A stretch of DNA of 64,000 bases from Thermus oshimai DSM 12092 (lineage in GTDB: Bacteria; Deinococcota; Deinococci; Deinococcales; Thermaceae): positions 1-64,000 of the forward strand of contig NZ_KB890614.1 in assembly GCF_000373145.1 (NCBI RefSeq), written 5' to 3'. The first letter of the stretch is position 1. Every line of letters starts with the position of its first letter. Below, in pieces: positions 1 to 64,000 of this stretch. Position numbers and translations under genes: made by a program. Below the pieces are notes generated by a model. That model searched no databases. It worked only from the letters and a program-made list of their open reading frames with translations, and was not told the origin of the DNA.

Positions 1-255
1 GGGGGTGAGCTTGGGCTTGGCCCCGGGGTTCCTGTGGCGGAAATCGGCCAGAGCCCCCGGTCCCCCCTCGTTATACCGTTTGACGGTGGCGTGGACCCAG
101 CGAGGGGTGTGGCCGGTGAGCTCGGCGATCTCCCGGGCTCCCAGGCCCCGCTTGGCGTGGTAGACCGCCAGAAACCGCAGGCGGGCCACCGGGTCCTTCT
201 CCTTCTTCACCCTCTCCTTGAGCTCCTGGAAGGTGAGGTGGTCAGCAACCGTCAT
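1..255 (-). mobile_element. IS630-type transposase, N-terminal part (runs off window)
   Basis: This is the first 85 codons of a transposase reading leftwards and cut by the window edge. It begins MTVADHLTFQELKERV and carries a helix-turn-helix of the kind found at the N-terminus of IS630/Tc1-type transposases: AREIAELTGHTPRWVHATVK at about residues 37-56, followed by YNEGGPGALADFRHRNPG. The ATG is at 253-255. The DDE catalytic domain lies outside the window, so the family call rests on the DNA-binding domain alone. Codon use is less GC-biased at third positions than in neighbouring genes. The element end must lie between about 256 and 290, next to a truncated P-loop gene, which suggests that insertion broke that gene. 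I could not define the terminal inverted repeat. Confidence 0.75.
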
Positions 256-267
256 GAAAGAAGGATA

Positions 268-465
268 CTATGGAAAAGGGTATGAAAGGAGGTAGCGCCG
301 CAAGGGGGTGAGGGTGCCCCGTTGGGCGCGGAAGAGAGTGAAGGTTCCCGGAAGATCCCCTTGCCCCGGGTCCAGGTCCAGGAGGTAGGCTTCCTCCAGC
401 TCCTTTAAAAGCCTCCCCGCCAGGGTGCTCTTGCCCACGTCCGTGGGGCCTAGGAGGAGGAGCAT
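268..465 (-). pseudogene. CLP1/Grc3-like P-loop polynucleotide-kinase fragment, truncated
   Basis: This open frame of 65 codons starts with a Walker A motif, GPTDVGKSTL at about residues 6-15, followed by LLDLDPGQGDLPG. That combination is characteristic of the CLP1/Nol9-Grc3 family of P-loop RNA 5'-kinases. Family members are normally several hundred residues long, so only the nucleotide-binding start remains. The frame ends at a TAG a few bases from the IS630-type element, so the rest was probably displaced by the insertion. Its ATG (463-465) follows the TAG of the upstream zinc-ribbon gene by one base, so the two were a translationally coupled pair. Function of the intact protein in Thermus is not established from this sequence. 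Confidence 0.6.
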
Positions 466-466
466 C

Positions 467-1126
467 CTAGGGTCCCAGCTTGCGCTTGAGGTAGGCCAAA
501 AGCTCTTCCAAAGCCTGCCTTAGGGCCTTCTGCTCCTCCGCCAGGGCCTCCAGGGGGTCTTTGCGTTCTCCCGGGCTTAGGGTCTTGAAGAGGAGGGTGG
601 GGTTACCGCAGGCCGGGCAGGCCACCCCCACGGGGTTGGTGCCGGGGGCGTAGAAGATCCGGGCGCTGCACTTGGGGCAGAGGAGGTACTTGGCCCCGGG
701 GACCTCCCCGCGGCGCAGGGCCCCCGCCAGCTCCCGGGCCTCCTCCCGGCTGAAGCCCAGGAAGTAGTCCTCCCCCACCTTCTGGAAGCCCAAGAGCTCC
801 TCCGTGGCCCTGAGGTCCTTGTGCCCCTCGGGCACCTCCCAGGTGAAGCCGTTCCAGCGGAAGTGGCGCAGGTGCCGCCTGCCCGAGAACTCCTCCACCT
901 CCACGATGAGCTGGAGGGCGGGGTCCTTGGGGTAGTAGAAGAGGCGCACCGCCTGGACCCCTTTAAGCTCGGGGCTTGGGGGCAGGGTGTAGCTCAAGGG
1001 GCCCGGACCCTTGGCGGGGTAGCCCACGAGCCGTTCCAGCTCGTGCAGGGTAAGGCCCGGATGGGCCATATCCCCCATGAGGAGCCGTTCCACGTGGCGG
1101 AACGCCGCCTGAAGCCCGGGGTCCAT
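467..1126 (-). CDS. conserved protein with C-terminal zinc ribbon
   Basis: A 219-residue cytoplasmic protein that I do not recognise beyond a C-terminal zinc ribbon: CPKCSARI and CPACGNPT at about residues 152-175. A charged, probably coiled-coil tail of about 35 residues ([19 protein letters not shown]) follows. The N-terminal two thirds has no motif I can name. The start ATG at 1124-1126 has TAAAAT (1133-1138) six bases upstream, which fits a leaderless transcript divergent from the old yellow enzyme gene. It is followed after one base by the truncated CLP1-like kinase, so it may have worked with that P-loop protein, perhaps on RNA. That functional link is inference only. Confidence 0.7.
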
Positions 1127-1153
1127 AAGGGGATTTTACCCGATAATGGGGGT
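1127..1153. promoter_or_regulatory. divergent leaderless promoters
   Basis: Only 27 bases separate two divergent ATG codons. Leftwards, TAAAAT (1133-1138 on the minus strand) lies 6 bases from the ATG at 1126. Rightwards, GATAAT (1142-1147) lies 6 bases from the ATG at 1154. No Shine-Dalgarno sequence is present on either side, so both mRNAs probably start at or next to the start codon. Confidence 0.6.
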
Positions 1154-2203
1154 ATGGCCCTGCTTTTTTCCCCTCTGGAACTCCGCGGGCAAAGGCTCAA
1201 AAACCGCCTGGCCATGTCCCCCATGTGCCAGTACTCGGCCACGGAAGGGGGGGAGGTCACGGACTGGCACCTCCTCCACTACCCCACCCGGGCCCTAGGG
1301 GGGGTGGGGCTTGTCCTGGTGGAGGCCACCGCCGTCCTCCCCGAGGGGCGGATCAGCCCCTTTGACCTCGGGATCTGGTCCGAGGAGCACCTTCCGGGCC
1401 TAAGGAAGCTGGCCCGGAGGATTGGAGAGGCGGGGGCGGTGCCGGGGATCCAGCTGGCCCACGCGGGGCGCAAGGCGGGCACCGCCCGGCCTTGGGAAGG
1501 GGGAGGGTCTTTGGGCTGGCGGGTGGTGGGCCCAAGCCCCATCCCCTTCGCCGAGGGCTACCCCGTGCCCGAGCCCTTGGACGAAGGGGGGATGGCTAGG
1601 GTGCTGGAGGCCTTCGTGGAAGGGGCAAAGCGGGCCCTGAGGGCCGGCTTCCGGGTGATTGAGCTCCACATGGCCCACGGCTACCTCCTCTCCTCCTTCC
1701 TCTCCCCCCTTTCCAACCGGCGGGAGGACCGGTACGGGGGGAGCCTGGAGGGGCGCATGCGTTTTCCTTTGGAGGTGGCGGAGGCCGTACGGAGGGCCCT
1801 GCCCGAGGAGGTGCCCCTTCTCGTGCGGGTCTCGGCCACGGACTGGGCGGAAGGGGGGTGGGGCCTCGAGGACACCCTGGCCTTCGCCGAGCGGCTTAAG
1901 GCCCTGGGGGTAGACCTCCTGGACCTCTCCAGCGGCGGGGTGGTCCCGGGGGTAAAGGTTCCCGTGGCCCCCGGGTTCCAGGTGCCCTTTGCGGACGCGG
2001 TGCGCAAGCGGGTGGGCCTGAAGACGGGGGCCGTGGGCCTCATCACCGCTCCGGAGCAGGCGGAGTCCATCCTCCAGACGGGAAGCGCGGACCTCATCCT
2101 TCTTGGGCGCGTCCTCCTTAGGGAGCCCTACTGGCCCCACCGGGCCGCCTCCGCCCTCGGCCTTAAGCCCGGGGTTCCCCCTCAGTACCAGCGGGCCTTC
2201 TAG
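1154..2203 (+). CDS. old yellow enzyme family flavin oxidoreductase (CrS/YqjM type)
   Basis: A 349-residue FMN enzyme of the thermophilic-like old yellow enzyme class. It uses NAD(P)H to reduce activated C=C bonds, and its closest described relative, CrS of Thermus scotoductus, was found as a chromate reductase. Diagnostic features are MSPMCQYSA at residues 21-29 with the class-specific Cys25 that tunes FMN, the substrate-binding region [17 protein letters not shown] near 172-188, RVSATDW near 225, and the phosphate-binding end [10 protein letters not shown]...LILLGRVLL. The ATG at 1154 is chosen because homology begins exactly there and a GATAAT box lies 6 bases upstream. A longer in-frame extension upstream is antisense to the neighbouring gene and is not real. 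The TAG shares a CTAG with the stop of the convergent regulator. Confidence 0.93.
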
Positions 2204-2475
2204 GGTCCCTGGAGGAGGGCCAGGAGGGCCTTCCGGTGGGCCTCGTAGGCCGCCCGGCCCTTCGGGGTAAGCCGGACCCAGGTCCTGGGCCGCTTCCCCT
2301 GGTAGCCCTTTTCCACCTCCACGTACCCTGCCTCCTCCAGCTTGCCGAGGTGGCTAGAGAGGTTCCCCTCCGTCACCTTGAGGGCCTCCTTGAGCCAACC
2401 GAACTCCACCCGCGCCCCCTCGCCAAGCCCCGCCAAGAGGGCCATAAGGCGGAGCCGGGTTTCCTGGTGGATCAT
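2200..2475 (-). CDS. winged-helix transcriptional regulator (MarR/ArsR-like, PF13601 type)
   Basis: A 91-residue single-domain winged-helix DNA-binding protein. After an opening helix ([17 protein letters not shown]) come [20 protein letters not shown], a recognition helix-turn-helix at about 27-46, and the wing [22 protein letters not shown], typical of the short HTH_34 type that binds as a dimer. The ATG overlaps the TGA of the upstream membrane gene (ATGA at 2472-2475), so it is the last gene of a three-gene operon whose promoter holds a 29-base palindrome. Autoregulation through that palindrome is a reasonable inference. It could sense a signal through the membrane partner. The effector is unknown. 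Confidence 0.85.
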
Positions 2476-3023
2476 CGGGTCCAGCGCCAAAGGAGCACCC
2501 CCCCATACCCCAGGGCCAGGAGGCCCAAGAGGCCCATCCCCAGGTGGAAGAGGTCGGGGAAGAGGCGGTAAAGGAGGAGGTCCAGGAGGAAAAGCCCCAC
2601 CCCCGCCCCCATAAGTCCCGGCACCCGCCAGAGCACCCCCGTGTAGGCGTAGCCGAAGGCCACCAGGCTGATGAGAAAGCTTTCCCCTTTTAGGTCCAAA
2701 GGGGGCAGGAGGAAAAGCCAGTGGAGGAGGGCGAAGAGGGCGAGGAGGCTCCAGAGGGCGAAGGTCTGGAGCCCCAGGGGGGTCTGCACCCGCACCCCCT
2801 GCCGGAAGCCCAGGTAGAAGGTGAGGAGGGTCCCCAAGGGGCCGGCGAAGGTCCAGAACCGGCCCCCCAGGGCCTCGTCCCGGGCGAGGAGGAAGCTCCC
2901 CAGGGCCCAAAGCCCTCCCCAAAGAACGAGGGTCCAGCCCCCGAGGAGGGCCAGGCGGAGCCTCGCCTCCCGCTCGGCCTGTTCCGTGGCCGAGAGCAGG
3001 GCCTTGGCTTCCTCGGGCCTCAT
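2472..3023 (-). CDS. multi-spanning membrane protein in regulator operon
   Basis: A 183-residue integral membrane protein of unknown function. The first 25 residues are charged and predicted cytoplasmic (MRPEEAKALLSATEQAEREA). About six hydrophobic segments follow, for example LVLWGGLWALGSFLLA, FWTFAGPLGTLLTFYLGF, LLALFALLHWLFLLP, FLISLVAFGYAYTGVLW and the C-terminal pair ending [10 protein letters not shown]. It overlaps the exported-protein gene upstream (ATGA at 3020-3023) and the winged-helix regulator downstream (ATGA at 2472-2475), so the three are translationally coupled. Membrane proteins paired with small winged-helix regulators often control the regulator's activity, but nothing here proves that. 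I see no enzymatic motif. Confidence 0.75.
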   Translation of the reverse strand: MRPEEAKALLSATEQAEREARLRLALLGGWTLVLWGGLWALGSFLLARDEALGGRFWTFAGPLGTLLTFYLGFRQGVRVQTPLGLQTFALWSLLALFALLHWLFLLPPLDLKGESFLISLVAFGYAYTGVLWRVPGLMGAGVGLFLLDLLLYRLFPDLFHLGMGLLGLLALGYGGVLLWRWTR

Positions 3024-3427
3024 GGCCGCCCTCCGCCTAGGAGAAGCCTAAGGTAGGGCCCCCGCCAGGGGCCTAAGGTGTACCCCGCTCCAAGGCCCAG
3101 GGCCCAGCCCCCTTCGGGGTTTGGGAAGAGAAAGGCCCGCACCCCTAGGTCCAGGAGGAAGCCCCCTTGCCCGGAGGCTCCGCCCCCAAGGCCCAGGACA
3201 GGGAGGGCCAAAAACCCCTGTCCGGGGGCGAAGGGGACCCCTAAGAGGAAGACCCCGCCCCGGGCCTCGAGGCCGCCCCAGCTTTCCCCACCCAGGGCAA
3301 ACCCTTCTAGGAGCCCAAAGCCCCCGCCCCCGCCATGGAAGCCAGGGCCGTAGCCGAGGAAGCCGTACCCCACCGAGCCCGCCAGGGCCGGAAGGGCCAG
3401 GAAGAGGAGGAGGGCTAGCCACTTCAT
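3020..3427 (-). CDS. exported glycine-rich protein, possible small outer-membrane barrel
   Basis: A 135-residue protein with a clear signal peptide (MKWLALLLFLALPALAG; cleavage probably after ALA). The mature part is very rich in glycine, leucine and aromatics (YGFLGYGPGFHGGGGGFG near the start, and a Gly/Leu-rich C-terminus), a pattern compatible with short beta-strands of a small outer-membrane barrel. I chose the ATG at 3425-3427 because GGAGG lies 5 bases upstream; an in-frame TTG 12 bases earlier overlaps that ribosome site. It is the first gene of the operon with the membrane protein and winged-helix regulator, and is read from a promoter covered by a long palindrome. Function unknown. 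Confidence 0.7.
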   Translation of the reverse strand: MKWLALLLFLALPALAGSVGYGFLGYGPGFHGGGGGFGLLEGFALGGESWGGLEARGGVFLLGVPFAPGQGFLALPVLGLGGGASGQGGFLLDLGVRAFLFPNPEGGWALGLGAGYTLGPWRGPYLRLLLGGGRP

Positions 3428-3435
3428 TTTTGCCT

Positions 3436-3464
3436 CCAATAACTTTGTACTACAAAGTTATTGG
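3436..3464. promoter_or_regulatory. 29-base perfect palindrome over a promoter (operator)
   Basis: Two 14-base arms, CCAATAACTTTGTA and TACAAAGTTATTGG, are exact reverse complements around one central base (3450). On the minus strand a promoter runs through it: -35 TTGACT at 3467-3472, a 17-base spacer, and -10 TACAAA at 3444-3449, with transcription expected to begin near 3437, ten bases before the ATG at 3427. The palindrome therefore covers spacer, -10 and start site, the classic position for a repressor site. The best candidate ligand is the winged-helix protein encoded at the end of the operon. Confidence 0.75.
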
Positions 3465-3475
3465 CGAGTCAATGC

Positions 3476-3495
3476 CCCCTAGGCCGCCCTAGGGG
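3476..3495. terminator. hairpin at the end of the MNT gene
   Basis: CCCCTAGG (3476-3483) and CCTAGGGG (3488-3495) form an 8-base stem with a 4-base loop. It contains the stop codon of the MNT gene and lies upstream of the palindromic promoter. No T-run follows, so termination strength is uncertain. Confidence 0.35.
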
Positions 3496-3860
3496 TGGAA
3501 AGGGTCGGCTCCAAAGACCCAACGGGTTTCCCGGCGGAGGGCCTCGGCGAACCGGGGGCTTTTTTGGGGGAGGGCCTTCCACTCCTCGATGGTGTAGACC
3601 AGGGCCTCGGCTGGTACGGGAAGCTCCTCCAGGGGCAGCTGGGCGGGCCTTTGCCAGGGGGGAAGGGGGCTTTCCCTGACGAGAAGGATGAGGTCTAGAT
3701 CGCTTCCCACCCCCGCCTCGCCCCGGGCGTAGGAGCCGAAGTACCCCAAGGCCAAAAGGCCAGGCGGGGCATGGGCCTGAAGCCAGGCCTTTAGGGCGGC
3801 CTCCACCGCTTCACGGTCCGGCCATCTGAGCACGGACGAACGCAAGGATCGAACGGGCAT
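3489..3860 (-). CDS. MNT-type nucleotidyltransferase (HEPN partner)
   Basis: A small nucleotidyltransferase of about 123 residues. The catalytic signature is GSYARGEAGVGSDLDLILL near residues 42-60, with the G-S-x(n)-DxD arrangement of the Pol-beta/MNT fold. In HEPN/MNT pairs the MNT protein acts as antitoxin, in studied cases by AMPylating the HEPN RNase. The start is uncertain: the ATG at 3858-3860 has AGGAGG 9 bases upstream and gives a 50-base overlap with the HEPN gene, while a GTG at 3831-3833 gives a shorter overlap (23 bases) but no clear ribosome site. The pair is co-transcribed leftwards. The RExxLPP region and acidic C-terminus are ordinary for the family. Confidence 0.8.
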   Translation of the reverse strand: MPVRSLRSSVLRWPDREAVEAALKAWLQAHAPPGLLALGYFGSYARGEAGVGSDLDLILLVRESPLPPWQRPAQLPLEELPVPAEALVYTIEEWKALPQKSPRFAEALRRETRWVFGADPFHP

Positions 3861-4197
3861 ACTCCAGGGCCTCCTGGCTTTGTAAGGGGCCATAGTGCTC
3901 TGCGGAGGGGCCTTCCGGGAAGGCGTCGGGGTAACGGGTAGGGATGTAGAGGCTGTCCAGATACCGAGCTTTCTCTATCAGCGTTTCCGGGACCGCTAGG
4001 GGAAGTTCCTTGAGGAGGCGGGCGATGAGATGGCCCCAAGCTTCCTGACCCAGGTGGAGGTGGAGGGCTTTGACGGCCTTTTCCGCTCCTTGCTGGGCCG
4101 CGAAGCAAGCCCACTCGTGGCGGCCGGCCTTCTGGGCGATCTCGGCCATCTCAAGGTCCTTCTCCGCCTGGGCCAGCCAGTCCCTAGCCCGGTTCAC
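3811..4197 (-). CDS. HEPN-domain protein
   Basis: A 128-residue all-helical HEPN protein. The family core is visible: RDWLAQAEKDLEMAEIA at 5-21, EWACFAAQQGAEKAVKALH at 29-47, HLIARLLKEL near 56-65, and YIPTRYPDAF near 84-93. With the MNT gene it forms a HEPN/MNT two-gene module, usually classed as toxin-antitoxin or an anti-phage module. I do not find a clear RX4-6H catalytic motif of the RNase-active HEPN subgroup, so toxic RNase activity should not be assumed. Translation starts at GTG 4195-4197 with TAGACT 6 bases upstream, so the mRNA is probably leaderless and divergent from the quinone reductase gene. Confidence 0.82.
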   Translation of the reverse strand: MNRARDWLAQAEKDLEMAEIAQKAGRHEWACFAAQQGAEKAVKALHLHLGQEAWGHLIARLLKELPLAVPETLIEKARYLDSLYIPTRYPDAFPEGPSAEHYGPLQSQEALEYARSILAFVRAQMAGP

Positions 4198-4222
4198 AAG
4201 CCCAGTCTAGTAGACTTTTCCC
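4198..4222. promoter_or_regulatory. divergent leaderless promoters with mirror-image -10 boxes
   Basis: AGTCTA (4204-4209) and TAGACT (4211-4216) are exact inverted copies around one G. Read leftwards, TAGACT is 6 bases from the HEPN GTG (4197). Read rightwards, TAGACT is 6 bases from the quinone reductase ATG (4223). Two polymerases could not occupy both at once. Confidence 0.65.
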
Positions 4223-5182
4223 ATGAAGGCCATACGGGTGCGGGAAACGGGTGGGCCCGAGGTCTTGCGGCTGGAGGAGCTTCCCACTCCGGAGCTGGGG
4301 CCGGGGGAGGTCTTGGTGCGCCTCGAGGCCATCGGGGTGAACTACATTGACACCTACAAGCGGAAAGGCCTCTACCCCGTGCCCCTCCCCTTCACCCTGG
4401 GGGAGGAGGGGGCCGGGGTGGTGGAGCGGGTGGGGGAGGGCGTGGTGGGGGTGCGCCCCGGGGACCGGGTGGCCTTCGCCAACGTCCAGGGGAGCTACGC
4501 GGAGTACCAGGCCGTGCCCGCGGAGAGGCTCGTCCCCATCCCCGAGGGGCTGGACGCTAGGCTCGCCGCGGCCCTTCTCCTCCAGGGCATGACCGTGCAC
4601 TACCTCCTGGAGAGCACCTACCCCGTGCGCGCCGGGGACCAGGTCCTGGTCCACGCGGGGGCGGGGGGGGTGGGGAGCCTCCTCATCCAGTGGGCCAAGC
4701 GCAAGGGGGCCACGGTCTACGCCACCGCCAGTACGGAGGAGAAGCGGGCCTTTTGCCGGGCTTTGGGGGCGGACTACGCCCTGCCCTACGAGGGCTTCGC
4801 CCAGGCGGTGAAGGCCCTTTCCGGCGGGGGGGTGGACGTGGTCTACGACGGGGTGGGGAAGGAGACCTTCCTGGGGAGCCTCGAGGCCTTAAGGCCCCGG
4901 GGGATGCTGGTCCTCTTCGGCCAGTCCTCGGGGCCCGTGCCCCCCATGGACCCCCAGGTCCTGAACCGCATGGGGAGCCTCTTCCTCACCCGCCCCACCC
5001 TCCACCACTACACCAAAGACCGCAAAGAGCTCCTCTGGCGGGCGGGGGAGGTCTTCCGCGCCGCCCGCGAGGGGTGGCTTCGGGTGGAGATCGGGGCGGA
5101 GTTCCCCTTGGAGAGGGCCCAGGAGGCCCACGAGGCCCTGGAGGGGCGGAAGACCGTGGGCAAGGTTCTCCTACTCCCCTAG
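4223..5182 (+). CDS. qor: NADPH:quinone oxidoreductase (zeta-crystallin type)
   Basis: A 319-residue medium-chain reductase without the structural zinc site. It is expected to transfer electrons from NADPH to quinones or other enones in the cytosol. The N-terminal GroES-like domain contains NYIDTYKRKGLYP near 39-51 and GEEGAGVVERVGEGV; the Rossmann half carries HAGAGGVGSLLIQWAK near 143-158, the NADPH-binding loop, then YDGVGKETFLGSL and the C-terminal GKVLLLP typical of quinone reductases. The ATG at 4223 is preceded at 6 bases by TAGACT, so the mRNA is probably leaderless. Its last 12 bases overlap the end of the convergent sugar-kinase gene. Confidence 0.9.
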   Translation: MKAIRVRETGGPEVLRLEELPTPELGPGEVLVRLEAIGVNYIDTYKRKGLYPVPLPFTLGEEGAGVVERVGEGVVGVRPGDRVAFANVQGSYAEYQAVPAERLVPIPEGLDARLAAALLLQGMTVHYLLESTYPVRAGDQVLVHAGAGGVGSLLIQWAKRKGATVYATASTEEKRAFCRALGADYALPYEGFAQAVKALSGGGVDVVYDGVGKETFLGSLEALRPRGMLVLFGQSSGPVPPMDPQVLNRMGSLFLTRPTLHHYTKDRKELLWRAGEVFRAAREGWLRVEIGAEFPLERAQEAHEALEGRKTVGKVLLLP

Positions 5183-6085
5183 GAAGCGGGCCATCCAGGC
5201 CCTAAGCCCCTCTTCGGGAAGCCCTGCCCCCCGCACGGTGCAGGCCAGGGCCGAGAGGGCCACCGCGCCCCTTAGGGCCTCCTCCAGATCCTCCCGCTCG
5301 AGGGCCCCCAGGGTGGCCCGGCCGTAGCCCTTCCGGTAGAGGAGGGCGAGGAGCCCTGCGGTGAAGGTGTCCCCCGCCCCCACGGTGTCCGCCACCGCCA
5401 CCCTTTCTCCCGGAACCCGAACCTCTTCCCCTCCCCAAAAGGCCACCGCCCCCTCGGGGCCTAAGGTGAGGACCTTAAGGGGGGTGGGGAGGGCCTTCAC
5501 CTCCTCTAAGGGGCTTTCGGGGAAGAGGAGGCGGGCGTCCTCCAAGGAAAGCTTCAGGAGCTGGACCCGTTCCGCGTAGGCCAGGGTGCGCGCCCGTTCC
5601 TCGGGGGAGGGGCTTTGGCGCAGGTTGGGGTCGTAGGAGAGGAGGGCCCCCTCCCCCTCGGCTTCCAGGAGGAGGGCTTCCAACCCCCTGGCGGTACGCC
5701 CCTCCAGGGCGAAGAGGGAGCCGAAGTGCAAGCCCCAGGCCCCCTTGAGCCCCCCGGGCTTTAGCCGGAAGGCCTCCTGGAAGGGCCGGTGGAAGCTGTA
5801 GAGGGCGTTTCCCGCTTCGTCCAGCCGGACCAGGGCCAGGGGCATGGGGGCCTGGTGGCGGAAAAGCCAGAGGTCCAGCCCCCGCGCCCGCATGGCTCCT
5901 TCCGCCCACTCCGAGAGGAAGTCCGCCCCCACCTCGGAGAGGAAGCGCACCGGAAGCCCCATCCTGCTCAAAGCGCTGGCGGTGTTCAGCACCGACCCCC
6001 CCAGGACCCCCCTAAACCCCAAGGCCGCCCCCTGGTCCTCTTCCAGGATCAGGTCCAGGAGCACCTCCCCCACCAGGGCCAGCAT
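5171..6085 (-). CDS. PfkB-family sugar kinase (fructokinase-like)
   Basis: A 304-residue ribokinase/PfkB-fold kinase that phosphorylates a sugar hydroxyl using ATP. The N-terminal GEVLLDLI and GGSVLNTASALSRMG (about 28-42) match the first PfkB signature, and the catalytic anion-hole motif DTVGAGDTFTAGLLALL near 236-252 contains the base Asp. Substrate is not decidable from sequence; fructose, ribose, KDG or a nucleoside are all possible. I used the ATG at 6083-6085, where homology to PfkB begins; the longer open frame upstream is non-coding on this strand. No other sugar genes are adjacent, so context does not help. The stop lies inside the end of the quinone reductase gene. Confidence 0.85.
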   Translation of the reverse strand: MLALVGEVLLDLILEEDQGAALGFRGVLGGSVLNTASALSRMGLPVRFLSEVGADFLSEWAEGAMRARGLDLWLFRHQAPMPLALVRLDEAGNALYSFHRPFQEAFRLKPGGLKGAWGLHFGSLFALEGRTARGLEALLLEAEGEGALLSYDPNLRQSPSPEERARTLAYAERVQLLKLSLEDARLLFPESPLEEVKALPTPLKVLTLGPEGAVAFWGGEEVRVPGERVAVADTVGAGDTFTAGLLALLYRKGYGRATLGALEREDLEEALRGAVALSALACTVRGAGLPEEGLRAWMARFLGE

Positions 6086-6129
6086 GCCCCCATTATTCCA
6101 GGGCTCACCTTCTTGGCTGGAGGAGGTGG

Positions 6130-6135
6130 TATAAT
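6130..6135 (+). promoter_or_regulatory. -10 box (TATAAT) upstream of the aldehyde ferredoxin oxidoreductase gene
   Basis: A perfect TATAAT lies 80 bases before the AOR start. I find no convincing -35 at 16-18 bases. Transcription from here would give a leader of about 75 bases ending in the ribosome site AGGGAGG (6201-6207). Confidence 0.45.
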
Positions 6136-6215
6136 CCCCCCGAACCAGGGCGTGCGTTGGGTTAAAGCCTTCCCGTTTTGCGCGGTCCGTTTCGCCCGTT
6201 AGGGAGGTGTCAGGC

Positions 6216-8039
6216 ATGCTTGGAGGGTATGCGCACCGGTTGGCCCGTATCGACCTGACCAGCGGCCAGGTGGAGTACTTCGCCCCCGACCCCAAGGACC
6301 TGGAGATGTACGTGGGGGGGCGGGGCCTTGGGGTGAAGTACGTGTTTGACAACGGCCCCCAGGTGGACCCCCTGGGCCCCGAGAACCTGCTTTGCATCAT
6401 GAACGGCCCCCTCTCTGGGACCCGGGCCAAGATGTCCGGGCGGCTGGCGGTGGTGACCAAAAGCCCCCTCACGGGCACGGTCACGGACAGCCACATGGGG
6501 GGCTGGACCGCGGCCAAGCTGAAGTGGGCGGGGTTTGACGGGCTCCTCATCAAGGGGGCTTCGGATAAGCCCGTCTACCTCCTGGTGAAGGACGGGGAGG
6601 TGTCCGTTCACGACGCCTCGGACCTTTGGGGCAAGACCACCCACGAGGTGCACCGCATCCTGCGCGAGCGCCACGGGGAGGACGCGGACGTGATGGCCAT
6701 CGGCCCCGCGGGGGAGAACCTGGTGCGCTTCGCCAACTGGATCAACAACGACGAGCGGGCCGCGGGCCGCGGGGGCACGGGGGCGGTGGCGGGGAGCAAG
6801 AAGCTCAAGGCCATCGTGGTGGTGGGGCGGCAGGAGGCCATGCCCCAGCCCAAGGACCCCGAGCTCTGGCGGGAGGCGGACCGGCTGGCCTCGGCCACCA
6901 TCAACGACCCCAAGAACGTGACCGCCCCCAAGAAGGGCGGGCTTTCCCTGTACGGCACCAACGTGCTCATGAACATCACCAACGTCATGGGGGCCCTGCC
7001 CACCTTCAACGCCCAGCACACCTGCATTGAGGGGGCGGAGAAGATCTCCGGGGAGTACATCCGCGAGCACCGGCTCATCAAGGACAACACCTGCCACGCC
7101 TGCCCCGTGGCCTGCAAGAAGATGGTGGAGGTCCATGTCAACGGGAAGACCATCCGCTTTGAGTCCTACGAGTACGAGTCCGCCTGGGCCCTGGGGGCCC
7201 ACGCGGGCCACACGGACACCGACTGGACGGGCTACGCCATCTACCTCTGCAACGCCTACGGCATGGACACCATAGAGGCGGGGAACGCCATCGCCGTGCT
7301 CATGGAGGCCACGGAGAAGGGCTACTACACCGGGCAAGACGGCCTCCGCTTCGGGGACAAGGAGGGGGAGGCCCGGGTCCTCGAGGCCATCGCCCACCGC
7401 CGGGGGGTGGGGGACCTCCTGGCGGAGGGGCCGGCCCGCTTCGCCAAGGCCATCGGCCACCCGGAGATCGCCCTGGAGGTGAAGGGCCAGTCCATCCCCG
7501 CCTACGACCCCCGGGGCCTCAAGGGCATGGGCATCGCCTACGCCACCTCCAACCGGGGGGCCTGCCACCTTCGGGCCTACACCCCCGCCTCGGAGATCCT
7601 GGGGGTGCCCTACAAGACCGACCCCCTGGCCTGGGAGGGGAAGGGCAAGCTCACCAAGCTGTTCCAGGACCTCTCCGCCTTCACCGACTCCTTGGACCTC
7701 TGCAAGTTCAGCCAGTTCGCCGAGGGGCCCGAGGAGTACGCCAAGCAGCTTGCCGCCTACTGGGGCCGGCCCGTGACCCCGGAGGAGATCCTCCTCATCG
7801 GGGAGCGCATCTACAACCTGGAGCGCTACTACAATAACCTGGCGGGCTGGGCCGAGGGCTCGGACTACCTGCCTGAGCGCTTCCTGAAGGAGCCTTCGGA
7901 CTGCCAGGGCTCCAAGGGGCAGACCGCCGAGCTGGACCTCATGCTGGAGGAGTACTACCGCGAGCGGGGCTGGGTGAAGGGGGTGGTGCCCCCCGACAAG
8001 CTCCAGGCCCTGGGCATCCTGGGCCAGGCCGCGGACTAA
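6216..8039 (+). CDS. aor: tungsten-dependent aldehyde ferredoxin oxidoreductase
   Basis: A 607-residue protein of the AOR family, which oxidises aldehydes to carboxylic acids with a tungsto-bispterin cofactor and passes electrons through a [4Fe-4S] cluster to ferredoxin. The cluster ligands are visible as CHACPVAC at about 292-299 and a fourth Cys in LDLCKF near 495, matching the spacing in the Pyrococcus enzyme. The N-terminal GGRGLGVKYVFD, SGRLAVVTKSPLTG and GGTGAVAGSKKLKA segments are typical cofactor-domain motifs. The ATG at 6216 is used because AGGGAGG sits 8 bases upstream; an in-frame GTG at 6207 overlaps that site. A MoaD-like gene and a tungstate importer follow directly, which supports tungsten use. 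Confidence 0.93.
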   Translation: MLGGYAHRLARIDLTSGQVEYFAPDPKDLEMYVGGRGLGVKYVFDNGPQVDPLGPENLLCIMNGPLSGTRAKMSGRLAVVTKSPLTGTVTDSHMGGWTAAKLKWAGFDGLLIKGASDKPVYLLVKDGEVSVHDASDLWGKTTHEVHRILRERHGEDADVMAIGPAGENLVRFANWINNDERAAGRGGTGAVAGSKKLKAIVVVGRQEAMPQPKDPELWREADRLASATINDPKNVTAPKKGGLSLYGTNVLMNITNVMGALPTFNAQHTCIEGAEKISGEYIREHRLIKDNTCHACPVACKKMVEVHVNGKTIRFESYEYESAWALGAHAGHTDTDWTGYAIYLCNAYGMDTIEAGNAIAVLMEATEKGYYTGQDGLRFGDKEGEARVLEAIAHRRGVGDLLAEGPARFAKAIGHPEIALEVKGQSIPAYDPRGLKGMGIAYATSNRGACHLRAYTPASEILGVPYKTDPLAWEGKGKLTKLFQDLSAFTDSLDLCKFSQFAEGPEEYAKQLAAYWGRPVTPEEILLIGERIYNLERYYNNLAGWAEGSDYLPERFLKEPSDCQGSKGQTAELDLMLEEYYRERGWVKGVVPPDKLQALGILGQAAD

Positions 8040-8051
8040 AGGGAAGCCCAA

Positions 8052-8079
8052 ACGGGGCCCGGACGACCCCGGGCCCCGT
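8052..8079 (+). terminator. GC-rich hairpin between AOR and the MoaD-related gene
   Basis: ACGGGGCCCGG (8052-8062) pairs with CCGGGCCCCGT (8069-8079), an 11-base stem with a 6-base loop. There is no T-run. Its right arm runs into the -10 box TATACT (8079-8084) of the next gene, so termination and re-initiation are coupled in about 30 bases. Confidence 0.5.
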
Positions 8080-8084
8080 ATACT
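8079..8084 (+). promoter_or_regulatory. -10 box TATACT for a leaderless transcript
   Basis: TATACT lies 7 bases before the ATG at 8092, with no ribosome site between. This fits a transcript that begins at the start codon. It overlaps the last base of the preceding hairpin. Confidence 0.55.
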
Positions 8085-8091
8085 CCTTCCT

Positions 8092-8604
8092 ATGCCCAAG
8101 GTGAACCTGTACGCCACCTTCCGCGACCTCACGGGAAAGGCCCAGCTCCACGTGGAGGGCCGGACCGTGGGGGAGGTCCTGGAGAACCTGGTGGCCCGCT
8201 ACCCCGCCTTGAGGGCGGAGCTTTTTGAGGGGGAGGGGCTTGCGGAGCGGGTTTCCGTTTTCCTGGAGGGGCGGGACGTGCGCTACCTGGAGGGCCTGGC
8301 CACCCCCTTGGAGGAGGGGGCCACCTTGGACCTCTTCCCCCCGGTGGCGGGGGGTGGGGTTTTCCGGCAGGACTACGGGGGCCTGCCCGCGTGGCTTTTG
8401 GAGGAGTACCTGCGTTCTTGGGGCGGGGCGAAGGAGGGGGAAGGGGTGTACCGCCTTAAAGGGGCCTGGGTGCGCTTTTTTGAGGTGGAGCCCCTTCAGG
8501 TGGGGCGCCTTTCCGTCCCCAGGCTCCGGGTGGAGGTGGAAGGGGAGGAGGGGGAGGCCTGGGCCGGGCGCATCGCCCTGGCGGCGAGCCGGGGTGGGGG
8601 CTGA
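8092..8604 (+). CDS. MoaD-related protein: ubiquitin-fold domain plus C-terminal domain
   Basis: A 170-residue protein. The first ~88 residues are a MoaD/ThiS-type beta-grasp domain (MPKVNLYATFRDLTGK..., ending PPVAGGG at about 82-88), as in the sulfur carrier that builds the dithiolene of molybdopterin/tungstopterin. Unlike ordinary MoaD, the Gly-Gly is not at the C-terminus: about 80 residues follow (FRQDYGGLPAWLLEEYL...RIALAASRGGG), resembling the extra domain (DUF1952) of the structurally known Thermus MoaD-related protein. Thiocarboxylation would need cleavage behind the internal Gly-Gly, or the protein is not a sulfur carrier. Lying just behind the tungsten AOR gene, it probably serves cofactor supply for that enzyme. 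Confidence 0.85.
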   Translation: MPKVNLYATFRDLTGKAQLHVEGRTVGEVLENLVARYPALRAELFEGEGLAERVSVFLEGRDVRYLEGLATPLEEGATLDLFPPVAGGGVFRQDYGGLPAWLLEEYLRSWGGAKEGEGVYRLKGAWVRFFEVEPLQVGRLSVPRLRVEVEGEEGEAWAGRIALAASRGGG

Positions 8605-8651
8605 ATGCCCTCCCGGCTTGCCCTGCGGGGGGCTCCCAAGGGGAAGCGGCG

Positions 8652-9326
8652 CTATAGGCGGCCCTCGAGGAAGGCCCGGCTCCTCGGGTCCTTAGGGGCC
8701 TGGAAGAAGCGCTCTGCCGGAGCCTCCTCCACCGCCTCCCCCAGGTAGAGGAAGAGCACCCGGTGGGCCAGGCGCCGGGCCTGGAAGAGGTCGTGGGTGG
8801 CCAGCACCACCCCCCGCCCTTCCCCCGCGGCCTCCCTCAGGAGGGCTTCTATCTGGGCGGTGTTCCCCGGGTCCAGGCTGGCGGTGGGCTCGTCCAGGAG
8901 GAGGACCTCCGGTTCCACCAAAAGGGTGCGGGCCAGGGCCAACCGCACCGCCTCCCCCCCGGAGAGGAGGTGGGCTGGCTGGCGGGCCTTGTCCTTTAGC
9001 CCCACCCGGGTGAGGAGGGCCTCTGCCCGCTTTCTGGCCTCCTTTCTGGGCACACCCTTTAGGTAAAGGCCGAAGGCGGCGTTTTCCAGGACGCTCCGCC
9101 GGAGAAGGGGCGGGTTTTGGGGCAGGTAGGCCCTGAGGCCCCCTTCCACCCTGCCCGCCTGAAGGGGAAGAAGGCCCGAAAGGAGGCGGAGGAGGGTGGT
9201 CTTGCCGCTGCCTGAGGGCCCCAGCACCGCCAGGATCTCTCCGGGAAACACCTGGAAGCGGGCCACCTCGAGGCCGAACCCCCCCACCCGGTGGCGGAGC
9301 CCTTCCGCTTCCAAAAGGGGCCTCAT
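8652..9326 (-). CDS. tupC: tungstate ABC transporter, ATP-binding protein
   Basis: A 224-residue ABC ATPase that energises import through the adjacent permease. Visible motifs are Walker A GPSGSGKTTLL near 35-45, the Q-loop LPQNPPLL near 69, signature LSGGEAVRLALAR near 121-133, Walker B VLLLDEPTASLD near 142-153, and the switch histidine in ATHDL. The signature reads LSGGEAVR rather than LSGGQQQR. It overlaps the permease gene upstream by 4 bases (ATGA at 9323-9326) and ends the operon. The tungstate assignment comes from the binding protein and from the nearby tungsten enzyme; molybdate or vanadate cannot be excluded from the ATPase alone. Confidence 0.85.
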   Translation of the reverse strand: MRPLLEAEGLRHRVGGFGLEVARFQVFPGEILAVLGPSGSGKTTLLRLLSGLLPLQAGRVEGGLRAYLPQNPPLLRRSVLENAAFGLYLKGVPRKEARKRAEALLTRVGLKDKARQPAHLLSGGEAVRLALARTLLVEPEVLLLDEPTASLDPGNTAQIEALLREAAGEGRGVVLATHDLFQARRLAHRVLFLYLGEAVEEAPAERFFQAPKDPRSRAFLEGRL

Positions 9327-9955
9327 TCCCGCTCCAGGATAACGAGCAGGGCGGTGACCAAAAGGGCCACCCCCAGGAGGACCAGCCCCAGGGCCAAAGC
9401 GGCCTCCACTTCCCCTTTACGCGTCTCCACCACGATGGCCGTGGTGAGGACCCGGGTGTGGTGGCGGATGTCCCCGCCCACCAAGGTGGCCGCCCCCACC
9501 TCGCTGATGGCCCCCCCGAAGCCCGCGGCCAGCGCGGCCGCCAGGGTGCGGCGGCTTTCCCAAAAGAGGGTGGGGAGGACCTGGCCCTCCTTCCCCCCTA
9601 GGCTTTTCACCAGAAGCCGCACCTCCTCCACCCGCCCCCGGGCCCCGGAAAAGGTAAAGGCGGCGATGAGGGGAAAGGCCAGGAGGGCCTCCGCCAGGAC
9701 CATGGCGAAAGGGGTGTAGAGGAGGCCCATAAAGCCCAAAGGCCCCGAGCGGGAGAGGAGAAGGTACAGGAAAAGCCCCACCACCACCGAGGGCAAGGCC
9801 ATGCCCGCGTAGAGGAGCGCCTGCCCCAGAAACCCCCCGCCCCTCAGGGCCAGCCAAAGCCCTAAGGGGACGGCCAAAAGGGCCGAAAGCAGGGTGGCCG
9901 CCCCCGCCACCCAGAGGCTTCTTAGGGTGATCTCCCAAAGCTCAGCGGCTTCCAC
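9323..9955 (-). CDS. tupB: tungstate ABC transporter, permease
   Basis: A 210-residue inner-membrane permease of the molybdate/tungstate type with about five transmembrane segments (LWVAGAATLLSALLAVPLGLWLA, LLYAGMALPSVVVGLFLYLLL, FAMVLAEALLAFPLIAAFTF, and two more near the C-terminus). The EAA loop that docks to the ATPase is recognisable as AALAAGFGGAISEVGAATLVGG near residues 142-163, including the G-ISEVGAA core common to TupB proteins. Translation starts at GTG 9953-9955, 14 bases inside the end of the binding-protein gene; the next gene overlaps by 4 bases. The compact overlaps indicate one transcript. Confidence 0.85.
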   Translation of the reverse strand: MEAAELWEITLRSLWVAGAATLLSALLAVPLGLWLALRGGGFLGQALLYAGMALPSVVVGLFLYLLLSRSGPLGFMGLLYTPFAMVLAEALLAFPLIAAFTFSGARGRVEEVRLLVKSLGGKEGQVLPTLFWESRRTLAAALAAGFGGAISEVGAATLVGGDIRHHTRVLTTAIVVETRKGEVEAALALGLVLLGVALLVTALLVILERE

Positions 9956-10736
9956 CGAGGGGCAGGATACACCGCCCCCCTAGGGGCCGGAAGAGGGGTT
10001 CCCCCTCCTTGGTGAGGCCCAGGATGAGGCGGGTGGCCTCTTCAGAGGCCAAGAAGGCGCGGAGCTTCCGGGCCTCCCCCGCCTTGGCCCCTTTGGGGAC
10101 GAGGTAGAAGGTGTACTGGTTGAGGAGGAGGGGGTCTTCCCGCCGGTACAGGGCCGCAAGCCCCCGCTTCTTTCCCACGGTGAGGTGGGTGGCCAGGTCG
10201 GAGAGGGTGTAGGCCCCCTTTTCCGCCGCCAGGGCCAGGGTCTGGCCCATCCCCGCGCCGGATTCCAGGTACCAGGGAGGCCCCGGCCGGATGCCCGCCC
10301 GCTCCCAAAGGAAACGCTCCTTCAAATGGGTGCCCGAGCGGTCCCCCCGGGAGACAAAGGGGGCCTGGGCCCGGGCGATGCGCCTGAGGGCCTCGAGCAC
10401 CTCCCTAGCCTCCCGGACCTTGGCGGGGTCTTCCTTCGGCCCCACCAAGAGGTAGGCGTTCTGGGCCAGGCAGAGCCTTTGGGAGATGTGCCCTTGGCGT
10501 ACGGCCTTTTCCTCCAGCTCCGGGGCGTGCACCAGGACCGCGTCCACATCCCCCCGCTCCGCCAGGGTCAGGGCCTGGCCCGTGCCCACCGCCAGGACCT
10601 CCACCCGCACCCCAGAGGCCCGGGTAAAGGGGGGGAGGAGGCGGTCCAGGAGGCCGGAATCGTACACGCTGGTGGTGGTGGCCAGGCGGAGGGCCTGGGC
10701 CAAGAGGAGGAAGGGGAGGAGCCCCAGGAGCCGCAT
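9942..10736 (-). CDS. tupA: tungstate-binding periplasmic protein
   Basis: A 264-residue exported binding protein with an N-terminal signal peptide (MRLLGLLPFLLLAQA). Directly after it is the oxyanion-binding signature of TupA proteins, LATTTSVYDSGLLDRLLPPF near 17-36, and further ligand-site regions VSRGDRSGTHLKE near 127-139 and YTLSDLATHL near 175. TupA proteins bind tungstate very tightly and select it over molybdate. The first gene of tupABC, it begins at ATG 10734-10736 with TAAGCT 7 bases upstream and no ribosome site, so it is probably translated from a leaderless mRNA. Together with the AOR and MoaD-related genes it completes a tungsten use module. Confidence 0.88.
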   Translation of the reverse strand: MRLLGLLPFLLLAQALRLATTTSVYDSGLLDRLLPPFTRASGVRVEVLAVGTGQALTLAERGDVDAVLVHAPELEEKAVRQGHISQRLCLAQNAYLLVGPKEDPAKVREAREVLEALRRIARAQAPFVSRGDRSGTHLKERFLWERAGIRPGPPWYLESGAGMGQTLALAAEKGAYTLSDLATHLTVGKKRGLAALYRREDPLLLNQYTFYLVPKGAKAGEARKLRAFLASEEATRLILGLTKEGEPLFRPLGGRCILPLGGSR

Positions 10737-10753
10737 CCCCTTTAGCTTAGGGT
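10737..10753. promoter_or_regulatory. 17-base divergent promoter with overlapping -10 boxes
   Basis: Only 17 bases lie between the ATG of tupA (leftwards) and the ATG of the DUF309 gene (rightwards). The leftward -10 is TAAGCT (10744-10749), 7 bases from its ATG. The rightward -10 is TAGCTT (10743-10748; or TTAGCT), 5-6 bases from its ATG. The two hexamers overlap by five bases, so firing should be mutually exclusive. Confidence 0.6.
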
Positions 10754-11035
10754 ATGGAGGTTCTTAAGGAGGCCCTGCGCCTTTGGGAAGAGGGGCGCTA
10801 CTTTGAGGTGCACGAGGTCTTGGAGGAGGCCTGGCGGGAGGCGGAAGGGGAGGAGAGGCGCTTCCTCCAGGGGCTCATCCTCCTGGCCGCGGCCCTGCAC
10901 CAGAAGGCCCTGGGGAAGACGGGCTTGGGGAACCTGAGGAAGGCCGAGGCCCGCCTAAAGGGCCTCCCCTCCCCCTACCTAGGGGTGGACTGGGAGGCCC
11001 TTCTGGGGGAGGCCCGGCGTAGACTTGGGGCGTGA
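10754..11035 (+). CDS. DUF309 family protein
   Basis: A 93-residue all-helical protein of the DUF309 family. The family signature is a conserved acidic/histidine set, here LWEEGRYFEVHEVLEEAWRE at about 9-28 and FLQGLILLAAALHQKALG near 38-55. Structures of this family show a compact helical bundle; no activity has been assigned. It is likely a leaderless transcript, and its TGA overlaps the GTG of the next gene (11032-11035). The conserved E-x-H-E-x-x-E pattern could hold metal, but that is inference. Confidence 0.85.
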   Translation: MEVLKEALRLWEEGRYFEVHEVLEEAWREAEGEERRFLQGLILLAAALHQKALGKTGLGNLRKAEARLKGLPSPYLGVDWEALLGEARRRLGA

Positions 11036-12012
11036 GCGCTTGGGTGTACGCCTACCGCGGCGAGCTTGTGGAGAACCGCCACGCCCTTTCCCTGGTCCTT
11101 TTCGGGCGGGAGGGGGTCTTGGCCTACGGGGGGGACCCGGCCCGGGTGGCCTACATGCGTTCCTCCGCCAAGCCCTTCCAGGCCCTGGCCCTTTTCCTCA
11201 CCGGGGCGGTGGAGCGCTTTGGCCTTTCGGAAGAGGAGGTGGCCCTCGCCACCGCCAGCCACGACGGCACCGAGGCCCACGTGGCCGTGGCCCAGGGGTT
11301 TTTGGAAAAGCTCGGCCTGGGGCCGGAGCACCTGGCCTGCGGGGTCCACCCCCCCTTTTCCAAGGAGGCCCGGAAGGCCCTGGAGGCGAAGGGCCTGGAC
11401 CCCACCCCCCTCCACCACAACTGCTCGGGGAAGCACGCGGGGATGCTGGCCGCCGCCTTGGCCCTGGGGGCGCCCATCGAGGGCTACGAGCGCCCGGACC
11501 ACCCGGTGCAGCGCCTGAACCGGAAGACCCTCCTGGACCTCACCGGGGCCGAGCCTATAGCGGCCACGGACGGGTGCAGCGTGCCCACCTTCGCCCTGCC
11601 CCTGGCCCGGGCCGCCCGGGCCTTTTACCTCCTGGCCCGGCCCGAGGAGGCCCCCCCGCCCTACCGGGAGCCCCTCCGCCGGGTGGGGGCGGCCATGCGC
11701 CGCCACCCGGAGCTGGTGGCGGGCCCGGGGAGCATCGACACCCTCCTCATGGAGCGCCTTCCCCTCCTCGCCAAGCGGGGGGCGGACGGGTACTACGGCC
11801 TGGCCCTCCCCGAAACCCCCCATGGCCCCCTGGGGGTGGCCCTGAAGGTGGAGGACGGCGCTTCCCAGGCCCGGGAGGTGGCGGTGGTGGCCCTCCTCCG
11901 CCTCCTGGGCCTGGACCCCGGGGAGACCCCCTGGGACCGCCCGGTCCTGAGGAACCACCGGGGCCTCGAGGTGGGGCGCCTCGAGGCCCACCTGGACCTC
12001 ACCTGGCTCTAG
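11032..12012 (+). CDS. L-asparaginase II family protein (Rhizobium type)
   Basis: A 326-residue protein of the asparaginase II family typified by the thermolabile Rhizobium etli enzyme, unrelated to the E. coli type. Conserved blocks are RSSAKPFQALAL near 43-54, TASHDGTEAHV near 81-91, LHHNCSGKHAGMLAA near 128-142, ATDGCSVPTFALPL near 181-194 and the C-terminal RNHRGLEVG. The SSAKP and NCSGKH motifs carry the Ser, Lys and Cys residues implicated in catalysis. It starts at GTG 11032 in a GTGA overlap with DUF309, so the two are coupled. Its TAG shares a CTAG with the stop of the convergent FAD-domain gene. Confidence 0.88.
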   Translation: MSAWVYAYRGELVENRHALSLVLFGREGVLAYGGDPARVAYMRSSAKPFQALALFLTGAVERFGLSEEEVALATASHDGTEAHVAVAQGFLEKLGLGPEHLACGVHPPFSKEARKALEAKGLDPTPLHHNCSGKHAGMLAAALALGAPIEGYERPDHPVQRLNRKTLLDLTGAEPIAATDGCSVPTFALPLARAARAFYLLARPEEAPPPYREPLRRVGAAMRRHPELVAGPGSIDTLLMERLPLLAKRGADGYYGLALPETPHGPLGVALKVEDGASQAREVAVVALLRLLGLDPGETPWDRPVLRNHRGLEVGRLEAHLDLTWL

Positions 12013-12662
12013 CCCCCAAGAGCCTCCACCAGCCGCCGGAAGGCCGGGGGCACCGGGGGCGGGGGGGCCCCGTCCGCCCAGGAGAAGCGGGGGTCCTCTA
12101 GGGGGCCTTCCCCCACCCCCATCCCCCGGGGGAAGAGGGGCCTTAGGTCCAAGGGGCCCGCCTCCTCCCCCCCGAAGGCCTCCCGGAAGCGGGCCACCTC
12201 CCCTTCCGGGCCGAAGTGGAAGGCGTAGAGCTCGTCCCAAAGCCGGAAGAGGAAGCGGGGGAGGGGGTGAAAGGGGGGAAAGCCGCCCGTCCAGGGCCGT
12301 TTCAAGAAGGCCGAGGCCCGGCCCGGGCGGAGGCGGAAGACGGCCTCCAGGGTCCTCCCCAAAAGGCCGAAGCTCCCCACGAAGGGGCGCACCAGGTCGT
12401 ACCCCTGGACGTTCTTCACCACCACCCCCCCCGCCCGCACCCGGAGGCCCCCCGGGGTGAGGAAGGCCACCCCCAGGACCTCCGCGGGGAAGAAGAAGGT
12501 CTGGGCGAACCCTCCCCGCTCCACAAGCCCCCCCACCCCCCCGGGGAGCTCCACCGGGGGGAAAGGGGGGAAAAGCCCCGTGCCCTCCAGGGCCGCGTAC
12601 ACCTCCAAAAGCCCCCTCTCCCCCTCGGCCAAGAGGTACTGGTCGGCGGCGTGGACCTCCAT
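12009..12662 (-). CDS. short FAD-binding (PCMH) protein, GlcE-like
   Basis: A 217-residue protein resembling the FAD-binding half of glycolate oxidase subunit GlcE. The core motif [25 protein letters not shown] (about 76-100) is the counterpart of [14 protein letters not shown] in the true GlcE of this window (43323-44360). It is much shorter than GlcE (345 residues) and lacks the normal N-terminal PCMH signature; the C-terminus is Pro-rich and unlike GlcE. It may be a degenerate relative or a small accessory flavoprotein. It lies downstream of an MFS carrier on the same strand (9-base gap), so they may share a transcript. No frameshift is visible. Confidence 0.7.
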
Positions 12663-12671
12663 GGGGATACC

Positions 12672-13721
12672 TTAGCGCACGGGGGCGAGGAGGAGGGCGA
12701 GGAGGGAGAGGAGGAGGCCCAGGCCCACCCCTAAGGGGAAGCTGTGGAGGAAAAAGGGGTAGAGGAAGCCCGCCAGGGTGCCCCCCAGGTAGAAGCTCGC
12801 CACGTAGGCCCCGCTCACCCCCGCCCCCCGCCGCCCCGCGGCGCTCGAGGCCAGGCTCTGGGCGGTGAAGAGGGCGGCCATCTCCAGGACGAAGCCCAGG
12901 ACCAAAAAGGGGGGCGGCAGGAGGAGAAGCCCGATCCCCAGGAGGACCAGGAGGAAGGCCAGGCGGAAGGTGGCCACCGCCCCAATCCGGCGGGCGAGGA
13001 CGCCCGAGAGGGCGCTCCCCGGGATGCCGAAGAGGTAGGCCAGGTAGACCAGGCCCACCTGGCTCGGGCGGAAGCCCAGCTCCAGGAGGCGGTAGGGGAG
13101 GAGGTTGGCCAGGAAGAGGTTCAGGAAAAGGAGGATGGCCCCCACCAGGTAGAGGTCCAGGGCCTTTAGGTCGTACCGGGGAGCCCCTAAGGGGGGAAGG
13201 GCCTTGGGGCCCCTTAGGACCAGCCCCCCGAGGAGGAGGGCGGGGAAGGAAAGGGCGAGGAGGGCCCCCCGCACCCCCACCCCCTCCGCCAAAAGCCCCG
13301 CCAAAACCCGGCCCAGCCCCCCGCCCAGGACGTTCCCCGCCATGTACACCCCGGCCATCTCCAAGGCCTTCTGGGGGAAGAGAAGGGGGATGAGGGCGAT
13401 GGAAAGCCCCGGCACCAAGGCCGCCCCCACCCCCTGGAGGAGGCGGGCCAGGGTCCAGAAGGGGAGGCTTGGGGCCAGGGCCCCCAGGACCCCGCCCAGG
13501 CCCACCAGGAGGAGGCCACTCCCCAAGAGGAGCCCAGGGGGCAGGGGCAGGCGGGGCACCAGGGGGGAGAGGAGGACCAGGAGGAGGAGGGGCAGGCCCA
13601 TCCCCGGCCCCGCGGCCCCCGGGGGGGCCCCGAAAAGCCCTTCCAAAAGGGGAAGAAGGGGCACCACCGCGTACAGGGCGCTGTAGAGGGCCACTCCGGA
13701 AAGGAGCACCGCCAGGCGCAT
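12672..13721 (-). CDS. MFS-type efflux/uptake carrier
   Basis: A major facilitator protein of about 349 residues. Hydrophobic segments number about twelve, beginning [24 protein letters not shown], and the intracellular loop motif between helices 2 and 3 is reduced ([11 protein letters not shown]), while helix 4-5 region [21 protein letters not shown] and loop [13 protein letters not shown] are typical of the drug/sugar MFS branch. Substrate unknown. Start choice is open: ATG 13719-13721 has TACCAT 7 bases upstream and would be leaderless; an in-frame ATG at 13728-13730 adds three residues. Shorter than most MFS carriers (about 400), chiefly through short loops. Confidence 0.8.
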
Positions 13722-13791
13722 GCCCCTCATGGTAAGGGAAAGGACATAGGCCCCGGGGGCAGGGTGGTAGGATAGGGGCGGAGGTGACAGC

Positions 13792-13983
13792 ATGACGGTG
13801 AACGAAAGCACGGCCGACCGGGTTATCCGCTTTATCCTGGCCCTCCTCCTCTTCTACTTCGGGGCCCAGGCGGCGAGCCCCTGGAACTGGGTCCTCATCG
13901 TGGTGGGGGTGGTCCTGCTCTTCACCGCCCTAACGGGCTTCTGCGCCCTGTATAAGCTCCTCGGCATCAGCACCAAGCGGTGA
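13792..13983 (+). CDS. DUF2892 small membrane protein
   Basis: A 63-residue protein of the DUF2892/YgaP-C type. It has two membrane helices, RFILALLLFYFGAQAAS and WVLIVVGVVLLFTALTGF, with a cytoplasmic N-terminus (MTVNESTADRVI) and a conserved C-terminal FCALYKLLGIST. The cysteine in GFCALYKLLG is the family's signature position. Such proteins are often paired with rhodanese or sulfur-transfer genes, but no such gene is adjacent here. GGAGGTGAC lies just before the ATG, so unlike many neighbours it has a real ribosome site. The TGA overlaps the GTG start of the DUF402 gene. Confidence 0.85.
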   Translation: MTVNESTADRVIRFILALLLFYFGAQAASPWNWVLIVVGVVLLFTALTGFCALYKLLGISTKR

Positions 13984-14498
13984 GCCCCGCCCCCGGCCAG
14001 CGGGTCCGGATAGAGTTTTGGAAGTACCCCGAGGAGCGCCTCCACTACTTCTGGGAGGCCGAGGTGGTGGAGGTGCGGCCTGAAGGGGTGCTCACCCTCC
14101 TGCCCCAGGGGGGGGTTTTCCACCACGTGGCCAAGGGGCGGCGGGTGGTCCTGGACCACGACGCTTACGTGGCCTTTTTCCCCGGGGCCTGGTACTCGGG
14201 GGGGCCGGACGTGCGCGGGGGGCGGGTTTTGGAGTACTACTGGAACGTCCAGACCCCCGCGGAATGGACGGGGTGGGGCTTCCGCCAGTACGACCTCGAG
14301 CTGGACGTGCGCTGCCGGGCCGACCACACCTGCGAGGTCTTTGACCGGGAGGAGTTTCTCCTCAAACGCCCCCTCTACCCCAAGGCCTGGGCGGAGGAGG
14401 CGGAGCGGGCGGTGGAGGCCATCTTCCGGCACATGCGGGAGAGGCGCTGGCCCGTTCTGCCTCCGGGGGAGCCCTTGCCCTGGATGGAGCGCGTCTAG
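13980..14498 (+). CDS. DUF402 family protein
   Basis: A 172-residue DUF402 protein. The family fold binds nucleoside diphosphates or RNA ends in studied members, some acting as nucleoside phosphatases. Visible family residues are HYFWEAEVVE, FHHVAKGRRVVLDHDAYVAFFPG around 45-67, YYWNVQTPAEW near 84-94, and the metal/phosphate-binding DLELDVRCRADHTCEVFDREEF near 104-125. It starts at GTG 13980 in a GTGA overlap with DUF2892, and its TAG shares a CTAG with the convergent gene. Activity and substrate are not decided by the sequence. Confidence 0.8.
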   Translation: MSPAPGQRVRIEFWKYPEERLHYFWEAEVVEVRPEGVLTLLPQGGVFHHVAKGRRVVLDHDAYVAFFPGAWYSGGPDVRGGRVLEYYWNVQTPAEWTGWGFRQYDLELDVRCRADHTCEVFDREEFLLKRPLYPKAWAEEAERAVEAIFRHMRERRWPVLPPGEPLPWMERV

Positions 14499-15511
14499 GG
14501 GAGGAGGGCGGGCCTTCCCTTCCCTCCGGAGGCAAGCCCCGGCCCCCAGGCCTTCAAGGGGTAGAGCCTCCTCCCCTCCACCCGCCAGCGCCCTTCCAGC
14601 ACCACGCTGTAGAGAAGCCCTTTAAAGAAGCCGTGGAAGCTGTCCTCCCAGGTCTCGAGGTTCTGGGCCCTCAAGGGGTAGTTGTGCCAGGCGGGGCCCA
14701 GATAGTAGAGCCAAGGGTCCTCCAGGGGCCGGGTGTCCTCCTTGGGGAGGCCCAGGAGGGCGTTAAAGTAGCCCCGGAGGCGGCTTGCGGTGAAGAGGAG
14801 GTTCAAGTAGGGGTCCTCCAGGGCCCTTCGGGCCTCGGCCTCCGTCTTGGGGAAGGGCCGGGCTGGGTCCCAGGCCCCGAAGAGGCGGAGGCGTTCTTCC
14901 TGCTTCAGGGCATCCTCCCAGCTCATCTGGGCCAGGCCCAGGGTGCGGCTTAGGGGGGCCTCCCCCTGGAGCTCCGAAAGCCCCAAGGCCAGCCCGTCCG
15001 CCGCTTCCCGCACCCCCCGGGAAAGCCCTAAGGCCTTATCCCCCCCGTACTGCTCGTTGTCCACGATGGCCGCCAGCACCCCTGGGGGGATCCTGAGGGC
15101 ATACCCCGCGGCCCGGAGGGCCTGCTGGTGGGGCAGGACGTGCCAGGGGGCGGTGGGAAGGCCTTCCAGGGAAAGGGGCTTCCCCCGCACCGCCTGCCCC
15201 AGGGCTAAGATCCACTTCCTGGCGTCCTGCAGGGCCTTTTCCCCGTCCTCGTAGGCCGAGCGCTTCCCTGCGGCCTGGTTCATGAGCTCCAGCCTCAGGA
15301 GGCGGTCGTAGGCCCGGGCGGCCTCCTTTCCCAGGAGGAGATGGAGGCTCGCCTTGTTCTTGAGGTGCAGGGCCACCAGGGCCTCCCGCTTGGGGGGCGG
15401 GTAGGGGAGGAGGGCCCTGAGGGAGGGGGCTTTGGGGGGGGCTTGGGGCTCGGGCAGGGCAAGGAAAAGGGCCCCCGCCAAGAGGAGGAGGAGCCAGGGG
15501 CCCCGGGGCAT
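14495..15511 (-). CDS. exported or membrane-anchored protein, possibly lysozyme-fold
   Basis: A 338-residue protein I do not recognise with confidence. It starts with a signal/anchor segment (MPRGPWLLLLLAGALFLALP), followed by a Pro-rich linker and a helical domain. The stretch RIPPGVLAAIVDNEQYGG...SRTLGLAQMSWEDALKQEERL (about 142-213) has the spacing of a transglycosylase-like fold, with a Glu after a hydrophobic helix and a later GLAQM motif resembling the G-x-x-Q-M of soluble lytic transglycosylases. That makes a cell-wall role plausible, not shown. It follows the NYN gene by 4 bases and is probably co-transcribed with it. Confidence 0.65.
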   Translation of the reverse strand: MPRGPWLLLLLAGALFLALPEPQAPPKAPSLRALLPYPPPKREALVALHLKNKASLHLLLGKEAARAYDRLLRLELMNQAAGKRSAYEDGEKALQDARKWILALGQAVRGKPLSLEGLPTAPWHVLPHQQALRAAGYALRIPPGVLAAIVDNEQYGGDKALGLSRGVREAADGLALGLSELQGEAPLSRTLGLAQMSWEDALKQEERLRLFGAWDPARPFPKTEAEARRALEDPYLNLLFTASRLRGYFNALLGLPKEDTRPLEDPWLYYLGPAWHNYPLRAQNLETWEDSFHGFFKGLLYSVVLEGRWRVEGRRLYPLKAWGPGLASGGKGRPALLP

Positions 15512-15515
15512 GGGC

Positions 15516-16064
15516 CTAGTCGCCCGCGTCTTCCAACGCCGGAGCGGGGACCTCCACCGTGGCCTCCACGGGGTAGCCCGCGTAGGTGCGGCGGCCTCCG
15601 GGGGTCCTCTCCAGGACCTCGCGCCACTCCGCCAGGTTCAGGAAGCGGTCCGCCTGGTTCCTAAGCTCCAGGTCCACCAGCTCATGGGCCCCCAGGAGGT
15701 GGATCTCCTTGCCCAGGTTCCGCAGGACCCCGAAGGTGTAGGCCAGGTCGCCGGAACCGCTGGCCACCACCGCCCGGTCCCAGCGGGGGGCGGTGGTGAG
15801 GAGGTCGGTGGCCATCATGGCCTCAAACCGGGCCTCCCCCCGCACCAGGCGGCTCCGCACGGTGTAGCCCATGAAGACCAGGGCGTCTATGAAGCGCTGC
15901 TGCCGTTCGTCCTCAGGGTCGGTGATGGGGGCGTAGTAGAAGGCGTTGTAGAGCTGTTCCGGGGTGGCGAACTGGGTGAGGACCCGGCGGTGGTCCACGT
16001 TCCAGCCCAGGCGCTTGGCGGCCTGGTACATGTAGGACCCGTCAATGAAAAGGGCAATCCGCAT
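15516..16064 (-). CDS. NYN-domain (LabA/PIN-like) nuclease
   Basis: A 182-residue NYN-domain protein of the PIN nuclease superfamily, expected to cut RNA using metal held by conserved acidic residues. The N-terminal RIALFIDGSYMYQAAKRLG (2-20) gives the first Asp, TDLLTTAPRWDRAVVASGSGDLAYTF near 86-111 gives the central acidic S/D motif, and LLGAHELVDLELRNQADRFLNL near 123-144 the rest of the fold, all typical of LabA-like proteins. The ATG at 16062-16064 has TAGGAT 8 bases upstream and no ribosome site. Biological target unknown. Confidence 0.88.
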   Translation of the reverse strand: MRIALFIDGSYMYQAAKRLGWNVDHRRVLTQFATPEQLYNAFYYAPITDPEDERQQRFIDALVFMGYTVRSRLVRGEARFEAMMATDLLTTAPRWDRAVVASGSGDLAYTFGVLRNLGKEIHLLGAHELVDLELRNQADRFLNLAEWREVLERTPGGRRTYAGYPVEATVEVPAPALEDAGD

Positions 16065-16120
16065 ATGCCCTTATCCTAAGGGGCCGGCTATGCAAAAGTC
16101 CACCACCGCGTGCGCCCCGC

Positions 16121-17128
16121 TCAGGCCGGGGCCTTTTCCTCCGCTTTTTCCGAGGAGTGGCCGGGGTTCACCTTGAGGGCGGGGTTGGCGTAGGCCGCCG
16201 CGTGGTTGGCGGCGATGGCCGCCTCCCCGAAGCCCAGCACGATGAGGGGAAGCTTCCCCGGGTAGGTGACGATGTCCCCGCAGGCGTAGACCCCGGGGAT
16301 GCTGGTGGCCATGGTGGTGTCCACCTTGATCCGGTTCTTCTCCAGCTCCAGGCCCCAGTTGGCCAGGGGTCCCAGCTTGGTCAGGTAGCCCGCGAGGATC
16401 AGGACGGCGTCCACCTCGAGCTCCATCTCCTCCTGGGTGCCGTTGTGGAAGATCACCGCCCTCCGCACCCAGGTGTCCCCCTCTATCCGGCGCACCTCGT
16501 AGGGGGTGAGGACCTTAAGCCGCCCCTCCTCGTGGGCCCGGAAGAGCTCCTTCACGCTGGCCTCGTGGGCCCGGAACTGGGGGCGGCGGTGGATGAGGGT
16601 GATGGCCGAGGCGGTGTCCAGGAGGTTTAGGGCCCAGTCCACGGCGCTGTCCCCCCCGCCCACGATGAGGACCCGCTTGCCCTGGAAGTCGGCCTTGGAG
16701 CGCACGGCGTAAAAGACCCCCCGGCCCTCGAGCTCCTTCTCCCCGGGGGCCCCGAGCCGCCTGGGTTCAAAGGCCCCCACCCCGGCGGCGATGATCACCG
16801 CCTTGGCGGTGTAGGCCTTGCCGGCGGAGGTGGTCACCTTGAAGACCTCCCCCTCCCGCTCCAGGGTCTCCGCCCGCTCCCCCAGGGTGTAGATGGGGTT
16901 GAAGGGGGCCACCTGCTCCACCAGACCCCGCACCAGGTCCTTGGCGTAGACCTTGGGGAAGCCCGCCACGTCGTAGATGTACTTCTCGGGGTAAAGGGCG
17001 GATAGCTGCCCCCCCGGCTCCGGCAAGGGGTCTATGAACCGGAAGGAAAGCCCCCGCATGCCCACGTAAAACCCCGCGAAAAGCCCCGCCGGCCCCGCGC
17101 CGATGACGATCACGTCCGTGTGCTCCAT
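16121..17128 (-). CDS. ferredoxin/flavodoxin-NADP+ reductase (thioredoxin-reductase-like, type 2)
   Basis: A 335-residue FAD/NADPH flavoprotein of the thioredoxin-reductase fold but without the redox-active CxxC, which identifies the YumC/TrxR-like ferredoxin-NADP+ reductase group. The FAD site is [17 protein letters not shown] at 8-24, the NADPH site is [18 protein letters not shown] near 158-175, and the second FAD contact is [31 protein letters not shown] near 280-310. It likely moves electrons between NADPH and ferredoxin, and might serve the ferredoxin-linked AOR upstream in the window. The ATG at 17126-17128 is supported by GGGAGG 8 bases upstream. Confidence 0.92.
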
Positions 17129-17204
17129 GCCCTCACCTCCCTTGCATTCTACGCGCACCCCAGGCGCTCGCGTGCTTGGCTTTTCCTTAGGGACGCTTGG
17201 CCTT

Positions 17205-18236
17205 TTAGGCCACCTCCAGCACCACCTTCCCGAAGACCCGCCGCTCTTCCAGAAGCCGGTGGCCCTCCGCCGCGGCTTCCAGGGGGAGCACCTGGCCCAC
17301 CACGGGCCTGAGCCTCCCCGCCTCCACGTGGCGCAGGATGGGGAAAAGGCGGCTTTTGGAGGCCATGGTGGAGCCCAGGATGGAGAGCTGGCGGAAGAAG
17401 ACGTGGGCGAAGGGCAGGGTCCCCTCGTACCCCGAGGAGGCCCCGGCGATGGCGATCCGGCCCCCGTTGGCCGTGGCCTTGATGACCCCCTCAAAGTACA
17501 GGGCCCCGGTGTGGTCCACCACCTTGTCCGCCCCCTTCCCCCCGGTGAGGCGGCGCACCTCCTTGAACCAGTCGGGGTGGGTGTAGTTCACCCCCTCGTC
17601 CGCCCCCAGCTCCAGGGCCTTCCTGAGCTTCTCCTCCGAGCCGGCGGTGGCGATGACCCTAGCCCCGAAGAGCTTGGCGATCTGGATGGCGGCCACGCTC
17701 ACCCCGCTCCCCGCGGCCATCACCAGCACGTCCTCCCCCGGGCTCACCTGGAGCTTGTCCACCACCATCTGCCAGGCGGTGAGGAAGGTGAGGGGGATGG
17801 CCGCGGCCTCCACGAAGGAAAGCCCCTTGGGCTTGGGAAGCAGGTTGGCCTCCGGCACCACGAGCCCCTCCGCGTAAGCGCCCCAGCGGTGCTCCCCCAG
17901 GATCTCGTAGCGGGGGCAGAGGTTGTCCTCGCCCTTTAGGCACCGCTCGCAGAGGCCGCAGGAGATCCCCGGGTTCACCACCACCTCGTCCCCCGGCTTA
18001 AAGGCCGTGACCCCGGGCCCCACCGCCTCCACCACCCCGGCCGCGTCCGCCCCCAGGACGTGGGGGAGGGGGAGCTTGGGGCTTGCCACCCCTTTGCGCA
18101 CCCAGATGTCCAGGTGGTTGAGCCCCGCCGCCTTCACCCGGAGGAGGACCTCCTTGGGCCCGGGGGTGGGGGTTTCCACCTCCTTCAGCTTCAGCACCTC
18201 CGGGCCGCCCCTCGCTTCCATGACCACCGCGCGCAT
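17205..18236 (-). CDS. zinc-dependent alcohol dehydrogenase family protein
   Basis: A 343-residue medium-chain dehydrogenase/reductase. The GroES-like half has [10 protein letters not shown] near 40, [15 protein letters not shown] near 64-78, and four cysteines in [15 protein letters not shown] (about 93-107) that hold a structural zinc. The Rossmann half shows [21 protein letters not shown] near 170-190. It oxidises alcohols or reduces aldehydes/enones with NAD(P). The catalytic-zinc Cys expected near residue 40 is Asn in NHLD, so a catalytic zinc may be absent and the enzyme could be a quinone/enone reductase. The ATG at 18234-18236 has AAGGAGG 4 bases upstream. Equal in length to the Thermus alcohol dehydrogenase of known structure. 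Confidence 0.88.
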
Positions 18237-18279
18237 GGGACCTCCTTTATGGGGGGATTTTTCCATGGGGCCTCTTCCC

Positions 18280-18309
18280 TTGACAACCCCCGCCCCCTCC
18301 CCTTAACCT
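18280..18309 (+). promoter_or_regulatory. promoter of the peptide ABC operon
   Basis: A perfect -35 TTGACA (18280-18285) is followed after 18 bases by TAACCT (18304-18309). The leader is about 30 bases and contains AGGAGGG (18329-18335) eight bases before the ATG at 18343. This is the strongest canonical promoter plus ribosome site in this part of the window. Confidence 0.6.
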
Positions 18310-18342
18310 CACAGGCGTAGGCCCTTTTAGGAGGGAAACACT

Positions 18343-20091
18343 ATGAGAAAAGCGCTGTGGCTTGTCGGTCTTTTGGCCTTGGGCGGCCTGGCCAGCGCCC
18401 AGACCTTTGTCTGGCCCCAGAAGTGGACGGTGGCCAAGCCCCAGGAGGCCAAGCGGGGGGGCACCCTGCGGGCGGCGGTGATCAGCGACTACCGCACCTT
18501 CAACCCCTTCATCACCGCGGAGGCCACCAACGTGCCGGATCTCATCTCTGGGGGCCGGGGTCTGGTCATGCGCGACCCCACCACGGGCAACTGGATCCCC
18601 TACATGGCGGAGTCCTGGACGGTGAGCCCCAACAAGCTGGAGATCACCTTCAAGATCCGCCGGGGGATGAAGTGGTCCGACGGCCGCCCCATCACCGCGG
18701 ACGACTGGATCACCACCTGGCGCATCCACACGGACAAGGCCGTAGGCTCCAACAGCTACGATTCCTTCTTCCTGGATGGCAAGCCCATCACCCTGCGCAA
18801 GATCGACGACTACACCGTCCGCTTCATCTACCCCAAGACGGACGCCGAGGCCTTTGCCGTGGCCTCCTTTGAGCCCTGGCCGGCCCACATCTTCGGCCCC
18901 GTCTACCAGCGGGAGGGGGCCGAGGGCATCAAGAAGATGTGGGGCCTGAACGAGGACCCCGATAAGATCGTCTCCGGCGGCCCCTGGCTCATTGAGAGCT
19001 ACCGCCCCGGGGAAAGGCTCGTCCTCAAGCGGAACCCCGCCTTCGGGGAGTGGAACAAGGACGAGGCGGGCAACCCCCTGCCCTACCTGGACCGCTACGA
19101 GATCAAGATCGTGAAGGACGTGAACGCCCAGCTGGCGGAGTTCCTGGCGGGGAACATTGATGTGATCGCCCCCGCCACCGTGGACCACATCTCCCAGATC
19201 CGCCAGGCCATCCAGCAGGGCCGCCTGGACGCCACCATCAAGGTGAACGCCTCCCCCGTGGCCAGTAGCCAGTTCATGGTCTTCAACTGGAACAAGGCCT
19301 CGGACCCCTTCAAGCAAAGCCTCTTCCGCTCCGACAAGTTCCGCCGGGCCATGAGCCACATCGTGAACCGCCAGGCGGTCATTGACATCGTCTACGGCGG
19401 CCTGGGCACCCCCATGTACTCCAGCGTCTACCCCGTCCTCACCCAGTGGATCAACCCCAAGGTGCCCAAGTACGAGTACAACCTCCAGCAGGCGGCCAAG
19501 CTCCTGGCCGAGCTCGGCTTCACCAAGAAGGACCGGGAGGGCTACCTGGTGGACTCTAAGGGCCGCCGCCTGGAGTTCAACCTGGCCACCAACGCGGGCA
19601 ACACCCAGCGGGAGCAGATCGCCAAGCTCATCGTGGACGAGGCCAAGAAGGTGGGGGTGAAGGTCAACTTCCAGGCCATCGACTTCAACACCCTGGTGGG
19701 CCAGCTCCTCTCCTCCGGGCCCGACCGGCCCTTTGACGCCATCATCATCGGCCTGACCGGGGGTGGTCTGGACTGGCCCTTCGGCGCCAATGTGGTCCCC
19801 TGCAAGGGGAACCTCCACATGTGGAACAAGTCCGGCCAGTGCCTGGACCCCCGGGAGACCCAGCTGGACGCCCTCTACTCCCGCGGCCGTGCGGAGCTGG
19901 ATTTTGAGAAGCGGGTGGAGATCGGCTACCGCATGCAGGAGATCGAGGCCCAGCTCCTCCCCGTCATCTACATCGCCGGGCCCAACTACCACCCCGCCTG
20001 GAACAACCGCCTGGGCGGCGAACACCCGGACGCCATCATCTCCAGCATCTGGGGCCAGCGGGAGCTGGAACTCACCTTCATCAAGAAATGA
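18343..20091 (+). CDS. peptide/oligopeptide ABC transporter, substrate-binding protein
   Basis: A 582-residue family-5 solute-binding protein with a signal peptide (MRKALWLVGLLALGGLASAQ; no lipobox Cys). Family landmarks are GGTLRAAVISDYRTFNPF near 40-57, YMAESWTVSPNKLEITFKIRRGMKWSDGRPITADD near 86-120, the hinge and ligand region KFRRAMSHIVNRQAVIDIVYGG near 333-354, and LIVDEAKKVGVKVNFQAID. It delivers peptides (or another oligomeric solute) to the two permeases downstream. Codon use is strongly biased toward the most frequent codons, as for abundant proteins. A large hairpin right after its stop probably lowers expression of the permeases relative to the binding protein. Confidence 0.9.
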   Translation: MRKALWLVGLLALGGLASAQTFVWPQKWTVAKPQEAKRGGTLRAAVISDYRTFNPFITAEATNVPDLISGGRGLVMRDPTTGNWIPYMAESWTVSPNKLEITFKIRRGMKWSDGRPITADDWITTWRIHTDKAVGSNSYDSFFLDGKPITLRKIDDYTVRFIYPKTDAEAFAVASFEPWPAHIFGPVYQREGAEGIKKMWGLNEDPDKIVSGGPWLIESYRPGERLVLKRNPAFGEWNKDEAGNPLPYLDRYEIKIVKDVNAQLAEFLAGNIDVIAPATVDHISQIRQAIQQGRLDATIKVNASPVASSQFMVFNWNKASDPFKQSLFRSDKFRRAMSHIVNRQAVIDIVYGGLGTPMYSSVYPVLTQWINPKVPKYEYNLQQAAKLLAELGFTKKDREGYLVDSKGRRLEFNLATNAGNTQREQIAKLIVDEAKKVGVKVNFQAIDFNTLVGQLLSSGPDRPFDAIIIGLTGGGLDWPFGANVVPCKGNLHMWNKSGQCLDPRETQLDALYSRGRAELDFEKRVEIGYRMQEIEAQLLPVIYIAGPNYHPAWNNRLGGEHPDAIISSIWGQRELELTFIKK

Positions 20092-20100
20092 GCTAGCCTA

Positions 20101-20133
20101 GGGTGCCCCGGGGCCACCTGGCCCCGGGGACCC
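20101..20133 (+). terminator. stable hairpin between binding protein and permease genes
   Basis: GGGTGCCCCGGGGCCA (20101-20116) pairs with TGGCCCCGGGGACCC (20119-20133) through 15 pairs with one bulged G and a two-base loop. No T-run follows. In binding-protein operons such hairpins act as partial terminators or 3' stabilisers that favour the first cistron. Confidence 0.6.
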
Positions 20134-20146
20134 TTTGCCAGACGCC

Positions 20147-21130
20147 ATGACCGCCTACATCCTCCGCCGCGTCCTCTACCTCATCCCCACCTTCTTTGGG
20201 GCCACCTTCCTGGCCTTCCTCATCATCCAGATGGCCCCGGGGGACTACCTCACCCAGCTGGAACTGGACCCCAAGGTCACCCCGGAGACCATCGCCCGCC
20301 TGAGGGCCCAGTTCGGCTTAGACCGCCCCGTTTACGAGCAGTACCTCCTCTGGATGAACAACCTCTTCCACCTGAACCTGGGCTACTCCTTCGCCTACCA
20401 GGCCCCGGTTTTGGAGGTCATCTGGCCCCGGGTGCTGAACTCCATGGTCATCGTCATCCCCTCCACGGTCCTCTTGTACCTGGTGGCCATCCCCGTGGGG
20501 GTCTACGGGGCCCTCCGCCCCTACACCCTGGGGGACCGGGTCCTCTCCTTCTTGGCCTACGTGGGCCTTTCCGTGCCCAGCTTCTTCCTGGCCCTCATCG
20601 CCATCTACGTCCTCCTGCAGATTAAGTTCGCCACCGGCACCCTCCTCTTTCCCGTGTCCGGCATGACCAGCAGCGGCTTTGAGCAGATGCCCCCCCTGCG
20701 CCAGATCCTGGACATCGCCTGGCACGCGGTGGTGCCGGTCCTGGTGGCCACGGCCAACGACATCGCCGGGCTTTCCCGCCTCATGCGGGGGCAGATGCTC
20801 GAGGTCTTGTCCCAGGACTACATCCGCACCGCCCGGGCCAAGGGCTTGGCCGAGCGGGCGGTGATCTACAAGCACGCCTTCCGCAACGCGGTCATCCCCT
20901 TTGTGGCCACCTTGGGGGGCCTCCTCCCCGGCCTCATCTCCGGGGCGGGCTTTGTGGAGGTGGTCATGGCCTGGCCGGGCATCACCCCCTTTTTCCTGGA
21001 CGCGGTGGCCAACCAGGACCTTTACGTGATCGCCGGGTTCCTCACCGTGAGCCTGGTGCTCCTCATGGTGGGCAACCTGCTTTCCGACCTGCTTCTGGCC
21101 TGGGTGGACCCCAGGATCCGCTACGAGTAG
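20147..21130 (+). CDS. peptide ABC transporter, permease DppB/OppB type
   Basis: A 327-residue inner-membrane permease with six predicted helices, beginning MTAYILRRVLYLIPTFFGATFLAFLIIQMAPGD, the classic N-terminus of DppB/OppB. The periplasmic loop after helix 1 holds RLRAQFGLDRPVYEQYLLWM. The EAA docking loop is YIRTARAKGLAERAVIYKHAFRNAVIPFVA near 221-250. The ATG at 20147 is preferred over a TTG at 20135 because the conserved N-terminus begins there. It is followed after 10 bases by the second permease. Confidence 0.92.
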   Translation: MTAYILRRVLYLIPTFFGATFLAFLIIQMAPGDYLTQLELDPKVTPETIARLRAQFGLDRPVYEQYLLWMNNLFHLNLGYSFAYQAPVLEVIWPRVLNSMVIVIPSTVLLYLVAIPVGVYGALRPYTLGDRVLSFLAYVGLSVPSFFLALIAIYVLLQIKFATGTLLFPVSGMTSSGFEQMPPLRQILDIAWHAVVPVLVATANDIAGLSRLMRGQMLEVLSQDYIRTARAKGLAERAVIYKHAFRNAVIPFVATLGGLLPGLISGAGFVEVVMAWPGITPFFLDAVANQDLYVIAGFLTVSLVLLMVGNLLSDLLLAWVDPRIRYE

Positions 21131-21140
21131 GAGGTGCCCT

Positions 21141-22496
21141 GTGACCGCTAAACCCGCCACCACCCGCGCCCAGCTGGTCTGGCACCAGTTCCGCAAGCAC
21201 CGCCTGGCGGTCTGGGGGGGAAGGATCCTCCTCGTCCTCTACCTGATGGCCGCCTTTGCGGGGTTTTTCAGCCCCTACGACCCCAACTTCTACGAGCTCT
21301 ACCCTCCTAAGGGCAATCATCCCCCCACCCGCATTCACTTCCGGGACCCGGAGACGGGCCGGCTCTCCCGCCCCTTCGTCTACGCCACGGTGCGCACCAT
21401 TGACCCCGTCACCCTCCAGCCCCGCTACCAGGAGGACCCTTCCCAAGGGAAGTTCTACCTCCGCTTCTTCGTTCGCACCCCGGAGCAGCCCTACACCGTC
21501 TTCCGCCTCTTCAAGGCGGACCTCCGCCTCTTCGGGGTGGACCCTCCCGGGCGCATCTTCCTCATGGGCACGGACAACTTCGGCCGTGACCTCTTTAGCC
21601 GCATCGTCTACGGGGCCCAGGTCTCCCTCACCATCGGCATCCTCTCCGCGGTGGTCTCCTTCTTCCTAGGCCTTCTCCTTGGGGGCATTGCGGGCTACTT
21701 CTCCGGGCGGCCCTTCGCCCTTTCCCTGCCCCCCAGGCTCTGGCGGGGGCTGGGGGCCTTCTTCGGTCCCCTAAGCCTTCTCCTCTGGCTGGGGGCGGCC
21801 TTAGGGGTGCTCTACCTGGCCTGGACCTTCGTGCGCATCACCCCGGTGCGGGGGCTTTGGAGCTACGGGGTGGACGGGGCCATCCTCCTCTTTGGCCTCT
21901 TTGGGGCTTACGCCGTCCTTCGCAAGGTGTTCCGCGAACCCATCCGTCTGGACCCCGACGACCTCATCATGCGCACCGTGGAGATCATCGCCGCCGTCCC
22001 GAGCCTCTTCCTCCTCATCTCCTTAAGGGCCGTCTTCCCCACGAACATCGACCCCCTCCTCACCTTCTACCTGGTGGTGGGCCTTTTGGGCTTCATCGGC
22101 TGGGGGGGGCTGGCCCGGGTGGTGCGGGGGATCGTCCTTTCCGTGCGGGAGATGGACTACGTGCAGGCCGCCCGGGCCCTGGGGGCCTCCGACGGGCGCA
22201 TCATCGCCCGCCACGTGCTCCCCGCCACCGCCAGCTACGTGATCGTGAGCCTTTCCCTCACCATTCCCGGGTTTATCCTGGGGGAGTCGGGGCTTTCCTT
22301 CCTGGGGCTTGGGGTCACGGAGCCCTACACCAGCTGGGGGCTCCTCCTCCAGGCGGCCCAGCAGGGGGGGTTTGCCAGCTTCACCGACCGCCCCTGGGTG
22401 CTGTGGCCGGGGTTCTTTATCTTCCTTTCTATTTTGTCCTGGAACTTCCTGGGGGATGGGCTTCGGGACGCCTTTGACCCCCGAAGGCGGCAGTAG
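21141..22496 (+). CDS. peptide ABC transporter, permease DppC/OppC type, with insertions
   Basis: A 451-residue permease, about 150 longer than a normal DppC/OppC. The normal parts are clear: FRKHRLAVWGGRILLVLYLM in the first helix, GTDNFGRDLFSRIVYGAQVSLTIG near 134-157, PSLFLLISLR, and the EAA loop YVQAARALGASDGRIIARHVLPA near 335-357. The extra sequence is a 75-residue periplasmic insert after helix 1 (FYELYPPKGNHPPTRIHF...) and a roughly 80-residue block between the second and third core helices that adds two hydrophobic helices (LSLLLWLGAALGVLYLAW and VDGAILLFGLFGAYAVL). Start is GTG 21141 with GGAGG 9 bases upstream. Both insertions keep frame. Confidence 0.9.
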   Translation: MTAKPATTRAQLVWHQFRKHRLAVWGGRILLVLYLMAAFAGFFSPYDPNFYELYPPKGNHPPTRIHFRDPETGRLSRPFVYATVRTIDPVTLQPRYQEDPSQGKFYLRFFVRTPEQPYTVFRLFKADLRLFGVDPPGRIFLMGTDNFGRDLFSRIVYGAQVSLTIGILSAVVSFFLGLLLGGIAGYFSGRPFALSLPPRLWRGLGAFFGPLSLLLWLGAALGVLYLAWTFVRITPVRGLWSYGVDGAILLFGLFGAYAVLRKVFREPIRLDPDDLIMRTVEIIAAVPSLFLLISLRAVFPTNIDPLLTFYLVVGLLGFIGWGGLARVVRGIVLSVREMDYVQAARALGASDGRIIARHVLPATASYVIVSLSLTIPGFILGESGLSFLGLGVTEPYTSWGLLLQAAQQGGFASFTDRPWVLWPGFFIFLSILSWNFLGDGLRDAFDPRRRQ

Positions 22497-22576
22497 GTCT
22501 TCTCTTTTGACCGAGTATGCCGTATAACGGTTGAGGTGTTTTCGGGGCCTAGGCCCATGAGAGGCAAGGAGCAGGC

Positions 22577-23596
22577 ATGGACCAAAACCGGCTTTTAGAG
22601 GTGAAGGACCTCAAGGTCCACTTCTTCACCGACGACGGGGTGGTGAAGGCGGTGGACGGGGTTTCCTTCCACATCGACAAGGGGGAAACCCTGGCCGTGG
22701 TGGGGGAGTCGGGCTCGGGGAAGAGCGTCACCTCCTTGGCCATCATGCGCCTCATCCCTACCCCTCCGGGGCGCATCGTGGGCGGGGAGATCCTCTTCCG
22801 GGGGAAGGACGGGCAGGTTAAGGACCTCACCAAGCTCTCCGAGGCGGAGATGCGGAGGATCCGGGGCAACGACATCGCCATGATCTTCCAGGAGCCCATG
22901 ACCTCCCTGAACCCGGTGTACACGGTGGGGGACCAGATCGCCGAGGCCATCATGCTCCACCAGGGGAAAAGCCGCAAGGAGGCCATGGAGCTGGCGGCGG
23001 AGATGCTGAACCTGGTGGGGATTCCCGAGCCCAAAAAGCGCCTCGCCAACTACCCCCACCAGATGTCCGGGGGGATGCGGCAGCGGGTGATGATCGCCAT
23101 GGCCCTGTCCTGCAACCCCTCCCTCCTCATCGCCGACGAGCCCACCACCGCCTTGGACGTGACCATCCAGGCCCAGATCCTGGAGCTCATGAAGAAGCTC
23201 CAGGAGGAGCTCAAGATGAGCATCCTCTTCATCACCCACAACCTGGGGGTGGTGGCGGAGATGGCCGACCGGGTGGTGGTCATGTACGCGGGCCGGGCGG
23301 TGGAGGAGGCGGACGTGGTCCCCCTCTTCAAGGACCCCCTCCACCCCTACACCCGGGGCCTCCTCCACTCCGTGCCCCGGCTGGACCTGGCCGCGGAGCA
23401 CAAGGAGCGCCTCGAGGCCATCCCCGGCAACGTCCCCAACCCCCTCTACCTCCCCCCGGGGTGCGCCTTCCATCCCCGGTGCAAGCACTACGTGGAGGGC
23501 CTCTGCGACCGGGAGGTGCCCCCCTTGGAGGACACCGGGGACGGGCGCCAGGTGCGGTGCGTGCGCTGGAAGGAGATCCGGGAGGTTAGGGCATGA
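22577..23596 (+). CDS. peptide ABC transporter, ATPase DppD/OppD type
   Basis: A 339-residue ATPase of the dipeptide/oligopeptide importer. Walker A is [13 protein letters not shown] near 39-51; the Q-loop is [11 protein letters not shown] near 97; signature [15 protein letters not shown] near 162-176; Walker [19 protein letters not shown]; switch His in ITHNLGVV. The C-terminal extension holds the four cysteines of the oligopeptide ATPase family that bind an iron-sulfur cluster in some members ([21 protein letters not shown] and a final CVRW). It is separated from the permease by 80 bases, and overlaps the partner ATPase by 4 (ATGA). AGGAGCAGGC precedes the ATG. Confidence 0.93.
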
Positions 23597-24576
23597 AGGC
23601 GGACAACGTCCTCGTGGAGGTCAAGGACCTCCAAAAGCACTTCCCCATCCGGGGGGGCATCCTCTCCCGGGTGGTGGGGAGCGTGAAGGCGGTGGACGGG
23701 GTGTCCTTCGCCATCAAAAAGGGCGAGGTCCTGGGCCTGGTGGGGGAGTCGGGAAGCGGCAAGACCACCGTGGGCCGCACCCTTTTAAGGCTCATCGAGC
23801 CCACGGGGGGGCGGATCTTCTTCGGGGGGGAGGACATCACCGAGCTCCCCAAGGACAGGCTCCGCCCCTACCGCCGCCGCATGCAGATCATCTTCCAGGA
23901 CCCCTTCAGCTCCCTTAACCCCCGGATGACCGTAGGGGACATCATCGCCGAGCCCCTCATCATCCACGGCCTGGCCAAGGACCCCAAGGAGCGCACCGAA
24001 AGGGTGGCGGAGCTTTTGAAGCTCGTGGGCCTTTCCCCCGACCACATGCGCCGCTACCCCCATGAGTTCTCCGGCGGGCAGCGCCAGCGCATCGGCATCG
24101 CCCGCGCCCTGGCGGTGGCCCCGGAGTTCATCGTGGCGGACGAGCCCGTCTCCGCCCTGGACGTCTCCATCCAGGCCCAGGTGGTGAACCTCCTCCAGGA
24201 CCTCAAGGAGGAGCTCGGGCTCACCCTCCTCTTCATCGCCCACGACCTGGCGGTGGTGGAGTACATCTCCGACCGGGTGGCGGTGATGTACCTGGGGAAG
24301 GTCATGGAGCTGGCCTCCTCCCGGGAGCTCTACCGCAACCCCAAGCACCCCTACACCGAGGCCCTCCTCTCCGCGGTGCCCATCCCCGACCCCACGGTGA
24401 AGCGGGAGCGCATCGTCCTCCAGGGGGACATCCCCTCCCCCATCAACCCCCCCTCGGGGTGCGTCTTCCGCACCCGCTGCCGCTACGCCCTGCCCGAGTG
24501 CGCCCACACCGTACCCGAGCTCAAGGAGGTGGCCCCCGGGCACTTCAAGGCCTGCATCCGGGACGACATCCTCTAA
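23593..24576 (+). CDS. peptide ABC transporter, ATPase DppF/OppF type
   Basis: A 327-residue second ATPase of the importer. Walker [18 protein letters not shown] near 52-68, Q-loop [17 protein letters not shown] near 99-115, signature [15 protein letters not shown] near 158-172, Walker [19 protein letters not shown] near 179-196, and the C-terminal cysteine cluster [20 protein letters not shown] that marks this ATPase class. It pairs with the preceding DppD-type protein, forming a heterodimer. The last gene of the operon is followed by a structured 110-base intergenic region with a long perfect hairpin. Confidence 0.93.
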
Positions 24577-24584
24577 GCACCCCG

Positions 24585-24602
24585 CCGAAGCGAAAGCTTC
24601 GG
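24585..24602 (+). terminator. GNRA-capped hairpin after the peptide ABC operon
   Basis: CCGAAGC (24585-24591) and GCTTCGG (24596-24602) pair around a GAAA tetraloop. The same stem, CCGAAGC/GCTTCGG, forms the upper half of the hairpin at 50920-50955. It lies 9 bases after the stop of the DppF-type gene. Confidence 0.5.
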
Positions 24603-24639
24603 TAGCGGCCCCAAAAGGGAGTAACCCCCTAGTGGGGCG

Positions 24640-24672
24640 CCAAACCCCCAGGGAGTCCCCCTGGGGGTTTGG
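24640..24672 (+). terminator. 14-pair hairpin terminator
   Basis: CCAAACCCCCAGGG (24640-24653) and CCCTGGGGGTTTGG (24659-24672) are exact complements with a 5-base loop. There is no T-run; the -10 box of the next gene starts 3 bases later. It separates the peptide importer from the AcuB operon. Confidence 0.65.
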
Positions 24673-24675
24673 TGT

Positions 24676-24681
24676 TAGGCT
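24676..24681 (+). promoter_or_regulatory. -10 box TAGGCT of the AcuB-AcuC-TtuB-TtuA operon
   Basis: TAGGCT is 6 bases before the ATG at 24688, with no ribosome site, immediately after the terminator hairpin. This fits a leaderless first cistron. Confidence 0.5.
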
Positions 24682-24687
24682 TAGGGC

Positions 24688-25314
24688 ATGCTGGTGAAGG
24701 ACGTGATGAAGGGGCCGGTCCTCACCGTGGGGCCGGAAACCACCCTGGAGGAGGCCTACCGGCTTCTTTTGGAGCGGGGCATCCGCCACCTGCCCGTGGT
24801 GGAGGGGGGGAGGCTGGTGGGCATCGTCACCGACCGGGATATCCGCCTGGCCACCAGCCACCTGAACCCCAAGGGCCCCTGCCCGGGGTGCACCCAGGTG
24901 GGGGAGGTGATGACCAAGGGGGTGGTCACCGCCCACCCCCTGGACCCCGTGGAGGAGGCGGCCCGGGTCATGCGGGAGCGGAAGATCGGCTCCCTCCCGG
25001 TGCTGGAGGGGGAGGAGCTGGTGGGGATCGTCACCGGGATCGACCTCCTGGACGCCCTCCTCAAGCTCACGGGGGTCACGGAGCCCTCGGGGCGCCTCGA
25101 GGTCCGCCTCCCCGACCGGGTGGGGGAGCTCGCCCGGCTCACCGGCTTCCTGGCGGGGCGGGGGGTGAACATCCACTCCCTCCTCTCCTACCCCGAGGAC
25201 GGGGACTACGTGCGGGCGGTGGTGCGGGTGAACACCCTGGAAACCCACCTCCTGGCCCAGGCCTTAAGGGAAGCGGGGTTTGACGTGGTCTGGCCGCCCA
25301 AGAAGCCATGGTGA
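24688..25314 (+). CDS. acuB: AcuB-like protein: two CBS domains plus ACT domain
   Basis: A 208-residue regulatory protein. Two CBS motifs (LVKDVMKGPVLTVGPETTLEEAYRLL at 2-27 and VGEVMTKGVVTAHPLDPVEEAA near 71-92) form an adenosyl-ligand-binding pair, with the usual GIVTDRDIRLA and GIVTGIDLLDALL ends. A C-terminal ACT domain follows (RLEVRLPDRVGELARLTGFLAGRGVNIHSLLSY, about 136-168). This order is that of AcuB, which in Bacillus sits with AcuC and influences acetyl-CoA synthetase activity. The AcuC-type deacetylase gene starts 7 bases inside its end. A CPGC pair near residue 68 is unusual and might bind metal. Confidence 0.85.
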   Translation: MLVKDVMKGPVLTVGPETTLEEAYRLLLERGIRHLPVVEGGRLVGIVTDRDIRLATSHLNPKGPCPGCTQVGEVMTKGVVTAHPLDPVEEAARVMRERKIGSLPVLEGEELVGIVTGIDLLDALLKLTGVTEPSGRLEVRLPDRVGELARLTGFLAGRGVNIHSLLSYPEDGDYVRAVVRVNTLETHLLAQALREAGFDVVWPPKKPW

Positions 25315-26435
25315 TCTACCGGGACGAGTACCGCCTCTACAACTTCGGCCCCACCCACCCCTTTAGCCCCCTGCGTCTGGAGATGCTCACCTCCCTCCTG
25401 GAGGCCCTAGGGGTGTGGCGCCCTCCCCTTGCGCCCCCGGAGGCCACCCGGGAGGAGGTCCTCACGGTCCACTCCGAGCGGCTGGTGCGGCGGGTGGAGG
25501 CGGCGAGCCGGGGGGAAAAGGTGGCGGACCTGGAGCACTACGGCCTGGGCACGGGGGACACCCCCGTCTTCCCCGGCATGGACCGGGCGGCCCGGATCCT
25601 GGTGGGGGGCACGTTGGAGGGGGCGAGGCGGATGTTGGCGGGGGAAAAGCGGGTGCTCCAGCTTGGAGGCGGCCTCCACCACGCCCAGTACGACCGGGCC
25701 TCGGGGTTTTGCGTCTACAACGACCTTTCCGTGGCCATCCGCCACCTCACCCGGGCGGGGCTAAAGGTGGCCTACCTGGATATAGACGTCCACCACGGGG
25801 ACGGGGTGCAGTGGATCCACTACGAAGAGGCCGAGGTCCTCACCCTAAGCCTCCACGAGTCCGGCCGCTACCTCTTTCCCGGCACGGGGCACATCCACGA
25901 GCTCGGCCGGGGGGCGGGCCTGGGGCGGAAGCTCAACCTCCCCCTGGAGCCTTTTACCGAGGACGGGAGCTACCTGGAGATCTTCCAGGCCCTCGTCCCT
26001 TGGGCCCTAGAGGCCTTCCGGCCCGATGTGCTGGTGGTCCAGGCGGGGGCGGACGCCCATTACCAAGACCCCCTGGCGGACCTCCTCCTCACCACCCGGG
26101 CCTACGAGGCCCTCTTCCGCCTCATCCTGGAGTACGCGGAGGCCTACGCGGGGGGGAGGGTCCTCCTCACCCTGGGGGGCGGGTACAGCTTGGACGCCAC
26201 GGTGCGGGTCTGGACCCTCCTCTACCACCTCTTCCACGGCCTGCCCCTCCCCGAACGCTTGCCGGAGGGTTGGCTTCGGGCGTGGGAGGAGCGGCTTGGG
26301 GCCCCCCTCACCCCCACCCTCCACGACCCCGAGGGCCCCTACCCGGAGATCCCCCGGAGGGCGGAGATCGCCGAGCGGAACCGCCTCACCCTGCGCCGCC
26401 TCCTGGAGCTTGCCGCGCCCCACCTGGTAGACTAG
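25308..26435 (+). CDS. acuC: AcuC-type histone-deacetylase-family protein
   Basis: A 375-residue class I HDAC-fold enzyme, expected to remove acetyl groups from protein lysines (acetyl-CoA synthetase in Bacillus) with a zinc site. The catalytic pieces are GGGLHHAQYDRASGFCVYNDLSVAI near 118-142, with the His-His pair, YLDIDVHHGDGVQ near 156-168 with the Asp/His zinc ligands, VVQAGADAHYQDPLADL near 243-259 with the third ligand Asp, and LTLGGGYS with the closing motif. The ATG at 25308 overlaps the AcuB gene. The last two sense codons GTA GAC together with the stop contain TAGACT, which acts as the -10 of the next gene. Confidence 0.88.
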   Translation: MVIYRDEYRLYNFGPTHPFSPLRLEMLTSLLEALGVWRPPLAPPEATREEVLTVHSERLVRRVEAASRGEKVADLEHYGLGTGDTPVFPGMDRAARILVGGTLEGARRMLAGEKRVLQLGGGLHHAQYDRASGFCVYNDLSVAIRHLTRAGLKVAYLDIDVHHGDGVQWIHYEEAEVLTLSLHESGRYLFPGTGHIHELGRGAGLGRKLNLPLEPFTEDGSYLEIFQALVPWALEAFRPDVLVVQAGADAHYQDPLADLLLTTRAYEALFRLILEYAEAYAGGRVLLTLGGGYSLDATVRVWTLLYHLFHGLPLPERLPEGWLRAWEERLGAPLTPTLHDPEGPYPEIPRRAEIAERNRLTLRRLLELAAPHLVD

Positions 26436-26439
26436 GGGG

Positions 26440-26637
26440 ATGAGGCTGATCCTGCGCCTTCCCGAGCGCAAGGAGCTGGAGCTTTCCGGGGGGCGGCCCC
26501 TCAGGGCCATTTTGGAAGAGGCGGGGGTGAACCCCGAGACCGTGGTGGCCATCCGGAACGAGGAGCTCCTCACCCTCGAGGACTGGGTGGGGGAAGGGGA
26601 AACCGTGGAGGTCCTCTCCGCCATCTCGGGGGGCTAG
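26440..26637 (+). CDS. ttuB: TtuB, ubiquitin-like sulfur carrier for tRNA 2-thiolation
   Basis: A 65-residue beta-grasp protein ending in Gly-Gly (EVLSAISGG), MoaD/ThiS-like. Sequence and size match Thermus TtuB, whose C-terminal thiocarboxylate gives the sulfur for 2-thioribothymidine at tRNA position 54, a modification that stabilises tRNA at high temperature; TtuB is also used as a ubiquitin-like protein modifier. Motifs RLPERKELEL and NPETVVAIRNEELLTLED are near-identical to known TtuB. The ATG at 26440 has TAGACT 6 bases upstream, embedded in the end of the AcuC gene. Its partner sulfurtransferase TtuA begins 1 base after its stop. Confidence 0.93.
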   Translation: MRLILRLPERKELELSGGRPLRAILEEAGVNPETVVAIRNEELLTLEDWVGEGETVEVLSAISGG

Positions 26638-26638
26638 G

Positions 26639-27604
26639 GTGCGCTGCAAGTTCTGCGAGGCCAAGGCCCAGGTGGAGCTAAGGGGGCGGGGGCTTGCCCT
26701 CTGCCGGGAGCACTACCTGGAGTGGTTCCTTAAGGAAACGGAGCGGGCCATCCGCCGCCACCGGATGCTAAGCCCTGGGGAGAGGGTCCTGGTGGCGGTC
26801 TCGGGGGGGAAGGACTCCCTGGCCCTTTGGGACGTCCTCCACCGGCTGGGCTACCAGGCGGTGGGGCTCCACCTGGAGCTTGGGATTGGGGCGTACTCCG
26901 AAAGGAGCCTCGAGGTCACCCGCCGCTTCGCGGAGGAAAGGGGCCTCCCCCTCCTGGTGGTGGACCTCAAGGGGGCCTTCGGCTTCGGGGTGCCGGAGCT
27001 GGCGGAGCTTTCGGGGCGGGTGGCCTGCTCCGCCTGCGGGCTTTCCAAGCGCTACATCATCAACCAGGTGGCCGTGGAGGAGGGCTTCCGGGTGGTGGCC
27101 ACGGGCCACAACCTGGACGACGAGGCCGCGGTCCTCTTCGGAAACCTCCTGAACCCCCAGGAGGACGCCTTGGTGCGCCAGGGGCCCGTCCTGCCCGAAA
27201 AGCCCGGCCTCGCCGCCCGCATCAAGCCCTTCTACCGCTTCTCCGAGCGGGAGGTCCTCTCCTACACCCTCCTAAGGGGCATCCCCTTCCTGCACGAGGA
27301 GTGCCCCAACGCCAAGGGGGCGAAGAGCCTCCTCTACAAGGAGGCCCTGAACCTGGTGGAGAAGAACCTCCCCGGGGCCAAGCTCCGCTTCCTGGAGGGT
27401 TTCCTGGACAAAATCCAGCCCTACTTGAAAGGGGAGGACCCCCCCTTACGGGAGTGCGAGCGCTGCGGCTACCCCACCACGGGGGCGGTCTGCTCCTTCT
27501 GCCGCATGTGGGACGCGGTCTATAGGCGGGCCAAGAAGCGCCGCCTCCTCCCCGAGGAGGCCCAGTTCCGCCCGAAGGTGGAGCCCAGCCGTGTGGGGCC
27601 TTAG
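26639..27604 (+). CDS. ttuA: TtuA, tRNA-5-methyluridine(54) 2-sulfurtransferase
   Basis: A 321-residue enzyme that adenylates U54 of tRNA and transfers sulfur from TtuB thiocarboxylate. An N-terminal zinc finger (CKFCEAKAQ with C19-C25-H) is followed by the PP-loop ATP site AVSGGKDSLALWDVL near 54-68, then a [4Fe-4S] site with Cys130 and Cys133 (VACSACGLSK) and Cys222 (HEECPNAKG), and a C-terminal second zinc finger (CERCGYPTTGAVCSFC). These match the cysteines established in the Thermus enzyme. The start is GTG 26639, one base after the TtuB stop, so the two are coupled. It is in the same run as AcuB/AcuC. Confidence 0.95.
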   Translation: MRCKFCEAKAQVELRGRGLALCREHYLEWFLKETERAIRRHRMLSPGERVLVAVSGGKDSLALWDVLHRLGYQAVGLHLELGIGAYSERSLEVTRRFAEERGLPLLVVDLKGAFGFGVPELAELSGRVACSACGLSKRYIINQVAVEEGFRVVATGHNLDDEAAVLFGNLLNPQEDALVRQGPVLPEKPGLAARIKPFYRFSEREVLSYTLLRGIPFLHEECPNAKGAKSLLYKEALNLVEKNLPGAKLRFLEGFLDKIQPYLKGEDPPLRECERCGYPTTGAVCSFCRMWDAVYRRAKKRRLLPEEAQFRPKVEPSRVGP

Positions 27605-27827
27605 GCCGGGGGTGTACCGCCACTACAAGGGGGGGCTTTACCGGGTCCTCTTCCTGGCCCGCCACTCGGAAACGGAGGAGGAGATGGTGGTCTACCAGGC
27701 CCTCTACGGGGAGAAGGGGTACTGGGTCCGCCCCCTGGCCCTCTTCCTGGCCCCCGTCTGGGTGGAGGGGCGGGCGGTGCCCCGCTTCCAGTGGGTGGGG
27801 GAGGAGCCCTTCCACCCCGGGGTGTAG
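27591..27827 (+). CDS. DUF1653 family protein
   Basis: A 78-residue DUF1653 protein: GVYRHYKGGLYRVLFLARHSET at 7-28, then VVYQALYGEKGYWVRPLALFLAPV (about 33-56). This small beta-rich family is widespread and its function is unknown. It starts at GTG 27591, 14 bases inside the end of TtuA. The tail ending VGEEPFHPGV is followed by TAG, which is the first half of the TAGACT box that drives the alpha-glucosidase gene. Confidence 0.85.
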   Translation: MWGLRPGVYRHYKGGLYRVLFLARHSETEEEMVVYQALYGEKGYWVRPLALFLAPVWVEGRAVPRFQWVGEEPFHPGV

Positions 27828-27836
27828 ACTCGGGGC

Positions 27837-29423
27837 ATGTGGTGGAAAGAGGCGGTGATCTACCAGATCTACCCCCGGAGCTTCCAGGACGCCAACGGGG
27901 ACGGCATCGGGGACCTGGAGGGGATTAGGAGGCGGCTTCCCTACCTCAAGGGCTTGGGGGTGGACGCCCTCTGGCTTTCCCCCTTCTACAAAAGCCCCAT
28001 GAAGGACTTCGGCTACGACGTGGCCGACTACTGCGACGTGGACCCCATCTTCGGGACCCTGGAGGACTTTAGGCGCCTTCTGGAGGAGGCCCACCGCTTA
28101 GGGCTTCGGGTCCTCATTGACCTCGTCCCCAACCACACCTCGGACCAGCACCCCTGGTTTTTGGAGTCCCGGTCCTCCCGGGACAATCCCAAGCGGGACT
28201 GGTACGTCTGGGCCGACCCCGCGCCCCATGGCGGCCCCCCCAACAACTGGCAGAGCTTCTTCGGCGGCCCCGCCTGGACCTTTGACGAAAGGACGGGCCA
28301 GTACTACCTCCACCAGTTCCTCCCCGAGCAGCCCGACCTCAACTGGCGCAACCCCGAGGTGCGGGCGGCCATCCACGAGGTCATGCGCTTCTGGCTAAGG
28401 CTTGGGGTGGACGGGTTCCGGGTGGACACCCTCTGGCTTCTCGCCGAGGACCTCCTCCTCCGGGACGAGCCCGGCAACCCCGACTGGCGCCCGGGGATGT
28501 GGGACCGGGGCCGCCACCTCCATATTCACATGGAGGACCAGCCCGAAACCCACGCCTACGTGCGGGAGATGCGCTACGTCCTGGACGAGTTCTCGGAAGC
28601 GGGGCGGGAGCGGGTCATGGTGGGGGAGATCTACCTCCCCTTCCCCCAGCTGGTGCGCTACTACCAGGCGGGCTGCCACCTGCCCTTTAACTTCCACCTC
28701 ATCTTCCGGGGCCTCGTGGACTGGCGGCCCGAGAACATCGCCCGCATCGTGGAGGAGTACGAGAGCCTCCTCACCCCCTGGGACTGGCCCAACTGGGTCC
28801 TGGGGAACCACGACCAACCCCGGGTGGCCTCGAGGATCGGCGAGGCCCAGGCCCGGGTGGCGGCGGTCCTCCTCTTCACCCTAAGGGGCACCCCCACCTG
28901 GTACTACGGGGACGAGCTCGGGATGGTGAACGGGGAGATCCCCTGGGAGAAGGTGCAGGACCCCGCGGCCCTTAGGCAACGGGGCCGGAAAGGGGAGCAC
29001 GGCCTCCCCCCGGGCCGCGACCCCTGCCGCACCCCCATGCAGTGGGACGCCTCCCCCTATGCGGGCTTTTCCACCGCCGAGCCCTGGCTTCCCGTAAACC
29101 CCGACTACCCCACGCGGAACGTGGCCCTAGAGGAGCAAGACCCCCGCTCCATGCTGAACCTGGTGAAGCGCCTCATCGCCCTGAGGAAGGACAAAGAGCT
29201 CCTCTACGGGGCCTACCGCACCCACCGGGCGGAAGGGGGGGTCTACGCCTACCTCCGGGGGGAGGGGTGGCTCGTGGCCCTCAACTTCACGGACAAGGAA
29301 AGGGCCCTGGACCTGCCCAGGGGGGGGCGGGTGGTCCTCTCCACCCACCTGGACCGGGAGGAGGGGGTGGGGGGGAGGCTCCTCTTGAGGCCCCACGAGG
29401 GGGTGGTCCTCCGCCTAGACTGA
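27837..29423 (+). CDS. alpha-glucosidase, glycoside hydrolase family 13
   Basis: A 528-residue GH13 enzyme of the oligo-1,6-/alpha-glucosidase group, hydrolysing terminal alpha-glucosidic bonds of maltose, isomaltose, trehalose or sucrose in the cytosol. Region I is DLVPNHTSDQHPWF near 96-109, region II GVDGFRVDTLW near 190-200 with the nucleophile Asp, region III VMVGEIYLPFP near 260-270 with the acid/base Glu, and region IV VLGNHDQPRVASR near 321-333. Length and sequence match the known Thermus alpha-glucosidase. The ATG at 27837 is 6 bases after TAGACT, so it may be read leaderless from inside the operon as well as by read-through. Confidence 0.93.
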   Translation: MWWKEAVIYQIYPRSFQDANGDGIGDLEGIRRRLPYLKGLGVDALWLSPFYKSPMKDFGYDVADYCDVDPIFGTLEDFRRLLEEAHRLGLRVLIDLVPNHTSDQHPWFLESRSSRDNPKRDWYVWADPAPHGGPPNNWQSFFGGPAWTFDERTGQYYLHQFLPEQPDLNWRNPEVRAAIHEVMRFWLRLGVDGFRVDTLWLLAEDLLLRDEPGNPDWRPGMWDRGRHLHIHMEDQPETHAYVREMRYVLDEFSEAGRERVMVGEIYLPFPQLVRYYQAGCHLPFNFHLIFRGLVDWRPENIARIVEEYESLLTPWDWPNWVLGNHDQPRVASRIGEAQARVAAVLLFTLRGTPTWYYGDELGMVNGEIPWEKVQDPAALRQRGRKGEHGLPPGRDPCRTPMQWDASPYAGFSTAEPWLPVNPDYPTRNVALEEQDPRSMLNLVKRLIALRKDKELLYGAYRTHRAEGGVYAYLRGEGWLVALNFTDKERALDLPRGGRVVLSTHLDREEGVGGRLLLRPHEGVVLRLD

Positions 29424-29427
29424 AGGC

Positions 29428-30066
29428 GTGGAGGACCCCTTCGCCCCCCTGGCGGAGGCCTACGAGGCCTGGTACGAGACCCCCCTGGGGGCCTACGTCA
29501 TCGGCGAGGAGGAAAGGGCCTTAAGGGCCCTCCTTCCCCCGGGGGAAAGCCTCCTGGAGGTGGGGGCGGGCACGGGCTGGTGGCTCCGGCGCCTCCCCTA
29601 CCCCAGGAGGGTGGGCCTCGAGGCCTCCCCGGCCATGCTCCGGGTGGGGAGGGCGCGGACCCCCGAGGCGGAGTGGGTCCTGGGGCGGGCCGAGGCCCTG
29701 CCTTTTCCTGAGGGCAGCTTTGACGTGGTCCTCCTCTTCACGGTGCTGGAGTTCGTGGAGGACGTGGAGAGGGCCTTGGAGGAGGCCAGGCGGGTCCTGA
29801 GGCCGGGCGGGGCCCTGGTGGTGGGGGTCCTGGAGGCCCTCTCCCCCTGGGCGGCCCTTTACCGGAGGCTTTCGGAAAGGGGCGTGCCCCCTTGGGCCCA
29901 GGCCCGCTTCCTCGCCCGGGAGGACCTCCAGGCCCTTCTGGGGCCTCCGGTGGCCGAAGGGGAGGCGGTCTTCCTGGCCCCCGAGGCCCACCCCCCCTTC
30001 CCGGAGGCGGACCGGGCGGGCCGGAGGGCGGGGAACCGCCCCGCCCTATACTTGGGGAGATGGTGA
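29428..30066 (+). CDS. SAM-dependent methyltransferase (class I)
   Basis: A 212-residue class I methyltransferase. SAM-binding motif I is LLEVGAGTGWWLRRL at 42-56, the acidic end of strand 2 is GLEASPAM, and motif IV region is SFDVVLLFTVLEFVEDVERALEEARRVLRPGGALVVGV near 98-135. No substrate motif is present; small molecules, lipid precursors or quinones are possible. It starts at GTG 29428, 6 bases after TAGACT embedded in the final codons (CTA GAC TGA) of the alpha-glucosidase gene. It ends 7 bases inside the next methyltransferase gene. Confidence 0.87.
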   Translation: MEDPFAPLAEAYEAWYETPLGAYVIGEEERALRALLPPGESLLEVGAGTGWWLRRLPYPRRVGLEASPAMLRVGRARTPEAEWVLGRAEALPFPEGSFDVVLLFTVLEFVEDVERALEEARRVLRPGGALVVGVLEALSPWAALYRRLSERGVPPWAQARFLAREDLQALLGPPVAEGEAVFLAPEAHPPFPEADRAGRRAGNRPALYLGRW

Positions 30067-30803
30067 AGGCCCTCTTCGCCCTCTACCCCCTCCTCCAGGG
30101 GGACTACAAGGCGGTGGAAAAGGCCCTGGAGGCCCTGGGGAAGGCGGGGGTGGACCACCGGGTCCTCCCCACCCATACGGAGCTTTGGGGAGAGGCGGAG
30201 GCCGTCTTCCGGGCGTTGCGGGCGGCCTACGAGGAAGCGGCCGGGGAAGGGGCTTTGGTGCTCTGGGCCCTCCTCACCAACGCCTGCGAGGCCCAAGACC
30301 CCTTCCGCAGGCCGGACCGGCTTCGGCGCTTTAACCCCCTGGGGGTGGCGAGGAAGGCCCTGGAGGGGTTGCAGGCCAAAAGCGTCCTGGACATCGGCAC
30401 CGGCACCGGGGTCTTCGCCGGGGCCTTCCAGGAGCTCGGCCTTTTCACCGTGGGCCTGGACCCCCGGGCGGACCGGCTGGAGGTGGCCCGGGCCAAGGTC
30501 CCCGGGGCCCGGTTTGTGGAGGGGCGGGCGGAGGCCCTTCCCTTCCCCGACGGGAGTTTTGACCTGGCCTTCTTCGGCCTGGCCCTCCACCACCTGGACC
30601 CCATCCCCGCCCTGCGGGAAGCGGCCCGGGTGGCCCGGCGGGTGGCCGTCTTGGAGTGGCCCTACCGGGAGGAGGAGGTGGGCCCGCCCCTTGCCCGCCG
30701 GCTTTCCCCCGAGGCCTTAAGGGCCCTCTTCCGGGAGGCCTTGGGGGGGGAACCCCGCCTCTTCCTGGAGGAGGAGTACACCCTGGCCCTGTACGGGGCA
30801 TAA
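30060..30803 (+). CDS. YkoF/MTH1187-like domain fused to a SAM methyltransferase
   Basis: A 247-residue two-domain protein. Residues 1-85 (MVKALFALYPLLQGDYKAVE, then HRVLPTHTELWGEAEAVFRAL) resemble the small YkoF/MTH1187 thiamine-binding fold family. The rest is a class I methyltransferase: SVLDIGTGTGVFAGAF near 108-123, GLDPRADRLEVARAKVPGARFVEGRAEALPFPDGSFDLAFF near 131-171, and LREAARVARRVAVLEWP. The TATACT box lies 7 bases before the ATG and inside the upstream frame (CTA TAC TTG codons), so it can be started separately as a leaderless mRNA. The fusion suggests that methylation acts on a pyrimidine or thiamine-like ligand, which is inference. Confidence 0.75.
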   Translation: MVKALFALYPLLQGDYKAVEKALEALGKAGVDHRVLPTHTELWGEAEAVFRALRAAYEEAAGEGALVLWALLTNACEAQDPFRRPDRLRRFNPLGVARKALEGLQAKSVLDIGTGTGVFAGAFQELGLFTVGLDPRADRLEVARAKVPGARFVEGRAEALPFPDGSFDLAFFGLALHHLDPIPALREAARVARRVAVLEWPYREEEVGPPLARRLSPEALRALFREALGGEPRLFLEEEYTLALYGA

Positions 30804-30804
30804 A

Positions 30805-30827
30805 AAAGGCCCCCCAAAGGGGCCTTT
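30805..30827 (-). terminator. terminator of tRNA-Leu (and of the opposite methyltransferase gene)
   Basis: AAAGGCCCC (30805-30813) and GGGGCCTTT (30819-30827) form a 9-pair stem with a 5-base loop. Read on the minus strand it is followed by a run of six T, so it ends the tRNA-Leu transcript; read on the plus strand it follows the methyltransferase stop directly. Confidence 0.75.
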
Positions 30828-30914
30828 GGTGCCGGGGGCGGGACTCGAACCCGCACGCCCTCATCGGGCAACAGATTTTGAGTCTGCCGCGTCTACCGAT
30901 TCCGCCACCCCGGC
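30827..30914 (-). tRNA. tRNA-Leu (anticodon CAA)
   Basis: An 88-nucleotide class II tRNA with encoded CCA. Acceptor GCCGGGG pairs with CCCCGGC, the discriminator is A, the anticodon loop is CTCAAAA with CAA reading UUG, the variable arm is long (GTTGCCCGATGAGGGCGT region), and the T arm has GGTTCGAGTCC. The 5' 22 nucleotides overlap the 3' end of the lnt gene on the same strand, and the lnt stop TAG lies in the tRNA D-arm, so lnt transcripts must contain the tRNA. Confidence 0.95.
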
Positions 30915-32227
30915 GGGCGCACCCTAAGGATAAGGCCGAGGAGGAAGAAGGTCAACGCCACCCCCACCGCCCAGTCCCCAAGGCGCACGTAGGGGGTTTC
31001 CCCGTCCCGGAGGGCGTAGGGGGCGAGGAGAAAGCCCTCCGCCTTGGGGGGAATCCGGGCCACCACCCGGCCCAGGGGGTCTATGGCGGCGGTCACCCCG
31101 TCGTTCCCCGCCCGGAGGAGCCACCTTCCCGTCTCCACCGCCCTTAAGCGCCCGAGGGCGAAGTGCTGGAGGCCCCCAAAGGAGGGCCCGAACCAGGCGT
31201 CGTTGGTGAGGAGGACCAGCGCCTGGGCCCCCTCCCGCACCAGCCCCCGGGCCACGCTGGGGAAGACGGACTCGTAGCAGATCATGGCCCCGTAGGGCCC
31301 AAGGGGCCGTAGGGCCTCCCCTGGGGTGCGGTCTAAGAGCTCCCCCAGGCCGAAGGCCCGGAAGAAGAAGCCGTACACCCCCCCTAGGGCCTCCCGGAAG
31401 GGGAAGCGCTCCCCAAAGGGCACCAGCCGGGTCTTGTCGTAGTGGGCCAGGACCTTCCCGCCCCCGTAGAGCACCGCCCGGTTGGGGCCGAAGAGGTTTA
31501 GCCCGGTGAGGAGGAAGCGCTCCCCCAAAAGGGCGTCCACCCCTTCCGGGAGGCGCCATACCGCGGTCTCGGGCCAGACCACGAGCCGGGCCTCGGGGTG
31601 GGCCTTAAGCCCCCCTTCCGTGAGCCTTAGGTAGACCGCCTCGTCCAGCTCCCCCTGGGCCTTCCGCAAGGGGTTCACGTTCCCCTGGACCAGGAGAGCC
31701 TTTTCTTGGGGGAGGGAAACCGGGGGCAAGGGGAAGAGCCAGAGGAGGGTCCAGGGGAGGAGGACGGCGTAGAAGCGCCCTCTAAGCCCCAGGGCCACCA
31801 GGAGGACCAGGAGGGAGAGGAGGTAGACCCCTCCAAGCGCGGCCAGGAGGCGGCCTGGGGCCTCGAGGAGGCTGTACCCCAAAAAGCCCCAGGGGAAGGC
31901 CAGCTCCCCCTGCTCCGAAAGCCACTCCAGGACCACCCACCCCCCCACCCGGGCCAGGGGGGTGGGGGTGAGGGCGAAGAGGAGGCCCAAGGTGAAGGCC
32001 TTGAAGAGCACCAGGGGGAGGAAGGGCACCGCCCCCCAGGGCCCGAAGTTCTCCGCGAAGCTCCAGGGGAGCCAGAGGAGGTGGAGCCCCCAGAACCCAA
32101 GCCCCGCCAGGAAGCCCACCCGGAACCCCCCCTGGAGAAGGGGGGCCAGGAACAGGGGGGAAAGAGGCCCCAGGGGGAAGGGGGGGAGGCTTAAGGCGAG
32201 GAGAAGGCCGAAGGCCAAGGCCCGCAC
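30893..32227 (-). CDS. lnt: apolipoprotein N-acyltransferase
   Basis: A 444-residue integral membrane enzyme that transfers the third acyl chain to the N-terminal Cys of lipoproteins. Six or so N-terminal hydrophobic segments precede the nitrilase-fold periplasmic domain. The triad is visible: Glu in VVWPETAVWRLP near 219, Lys in AHYDKTRLVPFGERFPF near 264, and Cys in GAMICYESVFPSVAR near 317. A final helix (LGDWAVGVALTFFLLGLIL) ends in RVRPPGWRNR. The start is GTG 32225-32227, 6 bases downstream of TATGGT, so it is probably leaderless. Its last 22 bases are also the 5' end of tRNA-Leu. Confidence 0.9.
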   Translation of the reverse strand: MRALAFGLLLALSLPPFPLGPLSPLFLAPLLQGGFRVGFLAGLGFWGLHLLWLPWSFAENFGPWGAVPFLPLVLFKAFTLGLLFALTPTPLARVGGWVVLEWLSEQGELAFPWGFLGYSLLEAPGRLLAALGGVYLLSLLVLLVALGLRGRFYAVLLPWTLLWLFPLPPVSLPQEKALLVQGNVNPLRKAQGELDEAVYLRLTEGGLKAHPEARLVVWPETAVWRLPEGVDALLGERFLLTGLNLFGPNRAVLYGGGKVLAHYDKTRLVPFGERFPFREALGGVYGFFFRAFGLGELLDRTPGEALRPLGPYGAMICYESVFPSVARGLVREGAQALVLLTNDAWFGPSFGGLQHFALGRLRAVETGRWLLRAGNDGVTAAIDPLGRVVARIPPKAEGFLLAPYALRDGETPYVRLGDWAVGVALTFFLLGLILRVRPPGWRNR

Positions 32228-32928
32228 CCCCTTACCATAAGGGCCCGGGCCCCCTTTTCACAGGGGTTTGGTAGAAAGCATGGGAGAATGGGGCCATGCG
32301 CCTAGGGGTCATCTCGGACCTCCACGCCAACCTGCCCGCCCTGGAGGCGGTCCTGGAGGCCTTAAGGGGGGAGGGCGTGGACGAGGTCCTCCTCCTGGGG
32401 GACCTGGTGGGCTACGGCCCCCACCCCAAGCAGGTGATCCGAAAGGTTCTGGACGAGGGGCTTTCGGCCATCGCCGGGGCCTGGGACCTGAGGGTGGCCT
32501 ACCCCATGCCCGGGGCCGTCCCCGAGGGGGTGGGCCGGGCCACCCTGGAGTGGACCCGCGCCCAGCTTTCGGAGAAGGAGATCGCCTACCTCCGCACCCT
32601 CCGCGCCTCCCACCGCCGCACCTATGGGGACAAGCGCCTGGTGGCCTTCCACGGCACCCCCGGCCGGCCCGAGGCGCAGCTGGACTTCCAGGGCCCGGCC
32701 CGCACCTTCCAGGGGCTTATGGACCGCTACGGGGCCCGGATCCTCCTCCTGGGGGGGCGGCACCTCCCCCTTCTCCGGCGGGTGGGGCAGGGTTTGGTGG
32801 CGGACCCGGGGAGCGTGGGCCTTTCCCTCTCGGGGGAGCCGGGGGCGGACGCCCTGGTGGTGGATACGGAGAGCCTCGAGGTCAAGGCCCTGAAGGTGCC
32901 CTACGACCTGGGCCCCCTCCTCTTTGAC

Positions 32929-34059
<1,131 letters not shown>

Positions 34060-34081
34060 CCCCCCATCGTATAATCCCCCC
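34060..34081. promoter_or_regulatory. 22-base divergent promoter, overlapping -10 boxes
   Basis: Leftwards TACGAT (34066-34071 on the minus strand) lies 6 bases from the queG GTG. Rightwards TATAAT (34070-34075) lies 6 bases from the hom ATG at 34082. The two hexamers share 34070-34071. Neither gene has a ribosome site. Confidence 0.6.
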
Positions 34082-35077
34082 ATGGAGGCCTTAAGGATCG
34101 CCCTCCTGGGAGGGGGGACCGTGGGGAGCGCCTTCTACACCCTGGTCCTGGAGCGCCTGGAGGACTTCCGGGCCCTCGGGGTAGAGCCCCGGTTCCTGGG
34201 GGTCCTGGTGCGGGACAGGACGAAGCCCCGGCCCATCCCCCAGGAGCTCCTCCACACCGAGCCCTTTGACCTCCTCGAGGCCGACCTGGTGGTGGAGGCC
34301 TTAGGGGGGGTGGAGGCCCCCCTACAGCTCCTCCGCCCCGTTTTGGAGGCGGGGATCCCCGTGATCACCGCCAACAAGGCCCTCCTGGCCGAGGCCTGGG
34401 CCGAGCTTCGCCCTTTTGCCGAGGAGGGGCTCCTCTACCACGAGGCCAGCGTCATGGCGGGAACCCCCGCCCTAAGCCTCCTGGAAACCCTAAGGGGAAG
34501 CGAGCTGCTGGAGCTCCACGGCATCCTGAACGGCACCACCCTCTACATCCTCCAGGAGATGGAAAGGGGAAGGACCTACGGGGAGGCCCTAGGGGAGGCC
34601 CAGCGCCTGGGCTTTGCCGAGGCCGACCCCACCCTGGACGTGGAGGGGATTGATGCCGCCCACAAGCTCACCCTCCTGGCCCGCCTCCTCATAGACCCCG
34701 CCTTTCCTTTCCAGGCGGTGGAGGCCCGGGGGATCACCGCCCTCACCCCGGAGGACCTGGAAAGGGCCCGGGAGAAAGGGGAAAGGGTGCGCCTCCTGGC
34801 CAGCCTCTACGGGGAGGGGGGGAGGTGGCGGGCCAGGGTGGCCCCGGCCCGCCTCCCCGAGGACCACCCCCTGGCCCGGGCCAAGGGGAACGCCCTATGG
34901 GTGCGCACCGCCCCCCTTGGGGAGGTCTTCGTCACCGGCCCTGGGGCCGGGGGCGGGGCCACGGCCAGCGGCCTCCTCGCGGACCTCTTCCGCTTCCTCT
35001 CCGGGGCCCCCGGCCACCGGCCCGCCCCCCTGGCCAAGGGGCCCCTGGGGGAGGGGCGCCCCTTCCCCGAGGCTTGA
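34082..35077 (+). CDS. hom: homoserine dehydrogenase
   Basis: A 331-residue NAD(P)H enzyme that reduces aspartate semialdehyde to homoserine, feeding threonine and methionine. The N-terminal Rossmann motif [16 protein letters not shown] is at 9-24, [14 protein letters not shown] at 94-107 includes the catalytic-site Lys, and the substrate region [55 protein letters not shown] near 147-203 contains the conserved family signature. There is no ACT domain at the C-terminus, so it is the short type without threonine feedback. It is followed after 32 bases by threonine synthase. Start is leaderless after TATAAT. Confidence 0.94.
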
Positions 35078-35109
35078 CCCGAGGGGGCGGTTTCCCCGAG
35101 CATAGACCC

Positions 35110-36165
35110 ATGCGCCTGCCCCTCATAGAGCGCTACCGCGCCCACCTGCCCGTCTCCCTGAACACCCCGGTGGTCTCCCTTCTGGAGGGCTCCACCCCCC
35201 TCATCCCCCTGAAGGGCCCTAAGGAGGCCAGGGAGCGGGGTATACGGCTTTACGCCAAGTTTGAGGGCCTGAACCCCACGGGGAGCTTCAAGGACCGGGG
35301 GATGACCCTGGCGGTGTCCAAGGCGGTGGAGGCGGGGGCCCAGGCGGTGGCCTGCGCCAGCACGGGGAACACCGCGGCCTCGGCCGCGGCCTACGCCGCC
35401 CGGGCGGGGGTCCTCTCCCTGGTCATCCTCCCCGCGGGGTACGTGGCCTTAGGCAAGGTGGCCCAAAGCCTGGTGCACGGGGCCCGCATCGTCCAGGTGG
35501 AGGGGAACTTTGACCAGGCCCTCCGCCTCACCCGGGAGCTCACGGAGCGCTACCCCGTGGCCCTGGTGAACTCCCTAAACCCCTACCGCCTGGAAGGGCA
35601 GAAGACCCTGGCCTTTGAGGTGGTGGACGAGCTGGGGGAGGCCCCCCACTACCACGCCCTCCCCGTGGGCAACGCGGGGAACATCACCGCCCACTGGATG
35701 GGGTACAAGGAGTACCACGCCCTGGGGAAGGCCAAGGGGCTTCCCAGGATGCTGGGCTTCCAGGCGGCGGGGGCGGCCCCCCTGGTCCTGGGGCGGCCCG
35801 TGGAGAGGCCCGAGACCCTGGCCACCGCCATCCGCATCGGCAACCCCGCAAGCTGGGAAGGGGCCCTTAAGGCCAAGGAGGAGTCCGGAGGCCTGATTGA
35901 GGCGGTGACGGACGGGGAGATCCTCGAGGCCTACCGCTACCTGGCCCGGGAGGAGGGGATCTTCTGCGAGCCCGCAAGCGCCGCCGCCCTCGCGGGGGTC
36001 TGGAAGCTCCTGAGGGAAGGGCGGCTGGAGGAGGGGAGCACGGTGGTCCTCACCCTCACCGGCCACGGCCTCAAGGACCCGGCCACCGCGGAGAAGGTGG
36101 CCGAGCTCCCCCCCCCTGTGCCCCCGGACCTCGAGGCGGTGGCCCGGGCCGCGGGGCTTTCGTGA
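35110..36165 (+). CDS. thrC: threonine synthase
   Basis: A 351-residue PLP enzyme that makes threonine from O-phosphohomoserine. The PLP lysine is in [19 protein letters not shown] near 56-74, the phosphate-cup motif is [18 protein letters not shown] near 84-101, the glycine-rich cofactor loop is [13 protein letters not shown] near 184-196, and the C-terminal [16 protein letters not shown] near 289-304 completes the site. Length equals the Thermus enzyme of known structure. It lies 32 bases downstream of hom, so the pathway genes are co-transcribed. Confidence 0.95.
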
Positions 36166-36177
36166 TAGGCTTAGGCC

Positions 36178-36483
36178 ATGGCCGAGCGGACCAAGCGGCG
36201 CAAGGAGCCCTTTCCCGGGGCCTACTACCTGGCGGGGGCCATCACCCTCGCCCTCATGCTCCTCTTCATCGCCTTGGGAGCGAGCCTCCCCCCAGGGGTG
36301 GCGGGGTTTCTGGTGGCCTTCGTCCTGGGGCTTACCGTGAGCCCTAAGTACGCCAAGGCCTTCCTGATGGCCGGGGTCTTCTCCGCGGTCATGGGGTTCT
36401 TGGGCCGGGAGCCCCAGGTGGCCTGGGGCGGGGTGGCCTTGGTGCTGGCGGAGCTCGTTGTCCTCCGCTTCGTGCGCGCCTGA
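36178..36483 (+). CDS. small membrane protein, three helices
   Basis: A 101-residue membrane protein of unknown function with a basic N-terminus (MAERTKRRKEPFP) and about three hydrophobic helices: YYLAGAITLALMLLFIALGAS, VAGFLVAFVLGLTVS and ALVLAELVVLRFV. It starts 6 bases after TAGGCT, so it has its own leaderless promoter right after threonine synthase, and its TGA overlaps the ATG of the next membrane gene (TGATG at 36481-36485). The pair probably forms a complex. I cannot name a family. Confidence 0.65.
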   Translation: MAERTKRRKEPFPGAYYLAGAITLALMLLFIALGASLPPGVAGFLVAFVLGLTVSPKYAKAFLMAGVFSAVMGFLGREPQVAWGGVALVLAELVVLRFVRA

Positions 36484-36779
36484 TGGACCCCGGCCGCTTT
36501 TCCCAGGGGCTCACCCTCCTTGGGGGGGCCTTTTACCTTTACCTTCTCCTCTTCCGTCCGGACCAGGGGGCCATGGCCTTCGCCATCGGCCTTATCCTGG
36601 GGAGCGCGGTCTTGGCGTATGGGGAGAAGCCCTTCCCCGTCCCCCTGTTCGCGGGGATTGCCGCCCTTATCGCCCTGCTCCAGCTCTTCTTCGGCCACCC
36701 CTTGCCCTACGCGTTGGGGCTTCTCCTGGGGGTGGGCCTGCCCTACCTCCTCTACCGCTTCCGTAGGCCGAGAAGGTAG
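36483..36779 (+). CDS. small membrane protein, partner of the preceding one
   Basis: A 98-residue membrane protein of unknown function with three or four hydrophobic segments (LTLLGGAFYLYLLLF, AMAFAIGLILGSAVLAYG, VPLFAGIAALIALLQLFFG, YALGLLLGVGLPYLLYRF) and a basic C-terminus (RFRRPRR). The ATG overlaps the TGA of the preceding gene, so the two are translated together. Its 3' end overlaps by 28 bases a convergent membrane-protein gene on the other strand. Confidence 0.65.
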   Translation: MDPGRFSQGLTLLGGAFYLYLLLFRPDQGAMAFAIGLILGSAVLAYGEKPFPVPLFAGIAALIALLQLFFGHPLPYALGLLLGVGLPYLLYRFRRPRR

Positions 36780-37090
36780 AGGAGAAGGCCCAGCATCATC
36801 CCCTCCCCCAGGGCGGGGAGGTAGGGGAGGAGGTCCCCCACGTCCAGGCGCAGGTAGAGGAGGAGGGGCCAGGGGAGAAGGGCCCAGGCAAGCCCCGCCT
36901 CCCCGTACCCCGCGGCCAGGAAAAGCCCCACCCCCAGGCCCCGGAGGTAGGAGAGCCACCCCGAGCCCCACTCGTTTTGGAAGATGAACCAGAGGAGGTT
37001 GACCCAGACCCCTAAGGCCCAAAGGGGGGCCCACCCCTTGAGCCGGAAGGCCAGGAAGAGGAGGAGGAAAAAGGGGAGGAGGTCAAGCAT
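36752..37090 (-). CDS. small membrane protein downstream of the ATP-cone kinase
   Basis: A 112-residue membrane protein with three to four hydrophobic helices (LLPFFLLLFLAFRL, PLWALGVWVNLLWFIFQ, GVGLFLAAGYGEAGLAWALLPWPLLLYL, GEGMMLGLLLYLLGL) and an aromatic loop NEWGSGWLSYLRG. The family is unknown. Its ATG lies 8 bases inside the end of the ATP-cone kinase gene, so it follows that gene in the same transcript. Confidence 0.65.
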   Translation of the reverse strand: MLDLLPFFLLLFLAFRLKGWAPLWALGVWVNLLWFIFQNEWGSGWLSYLRGLGVGLFLAAGYGEAGLAWALLPWPLLLYLRLDVGDLLPYLPALGEGMMLGLLLYLLGLRKR

Positions 37091-38519
37091 GGGCGAGGAG
37101 CCGGCCTTGGGCCTCGAGGTAGCTCACCAAAACCTCCAGAGCCTTCTCCACCGCCTCGTCCAGGTCCTCCCCCGGGATCACCGGCACCCCCTCCTCCTCC
37201 GCGAAGCGCAGGAGGTGCTCCTGGATGAGGCGGATCTCCGCGAAGTGGGCCAGGTACTTCTCCTGGGGGCGGGCGTGGCCCGTCTCCCGGTCCCGGAGGA
37301 GGAACCGGTCCCGGTGGAGCTTCTCGTCCTGCAGGACCACCAGCATGGGTACGGTGAGGACCTTGTCCTTATGGGGGTGGTCCAGGAAGCGGGGCACCAC
37401 GTGCACCCCCTCCAGCACCATGGAGGTGCCCTCTAGGGCGCTCCGCTCCTGGATGGCCCTAAGGCCCACCGCCACCCGGGCCACCTGGTCCAGGAAACCC
37501 CGCATGACCCTTTCCTCGTGGGCCGCCTCCTTCTCCTCCGCCAGGAGGGCCTTCCAGGCCTCAAAGCTGGAGAGGTGCAGGGTGGGGAGGAGGCCCTGGG
37601 AGAGGGAGGCCCGGAAGACCTCCCGCACCGCGTCCGAGGGGATGATGTGGGTGATCCCCAGCCGGTAGGCCAGGGCCGAGGCCAGGACGCTTTTCCCCAC
37701 CCCCGTGACCCCGCCGATGAGGATGTGGACCGGGCGGAGGCTCCGGCGGAGGCCCCGTAGGAGGAGGTAGCGCCGGGCCATCTCCTCCCCCGCTTCCTTC
37801 AGGAGGGTTTCGTAGACCCGCCGCCGCAGCTCGTCCCGGCGGATGACCTTAAGCCGCTCCTCCCTCAGGCCCGCCTCCACCTCCCGGGCCAGCCGGTAGG
37901 CCCGGTCGGGGGAGAGGCCGATGGACATGAGGGACTGGGCCAGGATGCCCTTGGAAAAGGGCACCCTAGGCTCCCCTTCCTCCTCCTCCACAAAAAGCTC
38001 CCCCGCGTAGAACAATCGCTCCCGGTAGCGGCGGCCCGCGGCCTTGCCGTAGCGGGAGAGCACCTCGTCGGCCACCAGGTTCTCCAGCTTGCGGGCGGTG
38101 ATGCGCCGGATGCCCAGGGCCCTCAGGCGGCGCTCCACCCCCTTGGCCAGCTCGTGGGCCTCCTTTAGGGAGAAGCCCGCGTCCTCCAGGCTTCTGGCGA
38201 GAAGGCCTTTAGAGAAGGGCCTGGCCCTTTGCCCCTCCACCACCAGGATCTCCTCAAAGGGGAGGGTTTCCCGGGCCAGGGCCTCGAGGGTCCCTTCGTC
38301 CAGGACCCTGGCCGCCTCCTCCAGGAAGAGGCGCCTTAGGGTTTTGGGCGTCACCTCCTTTCGCCCTTCCGCCTTAAGCCGCTCCTCCACGCTGTGGGCC
38401 AGGGCCTGGGCTGCTTCCGGGGGCACGCCCAAGGGGAGAAGGGCCTCCAATAAAAGCCCCTTGGAGAAGGGCCAGCGCCCTTTTTTCAGCCGCACGAAAA
38501 CCTCGTCCACTACCGGCAT
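37083..38519 (-). CDS. three ATP-cone domains fused to a P-loop kinase (2-phosphoglycerate kinase-like)
   Basis: A 478-residue protein. Three successive ATP-cone-like modules occupy roughly 1-80, 85-170 and 170-255; each has the core PFSKGLLLEALLPLG, PFSKGLLARSLEDAG or PFSKGILAQSLMSIG. A P-loop kinase domain follows: ILIGGVTGVGKSVLASALAYRLG near 283-305, HIIPSDAVREVFRA, and LEGVHVVPRF. The kinase half resembles 2-phosphoglycerate kinase. ATP cones sense ATP/dATP in ribonucleotide reductase and NrdR, so an allosteric kinase is likely. The ATG at 38517-38519 is used; the longer open frame upstream runs through the tRNA promoter and is not real. Confidence 0.82.
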   Translation of the reverse strand: MPVVDEVFVRLKKGRWPFSKGLLLEALLPLGVPPEAAQALAHSVEERLKAEGRKEVTPKTLRRLFLEEAARVLDEGTLEALARETLPFEEILVVEGQRARPFSKGLLARSLEDAGFSLKEAHELAKGVERRLRALGIRRITARKLENLVADEVLSRYGKAAGRRYRERLFYAGELFVEEEEGEPRVPFSKGILAQSLMSIGLSPDRAYRLAREVEAGLREERLKVIRRDELRRRVYETLLKEAGEEMARRYLLLRGLRRSLRPVHILIGGVTGVGKSVLASALAYRLGITHIIPSDAVREVFRASLSQGLLPTLHLSSFEAWKALLAEEKEAAHEERVMRGFLDQVARVAVGLRAIQERSALEGTSMVLEGVHVVPRFLDHPHKDKVLTVPMLVVLQDEKLHRDRFLLRDRETGHARPQEKYLAHFAEIRLIQEHLLRFAEEEGVPVIPGEDLDEAVEKALEVLVSYLEAQGRLLAHA

Positions 38520-38550
38520 GATACCATCTTTGCGATGGGAAAGCCTTTTC

Positions 38551-38580
38551 TTGACATCCTCTTTGGGGCTATGGTATCCT
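38551..38580 (+). promoter_or_regulatory. promoter of the tRNA-Cys/tRNA-Val pair
   Basis: TTGACA (38551-38556), an 18-base spacer and TATCCT (38575-38580). The tRNA-Cys begins 13 bases after the -10, so the expected start is near 38587 with a short 5' trailer to be removed by RNase P. Confidence 0.7.
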
Positions 38581-38592
38581 ATCCTTCGGCTT

Positions 38593-38667
<75 letters not shown>

Positions 38668-38674
38668 AAGGCAA

Positions 38675-38751
38675 GGGCGCGTAGCTCAGGTGGCCAGAGC
38701 ACTACCTTGACACGGTAGGGGTCGGTGGTTCAAGTCCACTCGCGCCCACCA
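38675..38751 (+). tRNA. tRNA-Val (anticodon GAC)
   Basis: A 77-nucleotide tRNA with CCA encoded. Acceptor GGGCGCG pairs with CGCGCCC, the anticodon stem CTACC/GGTAG closes the loop TTGACAC with GAC, and the T arm is GGTGGTTCAAGTCCACT. It is followed immediately by a terminator hairpin. Confidence 0.96.
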
Positions 38752-38778
38752 AAGGGCCCGCCGAAAGGCGGGCCTTTC
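38751..38778 (+). terminator. terminator after tRNA-Val
   Basis: AAAGGGCCCGCC and GGCGGGCCTTT pair around a GAAA loop with one bulged G, and the stem ends in TTT. The -10 box TATACT (38782-38787) of the next gene follows four bases later. Confidence 0.7.
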
Positions 38779-38794
38779 CCGTATACTAAGGCCC

Positions 38795-39187
38795 ATGAGC
38801 AGCGCGCACGAGGCCAAGCTGTACGAGGCGTGGGTGGAGCTTCTCGGGTGGATGCGGGCCTATGCGGAGGAGAAGGGCGTCCGCTTTGAGAAGGAGGCGG
38901 ACTTCCCCGACTTCATCTACCGCATGGAGCGCCCCTACGACCTCCCCACCACCATCATGACCGCCTCCCTATCCGATGGCCTTGGGGAGCCCTTCCTCCT
39001 CGCGGACGTCTCCCCCCGGCACGCCCGCCTGAAGCGCATCGGCCTGAGGCTCCCCCGGGCCCACATCCACCTCCACGCCCACTACGAGGAGGGGAAGGGG
39101 CTCGTGCTGGAAAAGCTTCCCCTCACCCGGGAGCGCTTCTTCGCCCTGGCGGACCGGGCGCGGGCGGCCTTGGCCTTCACCCGCTAA
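38795..39187 (+). CDS. conserved protein of unknown function
   Basis: A 130-residue cytoplasmic protein I do not recognise. It opens with a helix (SSAHEAKLYEAWVELLGWMRAYAEEKG), has a beta-rich middle (DLPTTIMTASLSDGLGEPFLLADVSPRHARLKRIGLRLP) and a histidine-rich stretch AHIHLHAHYEEGKG near 92-105 that could bind a metal. No membrane or signal segment. The ATG at 38795 is 7 bases after TATACT, so it is probably leaderless and begins right after the tRNA terminator. Its end overlaps the convergent thioesterase gene by 11 bases. Confidence 0.65.
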   Translation: MSSAHEAKLYEAWVELLGWMRAYAEEKGVRFEKEADFPDFIYRMERPYDLPTTIMTASLSDGLGEPFLLADVSPRHARLKRIGLRLPRAHIHLHAHYEEGKGLVLEKLPLTRERFFALADRARAALAFTR

Positions 39188-39584
39188 GGCCCGCGATGGT
39201 GCCCTGGCCCAGGGCCACCAGGGTTTCCTCCCCTTCCTTCAGGGCGTAGACCTCGGCCCGGGCCACGGCCAGCCGCCGTCCCTGGCCCACGGCGTAGCCC
39301 CGGGCCAGGAGGGCCTCCCCTTTGGCGGGCTTGAGGAAGTTCACCTTGAACTCCACGGTGAGCACCTCGGGGCCCAGGAGGCTCCCCGCGGCGTAGGTGA
39401 GGGCGTTGTCCAGCAGGGTGGCCACCACCCCCCCGTGCACCGCCCCCAGGTGCTGGTAGAACTCCCCCTTCAGGGGAAGCCGGAAGGCCACGGCGCCGGG
39501 GCCGGCCTCCAGAAGCTCCACCCCGAGAAGCCGGTTGAAGGGCTGGCGTTCCAGAACGGACTGGGCCAGGGCTTTGAAGTCCAT
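39177..39584 (-). CDS. PaaI-type hotdog thioesterase
   Basis: A 135-residue hotdog-fold acyl-CoA thioesterase, single domain, normally a tetramer. The family signature is HLGAVHGGVVATLLDNALTYAAGSL near 45-69, where the Gly-Gly-V-x-x-x-L-x-D motif and the catalytic Asp/Gly/Asn region lie, and VEFKVNFLKPAKGEALLARGYAVGQGRR follows. It splits acyl- or phenylacetyl-type CoA esters. A TAAACT -10 (39610-39615), a FadR-like half-palindrome (39596-39609) and AAGGAGG lie in front, in the same order and spacing as in front of the acyl-CoA synthetase at 57898, so both are probably controlled together. Confidence 0.88.
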   Translation of the reverse strand: MDFKALAQSVLERQPFNRLLGVELLEAGPGAVAFRLPLKGEFYQHLGAVHGGVVATLLDNALTYAAGSLLGPEVLTVEFKVNFLKPAKGEALLARGYAVGQGRRLAVARAEVYALKEGEETLVALGQGTIAGLSG

Positions 39585-39595
39585 AGGGCCTCCTT

Positions 39596-39615
39596 TTGTA
39601 CTGAGTCAAAGTTTA
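39596..39615 (-). promoter_or_regulatory. FadR-like operator and -10 box of the thioesterase gene
   Basis: On the minus strand TAAACT (39610-39615) is followed directly by TTGACTCAGTACAA (39596-39609), then AAGGAGG and the ATG. The imperfect palindrome resembles TTGACCCGGTTCAA in front of the acyl-CoA synthetase at identical spacing from its TAAACT. Confidence 0.5.
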
Positions 39616-40725
39616 TTCCGCCGCCCTGGCCCCGTCAAGGGCCTCCCACAGCTCCAGGACAACCCGGTGGAGGAGGGGGAAGGCCCGGGGAGTGGGCCGG
39701 ATCCGGGGCCCTGCCCGCTCCAGGAAGCCCCCCTCCTCCAGGGCCCGTACCCTCCCCGCCAGGAGGGCCGGGAGGGGGAGGCGGGTCCTGTGGGCCAGCG
39801 CCTCCAGGTCCACCCCTTCCCTGAGCCTTAGGCCCAGCATGAGGGCCTCCTTGGCGTGCTCCAGGGGGGGGATGGCCTCCTCCCTGGGGGCCTCCCCCAG
39901 GAGCCAGCGGGGGAGGGGGGGGTTGGTGCGGCGGAGGGCGTAGGGCCCTTCGGGGTACTGGCCCGTGGCCGCGGGGCCCAGGGCCAGCCAGAACCCGGCC
40001 CGCCAGTAGACCAGGTTGTGCCGGGCCTCCTCCCCGGGGCGGGCGAAGTTGGAGACCTCGTAGCGGGAGAACCCCGCCTCGCCCAGGACCTCTTCCGCCC
40101 GCTCCATGGCCCAGGCCCCCCTTTCGGGGTCTTCCTCCAGGCCCAGGAGGGCGAAGGGGGTGCCCCTTTCCACCTGGAGGGTGTAGGCGGAGATGTGGCC
40201 CACCCCGAGCCCCGCGGCCTCTTCCAGGTCCTTTCCCACGTCCTGCATGGGCAGGCCCAGGATGAGGTCAAGGGAGACCCTAAACCCCGCCTCCAGGGCC
40301 TCCTCCACCGCCCTTAGGGCCCCCTTTCGCCCGTGGGCCCGGCCCAGGAAGCGGAGAACGGGGTCCTGGAAGCTCTGCACCCCTAGGGAGAGGCGGTTCA
40401 CCCCCAGGTCCTTGAGGAAGGCGAGCCGCTTTCGGTTCAGGGTGCCGGGGTTGGCCTCGAGGGTCACCTCCGCCCCCTCCTGTAGGGCCCAGGGGAGGCT
40501 TTGGAAGAGGGCCACCAGCTCCCGGTCCCTCAGGTAGCTCGGGGTGCCCCCGCCCAGGTAGAGGGTGGCGAGGGGGGAAGGGTACCTTTGGTAAAGGGCC
40601 TCCGCCTCCTCCCTAAGCCGCCTGAGGTAAGCCTCCACCCACCCCGGCCCCCGCCGGACCACGTGGAAGTCGCAGTAGGGGCACAAGGTGGGGCAGAAGG
40701 GGACGTGGACGTAGAGGCTACCCAT
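39613..40725 (-). CDS. hemW: HemW-type radical SAM protein (HemN family)
   Basis: A 370-residue radical-SAM protein. The cluster motif is PFCPTLCPYCDFH at 9-21 with Cys11-Cys15-Cys18, and the SAM-binding GGGTPS and ANPGTLNRKRLAFLKDLGVNRLSLGVQSFQD follow. The DLILGLPMQ region and the C-terminal HemN-C domain (LMLGLRLREGVDLEAL) place it with HemW, a heme chaperone/carrier, and not the true coproporphyrinogen dehydrogenase HemN, which has an extra N-terminal Cys. It follows the glycerate kinase gene by 11 bases, at the end of the glyoxylate operon. A GAGGGG site precedes the ATG. Confidence 0.88.
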   Translation of the reverse strand: MGSLYVHVPFCPTLCPYCDFHVVRRGPGWVEAYLRRLREEAEALYQRYPSPLATLYLGGGTPSYLRDRELVALFQSLPWALQEGAEVTLEANPGTLNRKRLAFLKDLGVNRLSLGVQSFQDPVLRFLGRAHGRKGALRAVEEALEAGFRVSLDLILGLPMQDVGKDLEEAAGLGVGHISAYTLQVERGTPFALLGLEEDPERGAWAMERAEEVLGEAGFSRYEVSNFARPGEEARHNLVYWRAGFWLALGPAATGQYPEGPYALRRTNPPLPRWLLGEAPREEAIPPLEHAKEALMLGLRLREGVDLEALAHRTRLPLPALLAGRVRALEEGGFLERAGPRIRPTPRAFPLLHRVVLELWEALDGARAAE

Positions 40726-40736
40726 GGGTGCACCCC

Positions 40737-41957
40737 TCAGTCTACAAAGAGGAGGCGGAAGTCGTTCAGGTTGGTGCCCGTGGGGCCGGTTTGGAGGAGG
40801 GTCCCTGTACGGGCGAAAAAGCCCAGGCTGTCGTTCGCCTCCAGGTAGAGCCTGGGGTCCAGGCCCAGGGCCCAGACCCCCGGGGTGAGGAGGGCCCCCG
40901 CGGCCCCGCCCGTCCCGTCCAGGCCGTCGGAGTCCGCGGCCAGGGCGTAGAGGGGGGCGTTCAGGTGGGCGTAGAGGGCGAGGAGGAACTCCAGGTTCCG
41001 CCCCCCCTTGCCTCCGCCTTGCACCCGCACCTGGGCCTCCCCGCCGGAGAGGAGGAAAAGGGGCTTCCGGAAGGGGACCCCGTGGGCCCGGACGCTCTCC
41101 ACCAGCTCCGCGTGGAAGCGGGCCAGGGCCCGGGCCTCCCCCCCGAAGCGGTCAGAGAGGATGGCCGCCCGGTGCCCCTCTCCCCTCAAAAAGGCCTGGG
41201 CCGCCTTGAGGAGGTCCAGGTTTTTCCCGACGATCCGCAGGCGGAGGCGCTTTAGGGCGGGGTCTTCCGGCTTTAGGGTTTCCGGGAGGCCCCCCGTTAG
41301 CCCCTCCTCCAGCACCCGGCGCGCCCCGGGGAAGTCCAGGCCGTAACGGTCCAGGACGGCTAGGGCCTCGGCGTAGGTGGTGGGGTCGGGGCTGAAGGGG
41401 CCGGAGGCGATGACCGAAGGGTCGTCCCCCGGCACGTCGGAGAGGAGGAGGGCCGTGACCCGCGCCCTTGTGGCGAGGAGGAGCCTTCCCCCCTTGAGGC
41501 GGGAGAGGTGCTTGCGCACCGCGTTCACCTCCCCGATGCTGGCCCCGCTCTTGAGGAGGGCCTCGGTGAGGGCCCGCTTCTCCTCCAGGGAAACCCCCAA
41601 GGGGGCGCACCAGAGGGCGCTCCCGCCCCCCGAGAGGAGGGCGAGGAGGTGGGCCTTGGGGGGAAGCTCCTTTACCAGCGCCAAGGCCTCCTCCGCCGCC
41701 CGCAGGCTCCTTTCGTCCGGCAGGGGATGGGGGGCGAAGCGGGCCTTTAGGCCCATGGGGTCCTGCCCCAGGGGGAGGGTGAGGTGGTAGGGCACCTCCC
41801 CGTAGCGCTCGAGGGCCGCCTTCAGCATGGGGGCCGCCCCTTTCCCCACCGCCAGGATGAGGTGGGGCCTTTCCCTAGGGAGGGCCTTTAGGGTGAGGCG
41901 GTAAGGGTCCGTGGCCTTTAGGGCCTGGAAGAAGGCTTCCTTCAGGAGGGCTTCCAC
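40737..41957 (-). CDS. gck: glycerate 2-kinase, MOFRL type
   Basis: A 406-residue glycerate kinase of the type II (TtuD/GckA, MOFRL) family, which phosphorylates D-glycerate from glyoxylate or serine metabolism to 2-phosphoglycerate. Landmarks are VGKGAAPMLKAAL near 38-50, LSGGGSALW near 109-117, NAVRKHLSRLKGGRLLLAT near 144-162, LLLSDVPGDDPSVIASGPFSPD near 170-191, and the MOFRL block GGGKGGRNLEFLLALYA with AADSDGLDGTGGAAGAL near 330-360. The start is GTG 41955-41957. It lies 74 bases after the glcF gene on the same strand, linking glyoxylate use to the lower glycolytic pool. Confidence 0.9.
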   Translation of the reverse strand: MEALLKEAFFQALKATDPYRLTLKALPRERPHLILAVGKGAAPMLKAALERYGEVPYHLTLPLGQDPMGLKARFAPHPLPDERSLRAAEEALALVKELPPKAHLLALLSGGGSALWCAPLGVSLEEKRALTEALLKSGASIGEVNAVRKHLSRLKGGRLLLATRARVTALLLSDVPGDDPSVIASGPFSPDPTTYAEALAVLDRYGLDFPGARRVLEEGLTGGLPETLKPEDPALKRLRLRIVGKNLDLLKAAQAFLRGEGHRAAILSDRFGGEARALARFHAELVESVRAHGVPFRKPLFLLSGGEAQVRVQGGGKGGRNLEFLLALYAHLNAPLYALAADSDGLDGTGGAAGALLTPGVWALGLDPRLYLEANDSLGFFARTGTLLQTGPTGTNLNDFRLLFVD

Positions 41958-42031
41958 TTCAAATCCCTACGGTCAAAACCCTCGCCCTTCTAGCGGATGG
42001 CCTCGGTCTTGCTCTCCCCCGTGCGCCTCCG

Positions 42032-43318
42032 CTAGGCGCCCCACCCCTTTGTCCCGGATGGCCCCTCGAGGGGGTCTTTCCCCTCGTAGAGAAGGGCCAG
42101 AAGCTCGGCGATGTGGAGCACGGGCCGGTCCAGGTAGGCCTGAAGCTGGGTGAGGCAGCCGATGTTGGCCGTGACCACCAGGTCCGCCCCCGTGGCCTTC
42201 AGGTTTTCCGCCTTCCGCCGGCCTAAGGCCTCGGCCAGCTCCGGCTGGAAGAGGTTGTAGGTGCCCGCGCTCCCGCAGCAAAGCTCCCACTCCCCGGGTT
42301 CCAGGACCTCCACCCCAGAGGCCCTTAAGAGCCGCCTTGGGGCCTCCCGCACCCCCTGGGCGTGGGCCAGGTGGCAGGCGTCGTGGTAGGCCACCCGAAG
42401 GGGGGCCTTGGGGGGCGGGGGCGGGAGGAAGCCCAGCTCGTCCAGGAAGCTGGTGAGGTCCTTCACCTTCGTCCCAAAGGCCCGGGCCTCCGCTTCCTCC
42501 GCCTCCCCCAGGAAGAGGAGGGGGTACTCCTTCATCCCCGAGCCGCACCCCGCGGCGTTGGAGAGGACCACCTCCGCCTCCCGGAAGGCCTCCATGGTGG
42601 CCCGGGCGAAGGCCCTGGCCCCCTCCTGGTCCCCCGCGTGGAGGCTTAAGGCCCCACAGCAGGTCTGCCCCTTGGGGACCACCACCTCCACCCCGTTTTC
42701 CTGGAGGACCCTTAGGGTGGCCCGGTTGATGGAGGGCCTTAAGGCCCTTTGGGCGCAGCCCAGGAGGAGGCCCACCCGGGCCCGGCGTGCCCCCTTGGCG
42801 GGGTAGACCTCTTCATAGGGCTCCTCCCGTTCCAGGCGGTCGGGGAGGAGCTTGAGGGGGGCCTTTAGGGGTTCGGGAAGGGGAAGGGGCTTAAGCAGGG
42901 GCTTGAGCCTTACCCCGAGCTCCGCCAGGGGGCGGAAGCGCCCGGGGTAGGGAAGGGTCTTGAGGAGGGCCAGGCGGTAGGCCCTTTCTAAGGGGTAGCG
43001 GTGGCGCTTTTCCTCGCTGTAGAGGCGGAAGGCCCCGATGAGCTCCCCATAGGGCACCCCGCTGGGGCAGGCGGTGACGCAGGCCTGGCAGGCCAGGCAG
43101 CGGTCCAGGTAGGGGAGGGCCTCCTCCAGGGGGAGGGTTCCTTCCAGCACCTCCTTCATGAGGAAGATGCGGCCCCGGGGAGAGTCCATCTCCTCCCCCA
43201 GGACCTGGTAGGTGGGGCAGGTGGGGAGGCAGAAGCCGCAGTGGACGCAGGCCTCGATGGCGTGGGCCATGGGCTCGCCCAGGGGCCCTAGGGTTTCCAC
43301 GGGAATCTTGTGCTGCAT
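42032..43318 (-). CDS. glcF: glycolate oxidase iron-sulfur subunit GlcF
   Basis: A 428-residue subunit of glycolate oxidase that takes electrons from the FAD subunits to the membrane quinone pool. Two CxxCxxCxxxCP cluster motifs are [12 protein letters not shown] near 24-35 and [12 protein letters not shown] near 74-85. Two later CCG-type motifs ([15 protein letters not shown] near 220-234 and [25 protein letters not shown] near 346-370) with [15 protein letters not shown] are of the heterodisulfide-reductase/succinate-dehydrogenase family that binds further clusters. It is separated by 4 bases from GlcE. The subunit order in transcription is GlcD, GlcE, GlcF. Confidence 0.92.
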
Positions 43319-43322
43319 GGTC

Positions 43323-44360
43323 TCACCTTAAGGGGAAGCGCCCCAGAGGGTCCAGGGCCGCTTTGACCTTCTGGAAGAAGGGGTTTTGGGGCCTCGGGAA
43401 GAGGGGGTCTTCCGCCCCCTTCAGGACCAGGTGGGCGAGGCCCCTTGCCCTAAGGGCCTTTAGGGCCTCCCCGTCCCCTTCCGCGTAGAGGACGTTGCCC
43501 CCCAGGAGGTAGCGCCGCCTCCCCAGGGGCAGGCCCTCCAGGAGGGGGATGAGGTCCAGGCGGCTTGGCACTTTTAGGAGGAGGGGGCCTTCCAAAAAGG
43601 CCAGGTTCCGCACCCCTTCCCAGTGGGCCTCGTCCTCCTCCAGGACCTCCCCGTCCCGCCCGAGGAGGCGCTTGAGCTTTTCCAGCCTGGGGCCGAGGGC
43701 TTCCGGGAAGCCCCCGATGCGGACCTCGAGGGCGTTTGGGGGGAGGAGGTCTAAGGCCATGAGGTCCAGGGGGGCGAGGAGGAGCCTTTCCAGGGCGGAG
43801 AGGGCCTCCTCCAGGGAGGGGAAGGCCACCCGTAGGGTGCGGGTGGCGGGGGGCGCGGGGAAGACCTTGAAGGCCAGCTCCACCAGGACCCCAAAGGCCC
43901 CCAGGGCCCCCACCATGAGCCGGTGGAAGGGGAAGCCGGCGGCGTTCTTCACCACCTTGCCGCCCCCCTTCAGAAGCCGGCCCTGGCCGTCCACGAACCG
44001 CACCCCGAGGAGGAAGTCCCTCACCCCCCCAAACCGCTGGGCCAGGGGGCCGGAAAGCCCCGCGGCCACCGTGCCCCCCAAGGTGGCCCCGGGGGCGGAA
44101 AGGGGCGGGTGGAAGGGGAGGTGCTGGCCGTGGGCCTTGAGGAGGGCCTCCACCTCCGCCACCCGCGTCCCGGCCCGGGCCACCAGGACCAGTTCCTCGG
44201 GGTCGTACTCCACCACGCCCTTGAGCTCGGAGAGGTCCAAAAGGGCCTCCCCTTCCTCCGGCCCCGAAAGGGCGGGCTTGCTCCCGCCCCCCCGGACCCG
44301 GAGCCTGGGGTGGGCGAGGACGGCCTCCTGCACCTCCTCCGGGGTCTTGGGCCTAAGCAT
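43323..44360 (-). CDS. glcE: glycolate oxidase FAD-binding subunit GlcE
   Basis: A 345-residue flavoprotein subunit of glycolate oxidase. The PCMH FAD-binding region begins [23 protein letters not shown], followed by [53 protein letters not shown] (about 55-107) and the FAD phosphate motif [26 protein letters not shown] near 131-156. The ATG is 8 bases inside the end of GlcD. It lacks the C-terminal FAD-oxidase domain of GlcD, as usual for GlcE. A shorter paralogue-like gene at 12009-12662 shares the VVKN motif. Confidence 0.92.
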
Positions 44361-45735
44361 GGGCCTCCTCCTTGGGGGGGAAGACCTTGCCCCGGTTGGC
44401 GAGGCCGAGAGGGTCCAGCCCGGCCTTCACCTCCTCCATGGCGGCGATCTCTAGGGGGCTAAACATCTCCGCCAGGTAGGCCCTTTTCTCCATCCCCACC
44501 CCGTGCTCCCCGGTGATGGAGCCCCCGAGGCGGAGGCAAAGCCTGAGGATCTCCCCGGCCAGGGCCTCCGCCCGCTCCAGCTCCCCCGGGCGCTTGCCGT
44601 CGTAGAGGACGAGGGGGTGGAGGTTCCCGTCCCCCGCGTGGAAGACGTTGGCCACCCGGAGGCCGTAGGCCTCGGAGAGCCTTCCGATCTCCCTCAGGGC
44701 CTCCGCCAGGCGGGTTCTCGGCACCACCCCGTCCTGGACGATGTAGTCCGGGGAAAGCCGGCCCACGGCGCTGAAGGCCGCCTTGCGGCCTTTCCAGATG
44801 GCCTGGCGCTCGGCTTCGTCCCGGGCGATGCGCACCTCCTCCGCCCCGCTTTCCGCGATGACCTCTGCTAGGCGCCTCGCCCCCTCGGCCACCTCCTCCC
44901 TTTCCCCTTCCAGCTCCACGATGAGGAGGGCCTCCGCTTTGGGGTAGCCCGCCCGCACCGCGGCCTCCGCGGCCTCGATGGCCAGGCGGTCCATGATCTC
45001 TATGGCCCCCGGGAGGAGGCCCGAGCGGAGGACCCGGGCCACCGCCTCTCCGGCGGCCTCGAGGCTCGGGTAGGCGGCCAGCAGGGTGTGGTAGGCCTCG
45101 GGGCGCGGGAGGAGGCGCAGGGTGATCTCCAGGGCGATGCCCAGGAGGCCTTCCGTGCCCACGAAGAACCCGTGAAGGTCCGGCCCCACCCCTTCAAGCC
45201 CCTCCCCCCCGAGCCGCACCACCTCCCCCTCCGGGGTCACCACCTCGAGGCCCAGGACGTGGTTCGCGGTCATGCCGTAGCGCAGGCAGTGGGCCCCCCC
45301 GGAGTTGAAGGCCACGTTCCCCCCGATGGTGGAGACGGGCTGGCTGGAGGGGTCGGGGGCGTAGTAGAGGCCGAAGGGGGCCGCCCTTCGGGACACCTCC
45401 AGGTTCACCACCCCGGGCTCCACCACCGCGAGGCGCGCTTTGGGGTCCAGCTTCAGGATGCGGTTCAGGCGGTTTAGGGCGATGACCACCCCTCCCCGCA
45501 CCGGCAAGGACCCCCCGGAGAGGCTGGTGCCGCTCCCCCGGGCCACGAAGGGCACCCCGTGGCGGCGGCAGATCCTTACCGCCTCCACCACCTCCTCCTT
45601 GCGCTCGGGGAGGACCACCGCGAGGGGCCTTTCCCGGTAGGCGGTGAGGGCGTCCGACTCGTACGGGGCAAGCTCCGCCTCTTTGGTGAGGAGGCGGGGG
45701 CCGAAGAGGGCCTTGAGCTCCCTGAGGATTTCCAT
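44353..45735 (-). CDS. glcD: glycolate oxidase catalytic subunit GlcD
   Basis: A 460-residue FAD-dependent oxidase that converts glycolate to glyoxylate. The FAD domain holds [27 protein letters not shown] near 54-80, [62 protein letters not shown] near 105-166 and the C-terminal FAD-oxidase fold ends [24 protein letters not shown] near 412-435, whose GEHG motif is diagnostic for GlcD/D-lactate dehydrogenases. D-lactate or D-2-hydroxyglutarate are alternatives, but GlcE, GlcF and malate synthase favour glycolate. It begins 11 bases after the esterase gene. Confidence 0.93.
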
Positions 45736-45746
45736 TTCCCTTCAGT

Positions 45747-46439
45747 CTAAGGGGGGAGAACCCCCCGGATCCATAAGGCCACGTCCCGCGCCACCTCCTC
45801 CGCCTTGAGGTCCAGGAGGAGGTCGTGCTCGCTCTCATAAGCGACCAGGTCTTTTCTTTCGCTCCCCAAGCGTTCGTAAAAGCGCTTTACCCCCTTGGGG
45901 GAAAGGGTGGTGTCCCAGAGGGCCTGGACCACCAAGGCGGGGGCCTGCACCTTGGGGAGAAGGGGGTCCACCGCCTTCTGGAGCCTTACGAGCTCCGCCA
46001 CCGCGGAGGTGGGGATCCAGGGGTAGTTGGGGCTTGCCCGCCGCCTTTTTGCGTCGGAGACGGAGCGGGTGCGGGGGGCCTTGGGGATGAGGGGGTGGAG
46101 GTAGGGGGCGAGGCCCGCCAGGGGGTTCCTCAGGACCAGGGCCGGGGCCAGGGCCACCAGGAAGGAGGCCCCCTCCTCCGCCGCGAGCATGGCGGCGAGG
46201 AGGGCCCCCATGGAAAGCCCCACCACCCCTTTGGGTTCGGGGAGGGCGCGGTAGGCCTCCAGGGCCTTCCCGTACCAGTCCCTCCAGCCCACCCCCCTAA
46301 GGTCCTCGGGCCGGGTCCCGTGGCCGGGCAGGGCGGGCTGGGCCACGGCGTACCCCGCCGCCCTTAGCGCCCCGGGCAGGGGCCCCAGGGTGAGGACGGG
46401 GTGGGAGGAAAGCCCGTGGAGGAGGAGGACGCCCGCCAT
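45747..46439 (-). CDS. alpha/beta-hydrolase (carboxylesterase type)
   Basis: A 230-residue alpha/beta-hydrolase of the small thermophilic carboxylesterase (Est30-like) group. The oxyanion region is LLHGLSSHPVLTLGPL at 5-20; the nucleophile elbow is GLSMGALLAAMLA near 73-85 with Ser75; the acid Asp is in ALVVQALWDTTLSPKG near 173-188; the catalytic His in ESEHDLLLDLKAEEV near 201-215. It hydrolyses short acyl esters. It sits between malate synthase (its ATG overlaps the malate synthase TGA) and glcD, so it is part of the glyoxylate operon, perhaps to free a glycolate or acyl ester precursor. Confidence 0.88.
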   Translation of the reverse strand: MAGVLLLHGLSSHPVLTLGPLPGALRAAGYAVAQPALPGHGTRPEDLRGVGWRDWYGKALEAYRALPEPKGVVGLSMGALLAAMLAAEEGASFLVALAPALVLRNPLAGLAPYLHPLIPKAPRTRSVSDAKRRRASPNYPWIPTSAVAELVRLQKAVDPLLPKVQAPALVVQALWDTTLSPKGVKRFYERLGSERKDLVAYESEHDLLLDLKAEEVARDVALWIRGVLPP

Positions 46440-48001
46440 CAGTCGATGTACTCGTAGGCCACCAGGGTGAGGAACTCAATGAACTCTTCCGAAAGGACCA
46501 GCTTGTCCAGGATCTCTTCGGCCTCCCTATACCGGCCCGCCTCCCGGCCCCCAAGCTTTTGGAGCTCCTCCTCCTTCACCTTCTGGTAGAGCTCGGGCGT
46601 CACCGGGCGGCCGTCCTCCAGGGTGGCCCCCCGGTGGACCCACTGCCAGAGCTGGGCCCTTGCGATCTCCGCCGTGGCCGCGTCCTCCATGAGGTTGAAG
46701 ATGGCCGCGGCCCCGTTGCCGAGAAGCCACTGGTTCAGGTACTGGAGGGCCACGGAGACGTTGTTCCTAAAGCCCGCTTCCGTCACCTTCCCCCCGGGGA
46801 CCTGGAAGTCCAGGAGGTCCTCCGCCCCCACCCTTACGTCCTCCCGCTTCACATGCTTCTGGTGGGGCTTATCCCCCAGGAAGCGGTCAAAGACCTCCAT
46901 GGCCACCGGCACCAGGTCGGGGTGGGCCACCCAGGTGCCGTCAAACCCCTGGCCTGCCTCCCGCTCCTTATCCGCCCGCACCTGCTTTAAGGCCCGCTCG
47001 TTCACCTCGGGGTCCTTGCGGCTCGGGATGAAGGCCGCCATCCCCCCGATGGCGTGGGCCTCGTGGAGGTGGCAGCTCTTCACCAGAAGCTCGGTGTAGG
47101 CCTTCATGAAGGGCACGGTCATGGTGACCTGGGCCCGGTCGGGGAAGATGGGGGCGGTGGTGGCGAACTTCTTGATGCAGCTGAAGATGTAGTCCCAGCG
47201 GCCGGCGTTGAGCCCGGCGGCGTGCTCCTTAAGCTCGTAGAGGATCTCCTCCATCTCAAAGGCCGCCAGGATGGTCTCGATGAGGACCGTGGCCCGGATC
47301 GTCCCCCGGGGGAGGCCCAGGTAGTCCTGGGCGAAGTTGAAGACCTCGTTCCAAAGCCGGGCCTCCAGGTGGCTCTCCAGCTTGGGCAGGTAGAAGTAGG
47401 GCCCGCTCCCCCGCTTTAGGAGCTCGTGGGCGTTGTGGAAGAAGTAGAGGCCGAAGTCAAAGAGGCTGGCGGAGATGGGCTCCCCGTCCACGTAGACGTG
47501 CTTTTCATGAAGGTGCCAGCCCCTTGGGCGCACCACCAGGGTGGCCACCTTTTCCTTGAGCCTGTACTCCTTCCCCTCGGGGGAGACGAAGTCTATTTGG
47601 CGGCGCACCGCGTCCATGAGGTTCTTCTGCCCGCGGATGACGTTGTCCCAGGTGGGGGAGAGGGCGTCCTCAAAGTCCGCCATGAAGACCTTGGCCCCGG
47701 AGTTTAGGGCGTTCACGATCATCTTCCGCTCCACGGGGCCCGTGATCTCCACCCGGCGGTCCTGTAGGTCCTCCGGGGCCTCGGCCACCCGCCAGCTCCC
47801 CCCCCGCACGAAGCGGGTGGACTCCAGGAAGTCCGGCCTCTCCCCCGCTTTGTAGCGCGCCCAAAGCTCCTGCCGGCGGGCCAGGAGGCCTTTGCGCACG
47901 GGGTTGAACTCCCGGTGCAGGGCCACCACGAACCTAAGGGCCTCTTCCGTGAGCACCTCCCCTAAGAGGGGGTGGTCCTTCCTGATCTCCACGCCCTTCA
48001 T
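46439..48001 (-). CDS. aceB: malate synthase A
   Basis: A 520-residue malate synthase that condenses glyoxylate with acetyl-CoA. Family regions are [42 protein letters not shown] near 78-119 with the conserved Asp/Glu metal cluster, [13 protein letters not shown], the catalytic Arg region [43 protein letters not shown] near 234-276, and the C-terminal Asp region. It is the shorter A form (about 520 residues). With glcDEF it turns glycolate into malate. No isocitrate lyase is visible in the window, so the gene functions here for glycolate use. It heads the operon and has a TTGACA/TAGGCT promoter. Confidence 0.95.
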
Positions 48002-48010
48002 GGTGGCCTT

Positions 48011-48039
48011 AGCCTACGGGGCCGGGGTGGGGTTGTCAA
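48011..48039 (-). promoter_or_regulatory. aceB operon promoter
   Basis: On the minus strand TTGACA (48034-48039), a 17-base spacer and TAGGCT (48011-48016). The ATG at 48001 lies 9 bases after the -10, so the leader is a few bases or absent. Confidence 0.75.
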
Positions 48040-48051
48040 TATCCAAAATCT

Positions 48052-48070
48052 TTTTTCGTAGGTTGAAAAA
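48052..48070. promoter_or_regulatory. inverted repeat, candidate IclR site
   Basis: TTTTTC (48052-48057) and GAAAAA (48065-48070) are exact inverted copies around 7 bases. The repeat overlaps the -35 TTGAAA (48063-48068) of the iclR-like gene and lies 12 bases upstream of the aceB -35. That places it for autorepression and for activation of aceB. Confidence 0.55.
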
Positions 48071-48091
48071 TCCCGGAGGGTGCGCTACCCT
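48063..48091 (+). promoter_or_regulatory. promoter of the IclR-family gene
   Basis: TTGAAA (48063-48068), 17 bases, TACCCT (48086-48091), then 7 bases to the ATG at 48099. The mRNA is expected to be leaderless. The -35 lies inside the inverted repeat. Confidence 0.65.
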
Positions 48092-48098
48092 AGGGGCC

Positions 48099-48860
48099 AT
48101 GGCCCGCAGGCGCAAGGAAGGCCCTGAGGAGGTGCGCACCCTGGAGCGGGGGCTTAAGGTCCTGGAGGCCCTGGCCGAAGCCCGGGCCGTGGGCCTTACC
48201 CCCTTGGCGGAGCGGCTGGGGTTTTCCAAGAGCACCCTTTACCGCCTCCTCCAGACCCTGGCCCGGCGGGGGTTTGTGGAGGAGGAGGGGGGGCTTTACC
48301 GGGTGGGCCCCAAGGCCTTCGCCGTGGGCCGGGCCTACCTGAGCCAAAACCTCCTTCTGGCCGCGCGCCCGGAGATGGAGGCGTTGGCGGAGGCGGTGGG
48401 GGAGAGCGTGAACCTGGCGGTGCCCGCGGGCCTCGAGGCCCTCTACGTGGACCAGGTGGAGGGCCCCAAGCTGGTCCGCCTCTTCACCGCTCCCGGCTCC
48501 CGGGCCCCCCTCCACGCCACGGGGGTGGGGAAGGTCTTCCTGGCCTTCCGGGGGGTGCCGGAGGGGCTTCCCCTCACCCCCTTTACCCCCCACACCCTCA
48601 CCCAAAGGGAGGACCTGGAGGAGGAGCTAAGGGCGGTGCGGGCCCGGGGGTACGCCCTGGACAACGAGGAGAAGGAGCTCGGGGTGCGCTGCGTGGCCGC
48701 CCCCCTGTTTGGCCCCGACGGCCGGGTGGTGGCCGCCCTCTCCCTCTCCGCCCCCGCAAGCCGCCTCACCCTGGAGGAGGCCCACCGCCTGGCCCCCCGG
48801 GTGGTGGAAGCCGCAAGGAAAGCTTCGTTGCGCCTGGGTTATACAGGGGGTGTATACTAA
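48099..48860 (+). CDS. IclR-family regulator of the glycolate/glyoxylate operon
   Basis: A 253-residue IclR protein. N-terminal winged helix: TLERGLKVLEALAEARAVGLTPLAERLGFSKSTLYRLLQTLARRGFVEEEGGLYRVG, about residues 14-68, then the ligand-binding domain with PLHATGVGKVFLAF near 140-153 and a conserved cysteine in GVRCVAAPLFGPDGRVVAALSLSAPASRL near 195-223. IclR proteins bind small acids such as glyoxylate and pyruvate and control aceBA in E. coli. Divergent orientation to aceB and the shared inverted repeat suggest direct control. Its start at 48099 follows a 7-base spacer from TACCCT. The stop TAA lies in the MerR-gene promoter region. Confidence 0.9.
   Translation: MARRRKEGPEEVRTLERGLKVLEALAEARAVGLTPLAERLGFSKSTLYRLLQTLARRGFVEEEGGLYRVGPKAFAVGRAYLSQNLLLAARPEMEALAEAVGESVNLAVPAGLEALYVDQVEGPKLVRLFTAPGSRAPLHATGVGKVFLAFRGVPEGLPLTPFTPHTLTQREDLEEELRAVRARGYALDNEEKELGVRCVAAPLFGPDGRVVAALSLSAPASRLTLEEAHRLAPRVVEAARKASLRLGYTGGVY
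48828..48858 (+). promoter_or_regulatory. long-spacer promoter with dyad, upstream of the tandem MerR gene
   Basis: TTGCGC (48828-48833) and TATACT (48853-48858) are separated by 19 bases, longer than normal and typical for promoters remodelled by MerR regulators. A perfect inverted repeat, TATACA (48840-48845) and TGTATA (48851-48856) around GGGGG, lies in the spacer and overlaps the -10. The -35 match is weak (3 of 6), so the promoter assignment is tentative. It lies inside the 3' end of the IclR gene. Confidence 0.5.
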
Positions 48861-48864
48861 AAAA

Positions 48865-48892
48865 GGCTAAGTGCCTTTAGCCGAGGAGGCAC
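48865..48892 (+). promoter_or_regulatory. leader with two mutually exclusive hairpins
   Basis: GGCTAA (48865-48870) can pair with TTAGCC (48877-48882). Alternatively GTGCCT (48871-48876) can pair with AGGCAC (48887-48892). The second structure ties up part of the ribosome site GAGGAGG (48883-48889) used for the ATG at 48901; in the first, the site is free. A transcript from TATACT would begin near 48865. Confidence 0.4.
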
Positions 48893-48900
48893 AGGGGGGT

Positions 48901-49599
48901 ATGGACAAGGACCGTCCCGTGTACGTGATCAGCGTGGCGGCGGAGCTTTTGGAGATGCACCCGCAGACCCTGCGGCTGTACGAGCGGAAGGGGCTCATCA
49001 AGCCGAAGCGGTCTTCGGGGAAGACGCGGCTCTATTCGGAGCGGGACATTGAGAAGCTCAGGGAGATCCGCCGTCTGACGCAGGAGCTTGGGGTGAACCT
49101 GGCGGGGGTGGAGGAGATCATGCGGCTTCGGGCGGAGCTCGAGGCCCTCCAGGCCCGCTTTGAACAGGAGGTGGAGAGGCTTAAAGCGGAGATCGGCGAC
49201 CGCTTCCAGGAGCTGGAGCGCAAGGCCCTCCCGCCCCCCGGGGAGACGGCCAAGCCCTCCCCCAAGGACCGTCCCGTGTACGTGATCAGCGTGGCGGCGG
49301 AGCTTTTGGAGATGCACCCGCAGACCCTGCGGCTGTACGAGCGGAAGGGGCTCATCAAGCCGAAGCGGTCTTCGGGGAAGACGCGGCTCTATTCGGAGCG
49401 GGACATTGAGAAGCTCAGGGAGATCCGCCGTCTGACGCAGGAGCTTGGGGTGAACCTGGCGGGGGTGGAGGAGATCATGCGGCTTCGGGCGGAGCTCGAG
49501 GCCCTCCAGGCCCGCTTTGAGGCCGAGGTGGCCCGGCTCAAGCTCCTCCTCCTGGAGGAGGGCAAGACCCCCGCCCAAGAGGGTAGCATGGGGGCGTGA
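48901..49599 (+). CDS. MerR/HspR-like regulator with two identical DNA-binding modules
   Basis: A 232-residue protein holding two copies of an HspR/MerR-type module. Residues 3-88 and 122-207 are identical: each begins [20 protein letters not shown], contains the winged-helix recognition region [20 protein letters not shown] and ends with a helical stretch ([14 protein letters not shown]). A charged, Pro-ended linker of 33 residues joins them; a short tail ([19 protein letters not shown]) follows. HspR proteins repress chaperone operons with DnaK as co-repressor. A single chain with two modules could act as a covalent dimer. ATG 48901 is used (GAGGAGG 11 bases before); a GTG at 48871 would lengthen it by 10 residues. 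It overlaps the peptidase gene (GTGA). Confidence 0.88.
48906..49163 (+). repeat. 258-base direct repeat, copy 1
   Basis: Identical base for base to 49263-49520 (period 357 bases, 119 codons), in the same frame. It encodes residues 3-88 of the tandem MerR protein. There are no synonymous differences between copies. Confidence 0.95.
49263..49520 (+). repeat. 258-base direct repeat, copy 2
   Basis: Identical to 48906-49163. It encodes residues 122-207 of the same protein. Flanking bases differ immediately at both ends (A/C before, A/G after). Confidence 0.95.
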
Positions 49600-50909
49600 A
49601 CGCCTTAGACCCCCTGTTGGAGTTCCTGTCCATCCCCTCGGTCTCCACGGACCCCGCCCACAAGGAGGACGTGCGGAAGGCGGCCCTTTGGCTTGGGGAG
49701 CGCCTTAGGGCCCTGGGCTTCCGGGTGGAGCTCCACGAAACCCCCCTCCACCCCATCCTTTACGCCGAGCGGATCGTGGCCGAGGACGCCCCCACGGTGC
49801 TGGTCTACGGCCACTACGACGTCCAGCCCCCAGACCCCCTAGAGCTTTGGGAAACCCCCCCCTTCACCCCCACGGTGCGGGAGGGGCGGCTTTACGCCCG
49901 GGGGGCTTCGGACGATAAGGGCCAGCTCTGGGCCCACGTGGCCGCCCTGGAGGGCTTCGCCCCCCGGGTGAACGTGAAGTTTCTGGTGGAGGGGGAGGAG
50001 GAGATCGGAAGCCCCCACCTCCTCCCCTTTGTCCAGGCCCACCGGGAACGGCTTCGGGCGGACGCGGTCCTCATCTCCGACGGGGCCATGTTCGCCCCCG
50101 GGGTGCCCACCCTGACCTACGGCCTAAGGGGGCTTTGCTACCTGGAAGTCCGCCTCAAAGGGGCCCGGCGGGACCTCCACTCCGGGGCCTTCGGCGGGGT
50201 GGCCCCGAACCCCATCCAGGCCCTGGGCTGGCTCCTGGCCCGCCTCAAGGACGAGAGGACGGGCCGCGTCCTCATCCCCGGCTTTTACGAAAGGGTCCGC
50301 CCCGTCTCCGAGGAGGAGAAGGCCCTCTGGCCCCACCTGGACGAGGAGGCCCTGAAGGCGGAGCTGGGGGTGGAGGTCCTCCCTGGGGAGGAAGGGTATA
50401 GCCCCCTGGAGCGCCTTTGGACCCGGCCCACCCTGGACCCCAACGGGGTTTGGGGGGGCTACCAGGGGGAGGGCTCCAAGACGGTGATCCCTTCGGAGGC
50501 GGGCATGAAGCTTTCCATGCGCCTGGTGCCCGACCAGGACCCGGAGGAGATCGCCGAGCTCGCGGAGGCCTACCTGAAGGAGGTCTGCCCCAGGGGCCAC
50601 CGGTTGGAGGTGCGGAGGCTCCACGGGGGAAAGCCCGTCCTCACCGACCCCCAAAGCCCCCCCATGCGCCTCATGGCCCGGGCCCTGGAGGAGGTCTGGG
50701 GCCGGCCGGTCGTGTACACCCGGGAGGGGGGGACCATCCCCGTGGTGGCGGAGCTTAAGGAGGCCCTAAAAGCCCCCATCGTTCTTCTCGGCCTCGGCCT
50801 TCCCGACGACAACCTCCACGCCCCGAACGAAAAGATCGACCTCGTCAACCTGGAAAAGGGCCTCCTGGCCCTCCGCCGCTTCTACGAGCTTTTGGCCGAA
50901 GGCGGATAG
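49596..50909 (+). CDS. M20/M25/M40-family dipeptidase
   Basis: A 437-residue zinc peptidase of the M20 family (dipeptidase/PepV-like or carnosinase type). Metal-site motifs: [23 protein letters not shown] near 69-91, [21 protein letters not shown] near 102-122, [14 protein letters not shown] near 129-142 with the catalytic Glu pair, and a later His in [15 protein letters not shown] near 407-421. The dimerisation domain sits between ([19 protein letters not shown] near 181-199). It cleaves di- or tripeptides in the cytosol, a fit with the peptide importer upstream. Start is GTG 49596 in a GTGA overlap with the tandem MerR gene. Confidence 0.92.
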
Positions 50910-50919
50910 GGCTGCTTGG

Positions 50920-50955
50920 GGCCCCCGCCGAAGCGCAGGCTTCGGCGGGGCCTTT
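50920..50955. terminator. bidirectional terminator between peptidase and comB
   Basis: GGCCCCCGCCGAAGC (50920-50934) pairs with GCTTCGGCGGGGCC (50939-50952) around a 4-base loop with one bulged C, and a short T-run (50953-50955) follows on the plus strand. The upper stem CCGAAGC/GCTTCGG is the same as in the hairpin at 24585-24602. The comB stop TAA (50954-50956) lies at its edge. Confidence 0.7.
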
Positions 50956-51667
50956 AGCCGCGCTTGAAGATGAGGGCCTCCCCCACCCTCCCCGAAAGGA
51001 GGGGCACCTGGGCGCTTTTGGCCACCTGGGCGCAGAAGGGGACGTCGGCCTCGAGGCCCACCCCCTTTAGGGCCAAGGCGGCGGCGGAAAGGCTTAGGGC
51101 CTCCAGGGGGTCCGGGTGGGCCCGCCGCACCGCCAGGGCGATCCGGGCCCCGTCGTCGGGCTCCACCTCCCGCATGAGGCCCAGGTACTCCGCCAGGACC
51201 CCGGCGGTGTACACGTCGTCCAGGCCCACCCGCCCCTCTTTGCCCGCGCACAGGATGGCCACCTCCTCCGTGGCGAGCTCTAGGGCCTTTCTGGCCGCGG
51301 CGTGGGCGTTAAAGAGGGAGGCCAGGAGGACGTGCTTGGCCGTCATCCCCGCCAGGTGGGCGGCCTTGGTGCCGTTGGTGGTGGCCATGACCACCACCTT
51401 CCCCCCCACGGGGGCCTCCAGGGCCTCCCGGGGGGAGTTCCCCAGGTCAAACCCCGAGGGCCTAAGCCCCCCGGCTTCCCCCGCCAGGACCACGTCCTCG
51501 TCCTTGAAGGCCCGGGCGGCCTCCAGGGAGGGCACCAGGTAAAGCGCCTCCGCCCCCGCTTCCAGGAAGCAGGCGGCGGTGGTGGTGGCCCGGATCACGT
51601 CCACCACCAGGACCACGTCCGGATAGACCAGCTCTTCCCTGGGCAAGAGGTCCACCCTCAGGCGCAT
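50954..51667 (-). CDS. comB: ComB-type 2-phosphosulfolactate phosphatase
   Basis: A 237-residue protein of the ComB family, an Mg-dependent phosphatase of 2-phosphosulfolactate in coenzyme M synthesis. Family motifs: [28 protein letters not shown] near 18-45, [18 protein letters not shown] near 67-84, [17 protein letters not shown] near 92-108, [17 protein letters not shown] and CAGKEGR. Most bacteria with comB do not make coenzyme M, and no comA, comC or comDE is visible here, so the substrate in Thermus is open. It is read leftwards after the CRP-type gene with a 9-base gap. Confidence 0.88.
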
Positions 51668-51676
51668 CCCACCCTC

Positions 51677-52327
51677 CTAAGCCAGGCCGAAGGCCACCTC
51701 CTCCAGAAGCTCGGGGGCCACCACCTCCACCTCCCCCGGCCCCAGCCGCACCGCCCCCAGGGCCCTAAGCTCGTGCAGGGCCCGGGTCACGGTCTCCCGG
51801 CTGGTGCCCGCGAGGGCCGCAAGCTCCTGGTGCCTTAGGCGGAAAAGGGGCCCCTGGCCCTGGCGGAGGAGCTTCAAAAGGGCGTAGGCCACCCGGCTTT
51901 TGGCCTCCTCAAAGGAGAGGAGGTCCATCTCCAGGTCGGCCTCCCTGAGCCTTGCCGCCAGGATCCGGGCCAGGTTGTGGGCCACCAGGGGAAAGCGGCG
52001 GATGAGGGCGAAGTACTCCTCGGGGTAAAGGGCATAGAGGAGGCTTTCCGCCTCGGTGAGGGCGCTTGCCGTTCGCTCCTTGCCCTCGAGGAGGCTCATC
52101 TCCCCAAAGATCTCCCCCTCCCCCAAGTACCCCAGGGTGCGCTCCTGCCCCCCCAGGTGGAGCCGGAAGAGGCGCACCTGGCCCCGCCCCACCAGGTAGA
52201 GGGCCTGGCCTAAGTCCCCCTGGCGGAAGACGAGCCGCCCCTTGGGGTAGGGAAGGGGGCGGAAGTAGACCAGGGCCTCTTCCACCTCCTCTGGGGAAAA
52301 GCCTTGGAAGAGGGGGCTTGGTCGCAT
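51677..52327 (-). CDS. CRP/FNR-family transcriptional regulator
   Basis: A 216-residue CRP-like protein. N-terminal cyclic-nucleotide-binding domain (LVFRQGDLGQALYLVGRGQVRLFRLH...LGEGEIFGEMSLLEGKERTASALTEAES, about 32-93) carries the phosphate-binding-cassette pattern GEMSLLEGKERTAS. No N-terminal cysteine cluster, so it is not an FNR iron-sulfur sensor. The C-terminal winged helix has HQELAALAGTSRETVTRALHEL near 168-190 as recognition helix. The cAMP-like signal is not identified. It starts 7 bases after TAGAGT, so leaderless, and precedes comB in the same operon. Confidence 0.9.
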   Translation of the reverse strand: MRPSPLFQGFSPEEVEEALVYFRPLPYPKGRLVFRQGDLGQALYLVGRGQVRLFRLHLGGQERTLGYLGEGEIFGEMSLLEGKERTASALTEAESLLYALYPEEYFALIRRFPLVAHNLARILAARLREADLEMDLLSFEEAKSRVAYALLKLLRQGQGPLFRLRHQELAALAGTSRETVTRALHELRALGAVRLGPGEVEVVAPELLEEVAFGLA

Positions 52328-52375
52328 CGCCCCTACTCTAACCTAGACCTCATCCTTTGCCTAGACCATGAGAGG

Positions 52376-53005
52376 GTGCCGCCCGTCCTCCAGGTGCAGG
52401 GTCTTGGGTTCTCCTACGGGCAGGGCCCCCTCTTCCGGGGGCTTTCCTTCACCCTGGAAGGGGGCGGGGTCCTGGCCCTCTTGGGGCCCTCGGGAAGCGG
52501 CAAGACCACCCTCCTCCACCTCCTCGCGGGCCTTCTCCCCTTGCAGGAGGGGGAGGTGTTCTGGGAAGGGGTGCCCATCCGGGGCCTTTCCCAGGAGGCC
52601 CTGGCCCGGAAGCGGCTTTCCTTTTTGGGCCTCATCTTCCAGCACCACTTCCTCTTCCCGGAGCTCACCGCCTTGGAGAACGTCCTGGCCCCCGGCTACC
52701 TGGTGGGGCGGCCCGATCGGGCCTGGGCCCTGGCCCTTTTGGAGAGGCTGGGCCTAAAGGAAAGGGCCCACTTCCTCCCCCAGAGGCTTTCCGGGGGGGA
52801 GAGGCAGCGGGTGGCCGTGGCCCGGGCCCTTTACCTAAAGCCCCGGCTCCTCCTGGCGGACGAGCCCACCGCCAGCCTGGACCGCCGCCAGGCCCGGGAG
52901 GTCTTATCCCTCCTCCTCCGCCTGGCCAAGGAGGTGGGGGCCGCGGTGCTCCTCTCCACCCACGACGAGGCCCTGGTGGAGGGCCTTCCCGCCCTGAGGC
53001 TGTAG
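52376..53005 (+). CDS. ABC transporter ATPase (LolD/FtsE-like)
   Basis: A 209-residue ABC ATPase of the LolD/FtsE/MacB class: Walker A LGPSGSGKTTLLHLLAGLLP near 37-56, Q-loop LIFQHHFLFPELTALENV near 84-101, signature RLSGGERQRVAVARALYLKP near 134-153, Walker B LLLADEPTASLDRRQAREV, and the switch His. No permease gene is next to it, so the membrane partner is elsewhere. I place the start at GTG 52376, since homology starts a few residues later and upstream frame sequence is unrelated; no strong ribosome site is seen. It is followed after 11 bases by deoD. Confidence 0.85.
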   Translation: MPPVLQVQGLGFSYGQGPLFRGLSFTLEGGGVLALLGPSGSGKTTLLHLLAGLLPLQEGEVFWEGVPIRGLSQEALARKRLSFLGLIFQHHFLFPELTALENVLAPGYLVGRPDRAWALALLERLGLKERAHFLPQRLSGGERQRVAVARALYLKPRLLLADEPTASLDRRQAREVLSLLLRLAKEVGAAVLLSTHDEALVEGLPALRL

Positions 53006-53016
53006 GATGGGAGGGT

Positions 53017-53724
53017 ATGAGCCCGATCCACGTGCGCGCCAAGGAGGGGGATGTGGCGGAAAGGGTCCTCCTCCCTGGGGACCCCTACCGGGCGGAGTGG
53101 ATCGCCAAGACCTTCCTGGAAGGCGCGGTGCAGTACGCCACCCACCGGGGGCTTTGGGGGTATACCGGACGGTATAAGGGGGTGCCCGTTTCCGTGCAGG
53201 CCACCGGGATGGGGGCCCCTTCTGCGGCCATCGTGGCGGAGGAGCTCATCACCCTAGGGGCCCGGGTCCTCCTCCGGGTGGGCACCTGCGGGGCCGCGGA
53301 CGAGGCCCTGGCCCCGGGGGACCTGGTCATCGCCCAGGGGGCGGTGCCCCTGGACGGGGCCACCCGCCAGTACCTCGAGGGCCTTCCCTACGCCCCCCTG
53401 CCCGACCCCCTCCTCTTCCGGGCCCTCTGGGCCCAGGCCGAGGCCAAGGGCTACCCCCACCACGTGGGCCTCATCGCCACGGAGGACGCCTTTTACGCCA
53501 CCACCCCGGAAGGGGCCCGCCGGTGGGCCCGCTACGGGGTCCTGGCCTTTGAGATGGAGGCCAGCGTCCTCTTCCTCCTGGGCCGGATGCGAAAGGTTAA
53601 GGCCGGGACCATCCTCACCGTGTCCAACCGCATCGGGGACCCTGAGCTCGTGCCCCCTGAGGTCCTCGGGGAGGGGGTGCGGCGGATGGTGGAGGTGGCC
53701 CTGGAGGCCCTCCTCCAGGTCTAG
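53017..53724 (+). CDS. deoD: purine nucleoside phosphorylase
   Basis: A 235-residue hexameric-type purine nucleoside phosphorylase. It splits inosine, guanosine or adenosine with phosphate to the base and ribose-1-phosphate. Family motifs: LLPGDPYRAEWIA near 18-30, VSVQATGMGAPSAAIVAEELI near 62-82, VLLRVGTCGAADEALAPGDLVIAQGA near 86-111, EMEASVLFLLGR near 179-190 with the catalytic ribose-binding Met/Glu, and SNRIGDPE near 205. Size and sequence match the Thermus enzyme of known structure. A GGGAGGG site lies before the ATG. Confidence 0.94.
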   Translation: MSPIHVRAKEGDVAERVLLPGDPYRAEWIAKTFLEGAVQYATHRGLWGYTGRYKGVPVSVQATGMGAPSAAIVAEELITLGARVLLRVGTCGAADEALAPGDLVIAQGAVPLDGATRQYLEGLPYAPLPDPLLFRALWAQAEAKGYPHHVGLIATEDAFYATTPEGARRWARYGVLAFEMEASVLFLLGRMRKVKAGTILTVSNRIGDPELVPPEVLGEGVRRMVEVALEALLQV

Positions 53725-53754
53725 GGTCCGGTAGACTCGGAAGGGGAGGATCCC

Positions 53755-54576
53755 ATGGCCCACGAGCACGAACACGAGCACGAGTTCATCCTGGAGATTC
53801 CCGAGTTTGAGCACCTGAGCTACGAGGTGGAGGGGGGCATCGCCCTGGTTACTCTGAAGCGCCCCGAGGCCCTAAACGCCCTCTCCCAGGACCTCCTGCG
53901 GGAGCTCGCCGAGGTGGCCGAGGTCATCCACCAGGACCCCGAGGCCCGGGTGGCCATCTTCACCGGGGAGGGGCGGGCCTTCGCCGCCGGGGCGGACCTC
54001 AAGGAGATCGCCGCCCTCAAGGACCCCTTCGCCGCGCGGGAGTACGCCCTTTTGGGCCAGCAGGTCTTCGCGGAGATCGCCGCCCTGCCCATCCCCACCA
54101 TCGCCGCCATCCACGGCTACGCCCTGGGGGGAGGCCTGGAGCTCGCCCTGGCCTGCGACCTCCGGGTGGCGGCCAAGGGGGCCAAGCTGGGCCTGCCCGA
54201 GGTGGGCCTGGGCCTCATCCCGGGCTTCGGGGGCACCCAGCGCCTGCCCAGGCTCATCGGCCGGGGACGGGCCTTGGACCTCATCTTCACCGGGCGGCAC
54301 GTGGAGGCGGAGGAGGCCCTAGAGATGGGCCTGGTGAACCGGGTGGCGGAGGACGCTCTGGAGGAGGCCAAGCGCCTGGCCCAGAAGATCCTGAAAAACG
54401 CCCCCGTGGCCCTGGCCCTGGCCAAGGAGAGCGTGGTCCGGGGGGAGGCCATGCCCCTTTCCGATGCCCTGGAGATCGAGGCCGACCTCTTCGGCTACGC
54501 CGCGTCCACGGAGGACATGAAGGAAGGGGTCAAGGCCTTTTTGGAGAAGCGCCCCCCCAACTTCAAAGGGGAGTAG
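53755..54576 (+). CDS. enoyl-CoA hydratase with histidine/glutamate-rich N-terminus
   Basis: A 273-residue crotonase-fold enoyl-CoA hydratase. Oxyanion and catalytic motifs are GRAFAAGADLKEIAALKDP near 77-95, AAIHGYALGGGLELALACDLRVAAK near 118-142 (first catalytic Glu), and GLPEVGLGLIPGFGGTQRLPRLIGRGRALDLIFTGR near 147-182 (second Glu). An unusual leader AHEHEHEHEFILEIPEFEHLSY precedes the family's normal start and may bind metal. It is part of fatty-acid beta-oxidation, in step with the acyl-CoA synthetase at 56252-57898. GGGGAGG is a few bases before the ATG. Confidence 0.92.
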   Translation: MAHEHEHEHEFILEIPEFEHLSYEVEGGIALVTLKRPEALNALSQDLLRELAEVAEVIHQDPEARVAIFTGEGRAFAAGADLKEIAALKDPFAAREYALLGQQVFAEIAALPIPTIAAIHGYALGGGLELALACDLRVAAKGAKLGLPEVGLGLIPGFGGTQRLPRLIGRGRALDLIFTGRHVEAEEALEMGLVNRVAEDALEEAKRLAQKILKNAPVALALAKESVVRGEAMPLSDALEIEADLFGYAASTEDMKEGVKAFLEKRPPNFKGE

Positions 54577-54657
54577 GCCTAAAGGCCCTTTTGGGGGAAG
54601 GCCTTCCGGGGTCTTCCTCCTTTTCCCCTTTTGGCCCTGGGTGTAAGGTAAGGAGGC

Positions 54658-55533
54658 ATGACGGAAGAGCGCGTGGTCCACGTAGCGAGCCCCAAGGCCA
54701 AGCTCTACGCGGAGGCCGACCAGGCCATCCGCGAGCGGCTCAAGGCCTTCCCCAAGGCCCTCAAGGCCTACGACCTTTTGGTGCAGGACCCCGAGGCCCG
54801 GGCCGGCTGGAACATGGCCAACTACCTCACCATGCGCAAGCTGGGCTACAACGACCACGGCCGGGTCCACGCCCTCCTCACGGGGGCGGCGGCGGTGGCC
54901 ATCCTGGCCCTTCTGGTGGAGGCGGGGGTGCGCCTGGACACCGTGGAGTCCGGGGCGGGGGGGGTGGAGGACGCCTACGTGGTGGTCCTCCTCTCCACCA
55001 TGCTCCACGACCTGGGCAACGGGGTCCACCGCTTCGGGCACGAGGCCTTCGGCGTGACCCTGGCCCTCCCCATCCTGAACCGCATCCTGGAGAAGATCTA
55101 CCCCGACGCGGAGCAGCGCACGGCCCTCCGCGCCCTCATGCTCCACAGCATCTACAGCCACGACCTCGAGCCCGAGCCCCTCACCATCGAGGCGGGCATC
55201 ACCGCGGTGGCCGACGGCACGGACATCACCAAGGGCCGGGGCCGGAAGGCCTTCGCCTTAGGGAGCATAGACATCCACTCCATCAGCGCCCTGGCGGTGG
55301 ACGAGGTGCGGATCCTCAAAGGGGAAAAGGTCCCGGTGGAGATCCAGGTGACCATGAACAACTCCGCCGGGATCTTCCAGGTGGAGGAGACCCTCACCAA
55401 GAAGGTGCTGAAAAGCCCCTTGCGCCCCTACGTGACCGTGGTGGCCATGACGGAGCCCAATGGGGGCCACGACCAGCGCATCGTCCACCGGGTGCGGCTC
55501 CACGAGAAGGAAGACCGCTTCGTCCTGGACTAA
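54658..55533 (+). CDS. HD-domain phosphohydrolase
   Basis: A 291-residue HD-superfamily protein. The metal motif is HGRVHALLTGAAAVAILALL near 66-85 (first His) and LSTMLHDLGNGVHRFGHEAFG near 111-131 with the His-Asp pair; later GITAVADGTDITKGRGR near 178-194 supplies the final Asp. It likely hydrolyses a nucleotide or phosphate ester; the group includes archaeal-like HD proteins of unknown substrate. It starts at ATG 54658; AAGGAGG is immediately before it. The 81-base gap from the hydratase holds no clear promoter. Confidence 0.85.
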   Translation: MTEERVVHVASPKAKLYAEADQAIRERLKAFPKALKAYDLLVQDPEARAGWNMANYLTMRKLGYNDHGRVHALLTGAAAVAILALLVEAGVRLDTVESGAGGVEDAYVVVLLSTMLHDLGNGVHRFGHEAFGVTLALPILNRILEKIYPDAEQRTALRALMLHSIYSHDLEPEPLTIEAGITAVADGTDITKGRGRKAFALGSIDIHSISALAVDEVRILKGEKVPVEIQVTMNNSAGIFQVEETLTKKVLKSPLRPYVTVVAMTEPNGGHDQRIVHRVRLHEKEDRFVLD

Positions 55534-55543
55534 AGGGGAGGGC

Positions 55544-55978
55544 CTACTCCGGCCAAAGGGCCCTCAGCTCCTTGGGCAAAAGCCCCCGGATGTCCGCGAT
55601 CTCCCCTTGGGAGATCCGGTGGGCCAGGACCTTAAAGACCGCCCGCGCCGCCTTTTCCGGGTCCACCGCGGGCCCGGAAGGGGTCTTGAGTTCCTGGGCC
55701 ACGTGGGCCAGGAAGGCCTCCAGGTGCCGCTCCTTCAGGGGCTTGCCCGTGGGGTCCCAGCCCTCGTAGAAGAAGCCCCGGACGAGCATGGGCAGCTGGG
55801 CGGAAAGCTGGGCCACCTCCTCCACGGTGAGCCGGTCCCTCAGGGCGTGGAGGACCGCCCTGAGGGCCATGTAGGCCCGGTGGCGGTCTTCCGTGCCCAG
55901 CTCCTCCATGACCTCCTTGAGCCAGGTGTGGGTCTTGTGCAGGGTGGTGTCAAACACCTCCAGCCCCGTGGCGCTCAT
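55544..55978 (-). CDS. DUF2267 family protein
   Basis: A 144-residue DUF2267 protein, all-helical: TGLEVFDTTLHKTHTWLKEVMEELGTEDRHRAYMALRAVLHALRDRLTVEEVAQLSAQLPMLVRGFFYEGWDPTGKP, the signature region (about 3-82), followed by HLEAFLAHVAQEL. The family is often found with stress or hopanoid genes; function unknown. I used the ATG at 55976-55978 because a strong promoter (TTGACA/TACCCT) lies directly upstream and AAGGGT is adjacent. A longer open frame upstream would read through that promoter. Confidence 0.85.
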   Translation of the reverse strand: MSATGLEVFDTTLHKTHTWLKEVMEELGTEDRHRAYMALRAVLHALRDRLTVEEVAQLSAQLPMLVRGFFYEGWDPTGKPLKERHLEAFLAHVAQELKTPSGPAVDPEKAARAVFKVLAHRISQGEIADIRGLLPKELRALWPE

Positions 55979-56000
55979 ACCCTTCACCCCCTCGAGGCCC

Positions 56001-56029
56001 AGGGTAAGACTTGAGCGCTTGATTGTCAA
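56001..56029 (-). promoter_or_regulatory. promoter of the DUF2267 gene
   Basis: On the minus strand TTGACA (56024-56029), a 17-base spacer and TACCCT (56001-56006). The spacer includes an AGCGCT hexamer. The promoter lies just behind the dodecin stop codon. Confidence 0.7.
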
Positions 56030-56035
56030 GGGACT

Positions 56036-56242
56036 TTAGTCCTCTATCCGGAAACCCACCTCCAGGACCACCTGGTACTCCCTGACCCCCTCCGGGCCCA
56101 CCGTGCCCCGGATCTCCTTCACCTCGAACCAGTCCAGGTGCCTTAGGGTCTTGGCGGCCCGCTCCAGGGCGGTCTGGATGGCGGCCTCGAGGCCCTCGCC
56201 GCTGGCGCCCACCAGCTCCACCTTCTTGTAGACCTTGCCCAT
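56036..56242 (-). CDS. dodecin
   Basis: A 68-residue flavin/CoA-binding dodecin that assembles as a hollow dodecamer and buffers FMN. Family motifs: KVYKKVELVGASGEGLEAAIQTALERAAKTLRHLDWFEVKEIRGTV at 3-48, with the flavin-stacking Trp in LDWFEV and the C-terminal strand EYQVVLEVGFRIE. It follows the acyl-CoA synthetase gene by 9 bases on the same strand, so the two may be co-expressed. CoA is a ligand in the Thermus protein. Confidence 0.93.
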   Translation of the reverse strand: MGKVYKKVELVGASGEGLEAAIQTALERAAKTLRHLDWFEVKEIRGTVGPEGVREYQVVLEVGFRIED

Positions 56243-56251
56243 GGGAAGAGT

Positions 56252-57898
56252 TTACCCCCTGGCCCCCACCTCCTTGGTGAGCTCCCGCTTCAAGACCTTG
56301 CCCACGCTGGACTTGGGGAGGCTTTCCCGGAAGCGGATGATGCGGGGGACCTTGTAGGCGGCGAGGTTTTCCCGGCAGAAGGCCTCGAGGTCCTTTTCCG
56401 TGACCTTGCCCTGGTACTCGGGTTTGAGGACGAGGAAAGCGGCCACGGTCTCCCCCCGGTAGGGGTCGGGGACGCCCACCACGGCGGCTTCCTGGACGGC
56501 GGGGTGCTGGTAGAGGACCTCTTCCACCTCCCTGGGGTAGATGTTGTAGCCGCCGGCGATGATCATGTCCTTTTTGCGGTCCACGATGTAGAAGTAGCCT
56601 TCCTCGTCCATGCGGGCCAGGTCGCCGGTGAAGAGCCAGCCGTCTTTGAGGGCGCGGCTGGTTTCGTCGGGGCGGTTCCAGTAGCCTTTCATGACGTTGG
56701 GGCCTTTGACGATGAGTTCGCCCACCTCGCCCAGGGGGACCTCCTTCCCCTCCTCGTCCACCACCTTGGCCTCCACCCCGGGGAAGGGCAGGCCCACGCT
56801 CCCCAGCTTCCGCTTTCCGTAGAGGGGGTTGCAGTGGGTCACGGGGCTCGCCTCCGTGAGGCCGTAGCCCTCCACCAGCTTGGCCCCCGTGAGCTTCTCA
56901 AAGCGCTCCGCCACCTCCAAGGGCAGGGGGGCCGAGCCCGAGATGCAGGCCCGGACGCTTCTGAGGTTCCTTCCCTCAATGCCGGGGAAGTTGTTGAAGG
57001 CCACGTAGAGGGTGGGCACGCCGGGGAAGAGGGTGACCTTGTGCTTCTCAATGGCCTCCACGATGGGGCCGATCTCGGGCCTGGGGAGGAGGACCAGCTT
57101 GGCCCCCCCCAGGAGGGCCAGGTTCATGGCCACGGTCATGCCGTAGACGTGGAAGAAGGGGATGGCCCCCAGGACCACCTCCTCCCCCTCCCGGAAGTCG
57201 GGGATCCAGGCCCGCACCTGCAGGGCGTTGCTGGCGAGGTTCCGGTGGGTGAGCATGGCCCCCTTGGCCACCCCGGTGGTCCCCCCAGTGTACTGGAGGA
57301 GGGCCAGGTCGTCCAGGTCCAGGGCCACGGGGCTCGGGCGCCCGGGGCGGAGGAAGGCCCGCCAGGGCACCCCCATCAGGGTCTTGGGCCAGGCCCCCTT
57401 GCGCTTCTGCAGGAAGGGGTAGAGGAGGTTTTTGGGGAAGGGGAGGTAGTCCTGGATGCCGGTGCGCACCAGGAGCTTCAGGGGGGCCTCGAGGGCGATC
57501 TCCTGGTAGCGGGGGAGGAGCTGGTCCAGGATCACCAAGGCCTCGGCCCCCGAGTCCAAAAGCTGGTGCCTAAGCTCCCGGGGGGTGTACATGGGGTTGG
57601 TGTTCACCGCCACGTACCCCCCAAGAAGGGCCCCGTAGAAGGCGATGACGAACTGGGGGGAGTTGGGGAGCATGATGGCCACCCGCGCCCCCCTAGGAAG
57701 CCCCGCCTCCTGAAGCCCCTTGGCGAAGGCCTCCGCTTCCCGCCACAGGGCCTCGTAGGTAAGACTTCGGCCTAAGAACTCCAGGGCCACCTTCTTGGGG
57801 TAGCGGGCCGCGTTTTCCCTGAGGAGCTCGGGCAAAGGCCGGGCCTTGGGGGCCTCCTTGGGGACCCCTTGATCGTAGTGGGCGTGCCAGGGGTTCAT
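56252..57898 (-). CDS. fadD: long-chain acyl-CoA synthetase
   Basis: A 548-residue ANL-superfamily ligase that activates fatty acids to acyl-CoA by way of an acyl-adenylate. The P-loop is LQYTGGTTGVAKGAMLTHRNLASN near 180-203, the A5 motif is VEGYGLTEASPVTHCNPLYGKR near 330-351, the A7 motif LFTGDLARMDEEGYFYIVDRKKDMIIAGGYNIYPREVEEVL near 420-460, and the A10 lysine lies in LPKSSVGKVLKRELTKEV at the end. The ATG at 57896-57898 follows AAGGAGG. A FadR-like box lies right behind a TAAACT -10 in front of it. Confidence 0.93.
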   Translation of the reverse strand: MNPWHAHYDQGVPKEAPKARPLPELLRENAARYPKKVALEFLGRSLTYEALWREAEAFAKGLQEAGLPRGARVAIMLPNSPQFVIAFYGALLGGYVAVNTNPMYTPRELRHQLLDSGAEALVILDQLLPRYQEIALEAPLKLLVRTGIQDYLPFPKNLLYPFLQKRKGAWPKTLMGVPWRAFLRPGRPSPVALDLDDLALLQYTGGTTGVAKGAMLTHRNLASNALQVRAWIPDFREGEEVVLGAIPFFHVYGMTVAMNLALLGGAKLVLLPRPEIGPIVEAIEKHKVTLFPGVPTLYVAFNNFPGIEGRNLRSVRACISGSAPLPLEVAERFEKLTGAKLVEGYGLTEASPVTHCNPLYGKRKLGSVGLPFPGVEAKVVDEEGKEVPLGEVGELIVKGPNVMKGYWNRPDETSRALKDGWLFTGDLARMDEEGYFYIVDRKKDMIIAGGYNIYPREVEEVLYQHPAVQEAAVVGVPDPYRGETVAAFLVLKPEYQGKVTEKDLEAFCRENLAAYKVPRIIRFRESLPKSSVGKVLKRELTKEVGARG

Positions 57899-57907
57899 GC
57901 CACCTCC

Positions 57908-57927
57908 TTGAACCGGGTCAAAGTTTA
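57908..57927 (-). promoter_or_regulatory. FadR-like operator and -10 box of the acyl-CoA synthetase gene
   Basis: On the minus strand TAAACT (57922-57927) is followed directly by TTGACCCGGTTCAA (57908-57921), an almost perfect palindrome, and AAGGAGG. It is close to the palindromes reported for the Thermus TetR-type FadR. The thioesterase gene at 39584 has a related site in the same position. Confidence 0.65.
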
Positions 57928-57956
57928 CCCCCACCCGTTCCGCCTGGCAAGGGCGC

Positions 57957-58910
57957 TTAGACCCGGAAGTAGCGGTAGGGGGGGCCTTCCCGTTCCAAGA
58001 CCCCTTCGGCCCTTAGGTACTCCAGGTGGGCCAGGGTTTCGGCGAAGGCGAAGCGCCGCCCCGCCGCGTCCAGCTCCTTTGGGAAAAGCCTTAGGGAGAG
58101 GCTCCAGGCGTCCATGGGGGCCTCCAGGAGGGCGAGAAGGGTCTCTAGCCTTTCCATGTGGTGGGCCTTGAGCTCCTGGGCCCGGCCCTTCACGTCCGGG
58201 ATGGGGCCGAAGTGGCCCGCGTAGCCCACCTGGGCCTTTAGCTCCGCCAGGCGGTCCAAGGAGGCCAGGAAGTCCTTTAGGGGGTTTTCCCGGGTGTAGG
58301 CCCAAAGGCCCACGTTGGGGGAGACCCTTTCCAGAAGGGCATCCCCCAGGAGGAGCACCCCCTCCTCCTCCAGGAAGAAGGCCAGGTGCCCGTCCGCGTG
58401 CCCGGGGGTCCAGACCGCCCTAAGCCTCCGCCCCGCCACCTCCAGCACCGCCCCGTCCTGGAGGGGAAGGGGGCTTTGGGGGGGGTGGACCCGGGCCCGG
58501 GTCTTCTCCATGGTCTCCCGGATGCCCAAAAGGGCCTCCTCGGGGGTGCCGTGCTCCCGGAAAAGCCGCCAGGAGGCCTCCTCAAAGGCCTCCGGTTCCC
58601 GCCAGAACCGGTGGCCCCGGGCAAGCTCCTCCCGGTGGAGGAAGACCCGGGCCCCAAGCCCCTCCAAAAACCCCGAAAGGCCGTAGTGGTCGGGGTGGTG
58701 GTGGGTGAGGAGGACGGTCCCGATGTCGCTGAAGCAGAGGCCGAGCTCGGCCAGGTAGAGCTCTAAGCTTCCCCGGGCCGTGCGGGTGTCCAGGGCGGTG
58801 TCCAGGAGGGCCACCTCCCCGTCCCCCTTCAGGAGGTAGAGGTTCACGGTCTTCAGGGGGTAGGGGATGGGCACGGGAAGCAGGTAAAGGCCTTCCGCCA
58901 GGGCCTCCAT
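57957..58910 (-). CDS. metallo-beta-lactamase-fold hydrolase
   Basis: A 317-residue MBL-fold hydrolase with the zinc motif LLTHHHPDHYGLSGFLEGLG near 69-88, the second His in TPGHADGHLAFF near 169-180, the bridging Asp in LLLGDALLERVSPNVG near 189-204, and the final His in GYAGHFGPI near 236-244. A C-terminal helical extension (about 70 residues, with AGRRFAFAETLAHLEYLRAEGVLERE) resembles the winged-helix cap of LACTB2-type hydrolases. Substrate unknown (thioester, lactone or nucleic acid). Leaderless start after TAGACT at 6 bases. Confidence 0.9.
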   Translation of the reverse strand: MEALAEGLYLLPVPIPYPLKTVNLYLLKGDGEVALLDTALDTRTARGSLELYLAELGLCFSDIGTVLLTHHHPDHYGLSGFLEGLGARVFLHREELARGHRFWREPEAFEEASWRLFREHGTPEEALLGIRETMEKTRARVHPPQSPLPLQDGAVLEVAGRRLRAVWTPGHADGHLAFFLEEEGVLLLGDALLERVSPNVGLWAYTRENPLKDFLASLDRLAELKAQVGYAGHFGPIPDVKGRAQELKAHHMERLETLLALLEAPMDAWSLSLRLFPKELDAAGRRFAFAETLAHLEYLRAEGVLEREGPPYRYFRV

Positions 58911-58945
58911 GCCTAGAGTCTACCCCCCGTGGTACACTTGGCCCC
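58911..58945. promoter_or_regulatory. divergent leaderless promoters
   Basis: Leftwards TAGACT (58917-58922 on the minus strand) lies 6 bases from the MBL hydrolase ATG. Rightwards TACACT (58933-58938) lies 7 bases from the helicase GTG at 58946. Ten bases separate the two boxes. Confidence 0.6.
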
Positions 58946-61027
58946 GTGACGGCCCCTGGTCATCCCGATGCCCTCCTTGCCCCCTTAAACCCCGCCCAGC
59001 AGGAAGCGGTTCTCCACTTCCAGGGCCCCGCCTTGGTGGTGGCCGGGGCGGGGAGCGGCAAAACCCGCACCGTGGTCCACCGGGTGGCCTACCTCATGGC
59101 CCACCGGGGGGTGTACCCGGGGGAGATCCTGGCGGTGACCTTCACCAACAAGGCCGCGGAGGAGATGAAGGGGCGCCTCAAGGCCCTGGTGCCGGGGGCG
59201 GGGGAGCTTTGGGTGGCCACCTTCCACAGCGCCGCCTTAAGGATCCTCCGGGTCTATGGGGAGGCCATCGGCCTCAAGCCCGGCTTCGTGGTCTACGACG
59301 AGGCGGATCAGGAGGCCCTCCTCAAGGAGGTCTTGAAGGAGCTTGGGCTTTCCGCCAAGCCGGGCCCCTTAAAGGCCCTCCTGGACCGGGCCAAGAACCG
59401 GGGGGAGGCGTGGGAGGCGTTGGAGATCCCGGACTACTACGCGGGCCTTCCCAAAGGGAAGGTCCTGGACGTCTTCCGCCGCTACCAGGAGGCCCTAAGG
59501 GCCCAAGGGGCCCTGGACTTCGGGGACATCCTGGTCTACGCCCTGAGGCTTCTTGAGGAAAACCCCGAGGTCCTGGCCAAGGTGCGCAAGCGGGCCCGCT
59601 TCATCCACGTGGACGAGTACCAGGACACGAGCCCGGTCCAGTACCGCTTCGCCCGCCTCCTCGCGGGGGAGGAGGCCAACCTCATGGCCGTGGGGGACCC
59701 CGACCAGGGCATCTACTCCTTCCGGGCCGCGGACATCCGCAACATCCTGGACTTCACCCGGGACTTCCCCGGGGCTAGGGTGTACCGCCTCGAGGAGAAC
59801 TACCGCTCCACGGAGGCCATCCTGCGCTTCGCCAACGCGGTCATCCAAAAGAACCGCCTGCGGCTGGAAAAGACCCTCCGCCCGGTGAAGCCCGGGGGGG
59901 AGCCCGTCAGGGTCTACGCCGCCCCCGAGGCCCGGGAGGAGGCCCGGTTCGTGGCGGAGGAGATCCTCCGCCTGGGGCCCCCTTACGAGCGCTTCGCCGT
60001 GCTCTACCGCACCAACGCCCAAAGCCGCCTCCTGGAGCAGGCCCTGGCGGCAAAGGGCCTCCCTTACCGGGTGGTGGGCGGGGTGGGGTTCTTTGAGCGG
60101 GCGGAGGTGAAGGACCTCCTGGCCTACGCCCGCTTGAGCTTGAACCCCGAGGACGGGGTGAGCCTAAAGCGGGTCCTCAACACCCCCCCAAGGGGCATCG
60201 GCCCCGCCACCTTAGCCCGCCTCGAGGCCCTGGCCCAGGCGGAGGGGGTGCCCCTTCTCGGGGCCATCCGGCTTGGGGCCGAACGCTTCCCCAAGCCCGA
60301 GCCCCTAAGGGCCTTCCTTGCGCTTCTGGACGAGCTTGCGGACCTGGCCTTTGGCCCCCCGGAGGCCTTCTTCCGCCACCTCCTTTCCGCCACGGACTAC
60401 CTTCAGTACCTCAAGGAGCACCACCCCGAGGACGCGGAGGACCGGCTGGAGAACGTGGAGGAGCTGCTCCGGGCGGCCAAGGAGGCCCAGGACCTCCAGG
60501 AGTTTCTGGACCGGGTGGCCCTCACCGCCCGGGCGGACCAGGACGGGGGGAGGGGGGTGGCCCTCATGACCCTGCACAACGCCAAGGGGCTGGAGTTCCC
60601 GGTGGTCTTCCTGGTGGGGGTGGAGGAGGGGCTTTTGCCCCACCAGTCCTCCTTGAGCACCCTGGAGGGCCTGGAGGAGGAGCGCCGCCTCTTCTACGTG
60701 GGGGTGACCCGGGCGCAAGACAGGCTTTACCTCTCCTACGCCCGGGAGCGGGAGGTGTACGGCAGGCGGGAGCCCAGGCGGATGAGCCGCTTCCTGGAGG
60801 AGGTGCCCGAAGGGCTTTACCTCCCCCATGACCCCTACCGCCAGGGGGCCCAGCCCAAGCCCGCCCCCAGAGCCCAGGGGGCCTTCCGGGGCGGGGAGAA
60901 GGTGGTCCACCCCCGCTTCGGCCCCGGCACGGTGGTGGCGGCAAGCGGCGACGAGGTTACGGTCCACTTTGAGGGGGTGGGCCTGAAGCGCCTTTCCCTC
61001 AAGTACGCGGACCTGCGCCCGGCATGA
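58946..61027 (+). CDS. UvrD/PcrA-type DNA helicase
   Basis: A 693-residue SF1A 3'-5' DNA helicase. Motifs: LNPAQQEAVLHFQGPALVVAGAGSGKTRTVVHRVAYL (Q motif and Walker A, about 13-49), TNKAAEEMKGRL, FIHVDEYQDTSPVQYRFARLLAG near 221-243 (Walker B), MAVGDPDQGIYSFRAAD near 248-264, YRLEENYRSTEAILRFAN near 279-296, VGGVGFFERAEVKDLLAYARLSLNPEDG near 374-401, MTLHNAKGLEFPVVFLVGVEEGLLPH near 542-567, and RRLFYVGVTRAQDRLYLSYAR near 577-597. The C-terminus (KVVHPRFGPGTVVAASGDEVTVHFEGVGLKRLSLKYADLRPA) is a PcrA-like Tudor tail. Start is GTG 58946 after TACACT. It overlaps the next gene by 4 bases (ATGA). Confidence 0.95.
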   Translation: MTAPGHPDALLAPLNPAQQEAVLHFQGPALVVAGAGSGKTRTVVHRVAYLMAHRGVYPGEILAVTFTNKAAEEMKGRLKALVPGAGELWVATFHSAALRILRVYGEAIGLKPGFVVYDEADQEALLKEVLKELGLSAKPGPLKALLDRAKNRGEAWEALEIPDYYAGLPKGKVLDVFRRYQEALRAQGALDFGDILVYALRLLEENPEVLAKVRKRARFIHVDEYQDTSPVQYRFARLLAGEEANLMAVGDPDQGIYSFRAADIRNILDFTRDFPGARVYRLEENYRSTEAILRFANAVIQKNRLRLEKTLRPVKPGGEPVRVYAAPEAREEARFVAEEILRLGPPYERFAVLYRTNAQSRLLEQALAAKGLPYRVVGGVGFFERAEVKDLLAYARLSLNPEDGVSLKRVLNTPPRGIGPATLARLEALAQAEGVPLLGAIRLGAERFPKPEPLRAFLALLDELADLAFGPPEAFFRHLLSATDYLQYLKEHHPEDAEDRLENVEELLRAAKEAQDLQEFLDRVALTARADQDGGRGVALMTLHNAKGLEFPVVFLVGVEEGLLPHQSSLSTLEGLEEERRLFYVGVTRAQDRLYLSYAREREVYGRREPRRMSRFLEEVPEGLYLPHDPYRQGAQPKPAPRAQGAFRGGEKVVHPRFGPGTVVAASGDEVTVHFEGVGLKRLSLKYADLRPA

Positions 61028-61743
61028 ACCCCTGGCCCCCTTACCAGAAGCCGAGGCCCCTCCTTGTGGTCTACCGGAAGGCCTCCCCCCTCTTCCATCT
61101 CCTCCAGGCCCAGGTGGCCGCGGCCCGGCTCCCCCTCTTCCCCTACCCCCTGGAGCTCCCAGACCCCTTCCAGGCCCTTCCCTGCCTGGGCCTTTTGGAC
61201 TTTGCGGGCCTGGTCCTGGAGGAGGCCCTTCCCCCTCCGGAAGGGGTGCGCCTCGAGGCGGAGGCGGAGCGGACCGGCCGGGTGGACCTCCTCCTGCCCT
61301 ACCCTGGGGGCCTTTTGGGCCAGCACACGGAGGCCCTGGCCCTGGAGCGCTTCCTTAGCCGGAACTACCCCGGGGCCCGGGCCCTTTGGCTTGGGCCCCT
61401 CCGCCCCCACCTGGCCCCTGCGCTTCGCCCCTTGGGCCAGGTCTCCGTGGCGGCGGAGAGCTTTGCGGAAGGGGATGCCTTCCTGGCCCGGCTTCCCAAG
61501 GGGGTCCGGGGGCACGTGGCCCTGAGGCGGGAGGAGGTCCAGGCCCTGGCCCTGAAGTCCGACCTCCTCATCCACGCCGGGGGCAGGCTTTCCCTGGAGC
61601 TCCTCCAGCCCTTCCACCACCTCCTGGCCTTGACCCCGGAGGACCCCCGCCTGGGGGAGCGGGTGGAGCGGGTGCACGGGCTCGAGGAGCTGCTGGACCT
61701 CCGGGTGCGGGCGGTTCTGGAGGGGCTGGGCTACGCCTTTTGA
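61024..61743 (+). CDS. conserved protein coupled to the helicase gene
   Basis: A 239-residue protein I do not recognise. It is predicted cytoplasmic with alternating alpha/beta stretches (LLVVYRKASPLFHLLQAQVAAARLP at the start; LLPYPGGLLGQHTEALALERFLSRNYPGARALWLGPLRPHLAPALRPL in the middle; LLIHAGGRLSLELLQPFHHLLALTPEDPRLGERV near the end). The layout hints at a Rossmann-like or shikimate-dehydrogenase-like fold, but no nucleotide motif is clear. The ATG at 61024 overlaps the helicase TGA, so expression is coupled to UvrD/PcrA. Its last 13 bases overlap the DsbB-like gene on the other strand. Confidence 0.65.
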   Translation: MNPWPPYQKPRPLLVVYRKASPLFHLLQAQVAAARLPLFPYPLELPDPFQALPCLGLLDFAGLVLEEALPPPEGVRLEAEAERTGRVDLLLPYPGGLLGQHTEALALERFLSRNYPGARALWLGPLRPHLAPALRPLGQVSVAAESFAEGDAFLARLPKGVRGHVALRREEVQALALKSDLLIHAGGRLSLELLQPFHHLLALTPEDPRLGERVERVHGLEELLDLRVRAVLEGLGYAF

Positions 61744-62138
61744 GGGCTCCGGGCCAGGAGGAGCATGCTGAGGGCGATGAGGGTAAAGGCGATGAGGGCC
61801 TGCAGGGGGATGGGGAACGCTGGGATATACTCCACCGTGCAGGGCACAGGGGGCTTGCAGGCCAGGGTGAAGAGGTCGGGGAAGCGTTGCTGGGCCAGGT
61901 GGAGGAGGCTGATGCTTCCCCCCACCAGGGAGAGGAGAAGGCTATAGGGCCAAACGCCCAGGTCGTTCCGGAAGAGGGCAAGCCCCAGGAGGAGGGCCTG
62001 GGGGTACATGAAGATGCGCTGGTACCAGCAGAGCTCGCAGGGCAGGAAAAGCCGCACCTCGGAGTAGTAGAGGCTGCCTAAGGTGGCCACCAGGGCCACG
62101 GTCCAGGCGAAGGCCAGGAGGAGGGGTCCGCGCTTCAT
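61731..62138 (-). CDS. DsbB/BdbC-type thiol oxidase membrane protein
   Basis: A 135-residue membrane protein of the DsbB/BdbC family with four hydrophobic helices. The first cysteine pair is LPCELCWYQRIFMYPQ (residues 33-48), the second CKPPVPCTVEYI near 94-105. It re-oxidises a DsbA-like thioredoxin in the periplasm and passes electrons to quinone. No DsbA partner gene is adjacent. The ATG at 62136-62138 has TAGGCT 7 bases upstream, so it is probably leaderless. Upstream is ftsY on the same strand, 18 bases away. Confidence 0.9.
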   Translation of the reverse strand: MKRGPLLLAFAWTVALVATLGSLYYSEVRLFLPCELCWYQRIFMYPQALLLGLALFRNDLGVWPYSLLLSLVGGSISLLHLAQQRFPDLFTLACKPPVPCTVEYIPAFPIPLQALIAFTLIALSMLLLARSPQKA

Positions 62139-62156
62139 CCTCTATAGCCTACCCGT

Positions 62157-63071
62157 TTAGGCCTCCAAGAGGGCCTCCACGAAGGCCTCGGGGTCAAAGG
62201 GCTGGAGGTCCTCCGGCCCCTCCCCCACGCCGATGAAGCGCACGGGCACCTTCAGGGCCTCCACCACCTGGACCACCACCCCTCCCTTGGCCGTGCCGTC
62301 CAGCTTGGTGACGATGACCCCCGTAAGCCCTACCGCCTCGTGGAAGCGCTTGGCCTGCTCCAGGCCGTTTTGGCCCGTGACCGCGTCCAAGACCAGCCAG
62401 ACCTCCCCCGGCTCCCCGGGGTCCGCCTTATGGATGGCCCGCTTCACCTTCTTGAGCTCCTCCATGAGCCCCCCCTTGGTGTGGAGGCGGCCCGCGGTGT
62501 CCAGGAGGAGGAGGTCGTAGCCCCGGGCCCTCCTGGCGGTGGCGGCGTCAAAGGCTAAGGCGGCGGGGTCGGCCCCTTCCTGGCCCTGGATCACGGGGAG
62601 GCCAAGCCGCTCCGCCCACTCCACAAGCTGGGCGCTCCCCGCGGCCCGGAAGGTGTCCCCCGCCCCCAGGAGGACCTTCTTCCCCAGGTTCCGGTAGTAG
62701 TGCCCCAGCTTGGCCACGGTGGTGGTCTTGCCCACCCCGTTCACCCCCACCACCATGACCACGTGCCCCTTGGGCTCCACCGCCTTGGGGGTTTGGGGCT
62801 TAAAGCCAAGCCGCCTGAGGGTGGCCCGCCGCTCCTCAGGCTCCAGCATCTGGACGAGCTTTTCCTTCACCGCCTCCTTCAGGTCCTTCCGCCCCGAGGC
62901 CCGGAGGGCCTCCAGGAGCTCCTCCGTGGCCCTAAGGCCCACGTCCGCCGCGAGGAGGGCGGTTTCCAGCTCCTCCAAGACCTCCTCGGGGTTGCCCCCC
63001 CAGGGGATGGCGCTGAGGAGCCTTTCCCGGGTTTTGGCGAGCCCCGCCTTAAGCCGGTCAAAAAAGCCCAT
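62157..63071 (-). CDS. ftsY: signal recognition particle receptor FtsY
   Basis: A 304-residue SRP GTPase receptor without the long acidic A domain of E. coli, which is typical for Thermus. The N domain is GFFDRLKAGLAKTRERLLSAIPWGGNPEEVLEELETALLAADVG at 2-45. The G domain has GVNGVGKTTTVAKLGHYYRNLG near 108-129, DTFRAAGSAQLVEWAERLGLPVIQGQEGADPA near 138-169, LLDTAGRLHTKGGLMEELKKVKRAI near 189-213, and TKLDGTAKGG near 256-265. It binds the SRP-ribosome complex at the membrane. The start follows 3 bases after the stop of the exported protein gene. Confidence 0.95.
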   Translation of the reverse strand: MGFFDRLKAGLAKTRERLLSAIPWGGNPEEVLEELETALLAADVGLRATEELLEALRASGRKDLKEAVKEKLVQMLEPEERRATLRRLGFKPQTPKAVEPKGHVVMVVGVNGVGKTTTVAKLGHYYRNLGKKVLLGAGDTFRAAGSAQLVEWAERLGLPVIQGQEGADPAALAFDAATARRARGYDLLLLDTAGRLHTKGGLMEELKKVKRAIHKADPGEPGEVWLVLDAVTGQNGLEQAKRFHEAVGLTGVIVTKLDGTAKGGVVVQVVEALKVPVRFIGVGEGPEDLQPFDPEAFVEALLEA

Positions 63072-63074
63072 GGC

Positions 63075-63518
63075 TTAGCGGAAGTTGGCCCCGAAGGCCA
63101 GGCGCCAGGTCTTGGGCCAGTCCCCGAAGCCGTAGACGTAGCTCCCCTCCAGGAAGAAGCCGGTGGTGGGGTCCAAGAGGGCCTCGAGGCCCCCGGTGAA
63201 GCCCACCCCCAAGGTGGAGGGGCCCTGGAAGGCCAGCACCCCCCCAAGCCCCCCGCCCAGGTAGGGGAGGAGGCCCCGGAGGGTGGGGTCGTAGCGGCCC
63301 AGGTCGGGCTTGAAGAGGAGCTCCCCCGAGGCGAAAAGCCCAGGTGCAGCGGGGGCGAGCTCCAGGAGGAGCCTCCCCGAGAGGTTTTCCCTTAGGCGGT
63401 TTTCCACCCCGGCCCCGAAGGTGAGGCCCAAGGCCTCCCCGTAGCCGAAGCGGAGGCTTAGGGCGCTTTGGGCCGAGGCCAGGCCGAAAAGGAGAAGGAG
63501 GGCGAAAAGGCGCCGCAT
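63075..63518 (-). CDS. exported beta-barrel-like protein
   Basis: A 147-residue protein with a signal peptide (MRRLFALLLLFGLASAQ) and a Gly/Leu/Phe-rich mature part that alternates in the way of outer-membrane strands (LSLRFGYGEALGLTFGAGVENRL, LLPYLGGGLGGVLAFQG, FFLEGSYVYGFGDWPKTWRLAFGANFR) and ends in an aromatic-x-Arg residue pattern, as in small outer-membrane barrels. It resembles in style the exported protein at 3020-3427. The ATG at 63516-63518 is used because TATACT lies 6 bases upstream and the signal peptide begins there. It is followed by ftsY after 3 bases. Confidence 0.75.
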   Translation of the reverse strand: MRRLFALLLLFGLASAQSALSLRFGYGEALGLTFGAGVENRLRENLSGRLLLELAPAAPGLFASGELLFKPDLGRYDPTLRGLLPYLGGGLGGVLAFQGPSTLGVGFTGGLEALLDPTTGFFLEGSYVYGFGDWPKTWRLAFGANFR

Positions 63519-63535
63519 GCCCTTAGTATACGGCT

Positions 63536-64000
63536 TCACAAACCGAGGGCCCGCTCCAGCCGCGCCAGGACCCGCGCCCGGCCGAGAAGGGCCAGGATCT
63601 CAAAGAGCCCCGGGGTTTCCAAGGAGCCCGTGACCGCGGCCCGGAGGGGCTGGGCCACTTGAGCGAGCTTAAGCCCCTTCTCCCCGGCAAAGCCCCGGAG
63701 GAGGGCCTCCAGGGCCTCCTCCCGCCAGTCCTCCAGGGCCCGTAGGCGGGGGAGGAGTTCTACGAGGAGCCCTTTTCCCTCCTCCAGCTTGGCCTGGGCC
63801 TTTTCCGAGAAGGGGTAGTCCTCGGTGAAGAGGTAGGGGGCCTTCTCGGGCAGCTCCTTCAGGGTGTCAAACCGGGGGCGCATGAGCTCCACCGCCCGGA
63901 GGAGGTAGCGCTCGTCCGGCCAGGAGAACCCCCGGGCCTGGAGGAAGGGCTTCACCCTCTCCGCCACCTCCTCCAGGGGGAGGACCTCCCGGATGTACTT
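63536..64000 (-). CDS. gltX: glutamyl-tRNA synthetase, C-terminal part (runs off window)
   Basis: The last about 155 residues of GluRS, entering from the right edge. The sequence matches the anticodon-binding, all-helical C-terminal region of bacterial GltX (WPDERYLLRAVELMRPRFDTLKELPEKAPYLFTEDYPF and the end GLFEILALLGRARVLARLERALGL). The frame continues at the window edge (KYIREVLPLEEVAERVKPF). The catalytic HIGH and KMSKS domains lie outside. The TGA is at 63536-63538, 17 bases before the exported-protein start, so the operon order is gltX, exported protein, ftsY, DsbB-like. Confidence 0.92.
   Translation of the reverse strand, partial: KYIREVLPLEEVAERVKPFLQARGFSWPDERYLLRAVELMRPRFDTLKELPEKAPYLFTEDYPFSEKAQAKLEEGKGLLVELLPRLRALEDWREEALEALLRGFAGEKGLKLAQVAQPLRAAVTGSLETPGLFEILALLGRARVLARLERALGL

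Follow-up and report, generated by a model that had tools for sequence, protein, structure and literature searches.

Single-module HspR repressors, as described in Streptomyces and Mycobacterium (NCBIfam NF047375), act on 7-N7-7 inverted-repeat operators at dnaK, clpB and hsp20, and DnaK is known as an HspR corepressor from actinobacteria (PMC10415612). Closer to the genus studied here, HspR of Deinococcus radiodurans (DR_0934), which belongs to the same phylum as Thermus, is reported to act through HAIR sites as a repressor of chaperone and protease genes (PMC6888292, with reference to Schmid et al., 2005). A form with two modules in one chain is already catalogued as NF047377, "HspR, fused homodimer type", and the architecture is hence not new; the covalent dimer is likewise implied by the family name, which is no proof of oligomeric state. 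No paper on a fused HspR was found in the literature searched.

The present analysis concerns a gene of this type in Thermus oshimai DSM 12092, located in a window of 64,000 nt (contig NZ_KB890614.1, positions 1 to 64,000), whose two modules are identical base for base. The reading favoured here, with a probability of roughly 0.75, is that the protein is a fused HspR, one chain of which binds one 7-N7-7 operator as a covalent dimer, that the fusion is old, and that the modules have been homogenised by gene conversion.

Gene organisation and family membership

The gene opens with ATG and encodes 232 amino acids, the frame remaining open through both copies of a 258-nt repeat that matches exactly with a period of 357 nt (Table 1). 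The identity, period and single-chain arrangement described in the sequence-only reading were thus confirmed. This is the sole exact repeat of at least 25 nt in the window, and a DNA search of the organism's own genome returned no further hspR copy. Had the same 84 codons been encoded twice independently, about 34 would be expected to differ under local codon usage, and the probability of observing no codon difference (log10 P = -21.7, under the same codon usage) excludes chance. The identical tract (codons 3-87) covers the entire winged helix-turn-helix (HTH) and just the first 20 or so residues of the long helix, each long helix running beyond it into non-identical sequence. Each copy had been said to encode a complete HTH plus coiled coil; the former holds, whereas only the beginning of the helix lies within the repeated tract.

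Table 1. Coordinates of hspR, its parts and associated elements in the window.
Feature	Position	Strand	Evidence
hspR, fused two-module form, 232 aa	48901..49599	+	NF047377, 392.6 bits (cut-off 300); two MerR_1 domains
Module 1, identical tract (codons 3-87)	48906..49163	+	Exact match at offset 357
Linker, comprising the last part of helix 1 and a Pro-rich flexible hinge	49164..49262	+	Low-confidence residues 110-116 in model; ~19% divergence among Thermus species vs 10% for modules
Module 2, identical tract	49263..49520	+	Exact match at offset 357
Last part of helix 2 and C-terminal tail, found in module 2 only; Leu-rich KLLLLEE kept in Thermus	49521..49596	+	Alignment
Probable -10 element TATACT of hspR promoter, at end of upstream iclR gene	48853..48858	+	Almost all Thermus leaders have a TATAAT-like element in the equivalent position
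Probable HspR operator of DUF2267 gene, overlapping its -35	56010..56030	-	Best profile site in window, 14.2 bits
DUF2267 gene	55547..55978	-	Conserved HspR-like operator in Thermus

Family membership was computed from profile scores. Two MerR_1 domains were detected with Pfam, NF047377 was matched above its cut-off over positions 1-214 of 214, and NF047375 was matched above its own cut-off in two stretches of the protein; the proposed MerR/HspR-like identity could therefore be narrowed to HspR. All 26 aligned proteins matched NF047377, and none of the 26 shows a change, in either module, in the DNA-contact segments of the recognition helix and wing (a ten-residue segment and KTRLY); both halves thus look able to contact DNA. 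The models for metal- or redox-responsive MerR regulators (MerR, ZntR, CueR, SoxR) scored below their curated cut-offs (MerR 81 vs 151, ZntR 79 vs 168 and SoxR 57 vs 117 bits).

At its 3' end, hspR overlaps an M20 peptidase gene, the stop codon of the former sharing bases with the GTG start of the latter (GTGA, 49596-49599), an arrangement that suggests translational coupling. The overlap is retained in most Thermus genomes and absent in T. parvatiensis and one other (G002).

Age of the fusion and homogenisation of the modules

The NF047377 cut-off was exceeded in 50 of 111 Deinococcota genomes, distributed over four families (f1, f2, f4 and f5); family f3 carries a single-module HspR. Because the two-module form is common to four families, its distribution indicates that the fusion is old in Deinococcota. 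When the locus was compared across Thermus, all 15 intact genes proved to be two-module genes that share the period of 357 nt, including those of T. composti, T. arciformis, T. scotoductus, T. parvatiensis, T. tenuipuniceus and T. caliditerrae.

These comparisons bear on two simpler accounts of the identity. According to the first, the duplication is very recent (one of two options in the sequence-only reading) and confined to this lineage, as the zero differences between the copies would suggest; it is refuted by the cross-species comparison, given the period-357 genes throughout intact Thermus, the two modules in other families and the species-specific states common to both modules. According to the second, a one-module gene was doubled during assembly. 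The assembly is indeed a draft of 24 contigs, and four Thermus assemblies contain a one-module gene, but assemblers collapse repeats and do not invent them, and the linker and tail are unique. The same structure also occurs in complete genomes, among them T. parvatiensis RL, finished with PacBio (PMC5529391), so that the two-module gene is no assembly product. Both accounts were rejected on the evidence of relatives and complete genomes, and either is considered extremely improbable.

Instead, the distribution of differences points to exchange between the modules. Among the 15 intact genes, the modules within one Thermus genome differ at 0-9 of 252 nt (median 1), whereas those of different species differ at 5-38 of 252 nt (median 25), equally for same-position and cross-position comparisons. 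Across 70 variable sites, the two modules of a genome agree in 1,023 of 1,050 cells, against a mean of 718 and a maximum of 848 when genomes were permuted (2,000 trials). In the tree, both modules are sisters by genome in 15 of 15 Thermus; those of Calidithermus (g2) and of a genus that is probably Meiothermus (g4) pair by position, 1 with 1 and 2 with 2. Even in the diverged outgroups, uninterrupted identical tracts exceed those obtained by site-weighted resampling in 9 of 11 genes (P <= 0.0033), the clearest three spanning 104, 121 and 132 nt inside diverged modules. Within- and between-genome distances, tree, permutation and outgroup tracts all agree with the gene conversion between copies that had been proposed, and these comparisons show that intragenic conversion (concerted evolution) homogenises the modules, most strongly in Thermus. 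The 258-nt identity is explained by repeated homogenisation through recombination-based gene conversion. T. thermophilus is polyploid (PMC6469415), and polyploidy would supply templates for such conversion; one study of strain HB27 detected no conversion between chromosome copies and ruled it out as an explanation for allele segregation at a marked locus (PMC6469415). As the repeat lies inside one gene and tracts can be read directly, hspR provides a clean natural test case for gene conversion, covering some 27 Thermus genomes and diverged outgroups.

In addition to the 15 intact two-module genes, the 27 Thermus genomes comprise seven in which a contig ends within the repeat and so interrupts the gene, one with a frameshifted gene and four with a one-module gene. 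The frameshift lies in the linker and is probably a sequencing error (G025, locus L045, Thermus sp. JCM 17653, a poor draft of 620 contigs). In the one-module genes (G013, G020, G022 and G026), the normal start is joined to the module-2 tail and the linker is absent. Outside Thermus, one- and two-module hspR also occur in the same genus (g19 of family f4; L056 in G056, and G054), which either genuine loss of a module or collapse in a draft would produce.

A switching role had also been suggested, in which recombination between the modules would take the gene functionally from one form to the other. The four one-module assemblies, among them the finished genome of Thermus sp. CCB_US3_UF1 (G020; 454 and Illumina reads, PMC4599208), are the sole observation in its favour, and they may reflect either repeat recombination or assembly collapse. 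Since deletion and collapse predict the same sequence, these assemblies do not demonstrate a switch; moreover, loss of a module also deletes the linker, which makes the change irreversible without an intact template. A switch is therefore regarded as very improbable. A related idea, in which selection for a symmetric covalent dimer keeps the halves identical while one-module alleles arising by recombination persist alongside two-module ones in the polyploid cells of Thermus and modulate heat-shock repression, is hardly more probable.

Operators, predicted regulon and oligomeric state

A scan of the organism's own genome for the classical CTTGAGT HAIR pattern with three mismatches gave hardly more matches than the reversed-pattern control (48 vs 46), and operators emerged only from comparison of dnaK promoters across genomes. 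Upstream of dnaK, a 21-bp site of HAIR geometry (7-N7-7) was present in 25 of 25 genomes, directly before the TTGAC -35 element, reading CTTGATA-N7-ACTCAAG in distant families and YATGAYA-N7-RCTCAAS in Thermus; in this genome it lies between dnaK and a divergent gene identified by eye as ftsH-like. Many relatives carry CTTGAYA-N7-TRTCAAG repeats at their clpB and hsp20 promoters. In this genome, the left half of the clpB site is weak and the operator profile returned no clear hsp20 operator. Genome-wide, the palindromic operator pattern matched 16 times against once for the reversed control, with several of the matches in or between unrelated genes. The DUF2267 gene, 7 kb from hspR, has the best operator site in the window (Table 1) and is a probable member of the heat-shock regulon; of 19 Thermus orthologues that could be read, 17 have a similar site some 50 nt upstream of the start codon. 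Taken as a whole, the analysis yields a predicted HspR regulon for Thermus.

The operator profile scored no site in the hspR promoter itself. Many or most Thermus hspR leaders carry an inverted repeat around the ribosome-binding site (TTTAGC-N7-GCTAAA) that is spaced like an HspR operator and could either serve autoregulation or form a hairpin in the RNA. In the leader of this genome (48859-48900) the repeat is rearranged rather than intact (GGCTAA-N6-TTAGCC; GTGCCT/AGGCAC). Hairpins in hspR leaders are predicted to be weak at 70 °C.

An AlphaFold model built from 26 sequences contains two winged HTH domains and two long helices (residues 67-105 and 186-221), with a mean pLDDT of 76 and a pTM of 0.62, the hinge (110-116) and tail being modelled at low confidence; a fold search of the PDB matched just the single HTH (GlnR). 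We infer that the long helices of the two modules would pair with each other within one chain, which would then bind one 7-N7-7 inverted repeat as a covalent dimer. Each promoter has one site of ordinary dimer size, as would be expected if an operator is occupied by a single two-module chain. Of the covalent dimer put forward in the sequence-only reading, the two DNA-binding halves in one chain are borne out, and the dimer itself is plausible.

Chains might instead still dimerise with one another, their modules cross-paired, and bridge two operators as a four-headed repressor. The helices of both modules are intact, the linker of about 33 residues permits either pairing, and HspR binds cooperatively in other bacteria, according to the title of PMC6102357. 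Nevertheless, one main 21-bp site occurs at each of the dnaK, clpB, hsp20 and DUF2267 promoters, with no tandem second site among the dnaK promoters listed, and this arrangement is judged unlikely. Under the favoured single-chain dimer, HspR would repress the heat-shock promoters of dnaK, clpB, hsp20 and the DUF2267 gene, and heat or unfolded protein would presumably relieve repression, as in other HspR systems. Structural or synthetic studies would thereby gain a naturally occurring MerR-type repressor made of a single chain.

Comparison with known HspR systems

The protein corresponds to NF047377 along the entire model, with two HspR modules in one chain, whereas the base-for-base identity of its modules falls outside the family definition. 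With the single-module HspR of Streptomyces and Mycobacterium it shares the HTH family and the operator geometry and target promoters outlined above; unlike them, it has two modules per chain, its gene lies outside the dnaK operon, and its half-sites are partly changed (YATGAYA, CTTTACA). As regards D. radiodurans, Deinobacterium, a member of the same family, scores above the fused-type cut-off.
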